In this document: positions 1-35,367 of the stretch, piece by piece
How the letters are laid out: each line of letters opens with the position of its first letter
Numbering within the stretch: the first letter of the stretch is position 1
Assembly (NCBI GenBank): GCA_029865485.1
Contig: JAOUGT010000011.1
Location: 1-35,367, forward strand
Length of the DNA stretch: 35,367 nt
Direction: 5' to 3'
Source of the DNA: Nitrospira sp.
GTDB taxonomy: Bacteria > Nitrospirota > Nitrospiria > Nitrospirales > Nitrospiraceae
Position numbers and translations under genes: made by a program
Notes under the pieces: generated by a model
What the model saw: only the letters and a program-made list of their open reading frames with translations
The model's database searches: none
Told to the model about the DNA's origin: nothing

Positions 1-21
1 AACCGCGCGAAGCCAGTCTCC

Positions 22-2529
22 CTACACCCCCGCCTCCCTTAACACCTGCCCCGTATAGGACCGCTTGGATTTGGCGATTTCTTTCGGCGGGCCTTCCGCC
101 ACGATCTCGCCGCCGCGGTCCCCACCTTCCGGCCCGAGATCGATAATCCAATCAGCATTCTTGATCATATCGAGATTGTGTTCGATCACCAGGACCGTAT
201 TCCCCGCTTCAACCAGTCGGTCCAGCACATCGAGCAATCGTTGCACATCGGAAAAATGCAGGCCGGTCGTCGGTTCATCGAGGATATACATCGTGCGGCC
301 GGTCGCTCGTTTCGAGAGTTCGCGCGACAGCTTCACCCGCTGCGCTTCGCCACCGGAGAGGGTCGTGGCGGACTGACCCAGCTTCACATAGTGCAGCCCG
401 ACATCGTGCAACGTCTGGAGCTTCGCCTTAATCAATGGAATGTGTTCGAAGAACTCCAAGGCATCGTCCACCGTCATGTTGAGCACGTCGGCAATGCTCT
501 TCCCCTTGTGCAAAATCTCCAATGTCTCACGGTTGTACCGTTGGCCCTTACAAACCTCGCAGGTCACATAGACATCCGGCAGGAAGTGCATCTCGATCTT
601 GATGAGTCCGTCACCCTGACAGGCTTCGCACCGCCCCCCTTTGACGTTGAAGCTGTAGCGCCCCGGTTTATAGCCGCGGACACGTGATTCCGGAAGGTTC
701 GAGTAGAGGTCGCGAATGTAGCCGAACAAACCCGTGTAGGTAGCCGGATTCGACCTGGGCGTCCGCCCGATGGGGGATTGATCGATATCGATCACTTTGT
801 CGAGCCCATCGACCCCCTTGAGTTCTTTGCACCCATCAATCTTCGGCTTCTTGTGGTAGAGCAGTTGCGACAGCGAATGGAAGAGCACCTCCAACACCAG
901 CGTGCTTTTTCCTGATCCAGAGACTCCTGTCACACAGGTGAAGAGCCCCATCGGAATGCGTGCGGTCACATTCTTCAAATTGTGCTTCTGTGCCCCGACC
1001 ACTGAGAGGGTGCCCCTCGGCTTTCGCTGCCGCTGCGGCACGGACACGGTCTGTGTCCCTCGCAGGTATTGCCCGGTCAGCGACTTGGGATCGCCCATGA
1101 TCTGCTGCGGCGTCCCCTGCGCAATGACGTATCCACCCTGCGAACCGGCACCGGGCCCCATATCGAGCACATGATCAGCCGCCATCATCGTTTCGGCATC
1201 ATGCTCAACTACGACCACAGTATTACCGAGGTCGCGAAGCCGCAGCAACGTTTGCAACAATCGACGATTGTCCCGTTGATGAAGGCCGATGGACGGTTCA
1301 TCAAGGATATACAACACGCCCACGAGGCCTGACCCAATCTGCGTCGCCAACCGAATCCGCTGCCCTTCACCACCTGACAACGTTGCCGCCGCACGATCCA
1401 GCGTCAAGTAGTCCAAACCCACGTTGATCAGAAATCCGAGCCGCTCCCGAATCTCTTTCAGAATTCGATGCGCGATGACCAGCTCACGGTCGGTGAAGTT
1501 GAGCGACAGGAAGAAATCAGCCGCCGCACGAACGGAGAGCCTAGTTACCTCGGCGATCGATTTCTTGGCGAGCTTGATAGACAAGCTTTCCGGCCTGAGC
1601 CTCGCGCCCTGGCAGGTTTCACAAGGCTCAAGCAGTGTGAAGTCCTCCTCCTCTTCGTTGCCCGGGGAAACGGCATAGCCGATGCCGTCGCAGGCCGGAC
1701 AGGCGCCATGGGGACTATTGAAGGAAAACACGCGGGGTGTCACTTCCGGATAACTCACGCCACATTTGATGCAGGCGAGCCGGTCGCTGTAGAGCCTGGT
1801 TTGACCGTCTCCGGTCAGCACACCGACCAGCCCCCCGGTCAGCCTCACGGACGTTTCAACTGAATCCGCAAGCCGGCGCATCAACGCATCACCCGCCTTC
1901 ATCACCAATCGATCGACGATGATTTCAATCGTGTGCTTCTTCTGTTTGTCGAGCGCGATATCCTCCCCGAGGTCCACAATCTTTTCATCGATCCGGGCTC
2001 GCACATACCCGGCTTTGCGCATCTCCAGCAGCTCTTTCCGATATTCACCCTTCCGGCCCCGGACGATCGGCGCCAGGATCTGGAACTTCTCCCCTTCCGG
2101 TAAGGAGGCAATCGCATCGACCATTTGCTGGACGGTCTGCGCAGTAATTTCTTCGCCACATTGGAAACAATAAGGCCGCCCGACACGGGCAAAGAGCAAT
2201 CGCAAATAGTCGTAAATTTCCGTAACCGTGCCGACGGTGGAACGGGGATTATGGCTGGTGCTTTTCTGTTCGATGGAAATCGCGGGAGACAGGCCTTCGA
2301 TCGAATCGACATCCGGCTTCCCCATCTGCTCGAGGAACTGCCGCGCATAGGCCGACAGCGACTCGACGTACCGACGCTGGCCTTCGGCATAAATCGTATC
2401 GAACGCCAGTGACGACTTGCCTGACCCGCTCAAGCCGGTGATCACCACCAGCTTGTCGCGCGGAATCTCCACGTCGATGTTCTTGAGATTGTGCTCCCGT
2501 GCACCCTTAATGACGATAGAGTTTCCCAT
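22..2529 (-). CDS. uvrA: UvrA, excinuclease ABC subunit A, compact form
   Basis: DNA damage-recognition ATPase of nucleotide excision repair; the dimer loads UvrB at lesions in the cytoplasm. Both ABC modules are visible: Walker [10 protein letters not shown] (res. 32-40) and GVSGSGKST (535-543), signatures LSGGEGQ (384) and LSGGEAQ (724), Walker [11 protein letters not shown] and [10 protein letters not shown]. Zinc modules are C253/C256/C277/C280 and C634/C637/C657/C660; an extra CxxC is at 121/124. At 835 aa it is about 100 aa shorter than the E. coli protein (940). The missing part lies between C280 and the CETCQGARL motif (303-311), where only about 20 residues remain. The UvrB-binding region (about 130-245) is kept. 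The ATG is preceded by AGGAAG at a suitable distance. The gene is otherwise intact, so I read it as a functional compact UvrA. Confidence 0.97.
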
Positions 2530-2664
2530 GAGCTTCTTCCTGCCTGTCTCTTAGTCCTCAGCCCTGAATAGACAGCACTTCCTTCGTGGGGCGGGATTAT
2601 AACATGGTGCCTGTGGATAAAGACGGTTGCACAACACGTGGCATTTCATCCCGCACAGTCGATC

Positions 2665-2693
2665 TTGACCAGAGAGCAACCAATCTGTACAAT
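2665..2693 (+). promoter_or_regulatory. Predicted sigma-70 promoter of the toxin-antitoxin operon
   Basis: TTGACC (2665-2670), 17 bp spacer, TACAAT (2688-2693): five of six matches in each hexamer and ideal spacing. It lies 43 bp before the antitoxin ATG. A short dyad (TAGC, 7 bp, GCTA) just downstream could be an autoregulatory operator, as Phd-type antitoxins usually repress their own promoter. The operator is inference. Confidence 0.6.
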
Positions 2694-2736
2694 TTAGCCA
2701 TTCTAGCTATTATCGTCCTATCCAACGAGGGTCGTC

Positions 2737-3132
2737 ATGCCCAAACTCACCTTTCGGAACAGCCACGGACAGTTGGTTGACATTTCCGCCGTCGCCGCCA
2801 CAAGGGTCAAAAACGAGTTCGGTGCAATCTTGGAGCAAACCCTACAGAACGGCGCAGTGGCCATTACCCGTCACGACGCTCCAAAAGCCGTGCTCCTATC
2901 GCTTGTCGAGTTTGAATCGCTGGTCAAGGAACGCAGCCCTGTGCTCGACGCACTCAACGAGGAATTCGACGCCTTGCTGGGTCTCATGCAGACACCTTCC
3001 TCGCACAAAGGGGTAGAGGCTGCTTTCACGGCATCACCGGAACAATTAGGCCGCGCCGCCGTCAAAACAGCCAGAACCAGCCGTGCCACGACAGGCTCAC
3101 AAACCCGGCGCAGGTCCACCTCGCGGGCATGA
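2737..3132 (+). CDS. Phd/YefM-family antitoxin
   Basis: Predicted antitoxin and autorepressor of a type II toxin-antitoxin pair. Residues about 13-65 have the Phd/YefM look: a region around VAATRVKNEFGAILEQ, then a strand with ITRHDAPKAVLLSL, then EFESLV. The family's N-terminal half binds operator DNA and its C-terminal half covers the toxin. At 131 aa it is longer than the usual 80-90 aa; the extra tail (about 90-131) is rich in Ala, Arg, Thr and Ser and looks disordered. GAGGG lies shortly before the ATG. The stop overlaps the start of the kinase gene (ATGA), implying translational coupling and giving strong context support for a TA pair. Confidence 0.85.
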   Translation: MPKLTFRNSHGQLVDISAVAATRVKNEFGAILEQTLQNGAVAITRHDAPKAVLLSLVEFESLVKERSPVLDALNEEFDALLGLMQTPSSHKGVEAAFTASPEQLGRAAVKTARTSRATTGSQTRRRSTSRA

Positions 3133-3773
3133 GCTCAGCTCGAAGACCCCGCATTCACGTCTTGGCCGGCGTGAATGGAGCAGGCAAGAGTAGCATTGGT
3201 GGTGCAGCTGTCCGCCACCACGGCGGAGCGTATTTCAATCCGGATGAAGCGGCTCGCTCCCTCCAGAAGATCTATCCGACCTTGTCCCAGGCAGAGGCCA
3301 ATAGCGCAGCGTGGAACCAAGGTGTCAGGCTCCTGACCAGAGCTCTGACCGAGAGGTTAGATTTCACATTCGAGACGACGCTCGGCGGGAGCACCATTGC
3401 CAACTTACTCCTCCGCGCTGTCAAACAGGGGCATGAGATACATATCTGGTATGTGGGACTCTCTGGTCCGGACTTACATCTTGAACGAGTGCGGTCACGG
3501 GTCAGCCGAGGCGGCCATGCCATTCCGGAGCGGGATATTCGTCGGCGCTACGAACATAGTCGCCTGAACCTCATCGCGCTGCTCCCTTTCTTGACGACGC
3601 TGCACATGTACGACAATAGTGTCGACGCAGATCCGGCTGCTGGACGAACACCTCAACTGACGCTGGTCCTGCACATGAGGCTCGGCAAAGTCCTCGGCCC
3701 GCTGGACCTTGCATCAACCCCGACCTGGGCGAAACCAATCGTCGCCGCTGCGCTGAAGCTGGGCCACCGGTAA
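3129..3773 (+). CDS. Zeta-toxin-like P-loop kinase (predicted toxin)
   Basis: P-loop NTPase of the zeta toxin / COG4185 kinase type. Family members phosphorylate UDP-GlcNAc or other small substrates and block cell-wall synthesis or growth. Walker A is GVNGAGKSS (res. 14-22), followed by the typical FNPDEAA motif, a TFETTLGG strand-loop, and a basic RVRSRVSRGGHAIPERDIRRRY lid segment from which ATP-contacting arginines are expected. The 214 aa length fits the short chromosomal subfamily, not the 280+ aa plasmid zeta proteins. It overlaps the antitoxin stop by 4 nt. The actual substrate cannot be told from sequence. Domain and pairing are confident; toxicity is inferred. Confidence 0.85.
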   Translation: MSSARRPRIHVLAGVNGAGKSSIGGAAVRHHGGAYFNPDEAARSLQKIYPTLSQAEANSAAWNQGVRLLTRALTERLDFTFETTLGGSTIANLLLRAVKQGHEIHIWYVGLSGPDLHLERVRSRVSRGGHAIPERDIRRRYEHSRLNLIALLPFLTTLHMYDNSVDADPAAGRTPQLTLVLHMRLGKVLGPLDLASTPTWAKPIVAAALKLGHR

Positions 3774-3828
3774 CGCGGCGAGGAGAGAAGATGAACGAGT
3801 CACGGAGGATGGCTGCCTCTAACTGGCA

Positions 3829-3914
3829 ATCACCACCAGCTTGTCGTGCGGAATCTCCACGTCGATATTCTTGAGATTGTGGTCCCGCATGCCTTTGATG
3901 ATGACATTCCCCAT
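3829..3914 (-). pseudogene. Degenerate duplicate of the uvrA 5' end
   Basis: The 86 bp match uvrA positions 2441-2529 in the same orientation, with one 3-bp deletion and a handful of substitutions. Read on the minus strand it starts at ATG (3914), gives a UvrA-like N-terminus (GNVIIKG, then [11 protein letters not shown], then DKLVVI) for about 29 codons, then leaves homology and stops two codons later. It cannot encode a working UvrA: the Walker A motif is just lost. It lies 56 bp after the kinase gene, so copies of the uvrA 5' end flank the toxin-antitoxin pair. Confidence 0.85.
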
Positions 3915-3951
3915 AGGCGGCGATAGCACACGATGAAATCAGATCACCGGT

Positions 3952-5547
3952 TCACCGGCGCTTGTGGGATCGGCGGCGCGGTCCGTCCAGGGCTTCTCCC
4001 CAACAGCCCAGAAACGCCGTGACGAACTCGTGTTCTTCGGCGGGCGGCACAGCCAACCGCGCCAGGGCCAACGCGACGGCAAGAGCAATGTGGTACCCCT
4101 CCGACCGAGAAGCCACGGCTCGGCGATAGGCAGGATGCGCGTCATTGATGACCACGGTGGATTCGACAAGGCGGCCGAGGTCCGGATCGCCTTCATGCGA
4201 TTCGAACCGAATGCTGAGCCCGTAATGACCAGGCCGAGACCGTCCTCTTGGCCCCGGAACGACAGCGACGCCGCCAGAAGATTCCCCCGGATGGATTGCC
4301 GCCCCTGGTACCGCGTCGACCGGCTGCGGGATTTCATCAGAATCATGGACCATCTCCGGAGGGGGCGCGACTTCCTCAACCGTTTCCGTCCCACTGACGA
4401 TCGACGCTGCGAGAAAGCCTTGCCCGTTCTCTGTCGAATTGGATTGCCCAATGGGTAATCGCTTCTGCCCGCCGGCTCGTCGCTCGACCAGCGAGGCAAG
4501 CAGCGGAAATTCTTCAGCCAGATCCACGAGAACCGCTTCCAGATCACGCTCCATCGGCCGCACCGCTCGCCGTCCGGCTCGATCTCCGAGTTCGCGAATA
4601 TCTCCCCATTGGGCGAGTTGTTGCGAGACCGCTTCCTGAATGGCCTTGCGATAGCCCAGGTACAGCGCACCCCTGTTCCCGACACGGACAAAGTCCCCTT
4701 TGTTCAGGGTCAGAGCCTCAGCCAGCGCCGGAGCCTCGATCATCCCGGCCATTCTATCCGGTGCCGCCGGTGTAACCCCCAACCAGTCCCATCCGCGCTT
4801 AATCACCTTGCCGAACGTACTGATGGCCATCCCCCGCTGGTCTTCCGGAAACGGAGATTCACTTCTCGCCAAATAGCCGACCGCCGCCGGCTTGCGCTTG
4901 CGCGCCAAGCAGACCGCAAGCCTCGACACCTCCACAGCCTGGACAGGCTGTCGCTCCAGCACCCGGCCATTGACCTCGAACCGGAAACCTTTCGGATAGT
5001 GTGTTGCCAGCACCTCGTCGAATTCCGATTCAAGCAGCGGTTGGTACTGCCGCCGCAACGTGGTTTCCAGATAGCCCTCATCCAGAAGCGGCGACAGCGC
5101 ATTGTGCAGCTTCAGTTGCACCGCCGTCCCATGATCGGCCACTAACCCTGATGGGGGAATCCATTTCCACGGTGCCTTGTGGCGCCCCGCCAAGTACCAG
5201 CGGCTCGCAACATGTTCTTTGCCGCGACGCGTTTCGGTGACCACATCCTCACAGACCAATAGTCCGAGCTTGATCCCGACCCCGGCAAATCCGATGCCGT
5301 GCCCCCGAGTCTTCGTGCTGGCCGCCAAATCGTGGTACCGCACCAAGTCTCTTCGTCTCATGCCCGATCCGTCGTCTACGATGGTCAACGTCGACAATGC
5401 GGGGTCGGTCGTGAACCGCAAACAAGTTGCACCGGAGTCCAGCGAATTGGCCACCACTTCAGTCAAAATGGTTTCTTCCAGCGCGCCTGGATAGGCGTCG
5501 CGAAGATCTTCGAGTAAATGCTGTAAATCAACCCGTGTTTCGCCCAA
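3952..5547 (-). CDS. GHKL-fold ATPase (MutL/Hsp90/MORC-like ATP-binding protein)
   Basis: The Bergerat ATP-binding fold is clear at the N-terminus. Numbering from the chosen TTG: N-box EVVANSLDSGA (about 30-40), G1 box VDDGSGM (57-63), lid GHGIGFAGVGIKLG (82-95), and a G3-like HGTAVQL near 139. No histidine-kinase phosphoacceptor domain, MutL endonuclease motif or topoisomerase domain is seen in the remaining ~380 residues, so it is an orphan GHKL ATPase of unknown role. A proline/glutamate-rich linker (about 360-430) precedes a conserved-looking C-terminal helical segment. An upstream TTG at 5571 would add 8 residues; 5547 was chosen because GGGAG sits 6 nt before it. No partner gene is adjacent on the same strand. 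Confidence 0.75.
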   Translation of the reverse strand: MGETRVDLQHLLEDLRDAYPGALEETILTEVVANSLDSGATCLRFTTDPALSTLTIVDDGSGMRRRDLVRYHDLAASTKTRGHGIGFAGVGIKLGLLVCEDVVTETRRGKEHVASRWYLAGRHKAPWKWIPPSGLVADHGTAVQLKLHNALSPLLDEGYLETTLRRQYQPLLESEFDEVLATHYPKGFRFEVNGRVLERQPVQAVEVSRLAVCLARKRKPAAVGYLARSESPFPEDQRGMAISTFGKVIKRGWDWLGVTPAAPDRMAGMIEAPALAEALTLNKGDFVRVGNRGALYLGYRKAIQEAVSQQLAQWGDIRELGDRAGRRAVRPMERDLEAVLVDLAEEFPLLASLVERRAGGQKRLPIGQSNSTENGQGFLAASIVSGTETVEEVAPPPEMVHDSDEIPQPVDAVPGAAIHPGESSGGVAVVPGPRGRSRPGHYGLSIRFESHEGDPDLGRLVESTVVINDAHPAYRRAVASRSEGYHIALAVALALARLAVPPAEEHEFVTAFLGCWGEALDGPRRRSHKRR

Positions 5548-5893
5548 GGAAGTCTCCCACAACCGATGCAAACATTAAGACCCACACAGTATTAACAGCC
5601 TACGCCAACATTTCAAGCATGATCACAGGTCCGTCGCTGTTCCGTTGTTCGTTGGCCATTTTAGGGACCCCCGATCATTCGACGAGACTTTGTCCATCCT
5701 TCTTTCCCACCGCGGCGACGACCATGGAGCTTCACCCCAGGCGAGCCAGAATTCCCACTGGGTTCAGGACCGTTCCAGCACCCCTTAGGCCCACCGCCAG
5801 CCGGCCGCCTGGCACCGCGCCACTACCCTCACCTTGACAAAGCTTAAAACCGGGTGCTACCACCGTGACATGGTGGGAGCCGAGCCTCGTTCT
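5548..5893. other. Intergenic region between divergent GHKL and ubiE genes
   Basis: About 350 bp without a convincing gene. Near the right end, TTGACA (5834-5839) lies 18 bp before a weak TACCAC (5858-5863) and may be the ubiE promoter. Reading this TTG as a start codon would extend UbiE by 20 residues that do not look like the family. Confidence 0.35.
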
Positions 5894-6646
5894 ATGACTC
5901 AGGATCCGCAAACTCCGGCAAAGGTGGTATCAACCTGGTCCGGCCAGGCCAGAGAGGACGCCGTCCAGCGGATGTTCACCTCGATTGCCGGGGCCTACGA
6001 CCTGAATAACACCCTCCTGAGTTTCGGCCTCCATTACTATTGGAAGAAGATTACCGCCTCCTTCATTACTCCGGTTGGCCGAGGGACCGCCCTTGATGTC
6101 GGGTCCGGCACAGCCGACCTTGCACTCCTGATCGAGTCTCGGATGGGACCGAAAGGCCGTGTCATCGCTTCAGATCTGAACCATGCGATGCTCGCCGAAG
6201 GCCTTAAGAAAATCGGCAATAAAGGCCTCAGTGAGAAAATCACCTGTCTGCAGGCCAGCGCTGAGCATCTAGGATTCGGTGACAATACCTTCGACGCGGT
6301 GACCACCGGGTTCTGCATGCGAAACGTCGGGGATCTCCCACAAGCCGTACGGGAAATTCGCCGGGTGATGAAGCCCGGTGGCCGTTTCGTGTGCCTGGAG
6401 TTCTCCCGCCCGATCTTCGGCTGGTTGAGAACCCTCTACGATTGGTATTCTTTCAAACTCTTGCCCTTCATCGGTACGATCGTCGCCCGTGACCGCACCG
6501 GCGTCTACGAATACCTTCCTGCATCGATCCGGACATTCCCTGATCAAGAGCGATTGTGCCAGATCCTACGCGATGCCGGATTTCGTCAGGTGTCGTATAA
6601 GAACCTCAGTGGCGGTATCGTTGCGATTCATATAGCCACAAAGTAG
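5894..6646 (+). CDS. ubiE: Demethylmenaquinone methyltransferase (UbiE/MenG)
   Basis: SAM-dependent C-methyltransferase that makes menaquinone from demethylmenaquinone at the membrane-cytosol interface. Family landmarks from the chosen ATG: MFTSIAGAYDLNN (27-39), the SAM-binding glycine loop LDVGSGTAD (67-75), an acidic strand end ASDLNHAML, then CMRNVGD and the post-motif MKPGGRFVCLEFS, with a C-terminal YEYLPASIRTFPDQE block. The frame is open to TTG 5834 and has another ATG at 5870. I chose 5894 because the family motif normally begins about 20-30 residues from the start and a GGGAG lies upstream, though its ~14 nt spacing is long. No ubiquinone genes are nearby, so menaquinone is the likelier product. 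A radical SAM gene follows after 9 bp. Confidence 0.93.
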   Translation: MTQDPQTPAKVVSTWSGQAREDAVQRMFTSIAGAYDLNNTLLSFGLHYYWKKITASFITPVGRGTALDVGSGTADLALLIESRMGPKGRVIASDLNHAMLAEGLKKIGNKGLSEKITCLQASAEHLGFGDNTFDAVTTGFCMRNVGDLPQAVREIRRVMKPGGRFVCLEFSRPIFGWLRTLYDWYSFKLLPFIGTIVARDRTGVYEYLPASIRTFPDQERLCQILRDAGFRQVSYKNLSGGIVAIHIATK

Positions 6647-6655
6647 TCTGACGCT

Positions 6656-8281
6656 GTGGACTCCATTCTCTATATCTTCCTCCCCTGCAAGAAGGTCTAT
6701 CCGATCGGGATTACCTACTTGGCCGACTTCATCCATCGGCGGAAGCCGGACGTTCGTCAGCGTATCCTCGATCTGTCGTTGTTTCCGGTTAGCCAACGCG
6801 GTCAGGCCATCCGCGATGCCGCGACGGAATTCAAACCGGACCTGGTCTGCTTTTCATGGCGGGATATCCAGATTTTCTCGCCGCATGAAGGTGATTCGTC
6901 GCTGGAACATGCGTTCAACTTCTATTTCGCCAGTAACCCGATCAAGCGTGTTGTGGCATCATTCGCCGGCATCAAGCAACTGTACCGGTACTACAGCCAT
7001 ATCTATACGATCCTGTCCTATCCGACACTGATTCGAAAAGAGTTTCCCAAGGCCCAGATCATGATCGGCGGAGGGGCGTTTACCGCGTTTGCCGATCAAC
7101 TCATCGAAAAGCTTCCGGAAGGCACCATCGGCATACTAGGCGAGGGCGAGGATGCCATCCTCAAACTCCTCGAAGGTCGTTCGATCGACGACGAACGCTA
7201 TATCGTTAAAGAAGGGGGACGAATCAGAAAAGGTTCTCAGGGTTCGCCCCCGCTGCTTGATGCACCGGCCGTCGACCTCCCCTATTTGACCTCCATCTTT
7301 CCGCAATGGCAGGAGTACCGGGGTGAATCGATCGGAGTTCAGTCCAAACGGGGCTGTCCTTACGATTGTGCCTTCTGCCTCTATCCCTACATTGAAGGTA
7401 AGCGGGTGCGGTACCGGCCGCCGGAGATGGTCGTGAAAGACATCTCCCAACATTATCATCAGTGGGGCGCCCGTCGCTTTTGGTTTACCGACGCCCAATT
7501 CATTACGGGCAAGGAAGCCTATCCGCAATGTACGGAGATCATGGAACGCATCATCAGTGAGAAACTGGAGATCGAGTGGTCCGGCTATATCCGCACTTCA
7601 TTAATCACGCCCGACTTCGCCAAACTGATGGTTCGTTCAGGAGTCGGCGACCTAGAGGTCGCCATCACCTCCGGCTCGCAAGAGGTCTTGAACAATCTCC
7701 ACATGGGGTTCAAGCTGGAACGACTCTATGACGGCTGTCGCTATCTGGCGGAGGCTGGTTTCAAGGGCAAGGTGATCCTCAACTATTCATTGAACAGCCC
7801 CAAAGAGACGGAAGAAACCCTGCTTCAAAGCGTCGAGTCCTACAAAGTGGTGGCGTCGATTCTAGGCGAAGAACGAGTCTTCCCCTTGATGTTTTTCTTG
7901 GGCATCCAGCCCAATACCGATCTTGAACAGCGACTATTGGAAGAGGGTTATCTGTCGGCCGGCTATAATCCTTTGATGTTGACCCCGACCAGTATCCGAA
8001 AGCTCCTCTATAACCCAGCCCCCTTGAATTCATTTATCGCCAAAGCATGCCTTCGTGCCTGGGAACGAAAGCAAGGGAGCCGTGATCCACGCAAATGGAC
8101 AGGCTCTCTCTCGCAGACGACCGACCAATCACATGCGTATGCCGATAAGAGCTTGAGCAAGGGGATTGAAGGCAATTCCGGGCGAGATGCCCTCCTCTCC
8201 CTCGAAGAAATCCTTCGCTCCCGCCGGCCGGTTTCATCCCCTTCGCAGACGACAGAACCCCGAGCAAGTTCAGCCAGTTAA
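6656..8281 (+). CDS. B12-binding-domain-type radical SAM protein
   Basis: Predicted radical SAM enzyme with an N-terminal cobalamin-binding-like Rossmann region (about 1-175; segments PDLVCFSWRD and IMIGGGAFTAF) but no canonical DxHxxG motif. The [4Fe-4S] cluster motif is KRGCPYDCAFC with C234, C238 and C241, followed by a TIM-barrel-like core (to about 430). The last ~70 residues are polar and low in complexity. The start is GTG, 9 nt after the ubiE stop, with only a poor ribosome site, so translational coupling to ubiE is likely. B12-type radical SAM enzymes often methylate unactivated carbons or do ring chemistry. The tight coupling suggests, but does not show, work on a quinone or isoprenoid product. 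Confidence 0.85.
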   Translation: MDSILYIFLPCKKVYPIGITYLADFIHRRKPDVRQRILDLSLFPVSQRGQAIRDAATEFKPDLVCFSWRDIQIFSPHEGDSSLEHAFNFYFASNPIKRVVASFAGIKQLYRYYSHIYTILSYPTLIRKEFPKAQIMIGGGAFTAFADQLIEKLPEGTIGILGEGEDAILKLLEGRSIDDERYIVKEGGRIRKGSQGSPPLLDAPAVDLPYLTSIFPQWQEYRGESIGVQSKRGCPYDCAFCLYPYIEGKRVRYRPPEMVVKDISQHYHQWGARRFWFTDAQFITGKEAYPQCTEIMERIISEKLEIEWSGYIRTSLITPDFAKLMVRSGVGDLEVAITSGSQEVLNNLHMGFKLERLYDGCRYLAEAGFKGKVILNYSLNSPKETEETLLQSVESYKVVASILGEERVFPLMFFLGIQPNTDLEQRLLEEGYLSAGYNPLMLTPTSIRKLLYNPAPLNSFIAKACLRAWERKQGSRDPRKWTGSLSQTTDQSHAYADKSLSKGIEGNSGRDALLSLEEILRSRRPVSSPSQTTEPRASSAS

Positions 8282-8501
8282 CTTCGTCATTGGCCATGAG
8301 CCACTGGTCGAGCAACAGGCTGGAGGTCTTGGCCGCCAATGACTGATGACCGGAGACTATTGGACACTCGGCGTCTTGCATTCCAGTTTAGGCCGATGCT
8401 ATCATCCCGCTTCTCTAGAGGCTGGGGCAGCGCTTCAACCATCTGGTTTTCCAGGCCATTACGTCCCTGAACCTCTGTATAACGTGATAACTTGCGCGGT
8501 T

Positions 8502-8518
8502 GCGCCTTAAGGAGGCGC
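8502..8518 (+). promoter_or_regulatory. Hairpin that would bury the ribosome binding site of the UspA fusion
   Basis: GCGCCT (8502-8507) pairs with AGGCGC (8513-8518) across a 5-nt loop. The Shine-Dalgarno AAGGAGG (8509-8515) lies in the loop and 3' arm, 7 nt before the ATG at 8523. As RNA this would occlude ribosome access, a layout seen in thermometers and other translational switches. Only the pairing is visible; function is inference. Confidence 0.4.
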
Positions 8519-8522
8519 CTCA

Positions 8523-10604
8523 ATGTATAAGACGATCTATATTCCGGTCGATAATTCCGACCATTCCAATACAGCAGTGGATATGGGTGTTCAGCTGGCA
8601 AAGACCTTCGGCTCAAAAATTGTGGGGAGCCATGTCTATGCCGCGAAGATGCACGACAAGCGCTTCAAACAGATGGAAGCCGGTTTGCCGGAAGAGTACC
8701 ACGATGAAACGGAACTTGACCGGCAACGTCAAATCCATGACTCGCTGATCACGCGCGGTCTCCAAATTATCACCGACTCGTATCTCGATTACGTCGATAA
8801 GAAGTGTAATGAAGCCAATCTGCCGATTGAACGGCGGTCGCTTGAGGGACGAAACTGGAAGGTCTTGGCCGAGGACATCAATACCAACGGCTACGATCTC
8901 GTCATCATGGGCGCCTTGGGCGTCGGAGCCGTCAAGGACAGCGTGATCGGAAGTAACACCGAACGTGTCGTTCGCCGTGTTCGCAACTCCGATATGCTGA
9001 TCATCAAGAACACCCAACCGGTCACAGGCGGCAAGATCGTCGTGGCCGTTGACGGGAGTCCCTATTCGTTCGGTGGGTTGATGACCGGGCTCGCGCTCGG
9101 AAAGGCGCTCAACGTCCCGGTCGAAGCGATTTCGGCCTTCGATCCCTACTTCCACTATGCCGCCTTTCACAGTATTTCCGGTGTGCTCAACGAAGAAGCC
9201 GGCAAGGTCTTCCGGTTCAAAGAGCAGGAAAAGCTGCACGAAGAGATCATTGATAGCGGCTTAGCCAAGATCTATCAATCGCATCTGGACATTTCCCGTG
9301 AAATTGCCCAAGCCGAACAGACCGACATCAAGACGACCTTGCTGGACGGCAAGGCCTTCGAAAAGATCATCCAGTATGTCCGCAAGGATGTCCCGGCCTT
9401 GTTGATCGTCGGACGGATCGGTGTCCATAGCGACGAGGATATGGATGTCGGCAGCAACACCGAGAATCTGTTGCGGAGTGCTCCCTGCAACGTCCTCATC
9501 TCCAACCGTAAATATGTTCCCCCGATCGATACACAGGCCGAGTACACCATCGCCTGGACGGAAGAAGCGTTGCGGCGAATGGAAAAGATTCCTGTCTTTG
9601 CTCGTGGCGTGGCGAAAACCGCCATTCATCGATATGCCATTGAGAAAGGCCATACGATTATCAGCAATACCGTGGTCGATGCTGCGGTGGGGCATATTCT
9701 CCCCAAAGGCGCCATGGACGCCATGCGAGCGCTTGGCGGAAGCTTGGATGCTGCAGGGATCGATCGCGACAGGATGCAGGCCGACGAAAGCGTGACGAAA
9801 GACCTCATGGGTCCGACCTTGAGCGGCATCATGACCCAGATCGTGGAGGAGAAGCCGAAGGAAATCAGTTCATCGACACAGGCCTACCTTGACCGCATGG
9901 CGCAGACCTATTTCGTGTGCGACGGATGCGGGTACATCGGAAAAGGTGATACGCCTGTTAAATGCCCCGTGTGCAGTGCCGATGGGACCAAATTTAAGCA
10001 GGTTGACAAGAAGATTTTCGAAGTGGCGGCAACCTCTGAAGGCGAGCTGGAAACAGACGTCGCCTACGACGATGTGCCGATGCAATGGACCAAGGATGCG
10101 AAAGAAGCGATCCGTGCTGTCCCGGCCGGCTTCCAGCGGAGACGCGCCAAGGCGAGGATTGAAAAGACCGCGCGGAAATTGGGCATGACGACCATTACCC
10201 TCGAATACGCAGCCCCGATGATCAAAGAAGCGGCATCTGAAGACTACACGCCGATTTTTTCCAACAAGGGCACCGGTACCGCCCCGGCAGTGGAAGGGAT
10301 GCTGCCCGCCCCCAATGCGAATGGGACGAACGGGAATGGCACCAACGGTCATGCTGAAGCCGCATCACCCTATACCTGGACGAGCGAGGCACAGGCCAGA
10401 TTGGATCGGGCACCGGAAGGCTTCATGCGCGATTGCACCAAAGCCCTGATTCTCAAACATGCCGAGAAAATCGGCGCGACCGTGATTACGATCGAGGTTG
10501 CGAACGAAGGGATCGAGCAAGCGAAGGGCTACATGGCAGATGCGATGAAGACCGGCAACCTCAAAGACATGATCGCCGACCTCACCGGAAAGGGACGCGC
10601 ATAA
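8523..10604 (+). CDS. Tandem UspA protein fused to three PCP_red-like domains and a zinc ribbon
   Basis: Unusual multidomain protein of 693 aa. Two UspA domains lie at about 1-163 and 168-328; both keep the ATP-binding pattern G-x2-G-x9-G-S (G130/G133/G143 and G297/G300/G310). A PCP_red-like module follows (about 341-390, AWTEEALRRMEKIPVFARG). PCP_red is the small C-terminal domain of the BchB-type protochlorophyllide reductase subunit. Next is a rubredoxin-like CxxC..CxxC knuckle (C466, C469, C481, C484), a second PCP_red-like module (about 521-562), an Asn-Gly-Thr-rich linker (about 598-610) and a third module (about 617-662). Start is ATG after AAGGAGG. The next gene also carries PCP_red, tying the two together. 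No enzymatic activity can be assigned; stress-linked metal, heme or redox sensing is a guess. Confidence 0.85.
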   Translation: MYKTIYIPVDNSDHSNTAVDMGVQLAKTFGSKIVGSHVYAAKMHDKRFKQMEAGLPEEYHDETELDRQRQIHDSLITRGLQIITDSYLDYVDKKCNEANLPIERRSLEGRNWKVLAEDINTNGYDLVIMGALGVGAVKDSVIGSNTERVVRRVRNSDMLIIKNTQPVTGGKIVVAVDGSPYSFGGLMTGLALGKALNVPVEAISAFDPYFHYAAFHSISGVLNEEAGKVFRFKEQEKLHEEIIDSGLAKIYQSHLDISREIAQAEQTDIKTTLLDGKAFEKIIQYVRKDVPALLIVGRIGVHSDEDMDVGSNTENLLRSAPCNVLISNRKYVPPIDTQAEYTIAWTEEALRRMEKIPVFARGVAKTAIHRYAIEKGHTIISNTVVDAAVGHILPKGAMDAMRALGGSLDAAGIDRDRMQADESVTKDLMGPTLSGIMTQIVEEKPKEISSSTQAYLDRMAQTYFVCDGCGYIGKGDTPVKCPVCSADGTKFKQVDKKIFEVAATSEGELETDVAYDDVPMQWTKDAKEAIRAVPAGFQRRRAKARIEKTARKLGMTTITLEYAAPMIKEAASEDYTPIFSNKGTGTAPAVEGMLPAPNANGTNGNGTNGHAEAASPYTWTSEAQARLDRAPEGFMRDCTKALILKHAEKIGATVITIEVANEGIEQAKGYMADAMKTGNLKDMIADLTGKGRA

Positions 10605-10611
10605 GTTTCGC

Positions 10612-10672
10612 GTGCTGAGTCTTTGGTGCTGTCCCTCAGCGCCTTCTTCTAAGGAGCCTTCAGTCTCAGCAC
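10612..10672 (+). repeat. Inverted repeat between the UspA fusion and the SPASM gene
   Basis: GTGCTGAG (10612-10619) and CTCAGCAC (10665-10672) are perfect 8-bp arms around 45 nt that hold an AAGGAG at 10651. There is no T-tract, so it is not a standard terminator. It may shape the leader of the radical SAM gene, whose ATG (10688) lacks a close ribosome site. Confidence 0.35.
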
Positions 10673-10687
10673 CCTGCGCAACACGTC

Positions 10688-12070
10688 ATGGGTAAATCAC
10701 TTCCCATTTTTAACGGCATTTCAGAAACGCTGGGCTCGTTACAACAACAAGTCACCGGCTTCGTTTCCCCGACTCCCAGTACGAGCGACAGCCCCTTTGA
10801 CGGACGAACCGTCGACGACTTCAAGCCCTACCTCGTCGCCCTCAACCTGACCAAGCGCTGTAACCTCAAATGCGATCACTGTTATCTCGATGCCACGACA
10901 AAAGCTGCCGGTGGGGATGACGAACTCACCACCGAAGAATGCTACCGGCTGATTGATCAGATTGCACAAGTCAACAAGGGATGTCTCTTGGTGATTACCG
11001 GTGGAGAGCCGTTGGTCCGCCCAGATATCCTCGACATTGCGCGCTACGCCGTGAAGTTGGGCTTCATGGTGGTCTTTGGAACCAACGGTATGTTGATCGA
11101 TGACCAGATGGCCAGGACGCTTGTAGAGATCGGCGTCATGGGCGTTGGGATCAGTATCGATTCATTGAACGCCGCCAAGCATAACGCCTTTCGCGGTGTT
11201 CCAGGCGCCTGGGAAGCCGCGGTTGCGGGTATTGAGGCAAGCAAGCGAAACGGCCTGCAGTTCCAGGTCCATTTCAGTGCACAGCCGATGAATTACACGG
11301 AACTGCCGGAAGTCATCACCTGGGCTCACCAACTCGGAGCCCGTGTGCTCAACGTCTTCTTCATGGTGTGCACAGGACGCGGTGAGGAGCTTACCGATAT
11401 TACCCCGGCTCAATATGAAGAGGTGCTTGGCTATCTCATTGACTCTCAGGACAATTACAAAGGTATGCTGATCCGTGCCCGTTGTGCCCCGCACTTTAAA
11501 CGGTTGGCCTACGAGAAAGATCCCAACTCACCTATCACGAAGGCAACCGGGTACATGGGAGGCGGATGCCTCGCCGGTACAAACTATGCCCGCGTGACCC
11601 CGAACGGAGAACTCACTCCTTGTCCCTACATGCCGCTGTCTGCCGGGAACTTGCGCCAGCACAGTTTTGTCGATCTGTGGGAACGCTCGGACATCTTCAA
11701 TTCGTTCCGCTATCCTCAACTAAAGGGAAAATGCGGCGACTGTGAATACAGCGACATTTGTGGTGGTTGCCGTGCTCGCCCCTACGTCGACCATGGCGAC
11801 TGGCTGGATGAGGACCAGTGGTGCCTGTACGAACCAAAAGGCGGCGCAAAAATCAAAGTCGCCTTCAACGTCTCGGAACAATCGGAAATCAACTGGGATG
11901 AAGCCTCCGCACTCAGGTTGAGTCGAATCCCCTATTTCCTCCGTGCCATGGTGAAAAAAGGTGTGGAAACGCACGCCCGTGAAAACAATATCTCAATGAT
12001 TACCGTCGAATTGATGGAGGAATTGCGAAAAAAGCGGTTCGGCAACGACGCGCCGGTCTTCAAGTTCTAG
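10688..12070 (+). CDS. Radical SAM/SPASM protein with C-terminal PCP_red-like domain (NirJ/AhbD-like)
   Basis: Radical SAM enzyme of the SPASM group. The N-terminal cluster motif is TKRCNLKCDHCYLDA (C58, C62, C65), the core has ITGGEPLVRPD, and a SPASM-like region carries many cysteines: GGCLAG, TPCPYMP, then C-G-D-C-E-Y-S-D-I-C-G-G-C, and DQWC. It therefore probably holds one or two auxiliary Fe-S clusters. It most resembles NirJ/AhbD-type tetrapyrrole side-chain enzymes, but other SPASM maturases look alike, so the substrate is open. The last ~55 residues (from INWDEASALRLSRIP) form a PCP_red-like domain as in the gene upstream. It follows that gene by 83 bp on the same strand, so an operon and shared pathway are likely. 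Confidence 0.82.
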   Translation: MGKSLPIFNGISETLGSLQQQVTGFVSPTPSTSDSPFDGRTVDDFKPYLVALNLTKRCNLKCDHCYLDATTKAAGGDDELTTEECYRLIDQIAQVNKGCLLVITGGEPLVRPDILDIARYAVKLGFMVVFGTNGMLIDDQMARTLVEIGVMGVGISIDSLNAAKHNAFRGVPGAWEAAVAGIEASKRNGLQFQVHFSAQPMNYTELPEVITWAHQLGARVLNVFFMVCTGRGEELTDITPAQYEEVLGYLIDSQDNYKGMLIRARCAPHFKRLAYEKDPNSPITKATGYMGGGCLAGTNYARVTPNGELTPCPYMPLSAGNLRQHSFVDLWERSDIFNSFRYPQLKGKCGDCEYSDICGGCRARPYVDHGDWLDEDQWCLYEPKGGAKIKVAFNVSEQSEINWDEASALRLSRIPYFLRAMVKKGVETHARENNISMITVELMEELRKKRFGNDAPVFKF

Positions 12071-12218
12071 CCGTATCTTGTCCGTTCGATCATGAGTTCC
12101 ACGGTTCATGTTGAACGTTTCAAACCGTGCAGAAACTAAGCGCTTGAAGCCTCCAGCATGAAACTCGAAACCGTGGACCGACGCGCTTTACAGTTCACGC
12201 TTCACGAATAACAGCACT
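12071..12218. repeat. Intergenic region with nested inverted repeats
   Basis: TCCACGGTT (near 12108-12116) is matched by AACCGTGGA about 50 nt downstream, and a nearer AACCGTG gives an alternative pairing. GTTCACGCTTCACGA just before the next gene resembles degenerate short repeats. No gene or T-tract terminator is seen. Confidence 0.3.
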
Positions 12219-12728
12219 ATGGACACCCTCGAAAGCATTACGACCGATCTTAATATCCTGATTCCAATCATCAATCATTGGTTTCATTTACTCTCCGCGA
12301 TCATTTGGATCGGTGGCCTGGCATTTCTCGTGATGGCAGTGACCCCAGGGCTCGAGAAAGCCGTACCGAGGGATCAGATCAAGCCCATTACGGATATTTT
12401 TTATCGGCACTACAAGAAAGTCGCTGGCATTCTGCTCGTTGTCCTGCTGTTCACCGGGGGAGTGAACCTCCACTACGTCAATCAGGTCATCATTTCACAA
12501 ACAGGCAACGGGGTGCAGCACCACTCCAAGTACCTCATGGTCTTCATGATCAAGCTACTCCTGGTGCTGGGCCTCCTGACGCTGTTTCTCTACACCGTGA
12601 TTTTCAAGTCAGATGATGAAGCAGAAGAGGGAGAGTCCTATGAGGCCATTCCCTTTCAACGGGCGGCCCTCTGGATGGGATTCTTCATCATTCTGTGTGC
12701 GGCCGCTATGAAGCATCTCCATCAATAG
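12219..12728 (+). CDS. CopD-like integral membrane protein
   Basis: 169 aa with four predicted membrane helices (about 20-44, 67-88, 104-128, 146-165). Helix 1 carries NHWFHLLSAIIWIGGLAF, the His-rich W-I-G-G pattern of CopD/HemJ-like four-helix proteins. Histidines H20, H23, H64, H85, H101, H102, H166 and H168 sit near helix ends and could bind heme or copper; that is inference. It follows the SPASM gene on the same strand after 148 bp, so it may or may not share a transcript. CopD-type proteins take part in copper uptake and HemJ in protoporphyrinogen oxidation; sequence alone does not decide. Confidence 0.65.
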   Translation: MDTLESITTDLNILIPIINHWFHLLSAIIWIGGLAFLVMAVTPGLEKAVPRDQIKPITDIFYRHYKKVAGILLVVLLFTGGVNLHYVNQVIISQTGNGVQHHSKYLMVFMIKLLLVLGLLTLFLYTVIFKSDDEAEEGESYEAIPFQRAALWMGFFIILCAAAMKHLHQ

Positions 12729-12770
12729 CCCCTCCACAGCAGCACACTCAGTCCCCTGAGACACCTCTCC

Positions 12771-12810
12771 CTGTCTCATATGAGACAGCCTCTGTGTCAA
12801 TCAGATACAG
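12771..12810. promoter_or_regulatory. Tandem palindromic operator-like sites
   Basis: CTGTCTCATATGAGACAG (12771-12788) is a perfect 18-bp palindrome. Three bases on lies a looser copy: CTGTGTC, 5 bp, GATACAG (12792-12810). Additional half-sites GAGACA (upstream) and CTGTTTC (downstream) flank them. The spacing points to a dimeric regulator binding in tandem, about 160 bp before the response regulator start. The TGT-N10-ACA frame also matches NifA-type enhancer sites, but no sigma-54 promoter was found. Confidence 0.5.
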
Positions 12811-12971
12811 TTCTGTTTCACATTCCGACGGCAGACCATGCCAACCAATCGAAGAATCAATCACTTGCAGCCTCTGTCACCATAGGAATGGAGATTGCTG
12901 AGTATGGAGAACAAGAAACACAGGGCGTTTCTGATTCACCCCTAAACCTACTCCCCGGAATGGAGCACACA

Positions 12972-13487
12972 ATGGCACTGGCGGTCACAGAAGCGGAACC
13001 GGAGAAAGCAATCCACCCCGCATCCTGTTACGTCGACTCTGAAACGAGGTGGTTATATCCGGCCTGTGGCGACGCGCCGGCGCTGTTTCATGCAGCAGAT
13101 GAAAGAAGGAAACTCAGAGCCATACATTCCGCGTTAGTCGTTGAAGATGACCCAGATATCTCATTGGCCCTTCAAGACTTGCTCGAATTTGAAGGACTTC
13201 ACGTCGATTGTGTACCAACCTGTCGTCAAGCCTTCGCCGCAATCGCACAGAATACCTACGATGTGGTTTTGCTCGATCTCGGGCTACCCGACGGAGATGG
13301 CAGCTCCATTCTGGAACATCTCCAGGTCTCCCATCCCTCACTTCCCGTGATCATCTTAACCGCCTCGAATCGAGACCTTGGACCATTGCCCGCATTCGCT
13401 CGCGTCACAAAACCCTGGGTGAAACGAGATCTCTGCAGCGTCGTCCATCGGGCTCTCGGGACGACATCAATATCAGTTGCGCGGTGA
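12972..13487 (+). CDS. Receiver-domain response regulator (no output domain)
   Basis: 171 aa from the chosen ATG. The C-terminal 120 residues are a CheY-like receiver: acidic pocket VEDD (D59, D60), phosphoacceptor D102 in VLLDLGLPDGDG, T130 in IILTAS and K147 in VTKPW. No DNA-binding or enzymatic output follows. The first ~50 residues have no recognisable fold. The frame is open upstream to 12780, but GGAG 6 nt before 12972 favours this start and the upstream part looks non-coding, since the operator palindrome lies there. No cognate histidine kinase is in the window. It converges with the oxygenase gene. Confidence 0.75.
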   Translation: MALAVTEAEPEKAIHPASCYVDSETRWLYPACGDAPALFHAADERRKLRAIHSALVVEDDPDISLALQDLLEFEGLHVDCVPTCRQAFAAIAQNTYDVVLLDLGLPDGDGSSILEHLQVSHPSLPVIILTASNRDLGPLPAFARVTKPWVKRDLCSVVHRALGTTSISVAR

Positions 13488-13523
13488 ATCAGGAAGAATG
13501 AGCCCCTCATGGGCGATGTGGCA

Positions 13524-14282
13524 TCACTTGGATCGATTGAGACCTAGTGCCCGCTTGAAGACAGTGCCGAAGCCGAAATACCCGAAGGAGTCTTTGAGGT
13601 TTGAGTACAAGCGCTTGACGGTGCCCATTTCAGGATTGGTGACATATTCCATGGTCAGGGCAATCCGCTCTTCTCCCTCACCAAGCGGAGTCACCGCATG
13701 CCAGAGCTTATCCCCGTTGAAAATCACCATATCCCCTGGTTCTGTGATCAGCTCAAGATGGACTGCTTGTTTCGTCGGATGATCTTTGAACAGCTCACAG
13801 ACAAGTTTGCACTGAGTCGATCGATCCACAAGCCCCATGAGAATGGTATAGCGCGCACCTTTGTAATAGGACGTATCATAGTGGAAGCCGATATGGTCGC
13901 CTGGCTCCGTATAGTAGTAGAGGGCACAGGAGTGGGGATCATTGTCCGGACAGAACATCAGCTTCGCGTGCACGAGGCGATCTAAAAAGGCTCTGTACGA
14001 ATCAGCTCGGTAGAGTTCAAGAAAGCGCGGCGCCTTTTCCTGCACCGTGTAGTAGCTGACACTCCCGCCTTTCTTATGGCCGGGAATGTAATTACGGTTC
14101 AACTCGGTCTTGACTGCCTGAGCTTGGGGAACGAAGACCTCTTCAACAAAGGTACGAGGCAGAAACTGCTTGATCACAAGAAACTCGTTCTGCTCCCAAT
14201 ACTCCCGGTGGAGCCGGTCGAAATCCAACCGCGCCACCGCTTGATCAATGGCTTCAACCAGGCTGCCGGTTTCCACTGTCAT
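13524..14282 (-). CDS. 2-oxoglutarate/Fe(II)-dependent oxygenase
   Basis: Double-stranded beta-helix dioxygenase of the 2OG-Fe(II) type, 252 aa. The iron triad is visible: H134-x-D136 in IGFHYDTSYY and distal H195 in KLWHAVTPL, with R206 (ERIAL) placed to bind 2-oxoglutarate. No signal peptide is seen, so it is cytoplasmic. The family hydroxylates proteins or small molecules; the substrate is unknown. The gene is monocistronic and convergent with the response regulator; a 119-bp gap separates it from lolA. Confidence 0.82.
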   Translation of the reverse strand: MTVETGSLVEAIDQAVARLDFDRLHREYWEQNEFLVIKQFLPRTFVEEVFVPQAQAVKTELNRNYIPGHKKGGSVSYYTVQEKAPRFLELYRADSYRAFLDRLVHAKLMFCPDNDPHSCALYYYTEPGDHIGFHYDTSYYKGARYTILMGLVDRSTQCKLVCELFKDHPTKQAVHLELITEPGDMVIFNGDKLWHAVTPLGEGEERIALTMEYVTNPEMGTVKRLYSNLKDSFGYFGFGTVFKRALGLNRSK

Positions 14283-14401
14283 GTGTCACCTCGATCATTG
14301 AGCCAAATGATGAGCCCTGATCCAGAGCATCGCCCTCGTCATTGATACACCGACTCACTTGCACCGCTACTGAGTGCCATCACAGCGAGTAACGGTACCA
14401 G

Positions 14402-15109
14402 CTACGGGCCGTTCAACACCGGGGCCTTCACCACTTCCGCGTCCGCAGGTGTTTTAAAATCGAACACCTCATTACCTAATCCTAGATTTGGCTTCAAGTT
14501 CGAAAACTCAAAGGTCGCGACATTCCCGCTGACTTCATAGAGCGAGACGGTTCGAATATAATACGTTTTGGGGAACACCTCGACGACGATCTTTTGGAGA
14601 TTCTGTGCCGATTCATGTTCCTTGGCCTTGGGAATCAGGGTCAGAAGCGGCAGGCCGGTCGCCCCTCGCTCCCTCCCCTTCGTCGGCTCGATGTCAAACG
14701 ACTCATCCAATTTGGCCGCGCCTTGCAAGAGTTCCAACGGAGCCTTAGAGGCCGCCATGTGCGTGAGCTTTCCAACCAATACCTGTTTGTGTTCGGGCAC
14801 ATACACCTTCACATCATCCTGATTCACATAGATCTGCTCGGTCGCTGGATCAAGATAGTCCCATCTCAAGCGGCCAGGTTTTTTGATGTAGACCTTGCCG
14901 GACGAGGTCACCGGACGTTCAAACCCTTCGATCTTCGTCTTTTGTGAAAAGTCTGCTTGGAGATCGGTTGTCTTCTCATATCGCATCTGCAATTGTTTGA
15001 CGACGTCGCGAACCTCTTGAGCCGCTTTCTCGTCCTTTGATCCATCGGCTGCCCAGACCGGAAGGACGAAGACCACAGAGACTGTTGCTGCTACCCACCA
15101 ATGTGTCAT
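14402..15109 (-). CDS. lolA: LolA outer-membrane lipoprotein carrier
   Basis: Periplasmic chaperone that accepts lipoproteins from LolCDE and hands them to the outer membrane. The N-terminus is a clear Sec signal (hydrophobic stretch to about residue 20, cleavage near VWA-AD). The family pattern follows: ADFSQKTK, then the strand pair SGKVYIKKPGRLRWDY and the IYVNQDDVKVYVP block, typical of the LolA beta-sheet. Length (235 aa) is usual. The start overlaps the ftsK stop by 4 nt (ATGA), so the two are co-translated. The same lolA-ftsK neighbourhood occurs in E. coli. Confidence 0.93.
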   Translation of the reverse strand: MTHWWVAATVSVVFVLPVWAADGSKDEKAAQEVRDVVKQLQMRYEKTTDLQADFSQKTKIEGFERPVTSSGKVYIKKPGRLRWDYLDPATEQIYVNQDDVKVYVPEHKQVLVGKLTHMAASKAPLELLQGAAKLDESFDIEPTKGRERGATGLPLLTLIPKAKEHESAQNLQKIVVEVFPKTYYIRTVSLYEVSGNVATFEFSNLKPNLGLGNEVFDFKTPADAEVVKAPVLNGP

Positions 15110-17526
15110 GCTTCCGCCGCACCGACGGGGCCTCGTCGGCCAAGCACTTCCCGTCGCCCATCACGTCCCGCCGCTCCAACGATCCCATCAGCTTCCATCT
15201 GTTCAATCATGCGCGCCGCCCGTGGATAGCCGACACGGAGTCGCCGTTGAATCAATGATGCCGATGCTTGACCACTTGAGAGGACCAGTTCCTTCGCCTG
15301 CTCATACACTTCGTCTTTGGACTCCTCCTCCGCCGCTTCGTCCAATTTGAGAGACTGTAGTTCAGGATTATAGACCGGCAAGGCCTGTTTCTTCACGAAC
15401 TCAACGACCGAACGGACATCATCGTCCGAAACAAACGAGCCGTGTAGGCGGGCAAGTCGACCGGTTCCGGAGGCCAGGTAGAGCATGTCGCCTCGGCCAA
15501 GAAGCGCTTCGGCCCCATTGGCATCCAAAATAGTGCGTGAATCGGTCTTGGAGGATACCTGAAACGCGATCCGAGCCGGGAAGTTCGCCTTGATCAGGCC
15601 GGTTAAGACGTCAACTGATGGTCGCTGAGTCGCCAGGACGAGATGAATCCCGGAAGCTCGCGCCATTTGGGCCAGACGGGCGATCTTATCCTCCACATCT
15701 TTCGGAGCCACCATCATTAGGTCAGCCAACTCGTCGATCATGACCACAATAAAGGGGAGAGGTTCCGGCGGCGTCGGCCTCGGCTTCATACACCCCGGCT
15801 CTCCTTCTGGAATAGACGTCTCCCCGGCTGAAAGCCGCTCGTCCTCGGAGAGATACGCCATTGGACGTTCCGTCTGTTCCCCGGGAGAGGGCTCCTGCTC
15901 CGCAAAGGTCTCATGCAGGTCAGCAACCTTCCGATTATAGGCCTCGATATTCCGGACTCCGGCTTCCGCCAGTAGCTTATACCGCCGTTCCATTTCGGCC
16001 ACCACCCACCCCAATCCCCTGGCAGCGGATTTGGGATCTGTAATGACCGGTCTCAGCAGATGGGGAATGCCATCGTAAGACTGAAACTCCAACATCTTCG
16101 GGTCGATCAGCAGCAGCTTGACTTCACTGGGCTTGGCAGAAAAGAGAATGCTGAGCAACATGGTGTTCAAGCTGACGCTCTTCCCGGCCCCTGTCGCGCC
16201 AGCCACCAACAGATGCGGCATCGTCTTGAGATCCGCCGTCACCGGTGCACCGAAGATGTCCTTTCCCAAGGCCATCGTCAATCGTGATCGGGCACGACGA
16301 AACGCATCGCTCATGATGACTTCTCGCAGCGAGACGGTTTCTCGCGAGCGATTCGGCACCTCGATCCCCACCACTGACTTGCCGGGCAACGGCGCAACAA
16401 TTCGGAGACTGATCGCCTTCAGGGCTAACGCCAGGTCGTCCGCCAAATTCACGATGCGGGCTACTTTTGTTCCCGGTGCCGGCTCGAATTCATACATCGT
16501 CACGACCGGGCCAGGCCTCACCTCCGTCACAGTGCCGTCTATCCCAAAGCTCCTCAACGCACGAGACAAGACCTCGGATTGTGCCTTCAACTCTTCCTCG
16601 GACATTCGATCTAGGGGGCCAGAGGGATCGCTTAACATCTCCGGGTCCGGAAGCCGATAGTCTTCCGACTCCCTCGCCGGCACGACCACCTCTGAATCAG
16701 TTGTCTCGACGTCCCTCGACACATTCCTCACAGGAAACGGCTGAATGATCGGAGCAGGGAGCGCCGAGATCACCTCCGGTTCTTGATCCCTTCCCGCAAC
16801 CGATTCCGCGTCATCGCTCAGAGTCACCGACCGTGCAGATCTGTTCCGTACCCGCCGATTGCTGACCGCCTTTTCAGTATCGACGGAACGTTCAGGCATC
16901 AAAGCAACCGCCCCCTCACGGACTGAGGCCCAGGACTGTGGGATTCGACGCACCGCTTCTCCGAGGGAAAGAGGCGCCGACAGAAGGAGTGATACCAGGA
17001 ATCCTGCGATAATCACGATGTGGGCGCCGGTTCCCGCAAAGACAGCCCGGAGCCCTTCCGCAATCGTCTGGCCGACGATCCCACCGGCCATGCCCTGCGC
17101 GATGATCCCACTGGTCATGGTGGGAATGCCGTTCGCTTCAAGATGCACAAAGGCGCTAAAAAACACGACGGAGGCCAAGGAACTGACGGCGGTCCGCAGC
17201 TCAAGACTCATCGGGACTTGAGAGAAACAGCGAATACCCCATCGCCCCAGCAGCAGTGGGCAGAGATAGGCTGCGCCACCGATTCCATAGAAGAACCCGC
17301 CCGCCAAGAGCGCCCCAAAGGTCCCAATGAGATTTCGGGGTGGGTGTGCCACTGGATCTCCACTGGCCACCACCGTCGCCTCTCCCGGCACAAAGGACAA
17401 GAGGCTCAGGAGCATGAGCAAGCTCAGCGCGATCAGGATCACGCCGAAGACTTCCCGCTGAATATGAGAAGAGGAAGAAGGGGCCCGGCGGGCTTCGCCC
17501 CGCCTACCCGAGGTGGTCGCACCCAT
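15106..17526 (-). CDS. ftsK: FtsK/SpoIIIE DNA translocase
   Basis: Septal DNA pump that clears chromosome ends and promotes dimer resolution at division. The N-terminus holds four predicted membrane helices (about 25-45, 65-95, 110-130, 165-185), followed by a variable linker (200-300) and the motor: Walker A GATGAGKS (443-450), Walker B VVMIDEL (594-600), and ATQRPSVDVLTGLIK (632-646). A winged-helix gamma domain lies at about 740-795 (SLIQRRLRVGYPRAARMIE), which in the family reads polar KOPS sequences. A ~50-residue acidic, proline-rich insertion (about 537-590) precedes Walker B. Length 806 aa is close to the SpoIIIE class. The stop overlaps the lolA start. Confidence 0.96.
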   Translation of the reverse strand: MGATTSGRRGEARRAPSSSSHIQREVFGVILIALSLLMLLSLLSFVPGEATVVASGDPVAHPPRNLIGTFGALLAGGFFYGIGGAAYLCPLLLGRWGIRCFSQVPMSLELRTAVSSLASVVFFSAFVHLEANGIPTMTSGIIAQGMAGGIVGQTIAEGLRAVFAGTGAHIVIIAGFLVSLLLSAPLSLGEAVRRIPQSWASVREGAVALMPERSVDTEKAVSNRRVRNRSARSVTLSDDAESVAGRDQEPEVISALPAPIIQPFPVRNVSRDVETTDSEVVVPARESEDYRLPDPEMLSDPSGPLDRMSEEELKAQSEVLSRALRSFGIDGTVTEVRPGPVVTMYEFEPAPGTKVARIVNLADDLALALKAISLRIVAPLPGKSVVGIEVPNRSRETVSLREVIMSDAFRRARSRLTMALGKDIFGAPVTADLKTMPHLLVAGATGAGKSVSLNTMLLSILFSAKPSEVKLLLIDPKMLEFQSYDGIPHLLRPVITDPKSAARGLGWVVAEMERRYKLLAEAGVRNIEAYNRKVADLHETFAEQEPSPGEQTERPMAYLSEDERLSAGETSIPEGEPGCMKPRPTPPEPLPFIVVMIDELADLMMVAPKDVEDKIARLAQMARASGIHLVLATQRPSVDVLTGLIKANFPARIAFQVSSKTDSRTILDANGAEALLGRGDMLYLASGTGRLARLHGSFVSDDDVRSVVEFVKKQALPVYNPELQSLKLDEAAEEESKDEVYEQAKELVLSSGQASASLIQRRLRVGYPRAARMIEQMEADGIVGAAGRDGRREVLGRRGPVGAAEA

Positions 17527-17707
17527 AAGAAATCAATGCTAGCACAGGGGGGAGGTCATTTCAAACGAACGTGCATCTGGATCACGATGACAAACAGGGC
17601 CCGTGCTGACTCGTCGCCCAAGCCCTGGCCCTCGACATGAGCATCTCCATGTACTCATCCAGAGTTTCCCTGTCGAGACACCCTCAATGAGCACGCGCGC
17701 CACTTGG

Positions 17708-17733
17708 CGAATTACGAGAGCGCTCGTAATTCG
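17708..17733. repeat. Strong inverted repeat at the end of a small gene
   Basis: CGAATTACGAG and CTCGTAATTCG are perfect 11-bp arms around AGCG. It spans the stop codon of the minus-strand small gene and is followed, on that strand, by a second short hairpin (CGCCA/TGGCG). No T-tract follows, so if it ends transcription it is not a classic intrinsic terminator. It may protect the mRNA 3' end. Confidence 0.45.
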
Positions 17734-17906
17734 TAGTCCACACCTCGTCGATATAAGCCAATCAACGCGTGACGGCTCAGATCATCCACGAGCGAGAAGA
17801 CCTGATTCCAGGTGAGCTCTGGACAACAGGCCAGGAGTTCTTCGAGTAGAATACGTCGCCGCTCCTGAACGATGGTTAGTAGTTTCATTGCCGGTGATTG
17901 ATTCAT
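17712..17906 (-). CDS. Small winged-helix-like protein of unknown function
   Basis: 64 aa. The sequence looks like a compact helix-turn-helix: helices around LTIVQERRRILLEELLACC, then LTWNQVFSLVDDLSRHALI, and a short wing-like LYRRGVDYELRAL end. This suggests a small DNA-binding protein, but no family is recognised. An ATG 15 nt upstream (17921) precedes the ribosome site; GAGGAGGTG is 6 nt before 17906, so that start was chosen. It sits 18 bp after psiE on the same strand and probably shares its transcript. Confidence 0.6.
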   Translation of the reverse strand: MNQSPAMKLLTIVQERRRILLEELLACCPELTWNQVFSLVDDLSRHALIGLYRRGVDYELRALS

Positions 17907-17924
17907 ACAGCACCTCCTCATGCG

Positions 17925-18422
17925 TTAGAGATCAGCTGGTACCGGATCATATGACCTTGTTCCCAACGTTGGACTCCATCGAACCGCCATCACACGAACA
18001 ACGCTGAGAGTCACCAGAATTCCCAAGAGCACCGTCAGTGGCTGCCAGTCTCCTCCTTTGAACCATTGGGAGATCACTTCCGTCAGCATCACGACGAGGA
18101 TCGTATCGACGATAAAGGTCACCTTGACACGCCCCTCCCGGAAGTACGTGACAGTGGTTTTGAAGACTTCGACAAGTGCCAGAAGCATGAGCGTATTGAC
18201 GATGACTTGGCGCAGGACCACCTCGGCTGAGTGGTCGATGAAGAGCCGAAGCTCCCACAATGTCTTCAGCGCACCGCCGGTGAGGGCCATCAAGAGCGTC
18301 ACCATTACCAAACTGAGCACTCCTTTCATGCCCCTGTTCCACAGCTCTAACAGGTCGAGGTCAGAGAGCCGTTGCCACAGAAGCTCACCGTCAAACTGAC
18401 GAACAGCTTCACGTGTTGACAT
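17925..18422 (-). CDS. PsiE-family phosphate-starvation-inducible membrane protein
   Basis: 165 aa with four hydrophobic helices (about 33-52, 69-88, 99-117, 126-147) and the family's E-x-F-K-T-T-V-T-Y-F-R-E-G-R-V-K-V segment between helices 2 and 3, followed by DTILVVMLTE. This matches the PsiE family (PF06146 as I recall). PsiE is induced by phosphate starvation in E. coli; its molecular role is not established. GGGAGGAC lies before the ATG. A Pho-box-like array lies 69-97 bp upstream of the ATG, and phosphate genes follow in the window, which supports the call. Confidence 0.7.
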   Translation of the reverse strand: MSTREAVRQFDGELLWQRLSDLDLLELWNRGMKGVLSLVMVTLLMALTGGALKTLWELRLFIDHSAEVVLRQVIVNTLMLLALVEVFKTTVTYFREGRVKVTFIVDTILVVMLTEVISQWFKGGDWQPLTVLLGILVTLSVVRVMAVRWSPTLGTRSYDPVPADL

Positions 18423-18490
18423 AGTGTCCTCCCTTATTTCCCTTCTATTCTTTTTTCTTAAACTGATGGTATCGACTGCTCATTCCAAAT

Positions 18491-18519
18491 AGGTCACGAA
18501 CAAGTAAAACCTGTGTTAA
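18491..18519 (-). promoter_or_regulatory. Weak Pho-box-like array before psiE
   Basis: Read toward psiE: TTAACAC, 4 bp, TTTACTT, 4 bp, GTGACCT, i.e. three 7-mers starting every 11 bp. Only the first matches the core seen at pstS well. The spacing and the Pho-type target make it plausible; the bases alone would not. Confidence 0.35.
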
Positions 18520-18571
18520 CTGCATGATCAGTTGGTGGTTGGCTCGCACCTAACTCGATTGGGAAGGGACT

Positions 18572-18770
18572 ATGGGGTGCATTCTGGTTCGTCACGGAAT
18601 CGCTGTGGAACCTGATCAATGGGAAGGGAGCATTGGAGAATTACCCGCTCACGGAGGAAGGAAAGGGACGCGATCCACGAGGCGAGAAAGGGTTGACTGC
18701 GCTGGCTGCTTTAGCCTCTGCAGCGACGGGCCTTGGGGAAGCGAGCCCCTGCGACAAAACACGACTCTTA
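18572..18770 (+). pseudogene. Frameshifted, truncated SixA-type phosphohistidine phosphatase remnant
   Basis: An ATG at 18572 opens with MGCILVRHGIAVEPDQWEG, the catalytic RHG motif of SixA-like histidine phosphatases. The frame then breaks near 18633, and the next family block ENYPLTEEGKGR continues one frame over (from 18636). Further on, a degraded region near 18740-18760 could be the SP-L-R-x-Q-T block. Full SixA proteins are about 160 aa; here less than half is recognisable. It ends convergently before the CYTH-CHAD gene, a common neighbour of sixA and ppk genes. Confidence 0.6.
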
Positions 18771-18847
18771 AGAGGCGATCGGATGGATACCAATCACGGA
18801 CTTGTCGTAGACCGTTTACTGATAATTGTTATAATACCTTTCCCTGT

Positions 18848-20332
18848 TCATCCCCATGCCTGCTTCCCGCGTTTCAGCAGCGTTTTGAACAGCGGTATCA
18901 TTTCGTTGCGGGCCGCGGCCCGCCGGTACCGTTGCCGTTCAGCCATACGTCCGGCAAGAAAGCCGGCCTTGACACTCGTCGAGTACTTCACAAACTGTCG
19001 GACGTAGCGCTCCGCTTGAAGTGCATCCTGATGAATGCCCAATTGCTCTTGAATTGCCCGAGCTGCCTTCATGAACCGAATCGCGGGCTTTCCCAGCACC
19101 CATCGGGCAAGTTCTGCCGCATAGCGAGCGCGTTTGATCTTGATGCGGACCTTGTGCAATGCGGCATTCGACGGCGACGATCGGATCCGGCGAATTGCTT
19201 TACGCGCCTTCTTGAACTCGCTTTCGGCAAGCTCGCTTATGGCCATGGGAGACTCGACCACTGAGGGGGCTTGCAATGCATGTTGCAGTCGTTGGATGAG
19301 TTGGAGGTAGCGGGCGCTCGTGAGTTCACTGAGTACCACCTGCTGAACAGCCGCCCGTTGTGTGCGCAGATGGGTAATAAATTGAGTCAAGAGCTGGCGA
19401 TCTCGCAGAGGCAATCCGGCTGATTCGCCCATAAAGTAGGCGATCTGCACATCCAGGTCACGAGCAGGACCGAGCACCTCACTGAGCCACTTGAGTTCCT
19501 GTTGGAGAGACATCACCCAGGCCGGGAGGAGGATCGGTCGAGCCGTACGAAGCACCGCGCGCAGGCGCCTCGTAGCCACGCGCATTTGATGGAGGCTTTC
19601 GATCTCGGTTCCAAGCCTGGTTCCAGGATCATGGGCTAGGAGCCAGCCGACATGCTGAGCAAGGGAATACTTCAGATGCTCGATCGCAGGCGCCTTCGGA
19701 GCGGGCTGTGCGGCTGGAGAAGGGGCTGAAAGTGAGAGGGCACGAAAGAGTTTTGGTCGCCCATCGTGATCTGATGCACCCGCCTCGCGTAAGTGCTGCT
19801 CCAGGGAATGAAGTGACTTCTCGTCACCCTGCCGCTGTTCGAGTTCCAGCTCACGAAAGTGCTCGATAACCGTCCCGTTCTTTACAACCATGGCATGGTC
19901 CAGAACGACCTCGGCAATAGGCACCTGCCCCCGACGTACAAGGATGCCGCTTCGCCAGACACGCAGCGTTACGACCGGCACTAGTTTCCGATGCCCAAGG
20001 TGGAGAATCAGTAACGCTTGGAGTATGGCCGGTGGATCAGTCTGGCTGTCGACCACTTCCACTTCCTGCCGATCGTCCCCCAATGGAATCTTGAGCTGCC
20101 ACGCCCTCTTCCCCCGTTCGATTCGATGGCGGAGAGTAATCCTTGCACGAGCCAGGTCGTAAGCGACAGTGTCGTAGTAGGTCGAGATCAGCAACCGTCG
20201 AGGAAGCGCGGTGCCCGGCAGCTGGGGAAGCCGGAAGTCGGCCTCAATGGTCAGCTTGAGTTCACGCTCTCCATGCGACGAGATCGGAGATGGACTGACA
20301 GGCGACTTCTGAGGTTTGTGCGATTGAGCCAT
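18848..20332 (-). CDS. CYTH-CHAD domain protein
   Basis: 494 aa. The N-terminal CYTH domain (about 20-205) opens with the signature ExExK (E22, E24, K26) and has the alternating charged strands of the triphosphate tunnel fold (STYYDT, LRHRIERGKRAWQLKIP, EVEVVD). CYTH enzymes hydrolyse inorganic triphosphate or make cAMP; with a CHAD partner, triphosphatase is likelier. The CHAD domain (about 215-494) is helical with conserved basic and His residues (HQMRVATRRLRAVLR, HKVRIKIKRARYAAE) that bind polyphosphate. No clear ribosome site precedes the ATG. Context with a sixA remnant, ppk1 and the pst genes supports a polyphosphate role. Confidence 0.88.
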   Translation of the reverse strand: MAQSHKPQKSPVSPSPISSHGERELKLTIEADFRLPQLPGTALPRRLLISTYYDTVAYDLARARITLRHRIERGKRAWQLKIPLGDDRQEVEVVDSQTDPPAILQALLILHLGHRKLVPVVTLRVWRSGILVRRGQVPIAEVVLDHAMVVKNGTVIEHFRELELEQRQGDEKSLHSLEQHLREAGASDHDGRPKLFRALSLSAPSPAAQPAPKAPAIEHLKYSLAQHVGWLLAHDPGTRLGTEIESLHQMRVATRRLRAVLRTARPILLPAWVMSLQQELKWLSEVLGPARDLDVQIAYFMGESAGLPLRDRQLLTQFITHLRTQRAAVQQVVLSELTSARYLQLIQRLQHALQAPSVVESPMAISELAESEFKKARKAIRRIRSSPSNAALHKVRIKIKRARYAAELARWVLGKPAIRFMKAARAIQEQLGIHQDALQAERYVRQFVKYSTSVKAGFLAGRMAERQRYRRAAARNEMIPLFKTLLKRGKQAWG

Positions 20333-20507
20333 TCGAGCACAGCACAGCTAAGGGCAAAGATGGTGTGCCTCAGTGTGGACATGCGGACAAGAGAATGCAA
20401 CCCACGGTGGGTCGTTGAGGAATTCCATGAACGGTCGCCGATGCGGACCGGCGACAGGAAAGAAGGGGGCGGTTACGAAGGCAGTAACCTGGAAAAATGG
20501 AGAGGCG

Positions 20508-20891
20508 TTAGAAGTCGTCGATGGACACCGGACGGAGAAAATCTCGAACTGACACCAGACCAATGAGCGCCCCCCCTTTGGTGACACCAAGATGGAAGGT
20601 GCGGTGCTTGTCCATGAGATCAGCCGCTTCGGTCAGTGGCCGCCGCTCCTCGATGCCAGGCACGGGACTGCTCATGATGTCCTAGACCGGAACAAAGTAG
20701 GGCGTTCTCTCTGCTCCGACAAATTTCTTGACGACGTCTGATTCCGTCACGATTCCAACGATCTGAGCCTGGCTGGTCACCAGAACACTTTCGACGTTGT
20801 AGGCTCTCATGAGCTTGGCTGCTTCCACGACCGAGGTCCCTACCTCCACCGTCACCGGCTCTGTCTGCATTAAGTTGCCGACTGTTATCAT
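20508..20891 (-). pseudogene. Two-CBS-domain protein interrupted by one in-frame amber codon
   Basis: Reading from ATG 20891 gives CBS domain 1 (ITVGNLMQTEPVTVEVG ... QIVGIVTESDVVKKFVG), then TAG at 20682-20684, then in the same frame a normal second CBS domain (IMSSPVPGIEERRPLTEAAD ... LIGLVSVRDFLRP) to TAA at 20508. Together 126 coded residues, the usual size of a stand-alone CBS pair that binds adenosyl ligands. The first half alone is a 69-aa ORF with GGGGAGG before it; the second half has its own ATG (20675) 7 nt past the amber. Either a recent nonsense mutation, two co-translated halves, a sequencing error or readthrough. Both halves look well conserved, so any loss is recent. Confidence 0.8.
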
Positions 20892-21166
20892 CTGATCCTC
20901 CCCTTTTATTGATTGTATTTAATCTAGTCTAACAGCGTACTGTTGCCCCTGCGTTACGCAGGGATCTCAGGTCGGTAAAATTGATGAAGGCATGAAGGTA
21001 TAGAGTGGTGCTGGCCACAGTCTTAATGCCTACCACCTCCAGAAAGGCATATGGCCGGCATGAGAACATTCCGAGATCACCACGATCTGTAGTTCTGGCT
21101 ATTGAACGATCAGATCGTCTGCCTAGGCCCGAACCAAAGGCACCATCGCTTCAGTTACAGCAATAG

Positions 21167-21313
21167 TCAGCCTGCCAGAGAGTGATTCGCCTGCAATGGA
21201 GGATGGGAATCCGCATCGCTCCGAGGAGTGACCTCGGCGTAACTCGCGGGTGAAGGGACTGTCAGGATAATGCCTACCAACAGCCAGATTGAAAGTTTCA
21301 GATAAGAAAGCAG
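21167..21313 (-). pseudogene. Signal-peptide-like small ORF without a standard start
   Basis: Open frame of 48 codons. Its first ~26 residues read as a Sec signal (LKLSIWLLVGIILTVPSP then ASYA-EV), followed by a short polar tail and a stop. There is no in-frame ATG or GTG; the nearest option is CTG at 21313 behind AAAGAGAG. It is either the decayed 5' end of an exported-protein gene or a small secreted peptide. A Pho-like element lies ~60 bp upstream. Confidence 0.3.
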
Positions 21314-21372
21314 ATCAGTCTCTCTTTAATGCTTCTGTCGTACTCGTCACCTATTCCGTTGGCAGGAGACGG

Positions 21373-21390
21373 GTGTTACAGGCCGGTTAA
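21373..21390 (-). promoter_or_regulatory. Possible Pho-box half upstream of the decayed ORF
   Basis: On the minus strand: TTAACCG, 4 bp, GTAACAC, the same 7+4 spacing as the pstS and porin boxes, but only two repeats. It points toward the signal-peptide-like ORF. Chance occurrence is possible. Confidence 0.3.
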
Positions 21391-21408
21391 CTCTTTAGGG
21401 AGTGAGGA

Positions 21409-21450
21409 ATGTCACAGCGTATTAACTATTCGGCAATCAAGCTGTGACAT
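21409..21450. repeat. 10-bp perfect inverted repeat
   Basis: ATGTCACAGC (21409-21418) and GCTGTGACAT (21441-21450) with a 22-bp spacer. A TATAAA lies shortly downstream (21472) and a small ORF at 21579. It could be a regulator site or an RNA stem. Confidence 0.45.
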
Positions 21451-21578
21451 CCATTGGATAGCTTAGTTCAGTATAAAAAGACATGCGTCTCCCTAACGGT
21501 CGGAGCACCCACAGCTGGCCGTGTCGACAAAGCGCGAACATGTTGGCGTCTCTCAACAGAGGAGAAGGAGGAAGGCCT

Positions 21579-21692
21579 ATGGGCACTCGGCTGCGAATAG
21601 GGCTCTCGCTCGTGAAGTCCATCATGACCTGTCTGGCCATCATTGTATTCAGCTTCTGTGGCCTATTTATTCGACTAAGGCCGGCACGGTGA
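21579..21692 (+). CDS. Putative 37-aa single-span membrane protein
   Basis: Short ORF with a strong ribosome site (GGAGAAGGAGG shortly before the ATG). It encodes a basic N-terminus (MGTRLRIGLSLVK), one hydrophobic helix (SIMTCLAIIVFSFCGLFI) and a basic tail (RLRPAR). That layout is typical of real small membrane proteins, but no family is recognised. Confidence 0.4.
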   Translation: MGTRLRIGLSLVKSIMTCLAIIVFSFCGLFIRLRPAR

Positions 21693-22154
21693 AGTGAGTA
21701 ACGGATCAGCGACTGGCTGCTGAGCGACCCTGGGCCACAGCTGAGGACAGGACCGAGTCATATAGAACCCCGCTCCCAGGAGGCTCCCTTCGCTGGAGGC
21801 CTTCGCCTGATTGCTGTTCTCCCACGCTCTTGTTCGTCTTTGCATCGACAACGATCTGCAAGCTTCGATGGCGATCCTGGCCATAAACGGTGTTTTGGGG
21901 TATGTAGTCCCAATCATCCTGATGTGAGACGGCGGGGAAAAACCAGGAAGATCCCGAACCCACTCTGATCCGATTGGCTCCTGCAGAGCACATCGTGGCG
22001 CAAGTGACTGTGGCAAGGGTCCCGATGCCGGCCCGATTGCCGGAGATCAATTCTACTTCCTGACGAGAGTCGGTGGGGCAAGAGTGCCCGTTCCGACCCC
22101 CGTCCGACGGTTCCTGTTCACTGTCAAGTCTCCTATTCCTCTCACCAACTGCAT

Positions 22155-22238
22155 CTACTCCCGTCCCACAGACAACACGGTATACGTGAGTCCCAGGATA
22201 GCGCTCAACAGGAACGCTTCGATAACCCATCCGGTCAT
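22155..22238 (-). CDS. Putative 27-aa membrane protein
   Basis: ATG at 22238 preceded by AAAGGAGGTGA, a near-perfect ribosome site. The product (MTGWVIEAFLLSAILGL then TYTVLSVGRE) is one membrane helix with a charged C-terminus, in the size class of subunits such as KdpF or CydX, though it is not recognisably either. No partner complex is encoded beside it. Confidence 0.45.
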   Translation of the reverse strand: MTGWVIEAFLLSAILGLTYTVLSVGRE

Positions 22239-22487
22239 TGCGCGTCACCTCCTTTCCGGTTGTGTGTCATAGGTTGAGGAGCGTGTGTCGTCGCCTCCTC
22301 GCTCCTGAACATGAGGTGAGTCTACTGGGACATTGTTTCATTCCTGTTACGACTGTGCCAATTGTGTGTGAAGAATCACAGCAGTTGCCGGAGTGCGTGA
22401 ATGATTAGACGACACCAGAGGCATCACTGTATTCTGAGGCTTGTTTCCCGCACATTGAAGCTGTCCTTCTGGAGAAACGGTCACAAT

Positions 22488-22542
22488 CTTACAGATCGGT
22501 AGTGTTCTCGTAACGGCATCGTAATCAAAGATAGAATATACT
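22488..22542 (+). promoter_or_regulatory. Putative Pho-type promoter of ppk
   Basis: CTTACA, GTAGTG, GTAACG and GTAATC begin at 22488, 22499, 22510 and 22521, exactly 11 bp apart. TATACT (22537-22542) follows 10 bp after the last 6-mer. The matches to the pstS core are partial, so the periodicity and -10 placement carry the argument. The leader to the ATG would be about 95 nt. Confidence 0.4.
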
Positions 22543-22643
22543 CGCCCACTTGACTTGTCGGGGACGCTCAGGTGCCACATGGTGATTAATGAGTTGGGTA
22601 CTACGAAGACGGCACACAGCTGGGCGACTTGTGAAGGAGTTGC

Positions 22644-24770
22644 ATGATCAATCAGTCTGCTGAGCCAGGAGAACCAACCGAGGGTGGCCAGAAACCCAGT
22701 CTGTTTTTGAACCGAGAGCTCAGCTGGTTGCGATTCAATTTGCGGGTTCTCGAAGAAGCGGAAAATAGGCGACATCCGCTCCTGGAACGCGTGAAGTTTC
22801 TGACTATTTTCGCCACAAATCTGGACGAGTTTTTCATGATTCGGGTGTCCGGCCTGCGACGCCAAGTGACGGCTGCGACCGGCGGAGCTACGCCAGACGG
22901 CATGACCCCATCTGAGCAGATCTTGACAATTAACCGAGAGCTGGACGTCCACTACGAACGGTACAACAGGTGCTGGAAAGAGGAGATTCTACCGGCATTA
23001 CGGGAGGCACGTATCCATGTTCTGCATTATACGGAGTTGACGCAGACCGAGAGGGAAGCGATTCAACAATACTTCCACCGTGAGATCTTTCCCGTACTCA
23101 CGCCTCTGGCCTTTGATCCAACCCATCCGTTTCCGCATATCTCCAATCTGAGTTTTAACCTTGCCGTGCTGGTCCAGCACCCTGAACGTGGTGATTGCTT
23201 TGCCCGTGTGAAAGTGCCGGATGCCTTTCCCCGACTCGTTCCCATTCCCACTGATGAAGATGTCGCCCTACAGCAAATGGGGTTGGGTAAAACTGGGAAG
23301 ACGCAACGATTCGTTTGGCTGGATGAGGTCATCGCACAGAACCTGGACGATCTGTTCCCCGGCCTGGATGTGATTGCCTCCTACCCCTTCCGTGTGACGA
23401 GAGATGCGGAAGTTGCCATCGAGGAAGATGAAGCATCCGACCTCATCGAAGCCATGGAAGAACAGCTCGATCAACGGGATTTCACATCGGCGGTTCGCTT
23501 AGAATTGGACGCAACGACACCAGATCATATCCGTGAGGTTTTGACCAGGAATCTTCAACTCCCACCGTACCTGGTCTATGCCAATAATAGTCCGATCGGT
23601 ATGGCGGGGCTTCGCGAACTGTATGCACTGGAACGTCCAGACCTGAAGGATCCTCCGTTCCTGCCCTCTGTACCCTCCTCGTTCAGCAAGTCCAGCAGCC
23701 TCTTGGCCGCAATCCGTCAACGGGATGTGCTCCTGTACCATCCTTATGACAGCTTTATGCCGGTCGTTGAGTTTCTCCGAGAAGCGGCAAACGACCCAGA
23801 TGTGGTTGCCATAAAGCAGACCCTCTATCGCGTCAATCCGAAATCTCCCATTATTGATGCGCTCCTGGAAGCTCGGGTCAACGGCAAACAAGTTGCGGTG
23901 CTGGTCGAGCTCAAAGCGCGATTCGACGAGGAGAATAATATCGAATGGGCCCGGAAACTTGAGGATGAAGGGGTGCACGTCGTCTATGGCGTACGAGGGC
24001 TCAAGACCCATGCGAAGGTCTGTCTCATTGTCCGTCGCGAACCTGAAGGAATCCGACGCTACGTCCATCTCGGCACAGGGAACTATAACGTGATCACCAG
24101 TCGCATCTATACCGATGCGAGCTACTTCACCTGCGATGAAGCGATCTGCAGTGATGTATCCGATCTCTTCAACTCCTTGACCGGATACTCCCGCAAGAAT
24201 TCCTATGCCAAACTTCTCGTGGCACCGACGATGTTACGGCAACAGATCCTGGACCGCATTGCGCGTGAGACCCACCGCCATCGTCAACAGGGTGATGGAT
24301 ATATCGCATTCAAGATGAATGCACTGGTCGATACGCAATGTATTCAGGCGCTCTATGAGGCATCGCAGGCCGGCGTCAGGATTGATCTTCAGGTGCGGGG
24401 TATCTGTTGCCTTCGGCCAGGTCTCCCGGGGATCAGTGAGACCATTACCGTAATTTCGGTCGTTGGACGGTTTCTGGAACACGCACGAATCTATTATTTC
24501 CACAACGGTGGCCAGAAGGAAGTGTTGATGGGGAGTGCGGACCTCATGCCTCGCAACCTGGATCACAGGGTGGAAGTCATATTCCCTGTTGAGGATCCTC
24601 AGTGGCGCGAGGGCATCATCAATGAGATTCTCGGTGTCGGACTACGGGACAATATGCAGGCAAGGCGGTTACTTCCTAACGGGACGTATGAGCGTAAGCA
24701 ACCGACAGAAGGTGAAGCCGCTGTGAACTCTCAGGATTGGCTGTTGACTCACTGGAAGTCACGCCCATGA
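22644..24770 (+). CDS. ppk: Polyphosphate kinase 1
   Basis: Membrane-associated enzyme that reversibly transfers the ATP gamma-phosphate to polyphosphate. All PPK1 parts are present in 708 aa: N domain with LFLNRELSWLRFNLRVLEEA and TNLDEFFMIRVSG, head domain, and two phospholipase-D-like catalytic domains. The autophosphorylated histidine is expected in KTHAK (H456), with the second motif HLGTGNYN from H475. IKQTLYRVNPKSPI and the C-terminal SADLMPRNLDHRVEV block are also typical. GAAGGAG precedes the ATG. It converges with phoB and lies in a phosphate-gene island with a CYTH-CHAD protein; no ppx exopolyphosphatase is seen in the window. Confidence 0.97.
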   Translation: MINQSAEPGEPTEGGQKPSLFLNRELSWLRFNLRVLEEAENRRHPLLERVKFLTIFATNLDEFFMIRVSGLRRQVTAATGGATPDGMTPSEQILTINRELDVHYERYNRCWKEEILPALREARIHVLHYTELTQTEREAIQQYFHREIFPVLTPLAFDPTHPFPHISNLSFNLAVLVQHPERGDCFARVKVPDAFPRLVPIPTDEDVALQQMGLGKTGKTQRFVWLDEVIAQNLDDLFPGLDVIASYPFRVTRDAEVAIEEDEASDLIEAMEEQLDQRDFTSAVRLELDATTPDHIREVLTRNLQLPPYLVYANNSPIGMAGLRELYALERPDLKDPPFLPSVPSSFSKSSSLLAAIRQRDVLLYHPYDSFMPVVEFLREAANDPDVVAIKQTLYRVNPKSPIIDALLEARVNGKQVAVLVELKARFDEENNIEWARKLEDEGVHVVYGVRGLKTHAKVCLIVRREPEGIRRYVHLGTGNYNVITSRIYTDASYFTCDEAICSDVSDLFNSLTGYSRKNSYAKLLVAPTMLRQQILDRIARETHRHRQQGDGYIAFKMNALVDTQCIQALYEASQAGVRIDLQVRGICCLRPGLPGISETITVISVVGRFLEHARIYYFHNGGQKEVLMGSADLMPRNLDHRVEVIFPVEDPQWREGIINEILGVGLRDNMQARRLLPNGTYERKQPTEGEAAVNSQDWLLTHWKSRP

Positions 24771-25036
24771 AGGACAGCGCACCATGCTTTATTTGCGCAT
24801 GTCGGTGGAATCATTCCGCGATTCTGCCGGGCCCACAATCCCAGCGATCTCCGTGGTATGTGCGCCACGTAGCATGACGCCTTCACAACTATCTGCCCGG
24901 TACAGCGACGTCTCATCTCAGTCCTCGACCCATGACACAACGTCTTCGCTTCACGGTTCAGGATCGCAGAAGGCGTGAACGCCGACAAAGAGACGTCTGG
25001 CTCACGATAGTGTAGCCGGGCAAAACCGTGACGAGG
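24771..25036. other. Convergent intergenic region between ppk and phoB
   Basis: About 265 bp without a convincing gene. Just after the phoB stop, on the minus strand, ACCGT/ACGGT arms with outer CCGG/CCGG pairing and a TTTT are a possible weak terminator (about 25015-25045). Confidence 0.3.
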
Positions 25037-25747
25037 TTACGGTGCCGGAGGATGGTCCAAGAGTTTATACCCGAGCGTCTTGATCGAAACGATGGCTTCA
25101 TTGAGGAGAGGCATCTTCACTTTCAACCGACGGATGTGAACATCGACGGTGCGCGTCGTCCCGTAGTAGTCGTACCCCCACACCTCATTGAGCAGCACCT
25201 CGCGCGTCAGTACTCGCCCCGGATGCCGCAACAGGTATTCGAGTAGCCCGAACTCTTTTGCCGTGAGCAACACCTCTGCCCCGTTGACCCTCACTTCATG
25301 TCGTGTCAGATCGATCGTGATAGGACCATACGTTCCGGAGGTTGGTTTCTGATCCGTGGTCCGCTCCACTCGACGGAGGAGCGATTTAACACGTGCGACG
25401 AGCGTCTTCGGGCTGAACGGTTTCGTGACATAATCATCGGCACCCAGCTCAAGCCCGACAATCGTGTCCGACTCTTCGGCTTTGGCCGTCAACATGATAA
25501 TCGGCAGCATCGCGGTATTGGGAGTCGCACGCAACCGTTTGCACACCTCAAGACCATCGAGTTCAGGGAGCATGAGATCGAGCACCACCAGATCAGGCTT
25601 GTCCTCCTTGACCTTCTTGATGGCCTCGAACCCATTCAGCGTCGTGGTCGTTCGAAATCCCTCTTTCTCAAAGTAATGTGTGACAAGCTGTGCAATCTCC
25701 GGCTCGTCTTCAACAATCAGGATCTTCTTACTCGTGGTGGTACCCAT
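25037..25747 (-). CDS. phoB: PhoB-type phosphate response regulator
   Basis: OmpR/PhoB-class transcription factor of 236 aa. Receiver domain with acidic pocket E13/D14, phosphoacceptor D57 in VVLDLMLPELDG, T87 in MLTA and K109 in VTKPF. The C-terminal winged helix (about 140-232) has LTAKEFGLLEYLLRHPGRV and the recognition helix TVDVHIRRLKVK. Synteny with phoU-pst makes PhoB the best name. It would bind the 11-bp-repeat boxes upstream of pstS and the porin. No PhoR kinase gene is adjacent: downstream is the convergent ppk. Some other PhoB-like regulators look the same, so the name rests on context. Confidence 0.88.
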   Translation of the reverse strand: MGTTTSKKILIVEDEPEIAQLVTHYFEKEGFRTTTTLNGFEAIKKVKEDKPDLVVLDLMLPELDGLEVCKRLRATPNTAMLPIIMLTAKAEESDTIVGLELGADDYVTKPFSPKTLVARVKSLLRRVERTTDQKPTSGTYGPITIDLTRHEVRVNGAEVLLTAKEFGLLEYLLRHPGRVLTREVLLNEVWGYDYYGTTRTVDVHIRRLKVKMPLLNEAIVSIKTLGYKLLDHPPAP

Positions 25748-25891
25748 TTGATGATTCTGCGGGCAAGGGAAAGATAAGAAGTCAAACCGACAGAGCGTCT
25801 CGCTCTCTCTTCTCTATTCGCCTGAGGGAATCCCTAAGATCTAGCTCCAGGAAACGTTTCGGCACCGTCGCCTACAACGGCATCGATAATT

Positions 25892-26569
25892 TCAGCGTCC
25901 TGAAATCGCCGGTGGTGTGGTATGCCGAATGATCTTGCCCTCCACCAGATACACGACTAGCTCGGCAATGTTCGTCGCATGATCCCCCACTCGCTCGAGC
26001 GACTTGGCGATAAAGCTTAATCGAATGGCTCGGGAAATCGTATGTGGATTCTCCACCATGAATGACAGCAGCTCACGAAACAACTGCTCCATGAGATCAT
26101 CCACCGAGTCATCATCCAGGATCACTTTCCTGGCTAGCTTGGCATCCTCCTTGACGAAGGCATCGATGCTTTCCTTCACCATCATCCTGGCCAGGTTTCC
26201 CATCCGTGGGATGTCGATGTAGGGTTTGAGTTGAGGCTCCTCGTTCAGTTCGATCGCACGCTCACAGATACTCTCCGCCAAGTCGCTGATGCGTTCGAGC
26301 TCGGTGGAGAGCTTCATGGCCGTCGTGACTAACCGGAGATCACGCGCAGCCGGTTGATGGAGCGCCAACAACTCGATACAGGCTTCGTCGATCTCCACAT
26401 CCAACGCATTCACCTTGTGGTCTCGCTCGATCACGCGACAGGCCAGAGCCGAATCTCGGTTGACCATCGCCGTGAGTGCCTTGTCGATTTGGTCCTCAGC
26501 CAGCCCGGCCATCCGTACCAGTTTCGTCTTTAGCTCAGCCAGCTCCTCGTCGAAATGTCGTTGAATCAT
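25892..26569 (-). CDS. phoU: PhoU phosphate-signalling protein
   Basis: Peripheral regulator linking the Pst transporter to the PhoR/PhoB system; it damps signalling when phosphate is ample. Two three-helix-bundle repeats are visible, with family motifs ERDHKVNALDVEIDE, LRLVTTAMKLSTELERISDLAESI and, in repeat 2, KSLERVGDHATNIAE; the D/E-rich segments bind metals. Length (225 aa) is typical. A TTG at 26581 inside pstB would add four residues; ATG 26569, 4 nt after the pstB stop, starts directly with the family-like MIQRHFDEEL, so it was chosen. Confidence 0.95.
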   Translation of the reverse strand: MIQRHFDEELAELKTKLVRMAGLAEDQIDKALTAMVNRDSALACRVIERDHKVNALDVEIDEACIELLALHQPAARDLRLVTTAMKLSTELERISDLAESICERAIELNEEPQLKPYIDIPRMGNLARMMVKESIDAFVKEDAKLARKVILDDDSVDDLMEQLFRELLSFMVENPHTISRAIRLSFIAKSLERVGDHATNIAELVVYLVEGKIIRHTTPPAISGR

Positions 26570-26573
26570 TGCG

Positions 26574-27452
26574 TCACCCAAATCGCCCGGTGATATAGTC
26601 TTCGGTCTGTTTGTTTGAAGGATTCGTGAATAGCTGCTTGGTACGCCCGAACTCGATCAGTCGACCAAGATACATGAAGGCGGTACAATCCGACACTCGC
26701 GCCGCTTGCTGCATGTTGTGCGTCACGATGACGACGGTCAACTCCTTCTTCAGGGAAAAGAGTAATTCTTCGATAATGCCTGTCGCGATGGGATCGAGCG
26801 CCGAGCAGGGTTCATCCATGAGCAACACATCAGGCTTGACGGCAAGAGCCCTTGCGATGCACAGCCGTTGCTGCTGACCGCCGGACAGCCCGAGCGCGCT
26901 TTTGTGAAGCCGGTCCTTTACTTCTTCCCAGAGGCCAGCCCCGCGGAGACTGCGCTCGACGATCTCGTCCAAGACCGTTCGATTCTTCAGACCCTGCAAC
27001 CTCGGACCATACGCAACATTTTCATGGATCGACTTGGGAAAGGGATTCGATTTTTGGAAGACCATGCCGACGCGTTTTCGAAGGTCGGTGATGTCGATCA
27101 TGGGATCGAAAATATCCATGTTATCAATAAGGATATTCCCTTCATGTCGAGCCCCTTCGATGAGATCATTGAGACGATTCATGCAGCGGAGCAATGTGGA
27201 TTTCCCGCATCCTGACGGCCCAATGAATGCCGTCACTTGGTGTTCGGGAATATCCATGTCGACTGTAAACAGGGCTTGGACGGGGCCATAATAGAAGTTG
27301 AAGCCCTGTACCCGGAGCTTCGCTTTCCCCGACACGCTCGACTGAGGCTGCAAGGTAGAGTCAGGATCATCCATGCTCTCGATCTCCAATGAGGAAATAG
27401 CCGGTGGAAGGATCGTGACACTGGACTTCACGTCATACTGCTGATCCAGCAT
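26574..27452 (-). CDS. pstB: PstB phosphate ABC transporter ATPase
   Basis: Cytoplasmic ATPase of the high-affinity phosphate importer. Walker [10 protein letters not shown] (78-86), the PstB-typical [16 protein letters not shown], signature LSGGQQQRL, Walker [14 protein letters not shown] and switch [13 protein letters not shown]. It has an N-terminal extension of about 40 residues relative to E. coli PstB (257 aa). The start is nevertheless supported by GAGGAGG at 5-6 nt and overlaps the pstA end by 20 nt. Phosphate-type family features are plain, so specificity is confident. Confidence 0.97.
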
Positions 27453-28848
27453 ATTTCCTCCTCATTCGATTTCGCAACACGATTCCAGTCAGATTCAGCG
27501 TCACCACGACGAGAATCAACACCAACGTCGTCACATACACCATGGGTTTGGCAGCCTCGACGTTCGGCGATTGAAATCCCACGTCATAGATATGAAACCC
27601 CAAGTGCATGAACTTCCGGTCTAAATGCAAGAATGGCCAGGTCCAGTCGATCGGCAAGGCCGGCGCCAGTTTCACTACGCCGGTCAACATCAAGGGCGCG
27701 ACCTCTCCAGCCGCACGAGCCATGGCCAAGATCAACCCGGTCAGAATTCCAGGGAGCGCCGTGGGAAGCACGACCTTCCAGATCGTCTCCCATTTCGTGG
27801 CACCCAAGCCGATCGACCCTTCTCGATATTCTCTCGGCACGGCGGCCAATCCTTCTTCCGTGGCGACAATGACGACCGGTACAGTTAACAACGCCAGCGT
27901 GAGCGAAGCCCAGAGAATACCCCCTGTGCCGAATGTCGGGGTCGGTAGCCTGTCGGAAAAGAAGAGGGCATCGATCGTTCCCCCGACGCCATACACGAAA
28001 AACCCCAGCCCGAACACACCGAAGACAATCGAAGGAACCCCGGCGAGATTGTTGACGGCGATACGGACGATCCGCACGATGACTCCCTGGCGTGCATACT
28101 CTCGAAGATACAGAGCCCCGATGACACCGAAAGGAGTCACGACAAGGCTCATGATCAGCACCATCATCACAGTGCCGAAGATCGCCGGAAAGATTCCGCC
28201 CTCCGTGTTGGCCTCTCGTGGTTCTGTGGTCAAGACCATCCAGACGTTACCGACATAGACCCACACCTTCCCCAAGGTTGACAGGGCATTGGGGCGTAAG
28301 ACCCGCACAACTTGGCTGAGTCCGATGGACTTTTCCCTCCCGTTTGCATCGACAACGAGCAATGCGTACGGGCTGTTCCCTTCACTCGATTCCACCTCCC
28401 GGATCAGAGCTGGAAGAGACTGCCACACGGCTTCCACCCCCTCAACCACAGTCTGGTCTTCCTTGGTCAGCGTCCGGATCCGTCCGTAGAAGTTCCCCCA
28501 CTCGCGCCGCTCCACCATCACGAGATCGGCCGGCGTGGCTCGTTCGACAATCTGATCAGTGTTGATCCATCGATAGTCCAGGCCGTAGAGATCCCGATTG
28601 CCGATCTTCATCCTGATCCGCGGAACTCCTTTCGGACCGACTTCTTCACCAGCCAACTGACCGACCACATGTTTACCGTCCTTGAGGGTCAATTCGACGA
28701 GGTCAGCGGGCCAGAAGTATCCGAATCCGTTGACGAGAATGAGCACCAACAACCCGGCGATCATGAACAACGAGAGCGCAAGCCCGGCCCCACAGCCCCA
28801 AATGAAGAGCTCTCCACTTGCCATGACCTGTCTGATCCATTGCCTCAT
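27433..28848 (-). CDS. pstA: PstA phosphate permease with enlarged periplasmic region
   Basis: Inner-membrane permease subunit. The C-terminal ~270 residues are a standard PstA: AREYARQG-like loop, [22 protein letters not shown], and the ABC-contact EAA loop [29 protein letters not shown]. The protein is 471 aa against about 300 in E. coli PstA. The extra ~180 residues lie between the first helix (about 15-40) and the permease core, so they should be periplasmic, and mix beta-like segments ([18 protein letters not shown]). The 3' end overlaps pstB by 20 nt. Long forms of PstA and PstC tend to occur together. Confidence 0.94.
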
Positions 28849-28941
28849 TGAATCACTCTTCCACCGGCATGGCCGGAACCAAGCACGACATCTGGTTTCA
28901 TTCGATCCATCTTGACTCCGGTCTTACGACCACCCATGCAT

Positions 28942-31263
28942 CTAGAACTGGCTGTATTTCTCCCTGAGTCGCTGACGAACCAATTCTGCGACCGTGTTGA
29001 GCAGAAAGGTCGCCACAAAGAGGAGGAGCCCCGCCAGAAAGAGCGTGCGATACAGAGTGCCCCCATGCGGTGCTTCGGGAATCTCCACCGCAATATTGGC
29101 GGACAAGGTTCGAAAGCCGTTGAACAGGCTCCAGTCCATGATCGGTGTATTGCCCGTCGCCATCAAGACGATCATCGTCTCGCCGACGGCCCGACCGAGT
29201 CCGATCATCAACGCTGAGAAGATGCCCGGACTGGCTGAGATGAGGACCAGATAGATCAGTGTCTGCCAACGTGTCGCACCAAGCGCCAAGGAGCCGGCGA
29301 TGAGATTCTTGGGAACATTGGTCAATGCCTCTTCCGAGATACTGTAAATGATGGGAATAATAGCGAACCCCATGGCGACCCCGACGACAATGGCATTACG
29401 CTGGTCATAATTCAGACCCAGGTGGGTCTGCAGCCACGGCTTATAGTGCCCACCGAACAAGACGGATTCCCACCAGGTGTTGGTCTCAAGACATCCCCAG
29501 ACCACCGCGATGATGACCGGGATCATAAGGAATGCTTCGACACCAGGTCGGATGCGATGGCGCACAGAAGCCGGCAACAAGAGGAAGAGCCCGGCAGATG
29601 CAATGATCGCAAACGGAGTCACCAAGACCATTCCCGTCATGGCGGGAAAGTTTCGCTCGAGCACCGGTGCAAACCAGAGTCCGGCCAGGAACCCGAGCAC
29701 CACAGTCGGAAGCGCCGCCATGATTTCGATCGCCGGTTTGATCTTGGTTCGATAATCAGGATGCATGAACATGGAGGTGTAGATTGCAGCTAGTACCGCC
29801 AACGGAACCGCAAGGAGCACCGCATAGAAGGTGCCTTTGATCGTCCCAAAGATAAGCGGCGTCAAACTATACTTGGCCTCAAAATCATCTGACCCGCTTG
29901 AAGACTGCCACACCAATTCCGGGCGCTCATAGCCCTCGTACATCACAGGAGAAAAGAGAGTCGAGAGGGTGATCTCCGGATAGGGATTGGAGATCTGGTA
30001 ATGGATCAGTCGATGATCCTCAGTCAAGCCGACCAGACCATCTGCCTTTGGCGCGAAATAGGTATTGCGGAGAGCGCCCTGTTGTGGAGAGAGCGTGAGT
30101 AATGTCTGAGCTGATGTCGAATGGTGCAGCCTGATTCCTCCCTCGGCATCCGTAGTGATGAATCCCTTATCGCGCTGCGAGATCGTGATGTCGGTGACCG
30201 CGCTCTGATGGGAAGCGAATCGATGGACGACCGTCATCTTGGTCTGATTCGTTCCAGGATGCTCTCGCACCGGCATCCACACGACCACCTGCCCAGCCGC
30301 ATCACCGACGACAAGACTGCGGTCCCCCATCAAATATCCCAGCGCTGTAATGGCTTTGCTTCCGTCAGATGCCTGGGTCGTCTCTGTAAGCAGAGGCTTG
30401 GTCGCATCCCGGAGATCAAAGTGATAGACCTTGCCCTCGTCCGTCCCCACGGCGAGCAGCTCCGCACGACTCGCGAGGGTTACGGCAGTCACGCGTCCGG
30501 AAAGGCCGGGCGTTACATCAACTTGCGTCGTCGAGACAGAGGTCGTTCCATCTGGCCGAGAGGTGGTACGACCGGTGGTCAACCAGAGATGTTGATCCTC
30601 GAGCAGAGCGGCAATCCGCACCTCGGAATCGGTGCTTTGATAGGCCAATTTCGTAATGGGTTGAGGAGTCGGCCCGGCAGCAATCGGAGTCCCAACTTTT
30701 ACAGACGGAGCGATCGAGCGTTCGTTGTTTTGAAAGTCTTGTGTAAATTCAATCGTCACGGGGATGACACGCCCATCTCCCGTGCCGATCACAAGACTGT
30801 GTCCCCTCCCCAAGGCTCGTGCCAACGCTGTGACAGAGCCATCCGGCAATAAACCTCGTACTGGAATAGTTGATATCGAGGAGGTAGTTGCTCCTAGAGA
30901 GACGAATTCAAGGTTGTCGCCTCGCAAGGCATAGGCGACCTCTTGATGCTCATCAATACCGATGAGGGCTGCGCTGACCCGATGCTCAAGAGGAGAAAGG
31001 GGAATGGGCTCGACCAAGGTCGCCTGGGTCGGAAGAAAGAGCGGAATGACTTCCTTGACGAGGAAGATGCACATACCCAGAATGCACAGAATAATACTGA
31101 TCCCGCCCGTCTTGATAATGACGCGGGTTATCCCATCGGTGATTGATCTGATTTGGCGCCGAGTAAAGATCCCCTCCACAAGGACAGGGGTTGGCACTAC
31201 ACCCCGGCTTGGGGAGGAGTCTCCTTGAAAGACGGGTTCTGGAGTGAGTGGAGGAACGTTCAT
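28942..31263 (-). CDS. pstC: PstC phosphate permease with beta-propeller-like periplasmic domain
   Basis: 773 aa, over twice the length of E. coli PstC (319). After helix 1 (about 42-65), residues about 75-430 contain WD40-like repeats (for example ITALGYLMGDRSLVVGDAAG, VVVWMP, AVTDITISQRDKGFITTDAEG, IRLHHS) and should lie in the periplasm. The permease core follows: LTPLIFGTIKGTFYAVLLAV, the IMAALPTVVLGFLAGLW segment, and the EAA loop LGATRWQTLIYLVLISASPGI. Related long PstC proteins exist in proteobacteria; the propeller's partner is unknown. The ribosome site at the ATG is weak. A 110-bp gap separates it from pstS. Confidence 0.93.
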   Translation of the reverse strand: MNVPPLTPEPVFQGDSSPSRGVVPTPVLVEGIFTRRQIRSITDGITRVIIKTGGISIILCILGMCIFLVKEVIPLFLPTQATLVEPIPLSPLEHRVSAALIGIDEHQEVAYALRGDNLEFVSLGATTSSISTIPVRGLLPDGSVTALARALGRGHSLVIGTGDGRVIPVTIEFTQDFQNNERSIAPSVKVGTPIAAGPTPQPITKLAYQSTDSEVRIAALLEDQHLWLTTGRTTSRPDGTTSVSTTQVDVTPGLSGRVTAVTLASRAELLAVGTDEGKVYHFDLRDATKPLLTETTQASDGSKAITALGYLMGDRSLVVGDAAGQVVVWMPVREHPGTNQTKMTVVHRFASHQSAVTDITISQRDKGFITTDAEGGIRLHHSTSAQTLLTLSPQQGALRNTYFAPKADGLVGLTEDHRLIHYQISNPYPEITLSTLFSPVMYEGYERPELVWQSSSGSDDFEAKYSLTPLIFGTIKGTFYAVLLAVPLAVLAAIYTSMFMHPDYRTKIKPAIEIMAALPTVVLGFLAGLWFAPVLERNFPAMTGMVLVTPFAIIASAGLFLLLPASVRHRIRPGVEAFLMIPVIIAVVWGCLETNTWWESVLFGGHYKPWLQTHLGLNYDQRNAIVVGVAMGFAIIPIIYSISEEALTNVPKNLIAGSLALGATRWQTLIYLVLISASPGIFSALMIGLGRAVGETMIVLMATGNTPIMDWSLFNGFRTLSANIAVEIPEAPHGGTLYRTLFLAGLLLFVATFLLNTVAELVRQRLREKYSQF

Positions 31264-31373
31264 GTGCTGACTTTAGCCTGATTTTCCACGTTTCCACCTT
31301 GCCCACCGAGAAAGATCATGCATGGTCACGATCCTCTTTACAATTACCCCACTCCGAACATTCGACTTCAAGC

Positions 31374-32381
31374 CTATTCGACCTTCGACAACTCTTTTTC
31401 AATGACGCTCTGTGGCAGCGGGAAAAATCCGTCCTTGATGACGATGGCTTGACCTTCTTTGCTATAGATGAACTTGATGAATTCTTTCACGAGCGGGTCG
31501 AGGGGCTTGTTCGGCGTCTTGTTGACATAGACCAGCAAATGTCTCCAGAGCGGATAGGATCCGTTCATGGCATTCGTCTGCGTGGGTGCTACGAATGGTG
31601 CGCCATCTTTTTCGGCTAATGGAAGGACTCGAACTCCGGAGGTCAGGTATCCAATCCCGCTATAACCGATGCCGGCCGGATCTTCTGTAATCCCCTGCAC
31701 CACGGATGCAGAGCCAGGCTGTTCCTTGACCTCATCCTTGAAATCACCGTTTTTCAGCGCGAACTCTTTGAAGAACCCATAGGTGCCGGATGCGGAGTTG
31801 CGGCCATAAATGCTGATCGGAGAGGAACCCACCTCACCTGTTACACCTAGTTGGCTCCAACGGTCCAAGTTTCCTGCCGCACCATATCGCCGCGTCTTGG
31901 AGAAGATCGCATCCACTTGTGCCATCGTGAGTCCTTGAACCGTGTTGTCCTTATTGACATAGACCGCTAGCGCGTCAATGGCAACGGGAAATGCCGTGGG
32001 TTTGTATCTGAACTTCTTCTCGAAGGAATCGATCTCCGTGCTTTTCATGGCTCGGGACATTGGTCCAAGCTGGGCCGTGCCTTCAATCAAAGCCGGTGGT
32101 GCGGTGCTTGACCCCTTCCCTTCAATTTGGATTTTGACATTCGGGTATTGTTTACGGAACCCCTCCGCCCACAACGTCATGAGGTTGTTCAATGTGTCGG
32201 AGCCGATACTGTTGAGGTTGCCAGACACCCCTGTGACCTTGATATACCCTTTCAAATTGGGGTCTACCTGGATGATCTGATCGGCCATCGTAGTCGTTGC
32301 CACGAGGAGGCTGGCGAAGCCGAAGGCAAGTGAGGAAGTAAAACCCATGCGCAGTAGAGTCATACTCTTTTGATTTGTCAT
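31374..32381 (-). CDS. pstS: PstS periplasmic phosphate-binding protein
   Basis: Solute-binding component that hands phosphate to PstCA. A Sec signal ends near TTTMA. Phosphate-binding loops are visible: SIGSDTL, GKGSSTAPPALIEG, GPMSRAMKSTE and GRNSASGTYGFFKE, with the C-terminal YPLWRHLLVYVNK. The frame is open to 32414, but AGGGAA lies 6 nt before the ATG at 32381, giving 335 aa; that start was chosen. A three-repeat Pho box lies 63-91 bp upstream, so it is probably the first gene of the pst transcript. No lipobox is seen, so it is soluble in the periplasm. Confidence 0.96.
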   Translation of the reverse strand: MTNQKSMTLLRMGFTSSLAFGFASLLVATTTMADQIIQVDPNLKGYIKVTGVSGNLNSIGSDTLNNLMTLWAEGFRKQYPNVKIQIEGKGSSTAPPALIEGTAQLGPMSRAMKSTEIDSFEKKFRYKPTAFPVAIDALAVYVNKDNTVQGLTMAQVDAIFSKTRRYGAAGNLDRWSQLGVTGEVGSSPISIYGRNSASGTYGFFKEFALKNGDFKDEVKEQPGSASVVQGITEDPAGIGYSGIGYLTSGVRVLPLAEKDGAPFVAPTQTNAMNGSYPLWRHLLVYVNKTPNKPLDPLVKEFIKFIYSKEGQAIVIKDGFFPLPQSVIEKELSKVE

Positions 32382-32443
32382 GTGCGGTTCCCTCATATGA
32401 GCGGCAATTGGCACCCCATCATTACCAGGATGCCATTCACCCT

Positions 32444-32472
32444 ATGTTACGGTCGTGTTACATCCGTGTTAA
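32444..32472 (-). promoter_or_regulatory. Pho box of pstS
   Basis: Read toward pstS: TTAACAC, 4 bp, GTAACAC, 4 bp, GTAACAT: three 7-mers exactly 11 bp apart, the geometry to which PhoB/PhoP dimers bind. Core TTAACA/GTAACA resembles the Bacillus TTAACA repeats more than the E. coli CTGTCAT ones. No clear -10 was found; TAGGGT overlapping the third repeat is one option. Confidence 0.75.
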
Positions 32473-32526
32473 TTTCAAAAATTTGGTTGCGACCTCGAGC
32501 TATTCCTTATGCTTGCCATTACCTTC

Positions 32527-33849
32527 CTAAAAGGACACATCCCACTGAAGCCGGACTCGATCTACCGGAGTGAATCCACCATCGCGCGATAAGTGAGAGT
32601 AATCGAGCGAGAGTTTATTACGGTGTCCGGCAAAGAACCAGTTGACTCCGAATGTGTGTTCTCTGCGCATTTGGTTGCCCAGGAGACTTCCCAGAGGACC
32701 GTCTCCCGGATCGAGAAATGCGTACCGGTAGGCGAATTCGAGCGGTTTTGGTACCACATCGATCAACGCATGGGGGAAATATCCGACTTGCGCATAGGCT
32801 CCGTAACTGGTCCCATCTGACGACCTGGAGCGATCGATCACTTTCTTCACATGAAACTCCTCTTGGATGGAGAGCCCGTTCCACTTGAAGGCGAACTCTT
32901 GGACCCCTTGATTAACTTCAAATCGGCCGTCCACGACAGCCACACCTAGAAAGTCACTCGCTCGGCTCGTCTGCGGAAAGGCGATCCGGTCAGTTATGTT
33001 GTGGGCGCCGGCAAAGGCAATGCTCCCAATCGGCAACTGCGTGTAGTCCGGATCCGACTGTGAGAACGGGACATCGCGCCCCAAGAAGTTCCACTGAATT
33101 CTCCCCATGTAGAGCATGTTCTTGTCGTCATTGTGCGTTTGGTTGATGCCTACGCCGGTGAAGACCCCGATGTTGTACACCAAATAGGCATACGTGTCTT
33201 CAAAGAGATGCCCGCCCAGCCTGGCACCGATCTGTCGGTCAAGAGTAAAGGGCGCATTCACGATCGATCGCTCGACGAACTGTTGATTGCCTGACGAATC
33301 TACCCGCTCTCGATTGTAGTCGATCTTCCATTGCCCCACACGGAGCGTTGCCCATCTGAACTTGGCGACATCCAATCGGTAGTCGAGCAGGGTATTGCTC
33401 ACCCAGTCATATTCGACATAGTACTTCAGCCAGGGAACGAAGCCATGCCCGCCGACCTTGATGCGAGCGCGGCGGATACGGAACGAGCTGGTGTCTTGGT
33501 CATTAAAGGCCTCAGGAAGAGCGTTCGAGAAAGTATCGCTCTCCTGGGGATAGGAATAGCGAAACTGTAATCGGTTTTGTATCAGCATCTCAAACTTTCC
33601 ATCTCTCGTTTGGAGATCAAATCCATCTTTATACCCCATAAGAAGCGGGAACTCTTGCTCTCTCTTCTTCCGCTGTTCTTCTTCTATTTTTTCTGAATCA
33701 GCTTTGGCCCTCACCCACTCTTCTTTCGTGATCTGTCCCTTCTCATACAGAATGTCCGCAAGATCATGAGCGGCTTGGGCGCTACTAGCGCCGAATACTA
33801 GTCCAAGCCCTACTCCACCCATAATCATTGCCAACCACAATCCCCTCAT
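32527..33849 (-). CDS. OprO/OprP-type phosphate-selective porin
   Basis: Outer-membrane beta-barrel of 440 aa. A signal peptide ends at SSAQA-AH. A short charged helical region (about 30-65, EEWVRAKADSEKIEEEQRKKREQEF) may be a periplasmic coiled coil. The barrel follows, with alternating aromatic strands and the family motif DTSSFRIRRARIKVGGHGF and KYYVEYDW; it ends in a C-terminal Phe (WDVSF), the usual BAM signal. The family takes up phosphate or polyphosphate under starvation in Pseudomonas. A Pho box lies upstream and pstS downstream on the same strand, so phosphate is the likely substrate. Confidence 0.9.
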   Translation of the reverse strand: MRGLWLAMIMGGVGLGLVFGASSAQAAHDLADILYEKGQITKEEWVRAKADSEKIEEEQRKKREQEFPLLMGYKDGFDLQTRDGKFEMLIQNRLQFRYSYPQESDTFSNALPEAFNDQDTSSFRIRRARIKVGGHGFVPWLKYYVEYDWVSNTLLDYRLDVAKFRWATLRVGQWKIDYNRERVDSSGNQQFVERSIVNAPFTLDRQIGARLGGHLFEDTYAYLVYNIGVFTGVGINQTHNDDKNMLYMGRIQWNFLGRDVPFSQSDPDYTQLPIGSIAFAGAHNITDRIAFPQTSRASDFLGVAVVDGRFEVNQGVQEFAFKWNGLSIQEEFHVKKVIDRSRSSDGTSYGAYAQVGYFPHALIDVVPKPLEFAYRYAFLDPGDGPLGSLLGNQMRREHTFGVNWFFAGHRNKLSLDYSHLSRDGGFTPVDRVRLQWDVSF

Positions 33850-33894
33850 GAAATACCTCCGTGTATCAGATTGGTCGTGCTTCGAAACACGATG

Positions 33895-33950
33895 AAGATA
33901 TAGATGATGAGGGTTAAGCTGATGCTACGGAGTTGTTACTGAAATGTTAA
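33895..33950 (-). promoter_or_regulatory. Pho box and -10 of the porin gene
   Basis: Read toward the porin: TTAACAT, GTAACAA, GTAGCAT, TTAACCC, four 7-mers starting every 11 bp (33950, 33939, 33928, 33917). TATCTT follows 10 bp after the last repeat, as expected when a Pho box replaces the -35. It lies in the 193-bp region shared with a divergent lipoprotein gene. Confidence 0.75.
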
Positions 33951-34042
33951 ATCATAGGTGAGGGGTTGCGGAACAAGGGGTGATCGTCTTACATGTCTCT
34001 ACCAGATGACCTTCGCTCCTGTTATTTGAAGGAGGTACCGTA

Positions 34043-34777
34043 GTGGATACACGGCAACATGATGGTCCTACCATGAAGGACTCCGGTCTAATGGCTCTTT
34101 TGTGGATAACGTTCCTACTTGGGTTGACTGCCTGTCAAAACCGACCTTTCCTCACCGAATCCATTTACCAGGATCAATCACTGATCGTCCGATTGGCAGT
34201 GGACCATAATATTGGCAGTGGCCATTCTCACCCTGCCACCATGACCACTCAAGAGATGACCACCGTTTTATCCGGTATGATCATCGAGGAGCCGACCAGC
34301 CTTATACCGTCCTTGCCACTTCCTGGCCAGAAGAACGAACCTCCACGGCACCCCGCATTCACTGCCGCAGAAATCGACCTCCTGGCTCCTCTATTGGTCA
34401 AAGGATTGCACTCTGCCAAGCCTGATGAGATAGTGACCTTTTATTGGATCACTCAACAGCCACCACCGAACGACCGGGTGACGTCTGGCGGAATCTTTGT
34501 CGAGGGTGACGAGCTGCATTTCATTCTCAGCAACTATCGGTCGTCTACTCGTTACCCACCTGACCCTGAAACCATGTCATACCGTGATGGTCGATCCAAT
34601 CCCTTACAGCCACTGGTGCCTCAAGAGGCTTTGCTGACCTTTAGCCCGGCAACTGCGCTGGTCCCCTCTGAACAAGGGTTCTTAAAGAATCCGTTCCGCT
34701 CAAAGCGGCGAGAGATCACTGTGCTATTTAGGAAACTGATAGAGTACACTACAGACACAGTCCACGAACCGCACTAA
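34043..34777 (+). CDS. Putative outer-membrane lipoprotein of unknown function
   Basis: 244 aa. A lipoprotein signal peptide with a hydrophobic core ALLWITFLLG and lipobox LTAC (Cys31) is clear. The mature part has no recognised domain; it is proline-rich with segments DEIVTFYWITQQPPPNDRV and GGIFVEGDELHFILSNYR. The start is GTG, supported by GAAGGAGG 7 nt upstream; an ATG at 34073 is the alternative. It is divergent from the porin and shares that intergenic region, but the Pho box there faces the other way. The following ORF begins 13-67 nt after its stop, so the two probably form an operon. Confidence 0.75.
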   Translation: MDTRQHDGPTMKDSGLMALLWITFLLGLTACQNRPFLTESIYQDQSLIVRLAVDHNIGSGHSHPATMTTQEMTTVLSGMIIEEPTSLIPSLPLPGQKNEPPRHPAFTAAEIDLLAPLLVKGLHSAKPDEIVTFYWITQQPPPNDRVTSGGIFVEGDELHFILSNYRSSTRYPPDPETMSYRDGRSNPLQPLVPQEALLTFSPATALVPSEQGFLKNPFRSKRREITVLFRKLIEYTTDTVHEPH

Positions 34778-34843
34778 GAGGCTTCTTCCATCACAGACCA
34801 ACACCAGTCCGAACCTCCGCTGTGGTCGATCGGCATCGCGGTA

Positions 34844-35206
34844 TTGATTATTTTGCTCGCTCCCATTGTCTTGTACTCATTTGCTCCGGTAGGACCTATT
34901 CGAGAGGGTGATACCGTTTTCTCGGATGGCCAACAGCGCGCTCTTATCAGCCAACCGGTTCTCTCCCCCTCTTCTCATCCTGATGAGACCTGCCTACTCG
35001 ATCCCAACAGCCCACTGATCGTGCTTAAAAACTCCACGGGTGAACCAAATGGTTTTATCGAAGCGGAAGTGCAAGGGAATCCATCCGCAGAGTGGCCGTT
35101 TTGTCCGGTGCATGCTGAAGTACGGCTCAGCCTGCATCAGGTCTTTCAAAAACCGGCCGTATTAGGAACAGTGCGGGACACGCTCATGAGATGGTTCGGG
35201 AGGTAG
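34844..35206 (+). CDS. Membrane-anchored protein of unknown function (start uncertain)
   Basis: At least 120 aa: an N-terminal hydrophobic helix (about 1-14 here, but cut) followed by a periplasmic or extracytoplasmic region with two cysteines (C50, C87). The frame remains open upstream to the stop of the lipoprotein, and the membrane helix clearly begins before the TTG at 34844 (upstream codons give LWSIGIAVLIILL). No ATG or GTG exists in that stretch. The best candidate by ribosome-site spacing is ATC at 34790, 8 nt after AAGAGG, giving 138 aa; CTG at 34820 is another option. No family is recognised; coupling to the lipoprotein suggests a shared role. Confidence 0.6.
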   Translation: MIILLAPIVLYSFAPVGPIREGDTVFSDGQQRALISQPVLSPSSHPDETCLLDPNSPLIVLKNSTGEPNGFIEAEVQGNPSAEWPFCPVHAEVRLSLHQVFQKPAVLGTVRDTLMRWFGR

Positions 35207-35224
35207 AATGTACGATGCTGCGCG

Positions 35225-35367
35225 TTAGGTCTTGAGCCGTGCGGCAAACTGTTTGCGAAACTTCGCTACTTTTGGTCCCACCACGAATTGGCAGTACCCC
35301 TGAAACGGGTTTCGAGCAAAATACTCCTGATGGTAGGCTTCTGCTTCATACCATCGCGTCGCCGGAA
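35225..35367 (-). CDS. msrA: MsrA peptide-methionine (S)-S-oxide reductase, C-terminal part
   Basis: Partial: the gene runs off the right edge of the window and only its last ~47 codons are present. They read [16 protein letters not shown], then [12 protein letters not shown] and [11 protein letters not shown], the usual C-terminal block of MsrA, including the conserved H-Q-x-Y and the resolving-type cysteine in GYC. MsrA reduces methionine sulfoxide in oxidised proteins. It converges with the membrane-anchored protein gene. The catalytic N-terminal GCFW motif lies outside the window. Confidence 0.88.

Follow-up and report, generated by a model that had tools for sequence, protein, structure and literature searches.

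A conserved Usp-PCP_red/radical SAM gene pair in Nitrospira and its possible link to the tetrapyrrole cofactors of cytochrome bd-like complexes

What might a protein with universal stress (Usp) domains and a radical SAM enzyme have to do with each other, when their genes are adjacent and both proteins carry PCP_red modules? This question is raised by a gene pair within a stretch of 35,367 nt from Nitrospira sp. (assembly GCA_029865485.1, contig JAOUGT010000011.1, positions 1-35,367 of the forward strand), which is called the window here. All features described below lie on its + strand.

PCP_red modules in both proteins

The first gene (8523-10604) encodes a protein of 693 aa in which Pfam recognizes, in this order, two Usp domains, a PCP_red module, a rubredoxin-type CxxC/CxxC knuckle and two further PCP_red modules. 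The Usp family (PF00582) scores 112.5 bits over two stretches, with a cut-off of 24. Domain 1 comprises aa 1-155 (8523-8987) and domain 2 approximately aa 165-330 (9015-9512). The nucleotide motif G-2x-G-9x-G-S/T is intact in both domains (aa 130-144 and 297-311) and its glycines and serine are invariant in 21 homologues of the protein, which agrees with the two ATP-binding UspA domains that an earlier note on this DNA had described. Homologues share 79-97% identity within the family and order and about 60% within the class. Tandem universal stress proteins of the UspE type likewise possess two Usp domains with nucleotide motifs. However, the protein from the window scores weakly against UspE (22.8 bits, cut-off 227) and additionally possesses the PCP_red modules and, according to the comparison of homologues, invariant residues outside the nucleotide motif. 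The knuckle proposed earlier is present as far as the cysteine pairs are concerned (CxxC at aa 466 and 481), but the rubrerythrin-like Pfam family RUBY_RBDX, matching at aa 464-492 (9912-9998), reaches only 25.3 bits and stays slightly below its cut-off of 26.5.

PCP_red (PF08369) scores 108.7 bits over three stretches of the 693-aa protein. Tested copy by copy against the Pfam threshold of 32.5 bits, all four copies of the gene pair lie above it: module 1 (aa 345-388, 9555-9686) with 54.3 bits, module 2 (about aa 521-562, 10,083-10,208) with 41.3 bits, module 3 (about aa 617-662, 10,371-10,508) with 34.3 bits and the C-terminal module of the radical SAM enzyme (aa 403-447, 11,894-12,028) with 52.6 bits. 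The predicted structure of the C-terminal half of the Usp-PCP_red protein is in line with this assignment, as a fold search matched it to the solved PCP_red structures 2kru (module 1, Z 8.8) and 2l09 (module 3, Z 7.3). The modules are therefore PCP_red, as had been claimed, with boundaries correct to within a few residues, and the feared outcome that they are unrelated to this family did not occur.

In solved structures, PCP_red is otherwise the C-terminal part of subunit B of the protochlorophyllide-reducing enzyme (DPOR), from which its name originates. The C-terminal fold of BchB in 2ynm is common to the modules in the window (Z 6.9, rmsd 0.9 A over 50 residues). In contrast to BchB/ChlB, the window proteins do not possess a nitrogenase-like core, and their scores with the full-length BchB families (63.6-66.9 bits, cut-off approximately 490-509) stem from the C-terminal PCP_red stretches only. 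The fold matches also included AAA+ lid domains, from RuvB and from MCM proteins; this likeness was set aside, since Z-scores of 6-7 are in the range of common helical arrangements. A literature search for PCP_red or PF08369 in the present setting gave nothing relevant, and the available text of the DPOR papers neither addresses the role of PCP_red nor confirms a PCP_red-specific tetrapyrrole contact in BchB.

The radical SAM/SPASM enzyme and its relatives

The second gene (10,688-12,070) encodes a protein of 460 aa with Pfam scores of 81.6 bits for Radical_SAM, 38.1 bits for SPASM and 48.4 bits for the C-terminal PCP_red. The radical SAM core (10,844-11,260) contains CxxxCxxC at aa 58-65, and the SPASM auxiliary-cluster domain comprises aa 294-353 (11,567-11,746), which is followed by further cysteines at 358, 361 and 379 and preceded by a CAP motif at 266-268. 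Across 58 homologues, neither the radical SAM cysteines nor the auxiliary ones vary. Of the radical SAM relatives, all 68 with more than 290 bits possess PCP_red, compared with none of the 61 with lower scores, one of which (L115) looks frameshifted.

The earlier note had claimed a kinship to NirJ and AhbD, and this is borne out by the tree, the cysteines and the CAP motif. In the tree, for which NirJ1/AhbC serves as the outgroup, the PCP_red enzymes are neighbors of NirJ2/AhbD; 28 of the 29 PCP_red enzymes form a clade with an SH-aLRT value of 96, all 29 together one with a value of just 63. The radical SAM cysteines, Cys 266, 294, 312, 349, 352, 358, 361 and 379 and the CAP motif are common to NirJ2/AhbD; of these, NirJ1/AhbC has not retained Cys 266, 294 and 312. 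Although AhbD and NirJ2 are the nearest relatives, the enzyme from the window scores below the cut-off of 500 bits with both profiles (AhbD, TIGR04545: 313.9 bits; NirJ2, TIGR04055: 320.3 bits), carries a PCP_red module that is absent from them and is paired with a Usp-PCP_red protein. NirJ of heme d1 biosynthesis belongs to the same SPASM radical SAM group, but its profile (TIGR04051) gives only 171.8 bits at a cut-off of 515. According to the available part of PMC7242693, AhbD and NirJ both act on heme propionates.

The predicted structure of the enzyme, by comparison, best matches PqqE, SkfB and SuiB, which are peptide-modifying SPASM enzymes. SPASM enzymes frequently modify peptides, and the enzyme might accordingly modify a peptide or a subunit of a bd-like/cytochrome complex, with PCP_red docking in place of a peptide-recognition domain. 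However, this structural ranking is biased, because no solved AhbD or NirJ structure was among the sequence or fold hits, which does not exclude that one exists. Sequence, tree and motifs group the enzyme with the heme enzymes, and no small gene recurring as a candidate precursor stood out in a non-systematic inspection. We therefore regard protein modification as very unlikely. Of the tetrapyrrole- or peptide-modifying enzyme that had been suggested before, the tetrapyrrole option is favored and the peptide option disfavored, because the enzyme is in a sister clade of AhbD/NirJ2 with common cluster cysteines and because a protoporphyrinogen oxidase gene is found next door at other loci.

Distribution and gene neighborhood

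The two genes are adjacent and on one strand in 99 of the 102 Nitrospirota genomes of our sample that have both, so that the previously proposed link between them holds and a lack of conservation, which would have spoken against it, was not observed. Outside this phylum, relatives are present in Nitrospinota, anammox Planctomycetota, Pseudomonadota, SAR324, Poribacteria and Chloroflexota. The pair is thus conserved across many phyla and is not local to this genome, although a Usp partner is absent within 10 kb at the Nitrospina loci. At one locus (L055), a Crp-type regulator gene adjoins the pair.

A point that goes beyond what could be seen from the sequence of the window is that the distribution of the pair over the phyla tracks that of a cytochrome bd-like respiratory complex. 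Outside the window's class, 20 genomes possess both the enzyme and the bd-like gene, 3 the enzyme alone, 2 the bd-like gene alone and 132 neither (Fisher p 4e-20, kinship ignored). The corresponding numbers for NxrA-like proteins are 8 with both, 15 with the enzyme alone and 4 with the NxrA-like protein alone, kinship again being ignored; NXR was rejected as the main partner, since this association is weaker. Carriers and non-carriers of the enzyme are found within the same families (f18, f26, f27, f28 and f31). Among carriers from other phyla and deep Nitrospirota, 30 of 32 genomes have a strong bd-like match (E < 1e-50), the gene being undetected in the remaining two, and among plain AhbD/NirJ2 controls none of 14. 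G008 and G228 also have the enzyme without a bd-like gene. Within the locus itself, the bd-like gene is found at 11 of 37 such carrier loci and at none of 32 AhbD/NirJ2 loci. The pair is not adjacent to it in the window or in the mapped Nitrospiria loci. The window's genome, like G110, has a cluster of bd-like, cytochrome c and EB_dh-like genes that is headed by a gene for a 164-aa protein combining a zinc ribbon with two PCP_red modules.

The available parts of PMC3578206 and PMC6606698 describe a cluster of a bd-like oxidase, an alternative NxrC and cytochromes c as a conserved feature of Nitrospira, Nitrospina and anammox bacteria; its bd-like and cytochrome c genes are of the kind that the pair tracks. 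These genes are strongly transcribed in N. moscoviensis (PMC6606698), and their function has been called enigmatic (PMC3578206). In the text available, these accounts refer to no partner of the radical SAM, Usp or PCP_red kind; the term radical SAM does not occur in that of PMC3578206, nor does universal stress in that of PMC6606698. The bd-like copy at L055 scores 50.8 bits with PF01654 and has the gene context described in PMC6606698, and it is a candidate CydA-like subunit of the OR-N type.

A gene encoding a CopD/DUF4149-like membrane protein of 169 aa (12,219-12,728) is located downstream of the pair in the window. The protein stays below the CopD family cut-offs (NF033808: 37.4 versus 195 bits; PF05425: 21.6 versus 32.1 bits). 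Its homologues are found at 29 of the 100 loci examined, so that it is a conserved neighbor of the pair. It is likely a member of the system, as the earlier note had tentatively proposed. An identity as HemJ was rejected, since neither this protein nor any other of the window's genome matches PF03653.

In many Pseudomonadota and in one deep Nitrospirota lineage, a protoporphyrinogen oxidase gene lies beside the pair (14 of 37 carrier loci from other phyla and deep Nitrospirota, none of 32 AhbD/NirJ2 loci), and three of these proteins that were tested reached 250-304 bits at a cut-off of 97.85. Many operons have the order bd-like gene, cytochromes c, Usp-PCP_red, radical SAM-PCP_red and protoporphyrinogen oxidase. 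This shared operon and the AhbD-like conserved residues would also suit a counterpart of AhbD, namely an oxygen-independent coproheme decarboxylase, which together with the oxidase would complete a coproporphyrin route to ordinary heme b; in keeping with this, HemN is above its cut-off in none of the 14 tested Nitrospirota genomes and no HemF is found in 13 of them. However, all tested Nitrospiria genomes except G119 encode a protein of the Chlor_dismutase family. The copy in the window's genome matches HemQ best, albeit with 131 bits at a cut-off of 235, and the presence of this HemQ-like gene makes it less likely that Nitrospira obtains its heme b mainly through this enzyme. Moreover, G111 possesses a second, plain AhbD/NirJ2-like enzyme, and the supply of heme b leaves the tracking of the bd-like gene unexplained. 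Overall, we consider this explanation unlikely.

A possible tetrapyrrole-maturation system

The tracking of the bd-like complex across phyla suggests that a tetrapyrrole cofactor is built or loaded by a system so far unrecognized. The most likely reading, which in our view has an even chance of being correct, is that the pair is the core of such a maturation system and serves a membrane complex of OR-N-like, cytochrome bd-like and cytochrome c type. The radical SAM/SPASM-PCP_red enzyme would act on an iron porphyrin, either coproheme or heme, and change its side chains in the manner of AhbD, which turns propionate into vinyl, or of NirJ, which removes propionate, and the product would be destined for the bd-like complex. 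The Usp-PCP_red protein would be the partner that holds the tetrapyrrole or passes it on through its PCP_red modules, a step that nucleotides bound to its tandem Usp domains may gate, and the small zinc-ribbon/PCP_red proteins may have the same role in Nitrospira. The nucleotide-responsive scaffold or sensor envisaged in the earlier note agrees with the intact nucleotide motifs as far as the scaffold is concerned; a sensing role is hypothetical.

These motifs and the Crp-type regulator next to the pair at L055 could also be reconciled with a regulatory module, in which Usp-PCP_red senses the energy or redox state, the radical SAM enzyme is a mere binding partner and the link to the bd-like genes reflects a shared respiratory lifestyle. 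However, the invariant radical SAM and auxiliary cysteines point to catalysis, and a shared lifestyle is a poor explanation for the fact that the pair tracks the bd-like genes even inside single families and NXR less well, which makes a purely regulatory role highly improbable.

Returning to tetrapyrrole maturation, a more far-reaching proposal, which we put forward only tentatively, is that nitrite oxidizers, anammox bacteria and scattered Pseudomonadota have in common an undescribed pathway, in which the PCP_red radical SAM enzyme works with Usp-PCP_red and further carriers of PCP_red to produce a non-standard heme that OR-N-like bd-like complexes require. If a maturation system indeed follows the bd-like genes across phyla, the cofactor chemistry of these complexes would become testable, and the PCP_red module would gain a role outside of chlorophyll synthesis.

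A conserved gene pair with PCP_red modules

The earlier note had described a UspA fusion with three PCP_red-like stretches beside a SPASM radical SAM enzyme with a fourth at its C-terminus, and Pfam domain make-up, copy-by-copy PCP_red scores and structure matches bear this out for both genes. In the 693-aa Usp-PCP_red protein (window 8523-10604, forward strand), Usp matches twice and PCP_red three times, alongside a rubredoxin-type knuckle; the 460-aa rSAM-PCP_red enzyme (10688-12070, forward strand) has Radical_SAM, SPASM and a C-terminal PCP_red. All four PCP_red copies in the window individually exceed the Pfam cut-off. The AlphaFold models are usable (mean pLDDT 81.6 for the enzyme and 80.1 for the C-terminal half of the fusion), and their PCP_red modules match solved PCP_red structures in fold comparison. 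PCP_red modules in model mbae82da1fd1a (residues 7-64 and 283-350) also resemble AAA+ lid domains (RuvB, MCM; Z 6-7), which may just reflect a common helical arrangement.

Among 246 genomes of the phylum Nitrospirota, identity of the Usp-PCP_red protein is 79-97% within the same family and order, about 60% in the other families of Nitrospiria and, for its first 400 residues, still about 54% in several deeper lineages; the enzyme follows the same pattern. The two genes are adjacent on one strand in 99 of the 102 genomes having both, the exceptions being two genomes with different contigs and one with a distance of 22 kb. A single scan of genome contigs detected relatives in Nitrospinota, Candidatus Brocadia, Anammoxibacter, Alpha- and Gammaproteobacteria, SAR324, Poribacteria and Chloroflexota. 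Usp partners in the scanned loci carry zero to five PCP_red modules and the radical SAM enzymes one to four, mostly C-terminal; a Chloroflexi enzyme (L103) has two N-terminal ones.

The link to bd-like respiratory genes

In a deep Nitrospirota lineage (L055), one operon comprises the pair, a molybdopterin alpha subunit, an Fe-S beta subunit, a NarJ-type chaperone, an EB_dh-type subunit, cytochromes c and a cytochrome bd-like protein (PF01654, possibly of OR-N type), and L057 is arranged similarly. Other loci show, whole or in part, the order bd-like, cytochromes c, EB_dh-like, Usp-PCP_red, rSAM-PCP_red, protoporphyrinogen oxidase; the three neighbouring oxidases tested all exceed the curated cut-off. 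Loci of Nitrospiria and Poribacteria instead have a CopD-like membrane protein as a neighbour (29 loci). Another neighbour, c17, matches PNPOx-type proteins weakly in L051, and its SAR324 counterpart carries PCP_red at the C-terminus.

The window's gene order recurs in two Nitrospira loci (L060, L063), and MpqE (methyl-plastoquinone methyltransferase; NF052510, 403 bits against a cut-off of 335) lies upstream of the pair; on these grounds the window is taken to come from Nitrospira or a close relative. MpqE is followed by a B12-binding radical SAM gene of slr0320 type (both in 5834-8281; 442 bits against a cut-off of 775), and most of the Nitrospiraceae-type loci examined have these two genes side by side. 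Elsewhere in the window, a Phd/YefM-type antitoxin gene overlaps a zeta-toxin-like gene (2737-3773), probably a toxin-antitoxin pair, and a 2OG-Fe(II) protein (13524-14282) matches HalD halogenase barely above the Pfam cut-off. A large protein of 1078 aa follows protoporphyrinogen oxidase in the pair's operon in L054 (3062-6298), and is also present in L082, apparently the same contig.

In Nitrospirota outside Nitrospiria, the enzyme occurs together with a strong bd-like match in 20 genomes and without one in three; two further genomes have the match but lack the enzyme, and about 132 lack both. G002 was scored enzyme-only despite a weaker match (E 1.5e-26). NxrA-like proteins, tested as a rival partner, share eight of these genomes with the enzyme, with 15 and four alone, and track it less well. 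These sets were taken by hand from listed tables, and the class count used, 89, is perhaps off by a few. The counts ignore kinship, but single families include carriers as well as non-carriers, and this speaks against one common ancestor as explanation of the pattern. Among named genomes reached via loci, most of them outside Nitrospirota, a strong bd-like match is present in 30 of 32 carriers and in none of 14 genomes with plain AhbD/NirJ2 (best match 1e-13); the phyla of these controls are largely not those of the carriers, so that taxonomy is a confounder, and the query alignment, built partly from carrier loci, is biased toward the carriers' bd-like type.

PCP_red gives 12 matches across five proteins in the window's genome. 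A 164-aa zinc-ribbon protein with two modules (L151, 19506-20000, contig C169) heads its bd-like cluster, as in G110, and is followed by a membrane protein and two bd-like genes separated by three others; the cluster also contains cytochromes c and an EB_dh-like protein that bears two CxxCH motifs. The zinc-ribbon protein may be the zinc-finger protein that PMC3578206 mentions for nitrite oxidisers. Two further PCP_red proteins lie on contig C209 (L153, 4385-5104 and 19092-20000), one a CxxC protein with two modules, the other with four and adjoining an HU-type gene.

PMC6606698 describes a bd-like oxidase clustered with an alternative NxrC and two cytochromes c; transcription of the cluster is strong in N. 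moscoviensis, and Nitrospina and anammox bacteria have it conserved as well. The bd-like function was termed enigmatic (PMC3578206), and OR-N-type oxidases are reported for Nitrospirales and Nitrospinota (PMC12342949, PMC10839748). A term search of the available text of PMC12342949 and PMC3578206 found no mention of radical SAM.

Probable tetrapyrrole chemistry and heme supply

NirJ2 and AhbD rank highest in NCBIfam for the 460-aa enzyme, each under its cut-off. PCP_red is present in all 68 radical SAM relatives above 290 bits and in none of 61 weaker ones. In a tree of 67 sequences (29 PCP_red rows; outgroup NirJ1/AhbC), the PCP_red enzymes stand beside NirJ2/AhbD; the 28 rows other than the Chloroflexi one group at 96, and since that row is unplaced, support for all 29 together is as low as 63. 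Both the CAP motif and the cysteines of the auxiliary cluster are common to the clade and NirJ2/AhbD. AhbD converts two heme propionates to vinyls; two propionates are the target of NirJ, which removes them (PMC7242693). Position, shared residues and this chemistry make tetrapyrrole chemistry the best inference for what the PCP_red enzyme might do.

Each of 14 tested genomes has one protoporphyrinogen oxidase above the cut-off, except G119 with two; HemJ and HemN exceed theirs in none of the 14, HemF in one, and ten have a Chlor_dismutase-family protein. The copy in the window's genome matches HemQ best, under the HemQ cut-off. From this inventory, Nitrospira would probably make heme b via the coproporphyrin route, and the PCP_red enzyme could then yield a different product. 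In G111 (contig C2, 39489-43937), an AhbD/NirJ2-like gene lies near protoporphyrinogen oxidase, a possible hybrid heme route; HemN and HemF are not above cut-off there and a HemQ-family match is absent.

The domain make-up, the conservation of the pair and its link to bd-like genes are observed, and from these we infer the substrate, the product and the roles of PCP_red and Usp. The pair might make or load a tetrapyrrole cofactor for the bd-like complex, a reading to which we give an even chance; that this product would be a non-standard heme is clearly less probable and is put forward tentatively.
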